A DNA stretch of 42,239 nt from an uncultured Candidatus Altimarinota bacterium (GTDB taxonomy: Bacteria; Patescibacteriota; Gracilibacteria; CAIRYL01). The DNA is taken from contig CAMZKJ010000010.1 of assembly GCA_947311245.1 (NCBI GenBank), positions 1 through 42,239 of the forward strand, in the 5' to 3' direction. Both the position numbers and the translations under genes were made by a program. Below, piece by piece: positions 1 to 42,239 of this stretch. Below the pieces are notes generated by a model that saw only the letters and a program-made list of their open reading frames with translations, made no database searches and had not been told where the DNA came from. Position 1 is the first letter of the stretch. Each line of letters begins with the position of its first letter.

Positions 1-3000
1 ACCACAGGAATTACTACATCTTCAACCTCTGGAATTACCACATCTTCAACCGCAGGATCTTTAAGTGGATTTTCAATAGGAGCAACTGGAATATTTCTCG
101 GAGGTGTAACATCTGTAGGATCTGTTGTTGGAACCTTATCTTTTGCGGGTGGGTTTATAGCTTGATTGTCTACTAGGTTGACATCTTCTATTTGATATGT
201 TGTAGCGATTGGTAGGTTGCTTATATCTTCAACCACATGTTCTTCAACCACATGTTCTTCAACCACATGTTCTTCAACCACATGTTCTTCAACCTCTGGA
301 ATTACCACATCTTCAACCGCAGGATTTGTAAGTGGATCTACAACCTCTTGAACTGGAATATTTCTCGGAGGTGTAACAGTTGTAGGATCTGTTGTTTTAA
401 TCTCTTTTATTTTAGTATCTCTAAAATGTTCACTTGATGTAGTTGTGTCAATACTCTGTTCTGTGTGTGTGTCTGATGTAGAGATAACTTCTTGCTTAAC
501 ATCAGTAGTGTTGGTCTTAATAACTGTATCTTTTACCCCTGTTACAACTTCATTATCGACAAAATCTCTAGAGACTTCTTCAGTAGTAATAGGCCCTTTT
601 GTAATATTTGTATCTACGGCGGTTGTTGTTGATCTATCAGTATTTGTTTTTATTATATCTCGTAATTTAATTTCCTCTCTTTCGGTTCTTGTTCTTGTTC
701 CCTCTTTTGTTTTAACGTCAACAATTTTAAATGGATTGATAGAAGTAGAAACTGTTTTTTTCACTACGGCAGGTGAAATTCCAAGACCAAGACTGAAATT
801 CGCAACTGCAATTTCTGACATATATTGGGCTCTGCTATATTGATCTCTACTTATTCGTCCTCCATGAATGCTTTTATACTCTGCAGGAGTAGTAACTGTT
901 TTATATTTTGCAGGAGTTGTAACTGTTTGATATGTATCTGGAGTGGTTATTTCCTCTGTTCCACCTATTATCTGTTCTTGTTGATCTGGAATAAAGAACC
1001 GTGCACCATTAAGGCATTCGTCTAGCATACAATCTATATATGTTCCGCTTATTCCGTTATATGAACCAGGGGTTCTGTTTACATTTTTAACTGTAATTGT
1101 TGCTGCACTTGGAAAATAACTTGGTTTTCCTTTTAATCCTTGTACTACCCCAAAAGCCATATCTGATGCTTTGAATCTATATGTTTCAGCATTTTTACTG
1201 AGATCTGGATTAAATTCACCTTCGTGAGTAAATCCAAGTGTAGACATTTTAGAAAGGAAATTTCCTTGCTTCGTATATTGTAATTTTTCTTGTACTGTTC
1301 TTTTGTATTTTCCATTTGAATCTCTATTATCTTCTTGCATTCGTGCTCGAACAACTGCTTGATAGATGAGTAATGGTTTATCTATTAATGAATTTGGAAT
1401 TGTTATTCCCATTGCAGTAAATTTGTTTTGTAATGCTGTTCTTATCTCTTCTCGTTTGTTGATATCTGCAAAATTAGTCATATTTTCAGACATATATTTC
1501 TCTAGTGCAACAGATGTATTATGAGTGGTGCTTAAATTAATAATCGCAGTTTTTAATGTATTTACATCGGTCATTACTTGATTTGCTTCGTGTTCTTCAA
1601 TAATTAAATTTTCAAATTCAGACGGATTGACATAAATATATTCAGCAGGAACCTCAACATATATTGTTTTTCCCTTTATTATTCTTGTTTCTGTGTGTTC
1701 AGGGCTTACTAAAACCTTTTTAGAAGTCGCCTCTTTAATTTTCAAGCTTTCTTTTGTAAGTGGGGTCATCATTCTTTCTCCGCCTACTGTTATTTCTCCA
1801 TTTTTTGAAAGGCAATTAAATATTTGTTCATTTTCGGCAAGTTCTGCAGGAGTTAGTTTTCGTCCTGTAATGTTTGTAACTCTTCCGTCTGGTCCCAGTA
1901 CAGCATTGTATTCTTCTGTATTTCCGAGGCTGGCTTTAATAATATTATTTCCAAAATTAATCTCTATTTGTAGAGTTCCATCCGCCATTGTTCTTTCTGT
2001 AATAAGAGGGCTGTGAGGGTATACACCTTTTTTAAATGAAAAAGTACCGTCTTTATAAACATTTATATTTTTTTCTCCGTGAATTACAATTTTTCGATTT
2101 ATATTTTGTGATGCACTAGATGCCCCTACATATTCTTTTCCAATTTTTTCTGGGTATAAATCATAAATTCCCTTTCCACGAGATATTGCATGTGGAGATC
2201 TGAAATCCTCTGATAATTTAAGATTTTGATATAATGCCATATGTTGTGTTTCACCTTTTAAATGAAGCAGATGTTCTAGTCGTGCAAACATATCTGGATT
2301 TAGTCCTGTTATTTGTTTGAATAATTTTACATCGGTAATAATTCCAAGTATTAAACCAACACTTGTAGCACTTCCTTTTATTCCAATTTTTTGTAATGCG
2401 CCTTCGTATGAATTTTTTAAAATTGCTCCAGCCATAGCCATTCTGTGTTGCGTTACAAGTGGAGAGTTTATATCTTCTTGTGTAAGAGGGGGTTTCCCAA
2501 ATTGTTTTCGTTTTGTATTTAATGAATTCAAGGCTTCTTGTTTAGTAATTCCCTTAAATGCTTCTGTTAATTTTTTTCCAAAGAAACCTCTATTTCGTTC
2601 AAATGCAGCTGATGCCGATGCAATTTTCCCATCTTTATCTAATCCAAGACCTAAAACAAAATCTATTACTTCACCTTTAATTCGCCCATTTATTCCAAGA
2701 GATGAAATTTCTCTATTTCCCATTGCGTCAAAATATTGCATATTTTTTGTTATTCCAATCGCAAAATCATTATTTTCAAATCCAGCTCCAATTGAGAGAT
2801 TTTTATTTAAACCATTTATTGAGTCAAAGCCAATTCCAGCTCCTCCTTCTGTATATAATCCTGTTTCTCCGAGTGCAACTCGCTCTTTTACACCGAGTCC
2901 TAGTGCAACTTTCGTTACGTTTCCAACAGATACAGATCCCCATTCATTTAGTGTCGTTCTAAATACACCATCTTGACGTGTTTGAGCTGCATCGTATCGA

Positions 3001-5444
3001 GCTGTCAAACTTACTCTCATTGGTGGATGTTTTTTTGTATATCGAGTTTTTACGATTTTCTTTTTCCCTGTCGTAGTTCGTGTTGTTGTTACAACTCTTT
3101 TTTCACCGACTCCTGTTGTTGTTACTTGATACACTTCTCCAGTTTTAGTATTTGTAACAGTTGTAACGGTCGTATCGACTCCTGTTACCTGAGTTCGAAT
3201 AGTACACACATCTTGATTCCCAATAGTAACCGTTCTAACCGTATCTGTTATTGTTGCTCTAGAATTTTGTTCATAATTATTTCTCGTTGTTGTAGTATCT
3301 ATATGAGAAGTTGTATTTGTTACGTTTTGTTCATAATTTTTAGTTGTGTTTGTAACATCTGTTCTGTCAGAAATTTGTATTCTTTGATCTTTCGTATCGT
3401 TGTTCGTAACAGTTGTGGCACCTCTTTCGGTCTTAGAAGATGTTCCAGTGAGAACTTTATCTCCATGTGAAGTTGTTGTAGTACTTGGTCCAGAGACAGT
3501 GTTTGATGTAGAATTTACTAATACATTTTCTCCCACTTCAGTAGTTATATTTGTATCAATTACACTGGAAGAGTTTGTATAGTATACAGATCCTCGTTGT
3601 GTAGTTGTTGTATCAGAAATATTATAACTATCTCCTATTACGGTATTCGTTATTTCACTAATTACTTGAGCAGGCATCTCTCTAAATTCTTCAATTTGAG
3701 ACAGTTGTGTTCTACTTGTTTCAACCCATGGTGATTCCTCTACATCTGTTGTAGTTCGTACATCAAAGTATGAAATTTCTGTTGTATCTTTTGGCATAGA
3801 AGAAAGTCTCTTTCCATTTTCATCTATTAACCCTCTTTCAAATACATTTTCTACATTTACTCCAAACGACCAACCTGATTTTTTAAATTTAGATTTAAAT
3901 TCATCTGTAATTAAATCTTTTCCAGCAAGACATTTCGCAATATCTTTTTGAATTAATGCTAATTCTGGAACTGAAACTCCACATTTCAATGATTCTTCTT
4001 GTAAATTTGCTAAACTTCCACCCATTTTTACAAATTCGGAAGTAAGATCTTCTCCTTTTAATTTATCTATGATTTCATCTAAACTTCCAAGCCCATTTGC
4101 AAAAGCAAGAGATTCTTTTAGGTATGTTGAATTGTCGTCATCTAATGGATTATCTGAAAACATTTTAGAAAACCAATTCTTTTCGTCCCATTCTTTTGAA
4201 AGTTTTGCTTTTCCTGCCTCTATTAATTTTCGTTTTATGAGTGCATATTGCTCTGGTGTTTGCCCGTAGGTCATAGCTTTAGCAATGGTTGTTTCAATTA
4301 ATGTTTCCACTGCTTTTCCTACTTCTTGTATTGATTTATGCGATTTTCTTTTTACTCTTTTATCATTAAGATCATATGATCTTTCTTTTCCATTTTCATC
4401 AAAAAAGGTTAAGAGTGTAACAACTCCATCTTTTGTATTATACGATTTTTTTGTTAATTTTCGTCCTTTATCATCAGTGTATTCTACTGCTGTTGTATCT
4501 ATAATTCTCTTTAATTCTGACCCAATATTAAATCCTAATATTGTTTTAGGAACACTTTCGTACAATGCAACAATACCATCAGTTTTATCTCCAGAAATAT
4601 CTGCTATAGCAACCCTATCAAGCTCTCTTCTTCTGTCTGGAGTAAGAGTTTTATTATTATCTAAATATGTATCTACGATTTTTCCTGTTCTATTAGCGAG
4701 ACTTGCATTCTTATCATCTCGACTATAAAAATCACTAAACTCATCAGGAGCAGAAAATCCTCCTGAATTTTCAACATATTTTTTAATAAGTGCAACACCT
4801 TTGTCTGATAAATAGATATTTTTATCTTTGTCAGAGTAGAGTAAATATTGTTTTTTTGCTTGAGGATCTAAATATGAAAAGAAATTTTTTATTTCTTTAG
4901 AATATAATTGTATTATTTCGTCGTTATCTCTTCCTCCTCCCATACTTTCTAGCGCTGTTTCTTCTCCAAAAATTTTATCAAAAGATTCTTTTGTTAAGAG
5001 TACATTTTTATCTGCAAATGAAAATGCAGTTACAGGTTTATCGGTCCAATGTTTTGTTTTTTCATTGTATTTGTCATCAGTTGTAACGGGAATTACAGAA
5101 AGCAAGTTTCTATCCATTCTTTCTCTATTGTTTACCATGTCTTCATACAACTTTTTTTGAGTAAATTTTTGAGATGCTTTAATTGGCACAATCTCTCCAT
5201 GTCCGAGTTGTTCAGAGGTTTGGTTTATTATTATTTTTTTTTCTAACGTTTGTTTTTCAGCTACTTGTTTTTCGTCTACTTTTTCTGTACTATTTACATT
5301 ACAACCATAATTATCTAAGTGATTTGCATATGTAGAGGAAGACGGTGCTTTGCCTCCAAAAATAACTCGTTGTTCTGTAAAAGAAAAATGAGTGAAATCT
5401 GAATTTTCTGCATGAAATAGTGATGTGTTTTTGTATGAAGACAT
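1..5444 (-). CDS. Very large unrecognised protein, C-terminus cut by window edge
   Basis: Reading the minus strand from the ATG at 5444-5442 (MSSYKNTSLFHAENSDF) the frame stays open to the left edge, giving at least 1,814 codons with no stop. There is no signal peptide or obvious membrane segment. The first ~550 residues look globular and mixed charged. Residues of roughly 600-780 are extremely Thr/Ser/Val rich. A Gly-rich alternating stretch follows (around RVALGETGLYTEGGAGIGF), suggestive of beta structure. Further on are TVTTPA-type repeats, another Thr-rich part, and a C-terminal Pro/Val/Glu segment with VVEEH and TPPRNIPV repeats. The N-terminal motif FTEQRVIF (residues 22-29) recurs in two other proteins of the window. 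It heads a minus-strand block with the genes at 5485-8465. I do not recognise the family; a surface or adhesin-like role is only a guess from composition. Confidence 0.85.
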   Translation of the reverse strand, partial: MSSYKNTSLFHAENSDFTHFSFTEQRVIFGGKAPSSSTYANHLDNYGCNVNSTEKVDEKQVAEKQTLEKKIIINQTSEQLGHGEIVPIKASQKFTQKKLYEDMVNNRERMDRNLLSVIPVTTDDKYNEKTKHWTDKPVTAFSFADKNVLLTKESFDKIFGEETALESMGGGRDNDEIIQLYSKEIKNFFSYLDPQAKKQYLLYSDKDKNIYLSDKGVALIKKYVENSGGFSAPDEFSDFYSRDDKNASLANRTGKIVDTYLDNNKTLTPDRRRELDRVAIADISGDKTDGIVALYESVPKTILGFNIGSELKRIIDTTAVEYTDDKGRKLTKKSYNTKDGVVTLLTFFDENGKERSYDLNDKRVKRKSHKSIQEVGKAVETLIETTIAKAMTYGQTPEQYALIKRKLIEAGKAKLSKEWDEKNWFSKMFSDNPLDDDNSTYLKESLAFANGLGSLDEIIDKLKGEDLTSEFVKMGGSLANLQEESLKCGVSVPELALIQKDIAKCLAGKDLITDEFKSKFKKSGWSFGVNVENVFERGLIDENGKRLSSMPKDTTEISYFDVRTTTDVEESPWVETSRTQLSQIEEFREMPAQVISEITNTVIGDSYNISDTTTTQRGSVYYTNSSSVIDTNITTEVGENVLVNSTSNTVSGPSTTTTSHGDKVLTGTSSKTERGATTVTNNDTKDQRIQISDRTDVTNTTKNYEQNVTNTTSHIDTTTTRNNYEQNSRATITDTVRTVTIGNQDVCTIRTQVTGVDTTVTTVTNTKTGEVYQVTTTGVGEKRVVTTTRTTTGKKKIVKTRYTKKHPPMRVSLTARYDAAQTRQDGVFRTTLNEWGSVSVGNVTKVALGLGVKERVALGETGLYTEGGAGIGFDSINGLNKNLSIGAGFENNDFAIGITKNMQYFDAMGNREISSLGINGRIKGEVIDFVLGLGLDKDGKIASASAAFERNRGFFGKKLTEAFKGITKQEALNSLNTKRKQFGKPPLTQEDINSPLVTQHRMAMAGAILKNSYEGALQKIGIKGSATSVGLILGIITDVKLFKQITGLNPDMFARLEHLLHLKGETQHMALYQNLKLSEDFRSPHAISRGKGIYDLYPEKIGKEYVGASSASQNINRKIVIHGEKNINVYKDGTFSFKKGVYPHSPLITERTMADGTLQIEINFGNNIIKASLGNTEEYNAVLGPDGRVTNITGRKLTPAELAENEQIFNCLSKNGEITVGGERMMTPLTKESLKIKEATSKKVLVSPEHTETRIIKGKTIYVEVPAEYIYVNPSEFENLIIEEHEANQVMTDVNTLKTAIINLSTTHNTSVALEKYMSENMTNFADINKREEIRTALQNKFTAMGITIPNSLIDKPLLIYQAVVRARMQEDNRDSNGKYKRTVQEKLQYTKQGNFLSKMSTLGFTHEGEFNPDLSKNAETYRFKASDMAFGVVQGLKGKPSYFPSAATITVKNVNRTPGSYNGISGTYIDCMLDECLNGARFFIPDQQEQIIGGTEEITTPDTYQTVTTPAKYKTVTTPAEYKSIHGGRISRDQYSRAQYMSEIAVANFSLGLGISPAVVKKTVSTSINPFKIVDVKTKEGTRTRTEREEIKLRDIIKTNTDRSTTTAVDTNITKGPITTEEVSRDFVDNEVVTGVKDTVIKTNTTDVKQEVISTSDTHTEQSIDTTTSSEHFRDTKIKEIKTTDPTTVTPPRNIPVQEVVDPLTNPAVEDVVIPEVEEHVVEEHVVEEHVVEEHVVEDISNLPIATTYQIEDVNLVDNQAINPPAKDKVPTTDPTDVTPPRNIPVAPIENPLKDPAVEDVVIPEVEDVVIPV
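20..129 (-). repeat. 110-bp direct repeat, copy 1 (within coding)
   Basis: This stretch is nearly the same as 287-396 over 110 bp, with scattered substitutions. On the minus strand both encode the pattern TDPT-x-VTPPRNIPV ... P-x-x-PAVEDVVIPEVE. It is an internal duplication in the large partial gene, and the sequence up to the window edge begins a further VEDVVIP unit. Confidence 0.85.
227..286 (-). repeat. 15-bp tandem repeat x4 (VVEEH)
   Basis: Four perfect copies of CTTCAACCACATGTT lie head to tail between 227 and 286, and a fifth degenerate unit follows at 287. On the coding (minus) strand each gives a Val-Val-Glu-Glu-His pentapeptide. The unit length is a multiple of three, so copy-number change would keep the frame. 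Confidence 0.95.
287..396 (-). repeat. 110-bp direct repeat, copy 2 (within coding)
   Basis: Partner of the repeat at 20-129. The two copies flank the VVEEH tandem repeat and a short unique linker. They differ at scattered positions, so the duplication is not brand new. Confidence 0.85.
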
Positions 5445-5484
5445 GTGTATGTATTTTTATATTTTTGTATTATAATTGAAAATA

Positions 5485-6102
5485 TTATAGTGTAATATCT
5501 TCAATTGTAATATTTGTCTCGTTTATTTCTAATTCTTCTGTAGGAATTGTTACGGTTTCAATATGTTCTAAAGAAGCGTTAGAAATTCCTGCATTTCGTA
5601 ATATATTCAGTTCCGCTTCTGTTCTTACTGGGGCAATAGGGTTCGGGAGTGATACTTCGATAGGATTCATTATAAATTCTTCTTCTGGTAACGCCGTTGG
5701 AACAGGAACTGCATTCACTGGTTCAACCGTTTCTGGTACAACTACATCTGTTGTAGTTGCATCTGTTGTAGTTACATCTGTTGTAGTTACATCTGTTGTA
5801 GTTGCATCTGTTGTAGTTGCATCTGTTGCAGTTACATCTGTTGTAGTTGCATCTGTTGTAGTTACATCTGTTGTAGTTACATCTGTTGTAGTTGCATCTG
5901 TTGCAGTTACATCTGTTGTAGTTACTTCGTCAGTGATATCTGCAGAAAAATTATTATCTCCTGAATACTGAACTCCAACCAAAATCATTCCCATTGCCAG
6001 AACACCTCCACCTAAAATAGTGCCGTGTTTATCCATAAAACTTTTGTTTTCTTTTGAATCTTTTGCTTTTCTAAAGGCATTATTTGTGTTAAATTTAGAC
6101 AT
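5485..6102 (-). CDS. Single-pass membrane protein with TTDVT pentapeptide repeats
   Basis: A 205-aa protein. Residues 1-25 are basic and hydrophilic, followed by a hydrophobic segment (about 29-46, GTILGGGVLAMGMILVGVQY) that reads as one transmembrane anchor with the C-terminus outside. Residues ~60-119 are twelve five-residue units of the form [TA]TD[VA]T, a Thr/Asp-rich stalk that could be glycosylated. The end is a Pro/Glu-rich tail with PVPTALPEEE and several TIPTEE/NITIED-like strands. It lies 40 bp upstream of the very large gene on the same strand, so the two may be co-transcribed, and both contain 15-bp coding repeats. No family recognised; a surface stalk is an inference from composition. 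Confidence 0.8.
   Translation of the reverse strand: MSKFNTNNAFRKAKDSKENKSFMDKHGTILGGGVLAMGMILVGVQYSGDNNFSADITDEVTTTDVTATDATTTDVTTTDVTTTDATTTDVTATDATTTDATTTDVTTTDVTTTDATTTDVVVPETVEPVNAVPVPTALPEEEFIMNPIEVSLPNPIAPVRTEAELNILRNAGISNASLEHIETVTIPTEELEINETNITIEDITL
5744..5923 (-). repeat. 15-bp tandem repeat x12 encoding [TA]TD[VA]T
   Basis: Twelve contiguous 15-bp units of the type acatctgttgtagtt fill exactly 180 bp. Copies vary mainly at two positions (a/g at base 1 and t/c in the middle), which swaps Val/Ala and Thr/Ala in the protein. This is coding sequence, not a CRISPR, because there are no spacers. Confidence 0.95.
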
Positions 6103-6239
6103 TTTTTAAAGAGTTAAATAGTAAAATATCAGATTATTGTACAGTGTTATGATGTATTATGCAAGAATATACTTTTGACAAATATAAAAATATATTGGGT
6201 TTGTTATAGAATTTTATAAAAAATTTCTGTTTTTTTGGC

Positions 6240-8081
6240 TTACTTTATTTCTACAGCAACAGCAGGTGGGGCGACTGCTGCAGCTTTCTTTTGTTGTTCT
6301 ATTGTATTATCTGCTTTTTTCTCTTCGCGTGTTTTATTTATAGTGTGCCCAGTTAAATGTGTATAAAATGGGTTAATATTTTTTTGGATTTCTTTGTTTT
6401 CTTTTTCATTAAGATTTTCCCATTTATTTATTTCAAAATTTATTTTTTTATATAATGGGTTTTTATTCTGTAAACGAGTTCCATAAGTAGTATTTGCATA
6501 TTGTACAATTAATAATAGTTGAGAATCTTCTTCAAGTCTTTCTTCTATTTTAATTTTTTTATTATTTACTCCTGTATATATTTTCCCTAAATTTTTTAAT
6601 AATTGTATATTTTTTTCAATAAATTTTTTTGAATTATTTCTATTTTTATTATATTTATTTTTTTTATTTAAATATGTAAAAGTTATGCCTTTGTATTGTA
6701 AAGTTGTAATTTTTTTTGTGTTATCTATAGTTTCTCTTATTTTTGAATTTTTATATAATGTATCTTTTTTATCATTATTTAAAAAATCGGTTGTATTTGA
6801 TTGTATTTTTGGTTTATTTTTATTTATTTTATCAGTTGTATATTTTAATTTTTTAATTTTTTGGTTACTATTATTTTTATAATTTTCTGAATTTTTTGTT
6901 AAAATGTTATCATCTAATAATTCTTTATTTTTATTGAGTAAATCTGTAAGAGATTGTGCATTTCCAAGCTTTGTTGTTGCATTAATTTTTTGTGCTTGCA
7001 GTGCGGTAAAAATTACAACATCAGTATCATTTTTATTATCATCTAAATCTAAAACGATATCTCCTTTTTCGTTTACTTCAAATGGTGTATCTCCCCAATC
7101 TCCCCAGTCAAATTTGGCATTTTTATTTTTTGCATGTAACTCGGTAATATATTGAGTTATTTTTGTTGTTGCTTTCTGAAATAAATCGTAATGAGTGCTG
7201 TTAAATTTTGTATAAATATTGTCTACAGAATTGAGAGATGTAACAGAACTACGGCCTATTTTTCTAGAAAGGGGAGCGGAAGGAGTGGTATTAACTTGTG
7301 TGCTATTTTTTTGGGTTTCTGTTTCTGCAGCTACAATTTTAAATTCTTTTGTTCGTGCATCATATAAATGAAAATGTCCGTCTCCATCAATAATTTGTAA
7401 TCCAATAACTTCATCATGAAATATTTTTTTTTTAATTTCAACAATACCTGTTTTGAAAATGAGAGGGTTTACACCTTCTACTTCTAAAATTGTTAAATTG
7501 GGATAATTATCTCGTGAAAAATTTTCTGGAAATGGAACAGATGTTTTATTCTTTTTGTCTTTTAAATATGCGACTGGGTCTGATGGAGTTTTTAAAAGTG
7601 CAGTAAACGGTTTTTTTATTTCAAAATTTTCAAATCGATTATTCCCCAACATAAATCCATCAACAGAAATAACTCCATTTTTTCGCACCGATTCATCTTG
7701 TAAATCAGTAAAATATTTGAATGTTTCCATGTATTGATCATAGTATTCTTTTTGTTTTTCTGCTGTTAATAATTCTTCTGTTTCAGGAATACTTGCTTCT
7801 ATATATGCTTGAAATTGTGCAACATAACTGTTTATTGTATCTTCTGATGCTTTAGGATTTGTATTTTTATAAAAATTATACATGATATTTCTTGCAGAAT
7901 TTTTCATGCTTTTAAGGGTTTTTTCTTTTGTCTTAAATTCTGTCTCAAAATTATCTGGAGCATTTATTCCAACAAGGGGAGTGCTAGAGTATTGTTCTTC
8001 TACGGGTCTAGAACTTGAAATATTTACATTTAAAATAATGCGTGATTCTAAAAATGATGATGTAAAATTTTTGTGTTTCAT
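6240..8081 (-). CDS. 613-aa Lys/Asn-rich protein of unknown function
   Basis: Starts MKHKNFTSSFLESRIILNV. The segment FLESRIIL (residues 10-17) matches the N-terminal motif of two other proteins here. No signal peptide and no clear membrane span. Residues ~50-140 are helical (KNSARNIMYNFYKNTN and onward). Residues ~180-250 look like a beta-rich globular part (ILEVEGVNPLIFKTG, IDGDGHFHLYDARTKEF). From ~380 to 560 the sequence is low-complexity Lys/Asn. The end is an Ala/Val/Pro tail (AAAVAPPAVAVEIK). It is the middle gene of a minus-strand group, 45 bp downstream of the 112-aa gene. I do not recognise it. The low-complexity half uses mostly AAA/AAT codons and may be disordered. Confidence 0.8.
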   Translation of the reverse strand: MKHKNFTSSFLESRIILNVNISSSRPVEEQYSSTPLVGINAPDNFETEFKTKEKTLKSMKNSARNIMYNFYKNTNPKASEDTINSYVAQFQAYIEASIPETEELLTAEKQKEYYDQYMETFKYFTDLQDESVRKNGVISVDGFMLGNNRFENFEIKKPFTALLKTPSDPVAYLKDKKNKTSVPFPENFSRDNYPNLTILEVEGVNPLIFKTGIVEIKKKIFHDEVIGLQIIDGDGHFHLYDARTKEFKIVAAETETQKNSTQVNTTPSAPLSRKIGRSSVTSLNSVDNIYTKFNSTHYDLFQKATTKITQYITELHAKNKNAKFDWGDWGDTPFEVNEKGDIVLDLDDNKNDTDVVIFTALQAQKINATTKLGNAQSLTDLLNKNKELLDDNILTKNSENYKNNSNQKIKKLKYTTDKINKNKPKIQSNTTDFLNNDKKDTLYKNSKIRETIDNTKKITTLQYKGITFTYLNKKNKYNKNRNNSKKFIEKNIQLLKNLGKIYTGVNNKKIKIEERLEEDSQLLLIVQYANTTYGTRLQNKNPLYKKINFEINKWENLNEKENKEIQKNINPFYTHLTGHTINKTREEKKADNTIEQQKKAAAVAPPAVAVEIK

Positions 8082-8126
8082 ATTTTTTTTGTATTTTTAT
8101 AAATATTTATAAAGTTTTATAAAGTT

Positions 8127-8465
8127 TTATAAATTTCTCAAGAGAGAATCTATAGTAGAAATATTTATTTTATTTTTATTTTCTGCATTATATTCAGCTT
8201 GTTTTTTAGCATTCATAATAATTTTTTTTATTTGAGATTGATACTGTTCTTGCTTTTTTATATTGTCCTCTTTATTTTTGAGTCGGTTCATTTCTACTTC
8301 AATTTTTTCTTGTGTAAATTGTTTCAATAATTTTTTTTGTGCGTCTTGTCCTAGTTCAAATGCTTTTTCTATTAAGATATTAATTTGATGACTATTTAAA
8401 TTTTGCTGTAAAACATATGAGTTTTGCATTGCCAACATGAGTTCAGGATTTGTTAAAATAACCAT
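8127..8465 (-). CDS. Small helical hypothetical protein
   Basis: A 112-aa protein starting MVILTNPELMLAMQN. From about residue 40 it is almost wholly charged and helical (KKLLKQFTQEKIEVEMNRLK onward), consistent with a coiled coil. No signal peptide or membrane segment. It is the first gene of the minus-strand group ending at the left edge, and it faces the methyltransferase-glycosyltransferase gene across a ~150-bp divergent region. Function unknown; the ORF is supported by position, spacing to the next gene (45 bp) and composition like its neighbours. Confidence 0.65.
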   Translation of the reverse strand: MVILTNPELMLAMQNSYVLQQNLNSHQINILIEKAFELGQDAQKKLLKQFTQEKIEVEMNRLKNKEDNIKKQEQYQSQIKKIIMNAKKQAEYNAENKNKINISTIDSLLRNL

Positions 8466-8482
8466 TTTGTATATATTTATGT

Positions 8483-8510
8483 TTTAAATATCGGTTTATT
8501 TTACTATACT
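8483..8510 (+). promoter_or_regulatory. Candidate promoter TTTAAA-N16-TATACT
   Basis: TTTAAA at 8483-8488 and TATACT at 8505-8510 with a 16-bp spacer point towards the methyltransferase-glycosyltransferase gene and would leave a leader of about 100 nt. The same two hexamers with the same spacing occur before the gene at 37024. Confidence 0.4.
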
Positions 8511-8619
8511 TTCACTATAAAATGCAAAACATAATTTTTTGGAGGACTTCATAAAATTCTTTCATATAAAATTATTGGCTTATCTGCTTGTATATTGTAT
8601 AAATAAATTTAAAAATATT

Positions 8620-10248
8620 ATGTCTTTTTTAACTCCAACACATGCGACAGATTTTTTGCCAACAGCATATAATAGCTTTGCAAAAGATTTTTCATCAACT
8701 CGACATTATCAATGGAAAGAGTTTGAAAGATTATCAAAAGGCTTAGCGGAATGTACAAATTTAGAAGAGAAATATATTTTAGATTTAGGGTGTGGAAATG
8801 GAAGATTATATAAATTTTTACAAAATGAAAATTCACACAATTTACATTTTACAGGAAAATATATTGGATTTGATATTTCAAAAGAATTATTAGAAGAGGC
8901 AAAAAATAATAATAAAAGTGGTGAGAATGCTCGTAATAAAAAAATAGATTTTATAGAGGCTGGGTTCTTAAATTTCCCAGAATATTTACCGAAAGACGCG
9001 AAAAATAATGTTGCACAAATTTGGGCTGTAGCAAGTTTTCATCATTTATCAAAAATATCTGAACGAAAAAAAACTCTGCAAAATATCTATGATACGCTAG
9101 AAAATAATGGCGAATTTGTGCTGACTGTTTGGAATTTATGGGAACAAGAAAAATATGAACCGCAAAAAAAAGAAGCATTTTGGAGGTCCGTATATAATCC
9201 ATTTTGGAATAAAAGAGACTTTATTATTCCCTTTGGGCAAAAGAAAATAAAGAGATATTATTATAGTTTTGAGATTACAGAACTTCAAAATCTTTTAGAA
9301 GAAGCAGGTTTTACAATTGTAGACAGTTTTTTAAGTGATAAAAAGCAAAATATTTGCATTCGTGCAAAAAAAATAAATAAAAATAACAATTCAGAAAAAT
9401 TACCACATTTTATATGTTCAAATATAAATTTTCATAAAACAACTCTTGTAGAAATTATAAATAAAATAAATATTTTTAGAGCAGAAAAAAAAGGAATAAA
9501 CAAAATTACAAGCCTAAAAACTATAGTAACTCCAAATCCAGAAATGATTATGGCATGTAAAAAAAATAAAGCATTTGAATCTATTTTACAAAATGCAGAT
9601 ATTTCTTTAGCAGATGGAAATGGAATTTTATGGGCGAGTGGTTTAGATTTTTTACAACATAAAACACTTTTTTGGAAATATTCAATTGGTTTATGTATGC
9701 TTGTATGGTTTTTGGTGCATAAAAAAAGTTATCCAAGTAAAATAAAAAAAACACTGTGTGGAAGTGATTTATTTAGGAAATATATAGAAAAAAATAATAC
9801 TAACAATAATACTAAAAATAATAAGCATATTTTTTTATTGGGAGGTGCTGAAAAGAGTGCACAGTTTATTCAAAATAAATATTCAAATACTATTTCTGAA
9901 ATATATGATAAAAAAGTAACACTTAATATTTCTTCAAATGAAAATAAAGAATTATTAGAAATAATTAAAAAATCTGAAGCGACCGTTTTGTTTGTGGCAT
10001 TGGGCGCGCCAAAGCAAGAATTATGGATACAGCACAATAAAGAATTTTTAGTAAATAATACAAATATAAAAGTGTGTATTGGTGTTGGAGGAAGTTTCGA
10101 TTTTATGAGTGGGCAACAAAAAAGAGCCCCAATGTTTTTTCAAAAATTGGGATTAGAATGGGTATATAGAGTGTTTAAAGAACCATCAAGAATAGATAGA
10201 ATTTGGACTGCAACAGGAAAATTTGTACATTATATTTTAACAAAATAA
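8620..10248 (+). CDS. Fusion: Trm9-like SAM methyltransferase + WecG/TagA/CpsF glycosyltransferase
   Basis: A 542-aa two-domain protein. The first half (about 1-255) is a class I methyltransferase: LDLGCGNGR at 54-62 is the SAM-binding motif I, FHHL marks the post-IV region, and the stretch with WNLWEQEKYEP and RYYYSFEITELQNLLEEAGF resembles the Trm9/ALKBH8-type tRNA wobble-uridine methyltransferase family. The second half (about 275-542) is a full WecG/TagA/CpsF domain: TPNPEM, ADGNGI, GAPKQELW (about 461-468), GVGGSFDFMSG and RAP...GLEWVYR...PSR. That family adds a ManNAc-type sugar to undecaprenyl-PP-linked GlcNAc in surface-polymer synthesis. The ATG at 8620 is preferred over a TTG at 8539 because the intervening 27 residues are not conserved-looking. 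The methyltransferase substrate is unknown; fusion to a sugar transferase suggests glycan rather than tRNA. The stop abuts the end of trpD. Confidence 0.92.
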   Translation: MSFLTPTHATDFLPTAYNSFAKDFSSTRHYQWKEFERLSKGLAECTNLEEKYILDLGCGNGRLYKFLQNENSHNLHFTGKYIGFDISKELLEEAKNNNKSGENARNKKIDFIEAGFLNFPEYLPKDAKNNVAQIWAVASFHHLSKISERKKTLQNIYDTLENNGEFVLTVWNLWEQEKYEPQKKEAFWRSVYNPFWNKRDFIIPFGQKKIKRYYYSFEITELQNLLEEAGFTIVDSFLSDKKQNICIRAKKINKNNNSEKLPHFICSNINFHKTTLVEIINKINIFRAEKKGINKITSLKTIVTPNPEMIMACKKNKAFESILQNADISLADGNGILWASGLDFLQHKTLFWKYSIGLCMLVWFLVHKKSYPSKIKKTLCGSDLFRKYIEKNNTNNNTKNNKHIFLLGGAEKSAQFIQNKYSNTISEIYDKKVTLNISSNENKELLEIIKKSEATVLFVALGAPKQELWIQHNKEFLVNNTNIKVCIGVGGSFDFMSGQQKRAPMFFQKLGLEWVYRVFKEPSRIDRIWTATGKFVHYILTK

Positions 10249-11262
10249 TTATTTTTGTAATGTTTGTAACAATTTTAATGCGTCTCCAGTAATAATCGCT
10301 TTTTCAGCAAGTGCAATTCCTTCTTCAATACTTCCTGTTTTTCGTGAAATATAAAATGCAATTCCTGCATTTAAAAGTACAATATCTCGTTTTGCACCTG
10401 TATCTGTTCCGTTTAAAATATTTAACAGTATTTCTGTATTTTCAGTTGTGTCTTTTCCTCCTTTTATTTCAGATGCTATTCGTGGTAAAAATCCAAATTG
10501 TTCTGGTGAAAAATATCCTTCTTCAATTTCAGGTTTTTCTTCTGTAAATTGTGCAAAATATGTTTTTCCGCAAATGGTTGCATCATCAAGTCCATCTTCA
10601 CCAAATAAAACTATAGCAGATTTTCTCCCAAGTTTTTGTAAGATTTTTGCCATGGGTAAAACAAACTCATATTTTGAAACTCCTGTTACTTGTCGCGTCG
10701 GATTACTGGGATTTGTAAGCGGTCCCATAATATTAAAAATTGTTGGAACTCCAATTTTTTTTCGAATAGGCATTATATTTTTCATTGCGGGGTGTAAGAC
10801 TTGTGCAAATAAAAATGCCATATTTTTGGTTTTAAGTGATTCGGACATTTCAGATGCTGTTTGTGCAAGATTTAATTGTAATGCTTCTAGAACATCGGCA
10901 GAACCACTTTTTGAACTCGCTGCACGATTTCCATGTTTTGCAACACAAACATCTTGAGATGCAATAATAAGGCTAGAAGTAGTTGAAATGTTAAATGGTT
11001 TACTGTTTCCGCTTCCTCCAGTTCCGCATACATCAAATGTTTCTTTATCGCACTCTACTTGTATTGCATGTTCACGCATTGCATCGGCTGCACCTGCAAT
11101 AATTTCTACAAAATGTTCTGAATATATTTTATTTTTTTGTAAATTTTCAAGAGTGAGTTCTTGTAAAATATTGCTTATTTCTTCAGGAGTTTTTTTATTT
11201 TCAAAAATTTCTGAAAAAAGAGTATAAGAGCTTTGATAGTCGGAAATAATAGGAGATTGCAT
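10249..11262 (-). CDS. trpD: Anthranilate phosphoribosyltransferase
   Basis: A 337-aa protein of normal family length. It transfers the phosphoribosyl group of PRPP to anthranilate in tryptophan synthesis. Visible signatures: an N-terminal helical domain with EIIAGAADAMREHA, the glycine-rich PRPP loop FDVCGTGGSGNSKPFNIST, VAKHGNRAASSKSGSADVLE, GPLTNPSNPTRQVTGV, and DGLDDATICGKTYF in place of the usual DGLDE metal-binding pair. The loop has GTGGSG where GTGGDG is typical, so activity or substrate may differ. No other trp gene is in the window. It is 12 bp downstream of the racemase-like gene on the same strand, so the two probably form an operon, and it converges with the fusion gene with no intergenic base. 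A relative acting on another aromatic substrate cannot be excluded. Confidence 0.9.
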   Translation of the reverse strand: MQSPIISDYQSSYTLFSEIFENKKTPEEISNILQELTLENLQKNKIYSEHFVEIIAGAADAMREHAIQVECDKETFDVCGTGGSGNSKPFNISTTSSLIIASQDVCVAKHGNRAASSKSGSADVLEALQLNLAQTASEMSESLKTKNMAFLFAQVLHPAMKNIMPIRKKIGVPTIFNIMGPLTNPSNPTRQVTGVSKYEFVLPMAKILQKLGRKSAIVLFGEDGLDDATICGKTYFAQFTEEKPEIEEGYFSPEQFGFLPRIASEIKGGKDTTENTEILLNILNGTDTGAKRDIVLLNAGIAFYISRKTGSIEEGIALAEKAIITGDALKLLQTLQK

Positions 11263-11274
11263 GATTTTATGTAT

Positions 11275-11928
11275 TTAAATAGCTGTAATAGATTTTTCAC
11301 TAATTCCTTCACAGAAGAATTTTTGTGCTATGTGTCTAAATTTTTCAGGAGTATATAAATTTTTATTTACAAAAAATTTTTTATTATTATTGCACGATAT
11401 ATCTGCTATATTTTTCATTATATTTTCGGCTTGAATTTCTGATGCAGACAAGAGTACGCAATTTTTTCCCATTTTTTTTTGGAATTCTTTTGTAAGGATA
11501 TCAAAATATGGAGAGAATAAAATAAGTGTATCAATATTATTGCTTTTTAATGGAAGTAAATATTTTCGTATAATACTTTTTGTTTCGGGTCTTTTTTCCC
11601 AATTTTCTTCTATTAAAGGTTTTAAAAGGGGGAGTGCTTTTGTAATAAAAATATTTTTATTATGTATATCTCTATTCTCTCTATCTTGTATATTTTGTAT
11701 ATAATGTTTAATTTGTACTTCTTCTTCATATGTTTCACATATAATTCCAATACGTCCAAATCGTGTGATAGTATTTGCTTTTTCAATATTATTTTTAATA
11801 TCTAATTCAGAAATATTGTTATCTTCAGAAAAATCACATGTGTATTCAAAATCTGCATGTGGAAATTTTGAATATATATATTTGAGAATTGAAAGTCCTG
11901 CGGCTCCTGATTGTTTTATTTTTATCAT
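11275..11928 (-). CDS. Glutamate-racemase-like protein lacking catalytic residues
   Basis: A 217-aa protein, shorter than the usual 260-285 for MurI. The N-terminal SGAAGLSILKYI (7-18) corresponds to DSGVGGLTVLK of glutamate racemase, but the catalytic Asp is Gln. FGRIGIICET (57-66) matches the family strand GKIGVIAT. ALPLLKPLIEENWEKRPETK followed by YLLPLKSNNIDTLILF matches the C-terminal domain, but the second catalytic motif CTHYP is replaced by SPYFD (139-143). The segment that should carry the first catalytic motif CNTA appears deleted, about 50-60 residues between 50 and 57. Normal MurI makes D-glutamate for peptidoglycan; this copy should not racemise glutamate. It could be a decaying gene or a repurposed non-enzymatic protein; the frame is intact and it sits just upstream of trpD. 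Homology is by eye. Confidence 0.72.
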   Translation of the reverse strand: MIKIKQSGAAGLSILKYIYSKFPHADFEYTCDFSEDNNISELDIKNNIEKANTITRFGRIGIICETYEEEVQIKHYIQNIQDRENRDIHNKNIFITKALPLLKPLIEENWEKRPETKSIIRKYLLPLKSNNIDTLILFSPYFDILTKEFQKKMGKNCVLLSASEIQAENIMKNIADISCNNNKKFFVNKNLYTPEKFRHIAQKFFCEGISEKSITAI

Positions 11929-11980
11929 ATGAAATATCTAATTTTTATTATCTATAGTGTATCAATAAATAATAAAAAAA

Positions 11981-12007
11981 TCAGCTAAATCAGCTAAATC
12001 AGCTAAA
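11981..12007. repeat. 9-bp tandem repeat x3
   Basis: Three perfect copies of TCAGCTAAA lie in the divergent intergenic region between the racemase-like gene and pncC. They are outside any coding frame I support. Position suggests a possible regulatory repeat, but no function can be read from it. Confidence 0.9.
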
Positions 12008-12044
12008 GAATAAGTTAAACATGATATTTTATGGTAGAGTAATA

Positions 12045-12060
12045 ATAAATAATTATTTAT
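12045..12060. promoter_or_regulatory. 16-bp perfect palindrome upstream of pncC
   Basis: ATAAATAATTATTTAT reads the same on both strands and ends 13 bp before the pncC start. It could be an operator, but palindromes of A and T arise easily in such AT-rich DNA. Confidence 0.25.
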
Positions 12061-12073
12061 ATAATATGATTTT

Positions 12074-12547
12074 ATGAGCAATCAACAATTAGTAGAAAAA
12101 ATATTTGAGATTTGTGCAAAAAAAAAATATACAATAGCAACGGCCGAAAGCATGACAGGTGGAAGAATTGCATCTGAATTAACAGCATTAAATGGAAGTT
12201 CAGAAATATTTACAGCAGGTGTTGTCTGTTATAGCGAGCATTCAAAAGTGCATAGCGCGGGGGTAGATATTCGATTGATAAATGAAGTTGGAGTATATGA
12301 TGAAAAAATTGTAGCGCAAATGGCAGAGCGAATTGCAAAACGAAATGTTGCAGATATAGGAATCTCAACGAGTGGACAAGCGGATACGGGAAAAGTATTT
12401 TTTGGTTTTTATATAAAAGAACATGACATTTTACAAACAGAAATTATTCATTTTAATAATGAAAAGATCTATACAAGAAATGAAGTACAAAATATGGCAA
12501 CAACATTTGCACTTTCATATATTTTAGATATATTACAAACAGTATAA
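12074..12547 (+). CDS. pncC: Nicotinamide-nucleotide amidase (CinA C-terminal domain family)
   Basis: A 157-aa stand-alone CinA_C domain, the usual length. The family deamidates nicotinamide mononucleotide to nicotinate mononucleotide in pyridine-nucleotide salvage, in the cytoplasm. Visible motifs: TAESMTGGRIASELT (usually ESCTGG), a GSSEIFTAGVVCYSEHSK strand-helix unit and GVYDEKIVAQMAERIAK. The normally very conserved SGIAGPxGG loop reads STSGQADTGK, a notable departure that may change activity. An A10 run at 12118-12127 codes for part of AKKK near the N-terminus. The gene stands alone, divergent from the racemase-like gene; the ATG at 12074 is used because an upstream ATG at 12065 meets a stop at once. 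Confidence 0.88.
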   Translation: MSNQQLVEKIFEICAKKKYTIATAESMTGGRIASELTALNGSSEIFTAGVVCYSEHSKVHSAGVDIRLINEVGVYDEKIVAQMAERIAKRNVADIGISTSGQADTGKVFFGFYIKEHDILQTEIIHFNNEKIYTRNEVQNMATTFALSYILDILQTV

Positions 12548-12585
12548 AAAAATAAAAAAAAATAAAAAAAAATTAAAATAAGTGA

Positions 12586-12606
12586 AAAAAAGTGAAACAT
12601 TTTTTT
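12586..12606 (+). terminator. Possible intrinsic terminator after pncC
   Basis: AAAAAAAGTG and CATTTTTTT flank an AAA loop, giving about ten pairs including one G-U. The stem is mostly A-T, so it is weak. Confidence 0.35.
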
Positions 12607-12674
12607 GTTATTATGCGTTGTAATTACTGAGTATATAACTACTGTTAGATTTTATTATATTAAAAATATTTTTT

Positions 12675-14360
12675 TTGGATTCAATTTGGTCAAAACTTCG
12701 GCATCATTCAAAACCATCAGGAAAATTTAGAGAAAATTTACGTGCTGATTTATTTGAAAAAATCACAAAAAAAGATGAAAACTTTTTTATAAAATATATA
12801 GAAAATGTAAAAATCCCCGAATCTAAACTTGTATTAAAAATAGAAAGAGATTGGAGTTTTTCTTCATTGTTTTCTGAATTTACATCGTCTATTTCTCGAT
12901 TTTTTGCAGATATAAATAGAAGTTTACTGAAGGGGGTAGCTTTTTTGGGAACAGGTGTTGCAGCAAGTTTATTAATTCTTCCATTGTTTTCGGTTGTTAC
13001 GGTTCCAAATTCATTAGCATTGGAACCTTCAATTTTACGAAGTATTTCTGGTGATTTAGATATAATTCGTTCAAACTCAGCATTTGATCCAGTTGAATAT
13101 CAGGAATTATATGAATTTGATATTATTAAAACAGGAAAAGATTCAGCCAGTGAAATTGTATTTTTTGATGGAAGTATTTTACGATTAGCAGAAGATACAG
13201 AAATTAAAATTGTAAAAATAAAGCCACATTCATTATTATTTTCAACAGGAGAAGTTGAAATAATGCTATTGCATGGAAATGTATGGTTAAAAACATTTAA
13301 AGACTCTACTTTGTCTGAAAATGATGCTTTTGTATTACACACGCCAAGTTTCGAAATAATTCCAAATAAGTCAACATTATCGGTTCATTATCAGGGAGGG
13401 AAAGAATGGATTTATGCACTTGAAAATTCGGCAATTGTTGGCGTTAACGGTATAAATGTCGATGATAATATTGATTTGAAAAAATCAGAAATGTTACAGT
13501 TTTCTATTTTTGATGAATTTACACCATTAAATGAAGTTATTCCTGGTTCTTTTTATGATTCTGAATGGGTAGTGAGCAATATAGCAAAAGATATTTCTTA
13601 TACTGCAGAGTATTTAGATACAATATCTGATAAAATGCAAGAAAAATATATTATGTCTGCATTATCATCTCAGGTAGAGGAATTTTTACAATCAAATCCT
13701 ACAGATGAAGAATTATCACTGTTTATTACTGATATTAATTCATTGATGCTTGTATTAGATGCATCACATAAGAAAGAAGAAATACCAGAAGTTTCTGTTA
13801 CGCCAGAACCAACAGCTGTTCCAGTTTCGAATGTAAGAAGAACATATTCAAATTATAGATCACTACAAAAATCACAGAATCGAAATACAACAAACAATAC
13901 TTCTGAAGATTTTACAATAGAGCAAGAAAACTCTAACTCTCAGAATAAAAGTAGAATAAGTACTAATGAAGATAAAATTATAGATGTTCCTGTAAAATTA
14001 ACAGCTCGTCAAATTGCTGAAAAACGAAGAGCTATTCAAAAAGAAAAAAGAATAAATTCTGCAGTGCATAGTTTCTCTCAACAAATCGATGCATTTAAAT
14101 TTGCAAATTCAAGAGAGACAACAGCATTAAATATTTTAGATAAAATTTCAGAAACAGAAGATAATTTGGAATTATTAAAACGAATTGAAATGACAGCACC
14201 TGCAGATGTAAAAAAAATAGTAGAAAAAAAACGACAAGAAATAGAAAAAAAATTCCCTACAGAATCGAATACTATAGAAAATAATACGACTACTAATAAT
14301 GTGCATAACACGCCTTTGGATATAGAAACTATAAAGCCATTAGAAATGCTTGAAAATTAA
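12675..14360 (+). CDS. FecR-domain single-pass membrane protein
   Basis: A 561-aa protein. Residues 1-85 are cytoplasmic-looking (LRHHSKPSGKFRENLRADLF). A hydrophobic span at about 93-117 (AFLGTGVAASLLILPLFSVV) is one transmembrane helix. Residues ~125-235 resemble a FecR domain: a GDLDIIRSN strand, FDIIKTGKDSASEIVFFDGS, LRLAEDTEIKI, and GNVWLKTF. FecR domains sense or bind outside the membrane and are often paired with sigma factors, none of which is visible here. The rest is helical and polar (SLQKSQNRNTTNN, ARQIAEKRRAIQKEKR). The start is a TTG at 12675; no ATG lies nearby in frame, so the start is less certain. The GT-C-like gene follows after 12 bp, arguing for one operon. The domain call is by motif pattern only. 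Confidence 0.68.
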   Translation: MDSIWSKLRHHSKPSGKFRENLRADLFEKITKKDENFFIKYIENVKIPESKLVLKIERDWSFSSLFSEFTSSISRFFADINRSLLKGVAFLGTGVAASLLILPLFSVVTVPNSLALEPSILRSISGDLDIIRSNSAFDPVEYQELYEFDIIKTGKDSASEIVFFDGSILRLAEDTEIKIVKIKPHSLLFSTGEVEIMLLHGNVWLKTFKDSTLSENDAFVLHTPSFEIIPNKSTLSVHYQGGKEWIYALENSAIVGVNGINVDDNIDLKKSEMLQFSIFDEFTPLNEVIPGSFYDSEWVVSNIAKDISYTAEYLDTISDKMQEKYIMSALSSQVEEFLQSNPTDEELSLFITDINSLMLVLDASHKKEEIPEVSVTPEPTAVPVSNVRRTYSNYRSLQKSQNRNTTNNTSEDFTIEQENSNSQNKSRISTNEDKIIDVPVKLTARQIAEKRRAIQKEKRINSAVHSFSQQIDAFKFANSRETTALNILDKISETEDNLELLKRIEMTAPADVKKIVEKKRQEIEKKFPTESNTIENNTTTNNVHNTPLDIETIKPLEMLEN

Positions 14361-14372
14361 ATCAAAATTCAA

Positions 14373-16184
14373 ATGAAGACTATAAAGAGTGCGAGTAAAT
14401 ATATAGGATTATTTTTATTGCTTCTGTTTTTTGGAAGTTTTTTATTTTACTTTATTTCTCAGGCATTTTATTTTGATAATTTTGGAAATATTAAAACATT
14501 TTCATGGACATTAAATTCTGATTGGATGATGCATATGGCACAAGTGCAGGCATTTGAAAAATTAGATTTTTTGCAAGTGATACAGAATAATCCAATTTAT
14601 TCTGGTGAGATTTTGGCATATCCATTTTTTGTAAATTGGTTTTCTGGAATGGTTTTACGCATAACAGATAGTATAGTTTTTTCTATGTTATTTCCTGTAT
14701 ATTTAGGAACTGTGTTATTTTTATCTGGAATTTATTTTTTAACATATCAGCTTACAAAAAATATATGTACTGCATTTTTAACGCCAATTATTTTTTTCTT
14801 TTTGGCTGGCGCTCAAGCATATTTTACCTTACAAGAATATAATTTATTTTCTGAAAGTTGGAAAAATTTAAAAGATTATGAATATGATCTTACATTTCTC
14901 GGGAAAACAATTTTTGAAATGGGTTATGTTTTTAATTGGAAATCGTTTTTTCTTACAACATTTATTCCTCAGCGTTCGTTTCTTTGGGGAATGGCGATTG
15001 GAACATTTATGCTCGGATTTTTTGTAAAAATGCAAAACTCTGAAAATAATAGAGAAATAAATGGAGAAAAAAATAATATAAATAAGAACTTTAGAAAATA
15101 TTTTATTTATTTTGTTATTGGGCTAGGAATAGGGTGTTTGTCGTTTATTCACACACATACATTTTTTTATTTCTTCTTCTTTTTCTTTTTATTGTTTATA
15201 TTTTCTAGTCTTCAAAATTTCTTTACAAATGCTAATGTCATTTCTTTTATAGAAAATTTAAAAAATTATTTAGCAATTGCTATAGGAGCAATTGTAACAA
15301 GTCTTCCATTCTTATATTTATTATTTCAAAAAAAAGGAACAGTAAGTGTTTTTTCATTGTTTCCATTTGGCGAAGATAATAATATTTTTGAATATTTATT
15401 GCTGAACTGGGGAGTGGTTTTTGTATTAGGATTAGTATTACTGATTACACCAATTTATAATATAGTTATAAAAAATAATATATATAATAAAAAGAAGAGT
15501 AGTAATAATATTTTATATACTATGTTACTTACTTCAGCGGTTCTTTTACTGCTGTTTTCGGTTTGGCAATTACAAAGTAATCCGTGGGATAATACGAAGG
15601 TTTTATTATGGTCTGGGTTATTTTTTAGTATGTCTGCAAGTATTATATTTGTGTATATATGGAAACGGTTTGGGATATTGGGAAAGATTTATTCTGTTAT
15701 ACTTTTTTTATTATCTATTATTAGTGGAGTTATTATGTTTTGGTCTGGAGTTGATGATGACCATTATCAAATTTTTTCTGCACAAACAATTCAAGATGCA
15801 AAATATATAGAGTCTAAAATAGAACCAGATGCATTAATTTTAACCTCTGATTATTTTCATCATTTTATTTCACCGCTTTTATCAAATCCTATTTTTATGG
15901 GATATAGAGGATGGATAGGGTCATATGGAATGGATTGGGGGGGGAAAGTTGAAATCGCAAAAATTATTTATTCAGGAGGGGAATATGCTGGAAAATATAA
16001 AAAACTAAATTATCAAGAAGTATTAGGAATTATAGAAAAAGAAAATATTGACTATATTTTTGTTGATAATTCAGCATCTGTAGAATATAACATTGTAATA
16101 AATTATAAATTTTTTCATAGATATTTTGAAAAAATTGTAGATTTAGGAACGAGAGGAGTATTGTATAAAAAAATAGGGAAGTAG
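14373..16184 (+). CDS. Polytopic membrane protein, GT-C-like glycosyltransferase candidate
   Basis: A 603-aa protein with about ten or more hydrophobic helices. After the first helix comes the loop NSDWMMHMAQVQAFE, a D-x-x-x-H pattern as in GT-C lipid-linked sugar transferases, then NPIYSGEILAYPF, an LLPQR-like IPQRSF and FIHTHTFFYF. The C-terminal part is soluble (AKYIESKIEPDALILTSDYF, GYRGWIGSYG, YIFVDNSAS). This pattern matches a membrane-protein family I associate with CPR genomes, whose substrate is unknown. A G8 run at 15937-15944 encodes part of DWGGK. It is the second gene of a unit with the FecR-domain protein; a role in surface polysaccharide or protein glycosylation is inferred, consistent with the nearby WecG-type gene and SLH proteins. 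Confidence 0.7.
   Translation: MKTIKSASKYIGLFLLLLFFGSFLFYFISQAFYFDNFGNIKTFSWTLNSDWMMHMAQVQAFEKLDFLQVIQNNPIYSGEILAYPFFVNWFSGMVLRITDSIVFSMLFPVYLGTVLFLSGIYFLTYQLTKNICTAFLTPIIFFFLAGAQAYFTLQEYNLFSESWKNLKDYEYDLTFLGKTIFEMGYVFNWKSFFLTTFIPQRSFLWGMAIGTFMLGFFVKMQNSENNREINGEKNNINKNFRKYFIYFVIGLGIGCLSFIHTHTFFYFFFFFFLLFIFSSLQNFFTNANVISFIENLKNYLAIAIGAIVTSLPFLYLLFQKKGTVSVFSLFPFGEDNNIFEYLLLNWGVVFVLGLVLLITPIYNIVIKNNIYNKKKSSNNILYTMLLTSAVLLLLFSVWQLQSNPWDNTKVLLWSGLFFSMSASIIFVYIWKRFGILGKIYSVILFLLSIISGVIMFWSGVDDDHYQIFSAQTIQDAKYIESKIEPDALILTSDYFHHFISPLLSNPIFMGYRGWIGSYGMDWGGKVEIAKIIYSGGEYAGKYKKLNYQEVLGIIEKENIDYIFVDNSASVEYNIVINYKFFHRYFEKIVDLGTRGVLYKKIGK
15937..15944 (+). repeat. G8 homopolymer inside the GT-C-like gene
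   Basis: Eight consecutive G in a very AT-rich genome, reading TGG GGG GGG in frame at about residue 523-525 of 603. Runs like this can slip during replication and switch a gene on and off. The sequenced state keeps the frame open. Confidence 0.9.
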
Positions 16185-16333
16185 TTGAAGTAGTTTTTTA
16201 AAATGATATATAGTTTATAAAATAAAATTTATTTTTGTAATCTCTTTATTTCCCTATTTGGTAGCTAAACATGAAGAAATAATGTATGATAATCTGATTT
16301 ATTTATAATAAATATTATACATAATACATACAC

Positions 16334-19300
16334 ATGTTTTTTTTAAAAGTAGCTACAGATATATTTTTATATATAGTAAAAAAACTATATATAGTATGGT
16401 TTTATATATGTAATTTTTATATTTATAGGCCAATTATTTCCTCTGTAATTATTGCATCGTTAGTTATTCCAATATTTTTACCATGGGGGAATTTACATGT
16501 ATTGTCGAAATATACAGAAAATGAACATGGTTTAATAACTCTTTTTGTAGATGAAGATGTATATAATAATGAAGATTTGCGTTCAAAAATAACGCGATAC
16601 GCTCTTGATGTTCAGAATTCATATGCAGATACAAAGGTTGCTATTATATCGGTAGAAAAAAGTAAAAATTCAGAAGAAATATATAGAATTTTAGAAAATT
16701 TTTATTTTGAAGGACAGGAAGTTGGTGATGATACTTTCTTTTTAAAAGGCTTAATTATTATTGGAGATGTTGTATTGCCTACTTTGAAATCTGAAATCGG
16801 TAATATGCCATCTGTTTTTCCATATACAGATTTTGAAAATCCTTCTTTTATTTGGGATATAGAAGATCAAAAATGGATAGAAAATCCTGAAGTGAATGCG
16901 ACAAGTGCAGAAATTTGGCATGGAGTTATTCCTGGTACTTTTGATGAGCTTGGAAAATTTTTTGACAAAAATCATGCCATGCATGAAAAGCTTTATTCGG
17001 GAAATGAAGAATTTTCAGATATTGTGAGAGATGAAATTCTCTTTTGGGATAGTAAGGCTGAAAAAAAATCTATGCAAAAAATATTATTATCGCAATATGA
17101 AAATGCACAAGATTTAAATACTGATCGAAAATCTTTTCGCTATAATACAGAGTTATTAAAGGCTTTATATAGTGGTATGCTTTCTGAAGATAGTTTCGCC
17201 GATGAGATTCCTACTGAAGTAAAAGAAATGTATCCGAAAGATGCTGATGGAAATCAAAATATTTTTTTAGAAAATATAGATGATATAAAATCTGTTATTG
17301 CAGGGAAAGGGGTTGATAAAACTCCAGATAGATATACTAAAGATTCAATTGAAAAAATTTTACCAGGCTATGCAGAAGTTGTAAAAACCTATGAAACAGA
17401 GACTCAAAAATTTATTAAAAATACAGGAAGGTGGGATCAAACTTCGACTGATTCCATTCCTGAAATGATTTCAGTTATAGATGAATATGTAGCAAATGAA
17501 ATTCAAAAAATAAATAAAGTATACGAAAAAGAGGCAAGTGAATATTTTAAAACGATAGATTCAAATACTGAAATTGCCTCGCATTATGGGAACACAACAT
17601 ATACTTCCGTGTATGTAGCTGACATTATTGAGAGAGAAGGGACGTATAAATTAATGAATTATTTATTAGAAGATAATGAGTTTACGAAGCACTTAGATAT
17701 ATTGCGAAATCTTTTTCGATGGGTTCATATGGCAGAGCTGCATGATCAAAATGAAAAAATTAAATCATTAACAATAGCCTTAGAAACAGAATTAAAAGGT
17801 GTAAATGCATTTGATGAATTTAAAGATAAAGATTTAGATTTAATAAAGAGACTTTGGAAGCATCTTGTAGATGAAGCAGTAGATATATCGAATTTGCATG
17901 ATTATTGGAAGTATAATGGTTTTCACTTTGGCTATAATTATATAAATGGGAGAAGAGTTATTGATATTGAGAGCCCTAAAGACTGTAGTTTGTATAGAGG
18001 TGTGTATCAGTATGATGATTTGTATTCGGATACAAAGACTTTTTTTGATTGGCAAAAAGAAAAACAAGAGAAAAAATATTCTAATGATATGTCTAGTTTA
18101 TATATTCCTGATTTTGTGCCTGAAATAAAATCAAAATCGGTTAAGTTTACCACATTGAATGATGTAAAAATTTTTAAAGATGGACATAAAACAAATGGTA
18201 AATTTTTGAATAAGCTACTTTCTAGGTGTTCTGTTTTAACAAATGAAGAAGATAAAGAGAATTGTCTTTCGCGAGAGTCTAAACTCCCTGTGTTTTCATG
18301 GGATGGTGGAGAACAGGTATATGAAAAAGGAGATATAGATAAAAGAGAATTTCGTCCAAATATTTTTTCAAGTGAATTGTATAAAAATGTTGAAAATATA
18401 GAAACTTCTGCATTGGCATGTCAAAATATTTCAATGTTAGGATATACGGCAGACGTATTCCCTTTTGTTTCATTTATAGAGCCAGAGACGCTTTTAAAAA
18501 CAATATCTACATTTATATTACATAATAATCCATCAACATTACCAAATTCTGAACAGTCTCTTTTGAATGTTGTAAAAAGTTTATATTCGAGAGCTCTTGC
18601 ATCAAATAGAATTATTTATGCAGATTTATTAAATGGATTAACTGTTAAAAAATATATAAAGCAAACTTTTCCAAACTTTTTTCGATATCAATATAAGAAA
18701 GTAATTGAGTCTCCATTATTAACACAGTATGAACTCAGTAAAATTGCAGAACAAAATGCAAAAGAAATGATAATTGGAAATGGAGCATATAATAGAAAAC
18801 AAGCGCTAAAAGATACTCATGGTGTTTTTCGAAATAGTCCTGTTTTTAAGGCAAGACGGGTGGTTTCGTTTAATGAAGATAATGGTGATATTGTCACAAG
18901 TAATTCATTTATTACTGAGGATGATTTTGGGAAAATTCCAGCAGAATATGAATTAGAGATTTTGGAACAGATGCAAAAGCTTATTGTAGATAACAAGGTT
19001 TGTAATAAACTCGATAAATTTGATGAGGATATATTACAGCCTGCTATGGGGGAATATTATGAAGAGTTTTTTAAAAAATATACAAATATTCCAAAGGCGG
19101 CGTATAAAGCATTTATTTATAACAACATAAACGATAAAAATGCATATTTTAATCATGGTGGGATTATACATGAGGTTTCAAAAAAAACATGGGAATATGA
19201 AATTGCTCAAAAGCTTATTAGTTGTGATGATTCTTCAGCGAAAATTATAGAGGATGTAAAAACATATATTGCAAAAGAGAAATCATATAGTGAAGTAGGA

Positions 19301-22300
19301 AAAGAAAAGCTTAATTTAGATTCTTATTTTTTACCTGACTTATTAACTGTAAAAAATACATCGATTGATTCAGATTTAAATAAAATAATAGATTTTTCAA
19401 AAATAACTACCAATAATAATTCAGGAGTATATTGGCAATGGGATCCACTTACAACAGAAATAACACCAGAGTTTGCTGATCTTAGTGCATTACCTAAAAA
19501 CTTTATAATTCCACAATCTGTAGGGAAAATATATTTTGAAACATTTGAAGTTGTTCCAAATGTAAATGATGTTTTTTATAAAAATGTAAAAGTATCTGGA
19601 GCGTCATTTTTAGATTTAAGAAAAAATTCTGATGATAAATCAGATGTATTGCTTGAAATATTTGGAAGATCAAAAATGCAAGATGAAGAAGTAAAGGTTA
19701 TACCTATTGATTATATGGGGAAAAAAGAAGTGAAAAAAAAGGCTATGATTGATGGACAGTCTCCTTATATTCCAGGTCAGAGACCAAGTAATATTATTGA
19801 TGAAGAAATGTTTTATGATATGTATCTGCGATTTAACAGCTCGGATAAAGAATCGTTGAAGCACTACCAGTTTCTTGTAAATAAAGACTTATCAAAAAAT
19901 ATTCCAAAGCCAAATATCTATCCGGAAGAGATATTTTATATAAACCTTAAAAATACAGATAAAAATAAATATGATAAAAAATTAGCGGAACAAGATTTCT
20001 TGTTTTATTGGAATACCATGACTGCTCAGGATAAACATGACTCAATTCAAAAGATTTTACTTTCAAAAAATCAAGAGGTTATACCTCCTTTGCAAGAAAA
20101 AAATTTATCGAAGCCGTATGCCTATGCACATTTGAATATAGAGGGTGAGAATTCTCCAGAATGGACTGGTGAAGAGGATATTTCTTCTTCATTATTAGGA
20201 ATTGCAACTGCTGATTCTGAGAGGGGGACTTCTGGGGAAAGAGTATCTATTAATAGAGCATCAGAAACTGTATCAGAAGAGGGAGAAGAAGGGAGAAATG
20301 AAGGAACAACAGGAGATTCAAAAAATACAAATAGTAATGTTGATGAAAATGGTACAGAGCAAGATGAAACATGTGGTCCCATGGACGGAGTACCTTTTTA
20401 TAAATGGCTAGATGCTATTGAGTGTTGGCTTGATACAATGAAAGATTTACCAGATTTAGGTTCGAAGAAAAAATGTAATCTTAGTATAGAAGAATTTAAT
20501 AAACTCAAAGAAAGGACTGATGTCGATACTAAAAATCCGGTTGAAACAATTGAAATTTCTGCAAGTATTGACCCCCTGTTGCCAAATGTAGAAAATAAAA
20601 TTATTATTCGTTTTAAAACAAAAGAAGATAAATTGGCCTATGGCCATGATATTCGCTTTACTGTAGATCTTGAAAATGCAGAAATGCGAGATATTATAAA
20701 TGATTATGATAAAAATAAAGACGGATATCAGTTAATAAATAGGACGGGGCAAGAGACTATTGAAATTATTCCAAATGATACTGTTGAAAATATTACAATA
20801 CATGTAACTCTTTTTGATGATATTTTAGAAAAACAACAAGAATTTTCAGTTATTCCAAATGGATTAGATGTACTGCAATTAATTAAAATTCCTGATGAAG
20901 AAAAAATAGAAAATGGAGTAAAAATGTATGGGCTAAAAGTTGTGTCACCTATAGATTTTAAAAGTTTTGAGGGAGATATATCGTTGTCTGTTTCTCCGCA
21001 TGAAGAAGGTGTTTTGGAAAAAAAGACTATAAATCTAAATGAATTATTTCATGTGGCCGTTCGAACAGATGATACAGTTGTAGTAACTGCATCTATGCGT
21101 GGAACACAACCAGTCTCTATTGATTTAACTGGATCAGATACACTAAAAAATACTATCGCTACGATTCAATTACCAGAACTTCTTCCTACTATGGATGTAA
21201 ATTCTGTGTATTACTACACTCCTCGATATTTGAATGCAATGGGAAGTATTGTAGAAAAGCCAGAAGATTTAGACCTTTATATTGAAAAAGGCGATAGCAT
21301 AGAAGATTTTGAAAAATTTAAAATAAGTCTCGTTGAAAATAATACGCGGGTAAAAATTGAAACACACGGAATTACTGGGGATATTTCTTTTGTATTAGGT
21401 ATTGGGAATGGTGAGACAAAAGTGTTAGATACATTTGTTCCTTTTATTGGAGAAAAAACATCGATTGAAACATATGAATCATTAAATCTGAATGCTTTGT
21501 ATGCAAGTATTACAGGGTTAAAAAAATATGAAATAGGACTTAATAATCACTTTGCAACAAAAATGCTGCATTCTTCTGATAATTTAAATATTATTACGAC
21601 ACAAATTACAGCACCAAAAGTAAAAAAACCAGTCGCTAGAATTTTTTCAAATGGTGGTATAAAAACATATTCATCGGGGTATAGAGCTAATCTTTTGAAT
21701 TTATCACCTCCAGAAATCGGAATTTTTGATAAAAAAGAATTACGATATAAGGGGCAGTTTCGCCTAAAAATGCCAAATTTTACTACTTCAGATGTATACG
21801 CTACAGCACCTGTATTAGAAAAAAAAGGAATATTTTTTGAAAAATTAAATACATCAAAAGATTTTATAGTACAAAAAACTAATACAGGGATTGTTGTTCA
21901 GCTTGAAAATCTTGATATTGTTCGTATTGATTTATTAGGAAATATTGAAATATTGGATAATAGTTTTCGCTTTGAAATAGAGGAAGATAAATTTTTATCG
22001 GGTTTTTCTTTGCTTCTTAAAAAGGCTAAAAGTGAAAAAATATATGGTCGAGTTACTATAAGAGGAGCGTCTTTTACTTCTATTTTAGAAAGTATTTGGG
22101 TAGAAAAAAAAGTAGGAGATAATTATTTTATAACAGGAACAGACCCAGTTATTGTTGATTTATTTCCAATGTATCAAACGTCTTTTTCTCAGTCAAAAAT
22201 GGGAACAGGTTTTCAAAAAACAGAAAAATATGTTTTAGAATATGCATCTGGGGCTACGGTTGGTGAGGCTACGAAGTCTTCTGCCGATTTATTTATGATT

Positions 22301-25300
22301 AACTTAGGAGATCCTTCAATTTCGATTCCACCACCAATCGAAAATGGGACAGGTTTTAATCAAACTGTTGGAAAAAAAATATGGGAAGAAGAAGAAGGGG
22401 TAATTCAAAAAATAATCCCACTTGATTTTGATGGAGATGGGAGTACTGATATGGCTGAGGTGAGATCGGATGGGTATATAAATATATTATTAAATACGGG
22501 AAATAATAGTGGGAATATAAAACAATGGGGGAAAGGAGTGAGAATTGACCCTAAATATAGAGAGATTTCTGTGTTAAAAATTAAAGAAAATAATGAAGAT
22601 GTTTATGATGATTTAGTGTATTTGGATAGGTTTGGAAAGTTTCATCATATAAAAAATATTGATGGAAATTTATCACTTGTTGATATGCCTGAATATTTTC
22701 CAAGTGGTGTATTTTCTACTGCAAAAATTGAGGATATTAATAATGATGGTTTTAGTGATATTGTAGCAATTACGGAATTTGGTGATTTGAAAATTTGGTA
22801 CGGAGATGAGCATTACTTTATGTCAGAGCCTGTATTAATTGATAATTATGGATTTTCTATTCCTGAACCTAATGAATTAAAAAAATCAGTATTAATAAAT
22901 TTTAAAAATATTGAAACAGTTCCAGATTTAGCGGGGAGTATAAAAAGAATTTCATATTTATCAGGAATATTAGATGAAGAAAAAAGTAAGAAAAAAACAC
23001 AATCAGCAGTGAGTGGTAAAACAACAAATAAAACAACAAATCCAAAATCAACAAAAATCAAGAATTTAATAAAATTAAGTAAATCTAACAATTGGGCAAA
23101 TATATTTAAAAAATATAATAAGAGAGATATTTCAGATATTATTAGTAATGATTATGACAATGGTTTAGGGACTGGAATATCAGAAAAGCCATTTATTGCA
23201 GCGGATATTTTAAATCAATCGTTAGATGTCTCAAAAACAATGATTCCCCAAAATGAGGATTATGATAAAGAGAAAAGTGTGATAGGTCGTAAATATATTA
23301 CACAAATTACTCTAAAATCTTTAGATAAAAAACCTATAACATTTACTATTGCAGATTTATACGGAGAATTGATGGATATAAATAGGACTTCTGTCATCTG
23401 TAAATATAAAGATGGAAAAGATAATGAGTGCGGAGAGAGATATGCAGGTGTTGTATTTCCTACTATTTCGCGTGGAGTAATTTTTGAAAATATAACATTA
23501 TCTCCTAATCAGGAAGTGTATCTTACATATATTTCTGAAATTAAAGAAGCTCCATTACTTACATTAAATCTTGTAAATATAAATAAGAAGGTAGATGATA
23601 TTATCGATTTTATTGTAATGAGTTCGGAGAATAACTGGAAATTGAACTATGTGAGTGATAATACAGATTCGAGTGTTCCATATAAAAAAGTGCTTCCCGA
23701 GGTAATAGAACCTACTCCTTTGGAAAATGTAATAAGTAATGGAATAGATATAAAAATTTTATCTGAGTTACTCGATACAATTGAAATTGATGATGAAATT
23801 TTAAAGAATATATTATCGAGAATAAAAATAATTAACGAAGAACAACGAAAGTTGAGTGAAGAGGGAGTTCCAATGGCTCGTTATTTGTATAAAAAAGGAA
23901 TTAAGAAGTTAAAAAATAAATTTAAGGATTATTTATCAGAAGTTTTTGCAGAATTATTGGAAAAAAATAATACAGATGAAATAAATAAAGAAAATATTGA
24001 TTCACTTATTCGGCAGTTTCTGGAATGGGACAAAGTTGATGAAAATGGAGATATAATTCCTATTACAAAGAAGGATATAGAGAAGTTGTTGAATAATTCT
24101 TTAATGGCTGAAAAATCTTTTGGTATACTTGAAAGATCTGGAGTGACAACGGTTGTTAAAAATTTAGAGAATGATTCTGATGAAGATGGAGTACCAAATA
24201 GTTGGGATGATAATTTTGATGAAGATTTGGAAAAATTAGAAGGTATTATGGATGATACTATTGATTTTTTAGCATCTTGTAATGCTGGAGGGTGTTTAAA
24301 TATGCCAATGAATTTTGCATTTTTGACTACAGGAAAGGTAAATATGGCACCTCAAATGAATCAAGCATTTACAGCGGCAGAAGGTGCTATTGGAAGTTTG
24401 TTAGAGGATTCTGGAGTTTCTATTTCAGGAAGTGCTGTAAAAAAACTTGCTACTGATGGTGTTGGGTCATATACAATGGATCAACCATTTGTAATGACAA
24501 TTATTAATTTTTGGAATTCGGGATTTTGTTTCTTGAGAAAATGTAAGCAGGTGTGTCCTAAAGGGTTGTGTTCAATTCCATATGACTTAGGATTTACTTT
24601 ATCAAAATTTAGATTTTATTTGTCTCCCACTTTAACTGGTGGACTTGGATTTGTAATTTGTACGGGCTCTGGAAACTCTACTACTGACCCAGGAGGGAAA
24701 TGTTTTATTCAGGCTATTGAAGGTGATTTAGGTGGTATTTGTAAAAAATTATCAGCTAAAATAAATCAAGCTACTCATATATCGCTTGGTTCGGGCAGTA
24801 CTGTATTTCAAGTTGAAGGGGATGTCGGTGGTGCATCTTCGGATACTGCGACATATAGTTTGGCAAATATTAATACGAGTATTCCTACTTCACAAAATGT
24901 AAGGCTTAATTCTGAGGGGTATTTTGGGAGATGGTTAAATAGACAATTTGAAGAAATTGGGGCTATGTTTACAGTTCCTTCTTTAACTATTTTGTATCCA
25001 GATGTTTCAAATACTTTTTTTGATACTGATGGTAATCGTAGTAGTTTTTCTCTTACTGCAGGAATGGTAGATAATGACAAATATAAAAATTCAAGTGAGG
25101 CATTTTCTAAAAATATTTCAAATGTTACATTTGAAAATCAATGGACTGATCAAAAAAATGAAGAAGGAACGCATGAAAAAGATAGGGAAAAAGGAAATTT
25201 AGATGCATCTAAATCGAATATAAATTCTGTTTATGATTATGTAACCCCAAAGGGAAAAAATAAAGAAGTATTAAATTATACAGCGAAATCAATTAGTGAT

Positions 25301-28300
25301 TTTTATAGAATGGTGGAAAGTGTACCATTGATAAATGTAAGAAGAGAGGAAGTGCGTTTAAAATATCCATCGCTTTCTCGTAAAGAACTTCTTTCAAAAA
25401 TTGATAATTTGGAAAATGTAATTACAAGTTTTACAGAAGAATTAGAAAATTTTAAAGAATCTGGAAAAAATTGGCCACAGAATAGGTGGAATGAACATCG
25501 AAAAATTGTGAAAAAAGCAGAACGATTTTTAAAAGATATAACCAATTTAAATAATTCTTTATATTTCTATAAAGATGAAGCTGGAAATTTAATTCAAGAT
25601 TTTGATTCTCAAATAAGTCGTTATATTTATTCAATTGTATGTTATATAGATGCAATTACAGATTTAACGGGTGGATGGTTTATGAAAAATAAAATTAGAT
25701 ATGAAAAATGGTTAGAATTTTTTGATACGATTGCTGAATTAATTAAAATGTATAAAAAGCTTCCAGATATTTTAAATGGATATCAATCTTCGTGTACACA
25801 ATGTCGTGCAACAAAATATGATTCGAGTAGTAAAATGATTAGTGTTCTGGGAAGTTTTTTTCCAGAGCCTCCTATCGTTCGTTTTCCAAGATTTCCCGAT
25901 ATTGTCTTAGATGTCTCACAAATTAATGCGGCGATTACTGTAACAATTCCTAAAATTATATTTAGACCTGTGCAGGTAAAGATTCCAAATATTCCCAATG
26001 TATTGCTTCCAAATGTTCCGACATTAAATGTGAATGTTAAGTTCCCGAAAATACCGAATTTACCAACTTTTGAGCTTCCAACACTGCCTGAATTTCCAGC
26101 TATCGATATGCCTCGATTACCAGATATTCCGCCTCCACCGAAACTTCCGAATATTCCGTCTGAATTACTATCGGTGATGAAAGTGGTAGAAAAAGCATTA
26201 TATTTATATTGTATTATTGTGCGTCAAGGGATATTTTTGCATGACGAAACAACGGCTATGTCTGTTGTGGAAGTGTTGACAAATAGACCTATTAATCCGT
26301 TAAGTATGGATTTTATTTCGAAAGATTTTCCAGATATTGTAATTTCTGATATTGCTGAAATTGAAGTGATAGCTGAAGTAAATTTAGAAAAAGATACTGG
26401 AGCAATTTCTAAAAAAGTACATGAATTTACAGATGAAATAAATAAAGGAACTACAGATTTTATCAAAGAAGGGAATCGTAATTTAAGTGAACATGTAGAT
26501 AAATATGGAGATCCTTTGGATACATCAGATAATAAATATATTAAAATAATTGAAAGAGAGGTTGATGACGCACAATCAGATATAGATAGAGAAGTGACTG
26601 ATAAAAACAGGAATAATATTAATAATTTAGATGATGATGTAAAAAATGGGTTAGATAATATTCAAGATCATATAGATGATCAAAAAGAGAGAGATCAGAA
26701 AAATATAGATGAAGCCGCGAATAATACACAATCCTCAAAAGCATATTTTAATGCAGTTATTTCAAAAGATATGCAAAAACTTAAATCTACATTTGAAAAG
26801 GTTAATACACCTGCAAATTATATTTCAGTAACTGAATTACGGAAAAAAATGAAATTACCATTATTTCTATCAGAAACTTCAGAAAAACATGATGTATTAG
26901 AACAGTATAAAAATATTCGATCAGAAATTTCTGATATTCAGGAATATTATGCATATCAAGAAAAAATTATTGTAAAGAATAATAATGACTTTTTTGCACT
27001 TATGGAGAAAAACAAAACGATAGATTTTCCAGAGCAAAAAATATATGCAAAATCTGAAGCTGATAAGGCAAGAGATATTGCATCTCTTAATTTAGAATTA
27101 GATATTGATGCACAAATGCCACAACGAAATGATGATGAAGGGGTATTTATTCAGTCTAAAGATGGTTTGACTACGATTCGAATGACTGCATATACTGCGG
27201 AATCTCGTCTTATAAATTCATTTTTTACAGCAGATATGAATTCTGATGGTATAGATGATATCGTGTATGCAACACCGTATGAAATTTATATAAAATATGC
27301 AGAAAATGTACAAAAATATAAAAAATTAAAATATAACAAAAAAGATGTATATGTTCCAAAAACAGGAAATCCGAATTCTATAGAAGTCTTAGATTTTGAT
27401 GAAATCTTACCAGAATTTTTATCACCTAAAAATTTAACAGTATTTGGAGATGGGAAAAAATTATCTATTTCTATTTTGCCTGAGCCAAAAGAGTTAATAT
27501 CCGGAATACTGTATACAATAGATGATGCAATTACATATGAACAACGACAAAATGGAAATGTTCGAAAATATATATTTCAATTATTGAAAGAACCATTTGA
27601 TGCAGCATTTGTAAAATATGAAGGTTTGACAGAGGCTGATATTGATTGGGATAAAGAAGTTGGAGAAAATTTTATTATTATTGCTGGTGAGAAATTTTTT
27701 ATAGAACCAAATTCTATAGTACGAATAGATAAAATGAATTATGAAGAGCTTGAAACCTTTATTCCCTTTAATGAAGTGAAATCATTGCAGGCACGTTGGA
27801 TTACCGCTGATGGAAAATTAAGTAATTATGCAAGTCATGACTTACTCTTTAATACGCAGGCAAATGATATACAATCGCCAATTCTATTGGAAGATATTAG
27901 AGAGGAAAAATTAATGTATAAAAAAAGTACGATTTCTCTTGATGGAATATTAGATCTTGAAACTGGGAATTCGGATGTATCTTGGGATACAGATAATGAT
28001 GGAGTATATGAAACATTAGGAGATGAATTTTTAACGCAAATTCATGAAGAACTCTTTGAAAAAGAAATAGTTCCTTTTAGAGTTGTTGATGAATTTGGAA
28101 ATCAGACAAAAAATACAGCATATGTAAATTTTGTTCCACCGGCAGTTCTTGTGGATAGTGCAACAGATGGAGAGGTATTGGGACATGTAAAACCTAGATA
28201 TGGAAATGTTCCAGTTGTGCTTTTACGAGAAAGATTTGGAGTCTTGAAAAAAATGGATGGTCCTCAACGAACAGATGATCTTGGGAATTATAAATTTACG

Positions 28301-30649
28301 GGACTAGATACTGTATCAGAAAATTTAGCTATTTTAAAAAACGAATCAGGTACTATTATTGGAACTGTAGATAAAAGAGGGCAGTTATCTGTAGATAAAA
28401 ACTCTGAAAATTCTGAGAATTATGAAATTAAATTATTAGTTGGTGATAAATATTTACCATTACGACAAGTATTGGTAAATACGGTAACTGGGAAAGTAGT
28501 TGCGACACTTATATTGAAATCAGATAGTACATATAGCACAAAATTTTTAAAAGATATACAAAGTTTTTCAAGTCTTACAGATAGAAATAATAACAAAATT
28601 GATATTTCTCAATATAATAATGCTGTTTTCGTAACAGATAATAATCTGATCGATAATTTTGTTTTTGGACAAATGCCACTCGATGCACCTGATAATGCTG
28701 GAGGAGGAGTTATTTTTGATAAAATTACACAGAAACCAATGGTTATGATATATAGAGATGGAAATATAAGATTTTTTGAAAGTTATAAAAATACATTATC
28801 TATTCGTCAAAAAAATATTATATTTACAAATACAGAAACAAATAAAGAAGAAACAAAGGTTGTCGTCGAAATTTTACATTCGGGATCGGTAATTTTTGAA
28901 GCATTATTAGACCTTCAAAAGAATCAGGTTAATATAGATTTTGATACTGTTGCAAGTAATACTGTTTTACAGCATGAGAATACTATAAGTAAAAATTATA
29001 GTTTTATAGATACTACAAGATTTCTTTCATCTGTTGATAATCTTATTCCAAACTCAAACAATACATCATCTGAAGAAGTAAAAGAATTTCCATTTACAGA
29101 TATTTCAAAAGAAAATAATGCCAAAGTGTATACTGCTGTAAAAAATCTCTATGAAAAAAATATGATTTCTGGATATGAAAATAATAAATTTAAACCAAAT
29201 CAAAAAATAACTCGTGCCGAATTTGTACATGAAGCGCTAGCTGTTACAAAATGTTTAGATTGTATAAACCCTTCGGAAGCGGAAAAAAATAAATATTATA
29301 AACCTTTTGCATTTACAGATATTCAGCCAAAATCGTGGTATGATTTTTGTATCTCAAAAGCAAAAGAAATTTCAATGATTAATGGGTATAAAAATGGAGA
29401 ATTTAAACCAAATCAAAATATTACGCGTGCAGAAGCAGTTGCAATTTTGTTACGACAGGCCGATATTCCATTGCAACAAACTCTCGATACAAAAATTACA
29501 GAGAGTATTGGGGATTTAGATCCATCTCTATGGTTTTATAAAGAAATGATAACAGGTATTAATCTTGGTTTAATTACCCCAACTCTTGGATTTTCATTTC
29601 CAAATCAATACATAACAAGAGGGGAATTCGCGATTATGTCAGATTTAATATTTGTATTGCGTGATTGTAGAGAAGTAGATAGTGATAACGATGGAATTTT
29701 TGATTACTGGGAAGAATATTATGGTTCAGATATTTTTGATAAAAATAGTATTCCAAATAATTTTAATAATTTAAAAAATCCGAGAGATGAGCTTCTTTCT
29801 CCAGTTCCAGAAAATACTAAAGATGCTATCCCTTCTGTTTTAACAGGTACAACAGGTACAACAGATACAACAGATACAAATAATAATAATATTCCAGATA
29901 AATTTGAAGAAAATTTAGGGTATGGAGATTTAGATTTTGATAACGATGGTATTGTGAATTATTATGATTATTCTACAGTATCTCTTGTAAAAACATTGCA
30001 ATCATTGCAATCGTTGTTTAACGAAACTGAAACAATAAGCCTTTTAGAATTTATAGATACTAAAAACTATGAAATTTTAAAAACACTTTTAGAAACGTAT
30101 GAATATTCTGAAATTAAAGAATTTATTGAAAATAAAACAATTACGAGTGTTATAAATCGAATAACGAAAGAAAATGTTACAACTTCAGAAGAAAAAATTG
30201 ATATTCAGACAATTGCTAGAATTTTAAATGAAATAGTCTACAATCATGAGACTCTTTCTGATGAATTTACAGATAATAATGAAAATGGGATTATTGATCA
30301 GTTGGAAGATGAGTATAAAGATAAAGATAAAGATAAAGATAAAGATAAAGATAAAGATAAAGATAAAGAGGAGATTTCAGATATTAATATATCTGGATTA
30401 TGTCCTTTGGTTCCAGAAGATTATGATGGTATTGATGATGAAGATGGATGCCCTGAATTGGAAAATGCAAAAGAAATATTTACGAATAATATTTCTACAT
30501 TATTCGTAAATAATACAAATGAATGTAACTTTGTCGACTATGCAGATGAGTTTAGAGAAGGAGATAAAATTAAGGTTGTAATTTTGTCTCCCGATGAAAA
30601 ATATTTATATAAAGAAAGTGGGATGGTTGAGGTAAAAGAACAAAAGTAA
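16334..30649 (+). CDS. Giant 4,771-aa SLH-anchored surface protein
   Basis: One uninterrupted 14.3-kb frame. Residues ~33-52 form an N-terminal membrane or signal-anchor helix. Residues ~65-200 (LITLFVDEDVYNN, LIIIGDVVLPTL, FPYTDFENPSFIWD, AEIWHGVIP) suggest a caspase/gingipain-like fold, with no Cys-His pair I can assign. FG-GAP-like calcium loops follow: DFDGDGSTD (~2031), DINNDGFSD (~2133), DSDEDGVPNSWDD (~2615), DMNSDGIDD (~3635). Cys-rich patches lie near 2650 and 2730 (CFLRKCKQVCPKGLC). Residues ~3183-3280 are Pro-periodic (PNIPNVLLPNVPTLNV). Helical regions surround 3410-3470. An SdrB-like module is near 3946. Three SLH domains (~4252-4440, ending TRAEF, TRAEA, TRGEF) would bind the cell-wall polymer. 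After them come type-3 calcium repeats, a KD repeat and DGIDDEDGCPEL. It follows the FecR/GT-C pair after a 149-bp gap. Function unknown; most likely a surface fibre or S-layer-linked protein. Confidence 0.9.
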   Translation: MFFLKVATDIFLYIVKKLYIVWFYICNFYIYRPIISSVIIASLVIPIFLPWGNLHVLSKYTENEHGLITLFVDEDVYNNEDLRSKITRYALDVQNSYADTKVAIISVEKSKNSEEIYRILENFYFEGQEVGDDTFFLKGLIIIGDVVLPTLKSEIGNMPSVFPYTDFENPSFIWDIEDQKWIENPEVNATSAEIWHGVIPGTFDELGKFFDKNHAMHEKLYSGNEEFSDIVRDEILFWDSKAEKKSMQKILLSQYENAQDLNTDRKSFRYNTELLKALYSGMLSEDSFADEIPTEVKEMYPKDADGNQNIFLENIDDIKSVIAGKGVDKTPDRYTKDSIEKILPGYAEVVKTYETETQKFIKNTGRWDQTSTDSIPEMISVIDEYVANEIQKINKVYEKEASEYFKTIDSNTEIASHYGNTTYTSVYVADIIEREGTYKLMNYLLEDNEFTKHLDILRNLFRWVHMAELHDQNEKIKSLTIALETELKGVNAFDEFKDKDLDLIKRLWKHLVDEAVDISNLHDYWKYNGFHFGYNYINGRRVIDIESPKDCSLYRGVYQYDDLYSDTKTFFDWQKEKQEKKYSNDMSSLYIPDFVPEIKSKSVKFTTLNDVKIFKDGHKTNGKFLNKLLSRCSVLTNEEDKENCLSRESKLPVFSWDGGEQVYEKGDIDKREFRPNIFSSELYKNVENIETSALACQNISMLGYTADVFPFVSFIEPETLLKTISTFILHNNPSTLPNSEQSLLNVVKSLYSRALASNRIIYADLLNGLTVKKYIKQTFPNFFRYQYKKVIESPLLTQYELSKIAEQNAKEMIIGNGAYNRKQALKDTHGVFRNSPVFKARRVVSFNEDNGDIVTSNSFITEDDFGKIPAEYELEILEQMQKLIVDNKVCNKLDKFDEDILQPAMGEYYEEFFKKYTNIPKAAYKAFIYNNINDKNAYFNHGGIIHEVSKKTWEYEIAQKLISCDDSSAKIIEDVKTYIAKEKSYSEVGKEKLNLDSYFLPDLLTVKNTSIDSDLNKIIDFSKITTNNNSGVYWQWDPLTTEITPEFADLSALPKNFIIPQSVGKIYFETFEVVPNVNDVFYKNVKVSGASFLDLRKNSDDKSDVLLEIFGRSKMQDEEVKVIPIDYMGKKEVKKKAMIDGQSPYIPGQRPSNIIDEEMFYDMYLRFNSSDKESLKHYQFLVNKDLSKNIPKPNIYPEEIFYINLKNTDKNKYDKKLAEQDFLFYWNTMTAQDKHDSIQKILLSKNQEVIPPLQEKNLSKPYAYAHLNIEGENSPEWTGEEDISSSLLGIATADSERGTSGERVSINRASETVSEEGEEGRNEGTTGDSKNTNSNVDENGTEQDETCGPMDGVPFYKWLDAIECWLDTMKDLPDLGSKKKCNLSIEEFNKLKERTDVDTKNPVETIEISASIDPLLPNVENKIIIRFKTKEDKLAYGHDIRFTVDLENAEMRDIINDYDKNKDGYQLINRTGQETIEIIPNDTVENITIHVTLFDDILEKQQEFSVIPNGLDVLQLIKIPDEEKIENGVKMYGLKVVSPIDFKSFEGDISLSVSPHEEGVLEKKTINLNELFHVAVRTDDTVVVTASMRGTQPVSIDLTGSDTLKNTIATIQLPELLPTMDVNSVYYYTPRYLNAMGSIVEKPEDLDLYIEKGDSIEDFEKFKISLVENNTRVKIETHGITGDISFVLGIGNGETKVLDTFVPFIGEKTSIETYESLNLNALYASITGLKKYEIGLNNHFATKMLHSSDNLNIITTQITAPKVKKPVARIFSNGGIKTYSSGYRANLLNLSPPEIGIFDKKELRYKGQFRLKMPNFTTSDVYATAPVLEKKGIFFEKLNTSKDFIVQKTNTGIVVQLENLDIVRIDLLGNIEILDNSFRFEIEEDKFLSGFSLLLKKAKSEKIYGRVTIRGASFTSILESIWVEKKVGDNYFITGTDPVIVDLFPMYQTSFSQSKMGTGFQKTEKYVLEYASGATVGEATKSSADLFMINLGDPSISIPPPIENGTGFNQTVGKKIWEEEEGVIQKIIPLDFDGDGSTDMAEVRSDGYINILLNTGNNSGNIKQWGKGVRIDPKYREISVLKIKENNEDVYDDLVYLDRFGKFHHIKNIDGNLSLVDMPEYFPSGVFSTAKIEDINNDGFSDIVAITEFGDLKIWYGDEHYFMSEPVLIDNYGFSIPEPNELKKSVLINFKNIETVPDLAGSIKRISYLSGILDEEKSKKKTQSAVSGKTTNKTTNPKSTKIKNLIKLSKSNNWANIFKKYNKRDISDIISNDYDNGLGTGISEKPFIAADILNQSLDVSKTMIPQNEDYDKEKSVIGRKYITQITLKSLDKKPITFTIADLYGELMDINRTSVICKYKDGKDNECGERYAGVVFPTISRGVIFENITLSPNQEVYLTYISEIKEAPLLTLNLVNINKKVDDIIDFIVMSSENNWKLNYVSDNTDSSVPYKKVLPEVIEPTPLENVISNGIDIKILSELLDTIEIDDEILKNILSRIKIINEEQRKLSEEGVPMARYLYKKGIKKLKNKFKDYLSEVFAELLEKNNTDEINKENIDSLIRQFLEWDKVDENGDIIPITKKDIEKLLNNSLMAEKSFGILERSGVTTVVKNLENDSDEDGVPNSWDDNFDEDLEKLEGIMDDTIDFLASCNAGGCLNMPMNFAFLTTGKVNMAPQMNQAFTAAEGAIGSLLEDSGVSISGSAVKKLATDGVGSYTMDQPFVMTIINFWNSGFCFLRKCKQVCPKGLCSIPYDLGFTLSKFRFYLSPTLTGGLGFVICTGSGNSTTDPGGKCFIQAIEGDLGGICKKLSAKINQATHISLGSGSTVFQVEGDVGGASSDTATYSLANINTSIPTSQNVRLNSEGYFGRWLNRQFEEIGAMFTVPSLTILYPDVSNTFFDTDGNRSSFSLTAGMVDNDKYKNSSEAFSKNISNVTFENQWTDQKNEEGTHEKDREKGNLDASKSNINSVYDYVTPKGKNKEVLNYTAKSISDFYRMVESVPLINVRREEVRLKYPSLSRKELLSKIDNLENVITSFTEELENFKESGKNWPQNRWNEHRKIVKKAERFLKDITNLNNSLYFYKDEAGNLIQDFDSQISRYIYSIVCYIDAITDLTGGWFMKNKIRYEKWLEFFDTIAELIKMYKKLPDILNGYQSSCTQCRATKYDSSSKMISVLGSFFPEPPIVRFPRFPDIVLDVSQINAAITVTIPKIIFRPVQVKIPNIPNVLLPNVPTLNVNVKFPKIPNLPTFELPTLPEFPAIDMPRLPDIPPPPKLPNIPSELLSVMKVVEKALYLYCIIVRQGIFLHDETTAMSVVEVLTNRPINPLSMDFISKDFPDIVISDIAEIEVIAEVNLEKDTGAISKKVHEFTDEINKGTTDFIKEGNRNLSEHVDKYGDPLDTSDNKYIKIIEREVDDAQSDIDREVTDKNRNNINNLDDDVKNGLDNIQDHIDDQKERDQKNIDEAANNTQSSKAYFNAVISKDMQKLKSTFEKVNTPANYISVTELRKKMKLPLFLSETSEKHDVLEQYKNIRSEISDIQEYYAYQEKIIVKNNNDFFALMEKNKTIDFPEQKIYAKSEADKARDIASLNLELDIDAQMPQRNDDEGVFIQSKDGLTTIRMTAYTAESRLINSFFTADMNSDGIDDIVYATPYEIYIKYAENVQKYKKLKYNKKDVYVPKTGNPNSIEVLDFDEILPEFLSPKNLTVFGDGKKLSISILPEPKELISGILYTIDDAITYEQRQNGNVRKYIFQLLKEPFDAAFVKYEGLTEADIDWDKEVGENFIIIAGEKFFIEPNSIVRIDKMNYEELETFIPFNEVKSLQARWITADGKLSNYASHDLLFNTQANDIQSPILLEDIREEKLMYKKSTISLDGILDLETGNSDVSWDTDNDGVYETLGDEFLTQIHEELFEKEIVPFRVVDEFGNQTKNTAYVNFVPPAVLVDSATDGEVLGHVKPRYGNVPVVLLRERFGVLKKMDGPQRTDDLGNYKFTGLDTVSENLAILKNESGTIIGTVDKRGQLSVDKNSENSENYEIKLLVGDKYLPLRQVLVNTVTGKVVATLILKSDSTYSTKFLKDIQSFSSLTDRNNNKIDISQYNNAVFVTDNNLIDNFVFGQMPLDAPDNAGGGVIFDKITQKPMVMIYRDGNIRFFESYKNTLSIRQKNIIFTNTETNKEETKVVVEILHSGSVIFEALLDLQKNQVNIDFDTVASNTVLQHENTISKNYSFIDTTRFLSSVDNLIPNSNNTSSEEVKEFPFTDISKENNAKVYTAVKNLYEKNMISGYENNKFKPNQKITRAEFVHEALAVTKCLDCINPSEAEKNKYYKPFAFTDIQPKSWYDFCISKAKEISMINGYKNGEFKPNQNITRAEAVAILLRQADIPLQQTLDTKITESIGDLDPSLWFYKEMITGINLGLITPTLGFSFPNQYITRGEFAIMSDLIFVLRDCREVDSDNDGIFDYWEEYYGSDIFDKNSIPNNFNNLKNPRDELLSPVPENTKDAIPSVLTGTTGTTDTTDTNNNNIPDKFEENLGYGDLDFDNDGIVNYYDYSTVSLVKTLQSLQSLFNETETISLLEFIDTKNYEILKTLLETYEYSEIKEFIENKTITSVINRITKENVTTSEEKIDIQTIARILNEIVYNHETLSDEFTDNNENGIIDQLEDEYKDKDKDKDKDKDKDKDKEEISDINISGLCPLVPEDYDGIDDEDGCPELENAKEIFTNNISTLFVNNTNECNFVDYADEFREGDKIKVVILSPDEKYLYKESGMVEVKEQK
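30315..30368 (+). repeat. 6-bp tandem repeat x9 (Lys-Asp)
   Basis: Nine copies of ATAAAG encode an alternating Lys-Asp run near residue 4662-4679 of the giant protein. The unit is a multiple of three, so slippage would alter length without breaking the frame. Confidence 0.95.
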
Positions 30650-30772
30650 AATCTATTGAATGACAAGTAATAATCCTGTAAATTATCTAAGACTCAAAAT
30701 GATCGGCTTCTCAAAATATTTATATTCTATATTTATTTTGCGATCGGGTTATTATTATTTATTTTATACAAT

Positions 30773-31198
30773 ATGGCTAAAGAGCTAAAACAACTGGTTA
30801 AACTACAAATACCAGCAGGAAAAGCAAATCCAGCACCTCCGATTGGTACGGTTTTAGGGCCGACTGGGGTTAATATGCAAGATTTTTGTTCTCAATTTAA
30901 TGAGCAAACAAAAAAAGACATGGGAATGATTATTCCTTGTGAAATTTCGATTTATACAGATCGTTCGTTTTCGTTCATCTTGAAATCACCTCCTGCATCG
31001 TTTTTAATTAAACAAGCACTTAATCTTAAATCTGGATCAGCTCGATCTCATACAGATAAAGTTGGAACAATTACTCAAGCACAACTTGAAGAAATTGTAA
31101 AAACAAAAATGGCAGATTTATCAGCAAATGATATTGAAGCTGGAGTGAAAATTATTGCTGGAACAGCTCGATCTATGGGAGTTACAGTAGAAGGGTAA
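30773..31198 (+). CDS. rplK: Ribosomal protein L11
   Basis: A 141-aa protein, the exact family length. L11 binds the GTPase centre of 23S rRNA and supports factor-dependent GTP hydrolysis and stringent-response signalling. Recognisable parts: [35 protein letters not shown], the [19 protein letters not shown] linker and the C-terminal RNA-binding part ending [12 protein letters not shown]. The start ATG gives the standard MAKELK opening. It is 123 bp after the giant surface gene and is followed by rplA, the usual rplK-rplA order, but without nusG/secE upstream or rplJ/rplL downstream. Confidence 0.98.
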
Positions 31199-31224
31199 TC
31201 TTCAAAAAAAATTATACAATGGGA

Positions 31225-31250
31225 GCTATTTTACAATCTTGGAGGGTAGC
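31225..31250 (+). promoter_or_regulatory. Possible hairpin in the rplK-rplA gap
   Basis: GCTATT at 31225-31230 can pair with GGTAGC at 31245-31250 (two G-U pairs), with GGAGG near the loop. L1 is known to repress its own operon by binding mRNA in other bacteria, so a site here is conceivable, but I cannot match it to a known L1 site. Confidence 0.2.
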
Positions 31251-31280
31251 GTTTGTACCAACTATTTAACTAAAATTATT

Positions 31281-31976
31281 ATGGCACAAGGAAAAAAATA
31301 TTTAGCAGCTTTGGAAAAATGTGGATCAGTAGAAGTTACTCATTCATTGAAAGATGCAATTGCTTTAATCAAAGGATTGGATACTTCAAAATTTGATGAA
31401 ACAATGGAAATTCATGTAAAAACAGGGTGTGATCCTAAACATGCAGATCAAATTGTTCGTTCGACAATCATTCTTCCAAATGGAACGGGTAAATCTGTTT
31501 CAGTTGCTGTATTTACAGATGAAGAGGATAAAGCTACTGAAGCAAAAAAAGCTGGAGCAGATGTTGTTGGATCAGATGATTTAATTGCAGAAGTTACGAA
31601 AGGAAATATCAACTTTGATATAGCTCTTGCGACTCCTGCATATATGAGAAATCTTGCAAAAGTAGCTCGAGTTCTTGGGCCAAAAGGATTGATGCCTTCT
31701 CCAAAAGCAGGAACAGTAACTCCAAATATTGGACAATCTGTTGAAGAATTGAAAAAAGGGAAAATTGAATTTAAGACTGATAAAACAGGAATTGTTCATT
31801 CTATCTTTGGGAAAAAATCTTTTTCTGCTAAAGATTTAGAAGAAAATTTAACTGCATTAATAAATGCAATGAAAGAAGCTCGACCAGCTGGAGTAAAAGG
31901 AACATATATTCAAAAAATTACTGTTACTTCTACAATGTCTCCTGCTGTAACACTTGATTTATCAGATGTTTTATAA
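31281..31976 (+). CDS. rplA: Ribosomal protein L1
   Basis: A 231-aa protein starting MAQGKKYLAALE, the normal L1 opening; an upstream TTG at 31239 would add 14 unconserved residues. L1 binds the L1 stalk of 23S rRNA and helps eject deacylated tRNA. Signatures: VEVTHSLKDAIALIKGL, FDETMEIHVKTGCDPKHADQ, NGTGKSVSVAVF, AGADVVGSDDLI, ALATPAYM, and the family hallmark LGPKGLMPSPKAGTVT, then GIVHSIFGKKSF. It forms an operon with rplK. L1 is absent from some CPR groups, so its presence helps to place the genome. Confidence 0.98.
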   Translation: MAQGKKYLAALEKCGSVEVTHSLKDAIALIKGLDTSKFDETMEIHVKTGCDPKHADQIVRSTIILPNGTGKSVSVAVFTDEEDKATEAKKAGADVVGSDDLIAEVTKGNINFDIALATPAYMRNLAKVARVLGPKGLMPSPKAGTVTPNIGQSVEELKKGKIEFKTDKTGIVHSIFGKKSFSAKDLEENLTALINAMKEARPAGVKGTYIQKITVTSTMSPAVTLDLSDVL

Positions 31977-31998
31977 TTTCTAATAAATTAAAAAACAT

Positions 31999-32032
31999 AA
32001 AAAAATAGCATGAGTATTCATGTTATTTTTTT
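31999..32032 (+). terminator. Intrinsic terminator after rplA
   Basis: AATAGCATGA and TCATGTTATT pair around a GTAT loop, extended by A's on the left and T's on the right, about 15 pairs with one G-U. The right arm runs into a T tract, so transcription of rplK-rplA should end here. Confidence 0.8.
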
Positions 32033-32071
32033 TCCTTAAATATAAATATAATAAATTATAATTTAAAAAAT

Positions 32072-34246
32072 ATGAGAAATATAAAAAATACATTTTTAAC
32101 AACTTTGCTTCTTACGAGTGTATTAATATCATCTGTATTTGCAGCAGATTCAAATAACTTTTTTGATATAGATAGCGATAGCCCATATTTCGAGGCTATA
32201 GAATGGGTTTGTAATCAGAATATTGCGAAGGGGTATGTTGTGAATACTGAAAAGTATTATAAACCTGATAATACAATTACGAGAGCGGAGTTTGTAAAAA
32301 TGTTAGTGGTTTCAAAGTATGCACGATGGGCAATTGATGCAGATGGAAATACAGATTTTTCTGATGTACATGGAGATGAATGGTTTGCGAAGCTTGTAGA
32401 TTTTGCACAGCAAAAAAAAATTATAAAAGGGTATAATGATGGAACATTTCGTCCAAATGATAAAATAAATTTTGCAGAGGCTTCTAAAATTGTTGCATTG
32501 CTTCATTTATCAGAAGATATAAATTTAAAAACAAAAGATGCATGGTGGAAAAAATATAAAGATGCTTTTGCAAAGAATAATATTTCGGTATATTCACCAG
32601 AGCATTTAATTACTCGTGGAGAAATGGCAGATTTTTTATTTACTATTTATGGAAGAAAAGATTATTTGAATCCTTTTCCACAAATTCAAACTGATCGTGA
32701 AAGAGAGCTAGAAACTATTTTATTAAGAGTTTTATGGGATGGAGAGTATAAAGATCCTGATGAGATTGGCGATGAAGATCCATTTAGTACTGTTAAGTTT
32801 GTGAGTGTTATTGATGGAAAAGATTTCTATCAAGCAAGTATGTCTATTCCACATTCAACAGGAGAATTGATTTCTTTTTATGATAACCATGGAAGTATTG
32901 AAATAGTAGGTAAACAGGAGGATTCACCATTATTAATAATGAATAACTATTCAGAATCGTTTGCAGAGCTACTCGATACTTATAATATTTCTTTTGGTGC
33001 ACAGCTTCCTCCTATATATAAAATTCCAGAAAATTTAGAAATTTCAGGAGTAAATTTTGATAAGAAAAAAAATATTCCATTTTCTAATAATGATGTATTT
33101 GAAATTAAACCATATTTGTTAAAAACAGGATTATATTGGGGAGAACATGAAATTTTTACAGATGATACAAATGCACTTATTCTTAGAACAGGTGACTTTG
33201 TTTCTCATAAATACTCTGCAGATATTCCATTTTTAGAAGATGGTCAAGTTGCTGAAATTTCTTGGGATAATAATGTGAATTCAGGAAAATATGATGAAGA
33301 ATATAGAAAGGGGTATAGTTATCAAGACAAAGGAGGATGTGGAAGTAAAAATTATGCAAGTGTTGTATATGATGATGTGAAACTTGGTGTATATATTAAA
33401 GATCTGCAAAATGGAGGCTATAAAATCAAAGAAAATTTTTTTGATATTTATGTAAAAGAATCTGATTTACGGCAATCTGGAGTAGGAAAAAATGGAGAAA
33501 AGGTTTTTGAATTTAAAAATACAAATCATGTATTTTTAAAAAATATGTATGAAAATAAATATTTTGATTATGATGATAGAATGTCATATGAAGAATTTTT
33601 ATCGGTTCATCCTGTATTTTTTTGGAAAGATAATTTAGGAAGACTAATTAAGTTTGAAGGAAATAGATTTATTCCTCAGGCAGAATGTGGAAAACCAGTT
33701 GTATATTTATATCCAGAATCAGAAACACACGTTCATGTTTCTGTTGCGCCTAAAGGAGGATTCTCTATTACTATTCCAGAACATGGAAAAAATGGTTGGG
33801 ACGTGATTGCACAGCCAAATGGAGATTTAACAGAAATTAAAACAGGAGAAAAATATCCATACTTATTTTGGGAAGGAAAAGGTGGAATATATGAAAGCCC
33901 TGATAAAGGATGGGTAATTCCAAAGTATGAAGCAGATATTTTTGTTGCAGGAAAATTAACGCAATTTGGATTTAATACGCAAGAAATTACAGATTTTCTT
34001 GAGTTTTGGTCACCACGAATGAACGCAGAAACAGAGGATTATTTATTTATTTCATTTTGGGGAACACAATATATGAATAAAATTGCTCCAATTTCTATTT
34101 CTCCACAGCCAGATTCTATTTTACGAGTATTAATGGATTATAAAGCAGTACCAGAGTTTTATGAAATAACAGCACCAAAAATTAGAAAATTTAAAAGAAC
34201 TGGATTTACTGTTACAGAATGGGGAGGAACACTGGAAAGAAGATAA
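32072..34246 (+). CDS. Secreted SLH protein with a C-terminal KPVVYLYP domain
   Basis: A 724-aa protein. Residues 1-24 form a classical Sec signal peptide (TTLLLTSVLISSVFA, cut before ADSNN). Three SLH domains follow at about 26-80, 88-140 and 148-193, with the hallmarks TRAEFVKML, GYNDGTFRPNDKI and TRGEMADFL; these should hold the protein to a cell-wall polymer. The middle (~210-530) is unrecognised and beta-rich. From about 540 a conserved domain of unknown function begins, KPVVYLYPESETHVHVSV, NGWDVIAQPNGDL, YPYLFWEG, then FWSPRMNAETEDYLFISFWG and RVLMDYKAV. This domain occurs in hypothetical surface proteins of various bacteria. It follows the rplA terminator, so it has its own transcript, and it is the second SLH protein after the giant one. 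Confidence 0.88.
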   Translation: MRNIKNTFLTTLLLTSVLISSVFAADSNNFFDIDSDSPYFEAIEWVCNQNIAKGYVVNTEKYYKPDNTITRAEFVKMLVVSKYARWAIDADGNTDFSDVHGDEWFAKLVDFAQQKKIIKGYNDGTFRPNDKINFAEASKIVALLHLSEDINLKTKDAWWKKYKDAFAKNNISVYSPEHLITRGEMADFLFTIYGRKDYLNPFPQIQTDRERELETILLRVLWDGEYKDPDEIGDEDPFSTVKFVSVIDGKDFYQASMSIPHSTGELISFYDNHGSIEIVGKQEDSPLLIMNNYSESFAELLDTYNISFGAQLPPIYKIPENLEISGVNFDKKKNIPFSNNDVFEIKPYLLKTGLYWGEHEIFTDDTNALILRTGDFVSHKYSADIPFLEDGQVAEISWDNNVNSGKYDEEYRKGYSYQDKGGCGSKNYASVVYDDVKLGVYIKDLQNGGYKIKENFFDIYVKESDLRQSGVGKNGEKVFEFKNTNHVFLKNMYENKYFDYDDRMSYEEFLSVHPVFFWKDNLGRLIKFEGNRFIPQAECGKPVVYLYPESETHVHVSVAPKGGFSITIPEHGKNGWDVIAQPNGDLTEIKTGEKYPYLFWEGKGGIYESPDKGWVIPKYEADIFVAGKLTQFGFNTQEITDFLEFWSPRMNAETEDYLFISFWGTQYMNKIAPISISPQPDSILRVLMDYKAVPEFYEITAPKIRKFKRTGFTVTEWGGTLERR

Positions 34247-34285
34247 TCTTAGAAAGTAAATAATAGAAATAATACAAATAATACA

Positions 34286-34314
34286 TTGTAATACTATATA
34301 TAGTGTGGTATGAT
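34286..34314 (+). promoter_or_regulatory. nrdB promoter
   Basis: TTGTAA at 34286-34291 and TATGAT at 34309-34314 with a 17-bp spacer, placing the start of transcription near 34321. The first NrdR box covers the spacer and the second lies at the start site, the arrangement expected for repression. Confidence 0.65.
34291..34306. promoter_or_regulatory. NrdR box 1
   Basis: ATACTATATATAGTGT matches the 16-bp NrdR consensus acaCwAtATaTwGtgt, with a perfect core CTATATATAG at 34294-34303. NrdR is the ATP/dATP-sensing repressor of ribonucleotide reductase genes. Confidence 0.85.
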
Positions 34315-34322
34315 AAAAATAT

Positions 34323-34338
34323 CAACTATATGTAGTAT
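34323..34338. promoter_or_regulatory. NrdR box 2
   Basis: CAACTATATGTAGTAT carries the core CTATATGTAG at 34326-34335. It lies exactly 32 bp from the first core, three helical turns, the classical spacing of paired NrdR sites. Confidence 0.85.
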
Positions 34339-34353
34339 TTTTATAAAACAAAC

Positions 34354-35394
34354 ATGAGTGAATTAATGAAAGCTCGTCCAATATTTAACAAAAGTGGTGA
34401 TGATTCTGTTCAAAACAGGAAAATTATAAAAGGAGAAACAACAGGGATATTTAACTTAAATGAAGTAAAATATTCATGGGCAAAAAATATGTATCAAGTA
34501 ATGGTTGGAAACTTTTGGCTTCCAGAAAAAGTAAAAGGATTGTCAGATGATGCAACAATGTTTAAAGGCTTAAATCCTGCAGAACAACGAGCATATAAAG
34601 GAGTTATTTCATTTTTAACCTTTTTAGATAGTTTACAGACAGTAAATCTTCCACATTTTTCAGATTATATTACATCTCCAGAAGTAAATTTAATTTTATC
34701 TATTCAGTCATATCAGGAGGCAATTCATTCTCAGAGTTATGCAACTATTTTAGAAACAGTTGTATCTGCACAAGAAAGAGAAGAAATATATTATTTTTGG
34801 AGAGAAGATAAAACATTATTAGAGCGAAACGCATATATTGGTGACTTGTATCAACAGTTTTTGGATACTCCAAATGATGAAAACTTTTTTGTAGCTATTG
34901 TTGCTAATTATCTTCTTGAAAGTTTATATTTTTATAATGGTTTCGCATTTTTCGATACACTTGTTTATAATCAAAAAATGATTGCTACTGGGAGAATGAT
35001 TTCATATATTCGACGAGATGAGCTTACTCATGTAACAATTTTTGCAAATATTATAAAAGAAATTAAAAATGAATTTCCAGAAATGTATAGCGAAAAAGTA
35101 ATTGTTGATATGACAAAAATTGCAGTTGAGCAAGAAATACAATGGACAAATCATATTTTAGGAGATGATATTGAAGGAATTACAAAAGGTTCTACAGAAA
35201 TTTACACAAAATGGCTTGCAAACCAAAGAATGCTGTCGTTAGGTATAAGTCCTATTTATCCAGATATTATAAAGTCTCCGTACAAACATTTAGAACATAT
35301 GGAAGATAACAACGGGGAAAAAACAAATTTCTTTGAAAGTACGGTGGTAAATTATACACAAAGTTCAAGTATGAAAGGGTCTTGGGATTTTTAA
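34354..35394 (+). CDS. nrdB: Class I ribonucleotide reductase, small (beta) subunit
   Basis: A 346-aa protein. It houses the di-metal centre and tyrosyl radical used by the large subunit to make deoxyribonucleotides. All key residues are visible by alignment with E. coli NrdB: metal ligands D92 (LDSLQ), E122 and H125 (QEAIH), E189 (LLESLYFY), E223 and H226 (RRDELTH), and the radical tyrosine Y129 (SQSY). The C-terminal tail ends GSWDF, as needed for docking to the large subunit. No nrdA is in the window, so the two are split in this genome. Regulation by NrdR is clear from two boxes at the promoter. An RmuC-like gene follows after 27 bp and may share the transcript. Confidence 0.97.
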   Translation: MSELMKARPIFNKSGDDSVQNRKIIKGETTGIFNLNEVKYSWAKNMYQVMVGNFWLPEKVKGLSDDATMFKGLNPAEQRAYKGVISFLTFLDSLQTVNLPHFSDYITSPEVNLILSIQSYQEAIHSQSYATILETVVSAQEREEIYYFWREDKTLLERNAYIGDLYQQFLDTPNDENFFVAIVANYLLESLYFYNGFAFFDTLVYNQKMIATGRMISYIRRDELTHVTIFANIIKEIKNEFPEMYSEKVIVDMTKIAVEQEIQWTNHILGDDIEGITKGSTEIYTKWLANQRMLSLGISPIYPDIIKSPYKHLEHMEDNNGEKTNFFESTVVNYTQSSSMKGSWDF

Positions 35395-35421
35395 AAATAA
35401 TAAAGCTATTTATACACAAAC

Positions 35422-36564
35422 ATGTTTGAAAATTCTGCTGATTATTTTCTTTTAGGTTCTGGAATTACTACAATTTTATTTGTGCTCTTTTTAATATATA
35501 AAAAAGAGGGGATACGAAAAAAAAATGAATATATTAAATTCTTAGAATTAGAAAATTTTGAAATAAAAACGGAAAATCAATCTCAAAAATATAAAATTTC
35601 TGAATTACAAACACTTCAAAAGTCTAATGAAGAAAAAATTTTTGAGAAATTAGAAAAACTAGAATATTCACGACTTGCGTTGGAATCTGAAAAAAATAGG
35701 TTAATTCGACTGGAAGATGATGAGCGACAAAAAAAAGAAGAGCAAAAATATAAAGCCTGGGTAGAGCATGAAACAAATGTAATTTCTGAAATAAAGCAAA
35801 TTGCAAAATCTTCTGAATGTAATTTATCAGTTTTTGATAATCAAAATTTACCAATAGATTTTGATTTTCAACTAAAACCAGATTGCATGATAGAATTTTT
35901 AGATCAATATATTATTTTCGATGCAAAAAAATCTAAAAATCCAAAAACATATATAGCACAGCAAATAAAACAAACTGCAGAAAAAATTTCTATGGTAACA
36001 TCGAAAGAAATATTTAATAAAATTTATTCAACAATATTTTTTGTTATGCCTGAGGCAGAATTGAAACAATTAGATCAAACTATTTTTCAAGAATCTGGGT
36101 ATACTTTTATAATTATTTCACAAACTGCATTACCATCAATATTTTATTTTTTGAAAAAAATATCACAATATGAAAATCTTAAAGATTTTAATCCACAAGA
36201 GCGAGAAAACTTAATTCATTTAATTGCAAGTTACGATACACATATTTCTTATCAAAATGCGGTAAATTTTGTTTTAGCAAAACAGTCATTTGAAATTAAT
36301 GCAATTCAAAATAATCTTCCTGAAGATTTTGCGTTAGGTGTAAAATCTCTTCAACAGAAAACAAAGAATAAAACACTCAATCAACTAGAAATAATGAAAT
36401 ATGCAAAAAATAAAAATATTCAAAAAAAAGAAATACTTGAAGTTGTACAACCAAATCCTGCTATTGATAAGGAAATTATAAAACAATCAGAGAAGTTGTT
36501 TGAAAGTAAATATAACAATTCTAACAATAATAACAATAGAAATATAAAAATAGAACATGTGTAA
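35422..36564 (+). CDS. Membrane-anchored coiled-coil protein, RmuC-like nuclease candidate
   Basis: A 380-aa protein. Residues ~9-26 are one membrane helix (LLGSGITTILFVLFLIY), followed by a coiled coil to about 125 rich in Glu/Lys. Residues ~145-200 hold PDCMIEFLDQYIIFDAKKSK, where D154 and D167-A-K169 give the D...D-x-K pattern of PD-(D/E)xK nucleases. The order helix, coiled coil, DAK-containing domain is that of RmuC, a protein linked to DNA recombination or repair. The C-terminal part (to ~345) is helical and ends in an Asn-rich tail. It is 27 bp after nrdB and ends in a strong terminator that covers its stop codon, so it may be the last gene of the nrdB transcript. Assignment to RmuC itself is by architecture, not by strong identity. 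Confidence 0.55.
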   Translation: MFENSADYFLLGSGITTILFVLFLIYKKEGIRKKNEYIKFLELENFEIKTENQSQKYKISELQTLQKSNEEKIFEKLEKLEYSRLALESEKNRLIRLEDDERQKKEEQKYKAWVEHETNVISEIKQIAKSSECNLSVFDNQNLPIDFDFQLKPDCMIEFLDQYIIFDAKKSKNPKTYIAQQIKQTAEKISMVTSKEIFNKIYSTIFFVMPEAELKQLDQTIFQESGYTFIIISQTALPSIFYFLKKISQYENLKDFNPQERENLIHLIASYDTHISYQNAVNFVLAKQSFEINAIQNNLPEDFALGVKSLQQKTKNKTLNQLEIMKYAKNKNIQKKEILEVVQPNPAIDKEIIKQSEKLFESKYNNSNNNNNRNIKIEHV

Positions 36565-36580
36565 AACATGTTCTATTTTT
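36546..36580 (+). terminator. Intrinsic terminator overlapping the stop of the RmuC-like gene
   Basis: AAAAATAGAACATG pairs perfectly (14 bp) with CATGTTCTATTTTT around the loop TGTAAAA; the right arm ends in T5. The gene's TAA lies in the loop. Confidence 0.85.
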
Positions 36581-36627
36581 AGAATAATGTAAATAATCCG
36601 AGTATTTTAGAACAAATAAGAAATATT

Positions 36628-36646
36628 ATTTCAATATTATTGAAAT
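36628..36646. terminator. Inverted repeat between convergent genes
   Basis: ATTTCAAT and ATTGAAAT flank an ATT spacer just beyond the end of the small minus-strand membrane gene. It could help to end that transcript, but it has no GC stem and no clean T tract. Confidence 0.35.
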
Positions 36647-36647
36647 A

Positions 36648-36911
36648 TTATTTTCCAAGATAACTTTTAATAATATTTACTAAATTTTTTGCTCCAGATT
36701 TAAACGCAATTATTAGTCGTGCAGGTTGCCATAAATAATTTTGAAATAATTCGAGAGTGTCTTGAATTTCTGTTGTTAATTTATTTATATTTTTCAGCGT
36801 TGTAGAAAGTCTGAATAATATTGGAATAAGAAGCAATGCTGTTACTATTAAGAAAAATGAAAGTGCTAAATATAAAATATTTAGTGCGTTTGCAATTAAA
36901 AAATCAATCAT
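36648..36911 (-). CDS. Small single-pass membrane protein
   Basis: An 87-aa protein. Residues ~5-37 are strongly hydrophobic (ALNILYLALSFFLIVTALLL), one long or two short membrane helices. The remainder is an amphipathic helix (STTLKNINKLTTEIQDTLEL) and a basic tail with FKSGAKNLVNIIK. The layout, hydrophobic N-terminus then a helical cytoplasmic part, resembles DUF948-type proteins, but I cannot confirm that. It stands alone, convergent with the RmuC-like gene and divergent from the 712-aa gene. Confidence 0.6.
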   Translation of the reverse strand: MIDFLIANALNILYLALSFFLIVTALLLIPILFRLSTTLKNINKLTTEIQDTLELFQNYLWQPARLIIAFKSGAKNLVNIIKSYLGK

Positions 36912-36964
36912 TGTGGTATTGTAAAATATTTTTATTTATAAAAATAGTAACATAAAAATACATT

Positions 36965-36992
36965 TTTAAATATGTAATTTTATTGGTATACT
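36965..36992 (+). promoter_or_regulatory. Candidate promoter TTTAAA-N16-TATACT
   Basis: TTTAAA at 36965-36970 and TATACT at 36987-36992, spacer 16 bp, identical in form to the one at 8483-8510. It would start transcription about 25 bp before the 712-aa gene. Confidence 0.45.
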
Positions 36993-37023
36993 TATCTGAA
37001 ATATTATTTTTTTATATATTATT

Positions 37024-39162
37024 ATGTATTATAAACAGCACAGCACAGATAATTCATTTTTAAATTTCTCTGAAAATAGAGTTTTATATATTGATAAACA
37101 GCCAGAATATAACGATATAGAATCTTTAGAAAATATAGATATTATTGATGATTTTAAAAAAGAGATAGAGCTGAATATTACACAATATATTAAGGAAAAT
37201 TTTGAAGATATAAATTTTGATGAGTTAATGACAGGTTTAAATATTTTGAGAAAGCAACATTTAAAAAAATTAAAATTAGAACAAGATGTAGAACAAGATG
37301 CTGAAATTTTACAAAAACAAATAAGCTTTTTAGAAGACGAAGAAGTGTTTAAATCAATGGTTGAAACTGTATTGGGTGATAAGGATTTAATAATTCCTGG
37401 AGAAGAAATTTATGATGCATCACAATCAGTGGAAAATAATGAAAATAATGTAATTAATTTTCATGTAGAAAATTTAAAAAACATGTCCGCAAAAAATTTA
37501 ATGGCAACATTAGAACATTATTTAAAAAATTACAAAAAAAATCCTGATGAAAAAATTTCACCAGACTTTATTAACAAAATTTTTAAATTTACAGGAGAAA
37601 GCCTTGGATTACAATCGGTATTGAGTACAGAATCAAATATAAATTTACCTGAAGAATTTGAAAGTATTAAAGATATAAAAGAGGTTCAAGATTTTATTTC
37701 GCTTTGTAGTTTAAGTGAAGATGTTAAAACTCATATTCCTGAGGAAATATTATTACGGAAAGAAAGGTCTGCAATTTTTAAATTATTAAAATTACAATCA
37801 TTAAATGATGAAGAGAGAGATTTATTATTAAAATCAAGCTCAGAGAAAGAACGATTAGAAATAGCTACTCTTTTTAATGATAAAAGAAATAAGGTAAAAG
37901 AATTTTTTAAAAAACTTATTATTCGAAATATTATTGAAGAGGATAAATATTTAGAGGATGCAGAAAAAAATAACGAGTTATTTAAAAAAATGTTATTTAG
38001 TGCGTTGGGTGATCCAGATGAAAAAGGAAAATATAACATAAATGTTGGGGGGACAAATTTTAAGATACAGGTGTCGGTTGGTCCTATTAAAACGAAGTCT
38101 TCAATTGAGGATAAGCTTAATAATAAATGGGATAAATTAGAAGTAAAAGAATTAATTAATGATGTTTTGCGTTGTCGTGTTATTGTCGAGAGTCCATCGA
38201 ACCTTACAGATGAGGATGTTAATGCGTTAAATGAAAGAATGGGGCGTATATTTACAACTAGGTATAAAGGGAAAAAATATGTTTCAAGGATTGACGCAAC
38301 AGGAGCTTCTACAAAAGAAGGGGCAAATAGACCTGGTGCAAAATCTACTGGTAAATTGCAATCAGTAGATGCAAAATATGCAACTGCTTTTGAAGTACAA
38401 GTTATACCATCTGTGATATCAATGAATAACTTAAATTTAGGATTAAAAAATCATGAGTATTATGCGTGGATTAAAAAGTTAAATACAAAGTTAGAAACAT
38501 TTATTCCCGGAAATGGAATTACGGAAAGTGAAATAAAATCATTTATTAATGATTTTATGAATGACATAGATTTAAATTATAATGAGTCATATGTAGATTT
38601 TAGAGAATTAGCACTTTCAAATATTTATAAAGATTTAATTGAAGATTTTGGAAATCCAAATAATGAATATTTTAGTGCAAACTATATTATAAAAAATAAA
38701 GATAAAAATTTGAATGCTATAGAGCAACCTCGACTATATAATGAGATGTTGACAGGGATACAGCTTAAAATACAAAATGCAGCAATGTTTAAAAAAATAA
38801 AAGATATCATTTATACATTACCAGTTATTGAAAAGCAGGATGAAGCTTCTATAAAGAAGCGTGCAATTTTAGAGAAACGATTAGAATTTAAAGCAATGAA
38901 ATTTCGACGAACTATAGAGCTTGATAATTCATATCAACAAGATTTTATTAATTTTTTACAAAATGATTTAGGCTTAAATGAAGAAGAAGTAGAAGAAATA
39001 AAAAAAATTCATCAATCAATTTTTACAGAATCAGAGATTGATAAAATTATAAAAGGAGAAGATATAGCTTTTAGCGAAAATCAAATTAATTTATTGAGAG
39101 AAGCAAAAAAACAAGATATTTTACCAAAAGAATTTGTTAAATTAGCAAATAAATATATGTAA
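37024..39162 (+). CDS. 712-aa helical protein with a possible divergent RelA/SpoT-type domain
   Basis: No signal peptide or membrane span. The N-terminus has FSENRVLY (15-22), the motif shared with two proteins at the left of the window. Residues ~30-335 are charged and helical. Around 342-490 is a possible (p)ppGpp-synthetase-like fold: VSVGPIKTKSSIEDKL recalls the R-x-K-x-x-x-S-x-x-x-K basic pattern, LINDVLRCRVIVES recalls the D-x-x-G-x-R strand, and FEVQVIP followed by NHEYYAWIKK recalls E-I-Q-I-R-T followed by A-x-H-W-x-Y-K. The usual Y-x-S-x-H part is not obvious. Residues 500-712 are helical again. It has its own promoter and lies 67 bp before gltX. If the domain call is wrong, the protein is simply unrecognised. 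Confidence 0.4.
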   Translation: MYYKQHSTDNSFLNFSENRVLYIDKQPEYNDIESLENIDIIDDFKKEIELNITQYIKENFEDINFDELMTGLNILRKQHLKKLKLEQDVEQDAEILQKQISFLEDEEVFKSMVETVLGDKDLIIPGEEIYDASQSVENNENNVINFHVENLKNMSAKNLMATLEHYLKNYKKNPDEKISPDFINKIFKFTGESLGLQSVLSTESNINLPEEFESIKDIKEVQDFISLCSLSEDVKTHIPEEILLRKERSAIFKLLKLQSLNDEERDLLLKSSSEKERLEIATLFNDKRNKVKEFFKKLIIRNIIEEDKYLEDAEKNNELFKKMLFSALGDPDEKGKYNINVGGTNFKIQVSVGPIKTKSSIEDKLNNKWDKLEVKELINDVLRCRVIVESPSNLTDEDVNALNERMGRIFTTRYKGKKYVSRIDATGASTKEGANRPGAKSTGKLQSVDAKYATAFEVQVIPSVISMNNLNLGLKNHEYYAWIKKLNTKLETFIPGNGITESEIKSFINDFMNDIDLNYNESYVDFRELALSNIYKDLIEDFGNPNNEYFSANYIIKNKDKNLNAIEQPRLYNEMLTGIQLKIQNAAMFKKIKDIIYTLPVIEKQDEASIKKRAILEKRLEFKAMKFRRTIELDNSYQQDFINFLQNDLGLNEEEVEEIKKIHQSIFTESEIDKIIKGEDIAFSENQINLLREAKKQDILPKEFVKLANKYM

Positions 39163-39174
39163 TTTTTTATTTCG

Positions 39175-39204
39175 TTAGAATTAGTTTTTTATGCATGATA
39201 TGAT
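39175..39204 (+). promoter_or_regulatory. Candidate gltX promoter
   Basis: TTAGAA at 39175-39180 and TATGAT at 39199-39204 with an 18-bp spacer, about 20 bp ahead of a short leader for gltX. Confidence 0.4.
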
Positions 39205-39229
39205 TACATTAAATTTTTACTAAAATATC

Positions 39230-40750
39230 ATGAATGAAATAATTGTACGATATCCGCCTTCTCCAACAGGACTTTTCCATATTGGAACAGCACGAACCGT
39301 GTTATATAATTTTCTTTTTGCAAAAAATAAGCAAGGAAAAGCCATAATGAGAATGGAAGATACCGATAAAACTCGATCTGAAAAACAATATGAAGAAAAT
39401 ATTTTATCTGGAATCCAAAAACTTGGAATGGCGTGGGGAGTAGATTGGTTAAGTTCTACAGATGAAGTGGTGTATCAAAGTGAGAGAGCGGGAGTATATA
39501 AAAAATATCTAGAAAAACTTTTAGCAGAAGATAAAGCATATTACTGTTTTTCGACTCCAGAAGAATTAAACATTTTACGAGAAAAAGCACAAAAAGAAAA
39601 AAAAGCATTTCGGTATCCTGAAACATGGAGAAATGCAGATAAAACATTGGTACAAGAAAAACTGGACGCAGGTGAAAAATCGGTTATTCGGTATAAACTT
39701 CCAAAAGATATTTCTGAAATTACATTTACAGATGCAGTTCGTGGTGAAGTTACAATTAAACTTACAGAGCTTGATGATTTTGTAATTGCAAAAAATTTGG
39801 ATACCGCTTTGTATAATTTTTGTGTAGTGATAGATGATAATGATATGAAAATTTCTCATGTTATTCGTGGAGAAGACCATATTTCAAATACACCAAAGCA
39901 AATTTTATTATTCAAAGAATTTGGGTTTAATATTCCAACATTTGCACATTTACCGCTTATTTTAAACGCGGATAAATCAAAACTTTCAAAACGAAAAAAT
40001 AAAGTTTCGGTAGATGATTATTTATCAGATGGGTTTTTGCCAGAAGCTCTTGTAAATTTTTTAGCACTTTTAGGGTGGAATACGAGTGATGAACAAGAAA
40101 TTTTTACAATGGAAGAACTTATAGAAAAGTTTAGTTTAGACCGAGTGCATAAAGGAGGCGCAATTTTTGATATTGAGAAATTAAAATGGATTAATCAAGA
40201 ATGGATTAAAAAAATGGATATTTCAGAGTTTTATACGAGAGTTTTGGAATATTGGAATAGTGAAGATGTAAAAAATTCTGAAAAATATAATTTTGATATT
40301 TCTCTATTTGGAGATTTAAATAATGAAAAAAATATTCTCTTTTTACGAGAAGCACTCGCTTTGGTGAAAGATAGAACAAAACAACTTTCTGAAGTATTTG
40401 AAAATTTAGCACTTTTTTATACAGACGATGCAAGTCTTGAATATTCAACAGATATTTATTTTCATAAAAAAATGAAAACGAGTAGAGAAACAGCGGTAGA
40501 GTCGTTGGAATTTGCAAAAAATATAATAGAAAATTTAGATGATAATTTTGAATTTACAGCTGAGAATTTAAAAAATCTATTTATTGAAAAAATTAAAGAA
40601 GCAGAATTTAAAAATGGATACATTTTGTACCCGTTGCGTGTGGCTCTTTCTGGTTCAGAGTTTTCACCAGGAACATTGGAACTTCTTGAAATTTTTGGAA
40701 AAGAACGAAGTATAGTCCGAATTAATAGAGGTATAGATTTATGCAAATAG
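39230..40750 (+). CDS. gltX: Glutamyl-tRNA synthetase
   Basis: A 506-aa protein of ordinary bacterial length. It charges tRNA-Glu with glutamate (and perhaps tRNA-Gln if a transamidation route is used; no gat genes are visible). The class I signatures are plain: YPPSPTGLFHIGTARTVLYN contains the HIGH-type motif HIGT (17-20), MRMEDTDKTRS is the conserved family loop, VIRGEDHISNTPKQ follows, and KLSKRKNKVSV (about 250) is the KMSKS motif. The C-terminal anticodon-binding region is helical and ends ILYPLRVALSG...GTLELLEIFGKERSI. It has its own candidate promoter. The T-box that follows faces away from it and so does not control it. Confidence 0.97.
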   Translation: MNEIIVRYPPSPTGLFHIGTARTVLYNFLFAKNKQGKAIMRMEDTDKTRSEKQYEENILSGIQKLGMAWGVDWLSSTDEVVYQSERAGVYKKYLEKLLAEDKAYYCFSTPEELNILREKAQKEKKAFRYPETWRNADKTLVQEKLDAGEKSVIRYKLPKDISEITFTDAVRGEVTIKLTELDDFVIAKNLDTALYNFCVVIDDNDMKISHVIRGEDHISNTPKQILLFKEFGFNIPTFAHLPLILNADKSKLSKRKNKVSVDDYLSDGFLPEALVNFLALLGWNTSDEQEIFTMEELIEKFSLDRVHKGGAIFDIEKLKWINQEWIKKMDISEFYTRVLEYWNSEDVKNSEKYNFDISLFGDLNNEKNILFLREALALVKDRTKQLSEVFENLALFYTDDASLEYSTDIYFHKKMKTSRETAVESLEFAKNIIENLDDNFEFTAENLKNLFIEKIKEAEFKNGYILYPLRVALSGSEFSPGTLELLEIFGKERSIVRINRGIDLCK

Positions 40751-40827
40751 AAACATGTTGTTATTGATAGAGAAATAGAGAAATAAGGAGTGATGAGTGT
40801 TTTGAAAAATAATAAATCTGAAATTTA

Positions 40828-40856
40828 TTTGTTTAAAATTTATTTTTTGATATACT
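40828..40856 (+). promoter_or_regulatory. Promoter of the T-box transcript
   Basis: TTTGTT at 40828-40833 and TATACT at 40851-40856 with a 17-bp spacer. Transcription would begin near 40863, giving a leader of about 290 nt. Confidence 0.55.
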
Positions 40857-40862
40857 TTTCAT

Positions 40863-41140
40863 AGAACAATTCTTTAAAAACGGCTATCAACCGAAAAGCG
40901 TGTATTTTTATACAGAATATACACAGAGAATCTTGAGAAAAATATTTTTTAGAAATAAAAGATATGAGACCTCAACGGTTTTGATTAGATGTAAAAATCT
41001 GGTTTGCCTGTTAGCAAAACAATTAAGAGAAAAGTAAAAAAGTGAGATGGTACCGCTGATATTTTGAAAAAAAAATTAGCTCTCGCAAAAAAATAAGTGT
41101 AAATATTTATTTTTTTTGTGGGAGTTTTTTTATTTTTTTT
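40863..41140 (+). promoter_or_regulatory. T-box riboswitch leader (tRNA-sensing antitermination)
   Basis: Most of the 402-bp gene-free stretch is this leader. Its end shows the full T-box switch. GTGAGA (41042-41047) pairs with TCTCGC (41081-41086), and GCTGA (41055-41059) pairs with TTAGC (41076-41080). Exactly seven unpaired bases lie between the two helices, TGGTACC (41048-41054), the T-box bulge that binds the tRNA NCCA end. The same 3' strand can instead form a terminator. Upstream, 40884-40893 can pair with 40976-40988 to close a ~100-nt domain where Stem I belongs, and small hairpins lie at 40987-41000 and 41002-41020. The UGGU bulge predicts a tRNA with discriminator A. I could not identify the specifier codon with confidence. 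The next gene is the pentapeptide-repeat membrane protein. Confidence 0.85.
41080..41140 (+). terminator. T-box terminator
   Basis: CTCTCGCAAAAAAA (41080-41093) pairs with TTTTTTTGTGGGAG (41111-41124), with G-U pairs in the lower part, followed by T7, A and T8. It is mutually exclusive with the antiterminator because both use 41080-41086. Confidence 0.85.
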
Positions 41141-41152
41141 AAGAATTGTCAA

Positions 41153-42239
41153 ATGAATGAAGTAAAAACACCAACGGAAACAGAGGAAAAGAAAGAAATT
41201 GAGGGAATCGATTTTATTATTGCTCAAGGTGATAATGATAAAGAACCAAGAAAATATTTTGATGGAGATGAGATTATTGTTGGTAAAAAAAAATATGAGA
41301 TTATTACTCAAAAAGAATATATTCATTCTATAAAGGGAAAAGATGAAGTAATATTTGCTGATAAATATTTAAAAGGAATTAATCTCTCTATTTATGATGC
41401 ATGTAATCCTGTTAGTCCAGAAGAACGCCACTTAAAGGAAACAGAAGAACACGAATGCGCAGAGAGAGGATGTGATTGGGGTGATTTTGCTCCCGCGGGA
41501 ATTAAAAAACTTATTTTCCAAAATTGTTACTGCTATGGACTTAGGTTTAGTGATTTAAATCCTTTATATGCAAAAGTTTCTTTTATAAATAGTGATTTAA
41601 GGTATTCAAATTTTAGTGGAGGTCTTTTATCAAGTATTCATGATGATAGCTTCTCACTTTATTCTTTTGTTAATTCTAATCTATCTAATTCAACATTTAC
41701 TAATGCAACATTGAATGGTGTAAGTTTTATAAAGTCAAATTTAAAAAATACTGATTTCAAAGGAGCAAAACTATTAAAAACATTGTTTTTAGATGTCCAA
41801 AATATTTCAACTCTTTCGAAAGACCAACTTAAAGAAGCTATTTTTACAGAAAAAGAAAAAGAATTATTTAAAGAAAATGAACAAACCAAAAAAAAAATAA
41901 AAGAAATTGGGAAAGAGCACACCACTTCGCTAGTACAAGGTTTTGAAACTTTAAAAGAAGACTTTAAAAAGGAAGAAAAAAATTGGTTTTGGTCTGTTCT
42001 TTTAAGTTTTTTATTCTTGCTTTGTTTGATTATTTGGGTTGTTTTTAGGCAATTAAATATTCCAATTGTTGAACAATTTTTAATTACTATTAATTTATCT
42101 GATTTTCATACTTTATATATAACTGTTTTACCGTTAATAATTTTATTATCTACTTTTATTTATTTCTCTGTTCACCAATACTCAAAATCAAAAAATTTAC
42201 GAATAGAAAATCAGAATAAAATTGCGTTAATTCACGGAT
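41153..42239 (+). CDS. Pentapeptide-repeat membrane protein, C-terminus cut by window edge
   Basis: The frame opens at ATG 41153 (MNEVKTPTETEEKK) and runs past the right edge, at least 362 codons. Residues 1-90 are acidic and unrecognised. A short Cys-containing part follows (HECAERGCDWGDFAP, FQNCYCYGLRF). Residues ~135-205 are degenerate pentapeptide repeats of the A[DN]Lxx type: FINSDLRYSNFSGG, FVNSNLSNSTF, FIKSNLKNTDFKGAKL. A Lys/Glu coiled coil spans ~220-275, then come two membrane helices (~281-299, SVLLSFLFLLCLIIWVVF, and ~322-342). The downstream end NLRIENQNKIALIHG begins another unit. It lies 12 bp after the T-box terminator and so should be switched by uncharged tRNA. It uses more C-ending codons (TGC, CAC, CCC, CGC) than neighbours. 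Function unknown. Confidence 0.8.
   Translation, partial: MNEVKTPTETEEKKEIEGIDFIIAQGDNDKEPRKYFDGDEIIVGKKKYEIITQKEYIHSIKGKDEVIFADKYLKGINLSIYDACNPVSPEERHLKETEEHECAERGCDWGDFAPAGIKKLIFQNCYCYGLRFSDLNPLYAKVSFINSDLRYSNFSGGLLSSIHDDSFSLYSFVNSNLSNSTFTNATLNGVSFIKSNLKNTDFKGAKLLKTLFLDVQNISTLSKDQLKEAIFTEKEKELFKENEQTKKKIKEIGKEHTTSLVQGFETLKEDFKKEEKNWFWSVLLSFLFLLCLIIWVVFRQLNIPIVEQFLITINLSDFHTLYITVLPLIILLSTFIYFSVHQYSKSKNLRIENQNKIALIHG

Follow-up and report, generated by a model that had tools for sequence, protein, structure and literature searches.

A predicted tRNA-Ile T-box leader and its probable ileS operon in a CPR bacterium of Gracilibacteria/Peregrinibacteria type

Layout of the leader

The window, which is the whole stretch of 42,239 nucleotides analysed here, comes from an uncultured Candidatus Altimarinota bacterium; the original prediction, made from the letters alone, correctly placed it in a CPR genome. 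Near its end a T-box leader (40829-41138) lies between gltX (39230-40750, PF00749 match) on the upstream side and a pentapeptide-repeat ORF. Elsewhere, positions 16334-30649 are taken up by a single ORF of 4771 aa that has S-layer homology domains towards the C-terminus. The elements of the leader and its first gene are as follows (window coordinates).

40829-40856, + strand: putative promoter; weak -35 TTGTTT (40829-40834), 16-nt spacer, extended -10 TG-A-TATACT (TATACT 40851-40856)
40869-40931, + strand: Stem I; AUUCUUU (40869-40875) pairs with AGAGAAU (40925-40931) as the basal helix, around the specifier hairpin and another, variable one
40881-40893, + strand: specifier hairpin CGG-CUAUCAA-CCG; 7-nt apical loop with AUC (40886-40888), the predicted Ile specifier, followed by a purine
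40900-40905 with 40919-40924, + strand: second, variable Stem I hairpin, on the Stem I 3' strand
40933-40975, + strand: Stem II; UUGAG (40933-40937) folds with CUCAA (40971-40975); apical stem-loop
40974-41019, + strand: Stem IIA/B pseudoknot; AACGG (40974-40978) with CUGUU (41008-41012), UUUUG (40979-40983) with CAAAA (41015-41019)
41042-41086, + strand: antiterminator; GUGAGA (41042-41047), bulge UGGUACC (41048-41054), GCUGAU (41055-41060), AUUAGC (41075-41080), UCUCGC (41081-41086)
41078-41138, + strand: intrinsic terminator; hairpin 41078-41126, T run 41127-41138, overlapping the antiterminator 3' half
41153-42239, + strand: pentapeptide-repeat protein gene (PF00805/PF13599), first after the leader and cut by the contig end

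The antiterminator lies where it had been claimed and has the expected geometry (6 bp, 7-nt bulge, 5-6 bp; fold -12.8 kcal/mol, z -3.8). The terminator that competes with it was likewise recovered (-19.6 kcal/mol, z -6.8). UCUCGC belongs to both, which makes the two structures mutually exclusive. The promoter, also part of the original prediction, is only plausible: its extended -10 (TGnTATACT, 40848-40856) is present and has a counterpart in a same-genus leader, L011 (TTGGTA-17-TATACT, extended -10), but the -35 is weak and a consensus promoter scan of the window did not return it.

Stem I is short and without the distal double T-loop (tRNA-elbow-binding) motif, and its K-turn purines are degenerate in the window. 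The second hairpin, whose sequence is not conserved among relatives, may recall a K-turn within a three-way junction. At the place of the S-turn, Stem II has a purine-rich internal loop (5' AAAA, 3' GAGA). With strands AAAA/UGAGA (UGAGA-C) the window thus has a degenerate S-turn that lacks the canonical GUAGA strand, whereas relatives carry AGAA/GUAGA. The pseudoknot contains a small hairpin (40986-41001) and has AA 40974-40975 in common with Stem II. A clear Stem III is the sole T-box element that was not found in the window leader. A terminator-like site on the minus strand (40881-40893) was set aside as a reverse reading of the specifier hairpin, flanked by A/T by chance.

Conservation, covariation and specificity

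By itself the antiterminator hairpin is moderately unusual. Among 400 first-order Markov windows, three held one as good as that of the window, or ~1% of random windows of the same size and composition, and eight held one in which each arm reached 5 bp or more. Hence, the homologues are decisive. In a nucleotide search, two congeneric species, G001 and G002, proved to carry the leader. The G001 leader is 86% identical over 334 nt, and its contig stops just beyond; that of G002 is followed by a PemK/MazF-like ORF and then the pentapeptide gene. The antiterminator, bulge included, is identical letter for letter in the window genome (G000), G001 and G002, while the flanks and the terminator loop drift. 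Partners in the basal Stem I helix change together (AUUCUUU/AGAGAAU in the window, AUUCUU/AAGAAU in G001, UCCCU/AGGGA in G002), Stem II reads UUGAG/CUCAA versus UUGGG/CCCAA in G002, and the pseudoknot pairs are kept in all three species with GU/AU/GC variation. One further Stem I pairing, CUAUCAACCG with CGGUUUUGAUUAG, drawn from the window alone, was discarded as broken in G001 and G002. The G002 leader (L032/L012) also carries a repeat-like insertion, CTTCCTGAGCCTGTCGAAGG, in the linker between pseudoknot and antiterminator, the place of Stem III elsewhere; it is apparently tolerated.

To reach beyond the genus we used a covariance model (R1) of the three same-genus leaders, extending from the Stem II 3' strand to the antiterminator and leaving Stem I out. 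Over 353 genomes of the class it matched in five genomes of family f7 (E 5e-9 to 6e-6), in all five upstream of ileS. The ileS genes were recognised by the motif PPFATG.PHYGH, with the TIGR00392 profile run on ten close relatives only. A search started from ileS genes gave more leaders, their bulges reading UGGUACC or UGGUAAC, in further families, one of them of the same order, and a second model (R2) added others. The same leader type thus precedes ileS in about 20 other genomes, and nearly all R1 homologues outside the genus lie directly upstream of it; in G036 a RidA-like gene intervenes. The ileS of some class members has in-frame TGA codons, which fits the Gracilibacteria genetic code.

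In the more distant leaders the antiterminator is altered by compensating pairs. Antiterminator and pseudoknot helix B are 95.4% paired over 19 leaders, with 76 double changes (0 of 500 shuffles as good); these counts use the R2 alignment, which is fitted to its own structure, and sliding and shuffling controls are far lower. For the specifier stem, 98.4% of cells are paired and all four pairs show double changes (none of 500 shuffles does as well; 29-56% paired in the sliding control versus 98%). A terminator-like hairpin with a T run was detected in 19 of 29 leaders by an automatic pattern scan and in several more by eye.

The specifier codon, which the original prediction had left unnamed, can be assigned as AUC at 40886-40888. 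All 29 leaders carry this triplet mid-loop (27 recovered by a strict parser, L035 and L107 read by eye), in hairpins 100-190 nt 5' of the bulge whose loops measure 6-7 nt: 7 nt in the window's and f7 families and 6 nt in several further ones of the class. In shuffles the AUC count averages 1.9 and reaches at most 8, and the next commonest trinucleotide reaches 12. Stem I was never included in the covariance model. An alternative specifier (AGA/GAC/ACC) in the internal loop of Stem II was dropped, given the invariant AUC of the apical loop and the ileS gene downstream.

The one tRNA-Ile detected in the window genome has the anticodon GAU and a 3' end ACCA (A73), and so fits both contact sites, the AUC specifier and the UGGU of the bulge. 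Elsewhere in the class, T-boxes before glyS (L111, L117, L121) and thrS (L133, L134) carry UGGA, Gly and Thr tRNAs having U73, and a T-box before an aspS/asnS-like gene (L139 and L141 precede such genes) carries UGGC, matching G73; these gene names were assigned by reading translations, without profile searches. The fourth bulge base mostly tracks the tRNA discriminator, with L141 as the exception (UGGU versus G73). From the AUC specifier we infer specificity for tRNA-Ile.

Overall, structure, conservation within the genus and covariation, together with the AUC specifier and the ileS linkage in relatives, confirm at the level of sequence that the region is a genuine T-box.

Operon context and the regulated gene

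The first gene after the leader encodes a protein with pentapeptide repeats, a likely coiled coil and hydrophobic/membrane segments, and it was originally supposed that control of this membrane protein is what the T-box is for. That is probably wrong. In relatives the leader precedes ileS, and within the same bacterial family the pentapeptide gene occurs inside a T-box-ileS operon, directly before ileS. In G005, of the same family as the window genome, the pentapeptide gene ends ~100 nt 5' of ileS. The T-box of G005 sits at the end of a different contig, which shares 19 nt with the end of the contig carrying the pentapeptide gene and ileS; across the join a single reading frame continues, that of a 262-aa membrane protein. 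Joined in this way, the T-box is followed by the membrane protein, an 85-aa ORF, the pentapeptide protein and ileS, with short gaps throughout; the link from T-box to pentapeptide gene and ileS depends on this AT-rich 19-nt overlap.

The window contig terminates within the pentapeptide gene, and ileS was not found in the window genome assembly (86.7% complete); ileS is therefore most likely the next gene. Within the genus, ileS adjoining the T-box was not seen in G000, G001 and G002, where the contigs break at this point, and in G003 one contig starts inside ileS. Synteny by way of the gene after ileS in G003 was uninformative, as in G000 that gene is found at another place, within a long contig. 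Most simply, the window would hold the first half of a T-box-pentapeptide-ileS operon, and the T-box very probably belongs to the ileS operon, not to the neighbouring membrane protein.

We consider it very probable that the leader is a transcription-attenuating tRNA-Ile T-box heading an ileS operon, with the pentapeptide gene first and ileS past the contig end. Structure, conservation, covariation, specifier, matching tRNA and the ileS linkage in relatives are read from sequence; tRNA binding, switching and ileS as the next gene are what they predict. The AUC in the short Stem I apical loop would pair with the GAU anticodon of tRNA-Ile, a contact that Stem II and the IIA/B pseudoknot may brace. 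With uncharged tRNA-Ile, the ACCA end would pair with the UGGU of the bulge, the antiterminator would form and RNA polymerase would read through; with charged tRNA-Ile, the terminator (41078-41126) would fold and transcription would end. Since uncharged tRNA-Ile would stabilise the antiterminator and charged tRNA-Ile could not, expression of ileS and the pentapeptide protein should rise when isoleucine is short, as expected from the T-box family. The attenuation mechanism and the amino-acid starvation signal of the original prediction are both supported by the sequence.

One could expect instead that a genuine tRNA-Ile T-box was recruited in this genus to control the pentapeptide protein (with PemK/MazF in G002), ileS being located elsewhere or controlled otherwise. 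The pentapeptide gene is indeed first after the leader in the window, a PemK-like ORF is first in G002, and no assembly of the genus physically links ileS. However, within the same bacterial family the pentapeptide gene lies directly before ileS in a T-box operon, the leader occurs before ileS in those roughly 20 other genomes, genes intervening between T-box and ileS are known elsewhere (the RidA-like gene of G036), and the lack of ileS in the whole assembly fits a gap. We judge recruitment unlikely and retain the ileS operon.

A role of the pentapeptide protein as a defence-type effector, also suggested originally, was rejected, as it has no match to a PADLOC defence family. No homologue was found in viral contigs. 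In G002 (contig C7, L012/L003) the PemK/MazF-like ORF (PF02452, E 7e-16) is the first gene after the T-box terminator, before the pentapeptide gene; this position would make a toxin-family protein subject to control by isoleucine.

Relation to known T-boxes and spread in CPR bacteria

In class III T-boxes Stem I is short and has no double T-loop motif, the specifier lies in a 5-6-nt apical loop, and control is mostly translational (PMC10482949). The window leader resembles the class III ileS T-boxes of Nocardia farcinica and Mycobacterium tuberculosis in its short Stem I lacking the elbow-binding double T-loop motif, its apical-loop AUC followed by a purine, its Stem II, IIA/B pseudoknot and UGGU bulge, and its probable ileS target. 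The S-turn strands AGAA/GUAGA of the N. farcinica ileS T-box (PMC7583486) recur in the window's relatives and are degenerate in its genus. Unlike the class III ileS elements, which have a Shine-Dalgarno sequestrator, the window leader has a transcription terminator; it also differs in the 7-nt specifier loop (shared by the window's and f7 families; 5-6 nt in class III), in the extra Stem I hairpin and in its host, a CPR bacterium rather than a member of the Actinobacteria.

The element might then control translation, as the actinobacterial ileS T-boxes do, and not transcription termination. Short Stem I T-boxes without the elbow-binding motif are mostly translational (PMC7583486, PMC10482949), but in the window the antiterminator competes with a strong hairpin and T run, not with a sequestrator of the ribosome site, and terminator-like hairpins recur among the 29 leaders as given above. 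Translational control is therefore very unlikely. Because of the intrinsic terminator, we describe the leader as an apparent class III-like variant rather than plain class III.

With class I T-boxes (RF00230; Bacillus subtilis tyrS, Staphylococcus aureus ileS) the leader shares the antiterminator/terminator switch, the bulge, Stem II, the IIA/B pseudoknot and a probable synthetase target, but it has neither the distal double T-loop motif of a long Stem I nor an internal-loop specifier, and it scores far under the Rfam cut-off. Other CPR T-boxes of the same class (before argG/argF/argB, glyS, thrS and aspS/asnS-like genes) follow the same bulge logic, the fourth base mostly fitting the discriminator; they differ in specificity, and several are nearer class I, at up to 83 bits with RF00230. 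A terminator combined with a Stem I that has no elbow-binding motif is atypical according to reviews, and such a terminator-type T-box appears to be new in detail, as do the T-boxes of the CPR phylum that mostly escape the Rfam threshold. Tentatively, and with slightly more doubt than confidence, we propose that the Ile T-boxes of this bacterial class are a structural class of their own: they would attenuate transcription, lack the elbow-binding motif and have a three-way (k-junction-like) Stem I whose specifier sits in a 7-nt apical loop, some lineages adding pentapeptide and PemK-like proteins under isoleucine control.

RF00230 gives the window leader 11.7 bits against a gathering cut-off of 93, and a whole-window Rfam scan returned nothing at gathering score. 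The original prediction would have counted the lack of a covariance-model match against itself; no match does exceed the cut-off, but the model is insensitive to the architecture of the window leader, and the cut-off is a setting of the library that describes no biological property. All 16 leaders tested fell below it. A match elsewhere in the window's own genome (contig C8) is due to chance, lying over a coding stretch that reads as purL-like in translation. That the region is just the intrinsic terminator of gltX with a chance UGGUACC bulge is scarcely credible: the low RF00230 score, the frequency of AT-rich terminator hairpins here and the ~1% of random windows with an equally good antiterminator favour it, but it is contradicted by covariation, specifier and ileS linkage, and the leader is kept where the upstream gene differs (ung in G001; folD, in the opposite direction, in G002).

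Across the 353 class genomes RF00230 exceeded its cut-off in none, with 36 at E<=0.01. Of 333 genomes sampled across the phylum, 112 have a match at E<=1e-4 and 12 are above the cut-off. Hence, T-boxes are common in CPR bacteria, mostly under the Rfam threshold, and the original view that one would be unusual there does not hold with about a third of the sampled genomes matched. In the open-access subset of the literature that was searched for T-boxes together with CPR taxa, no paper on such T-boxes was found. Within the class, several subthreshold matches lie upstream of ileS, thrS, aspS/asnS-like or arginine-biosynthesis genes. Those before argG, argF and argB-like genes (L126-L132, L135, L138), most with UGGUACC, are likely arginine T-boxes in CPR bacteria. 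Four sites of family f15 (L114, L115, L116, L120) are T-box-like with UGGAACC and have no recognised downstream gene; TGA as a sense codon may hide ORFs in these genomes.

The compact transcriptional form would speak against the idea that fast tRNA capture in terminator-type T-boxes requires the elbow-binding motif; its small size also suits in vitro and structural studies. Most CPR bacteria are uncultured, and very little is known about the regulation of their genes. The Rfam T-box cut-off hides most of their members of the family, and this barely described T-box population would give testable links to host-derived amino acids.
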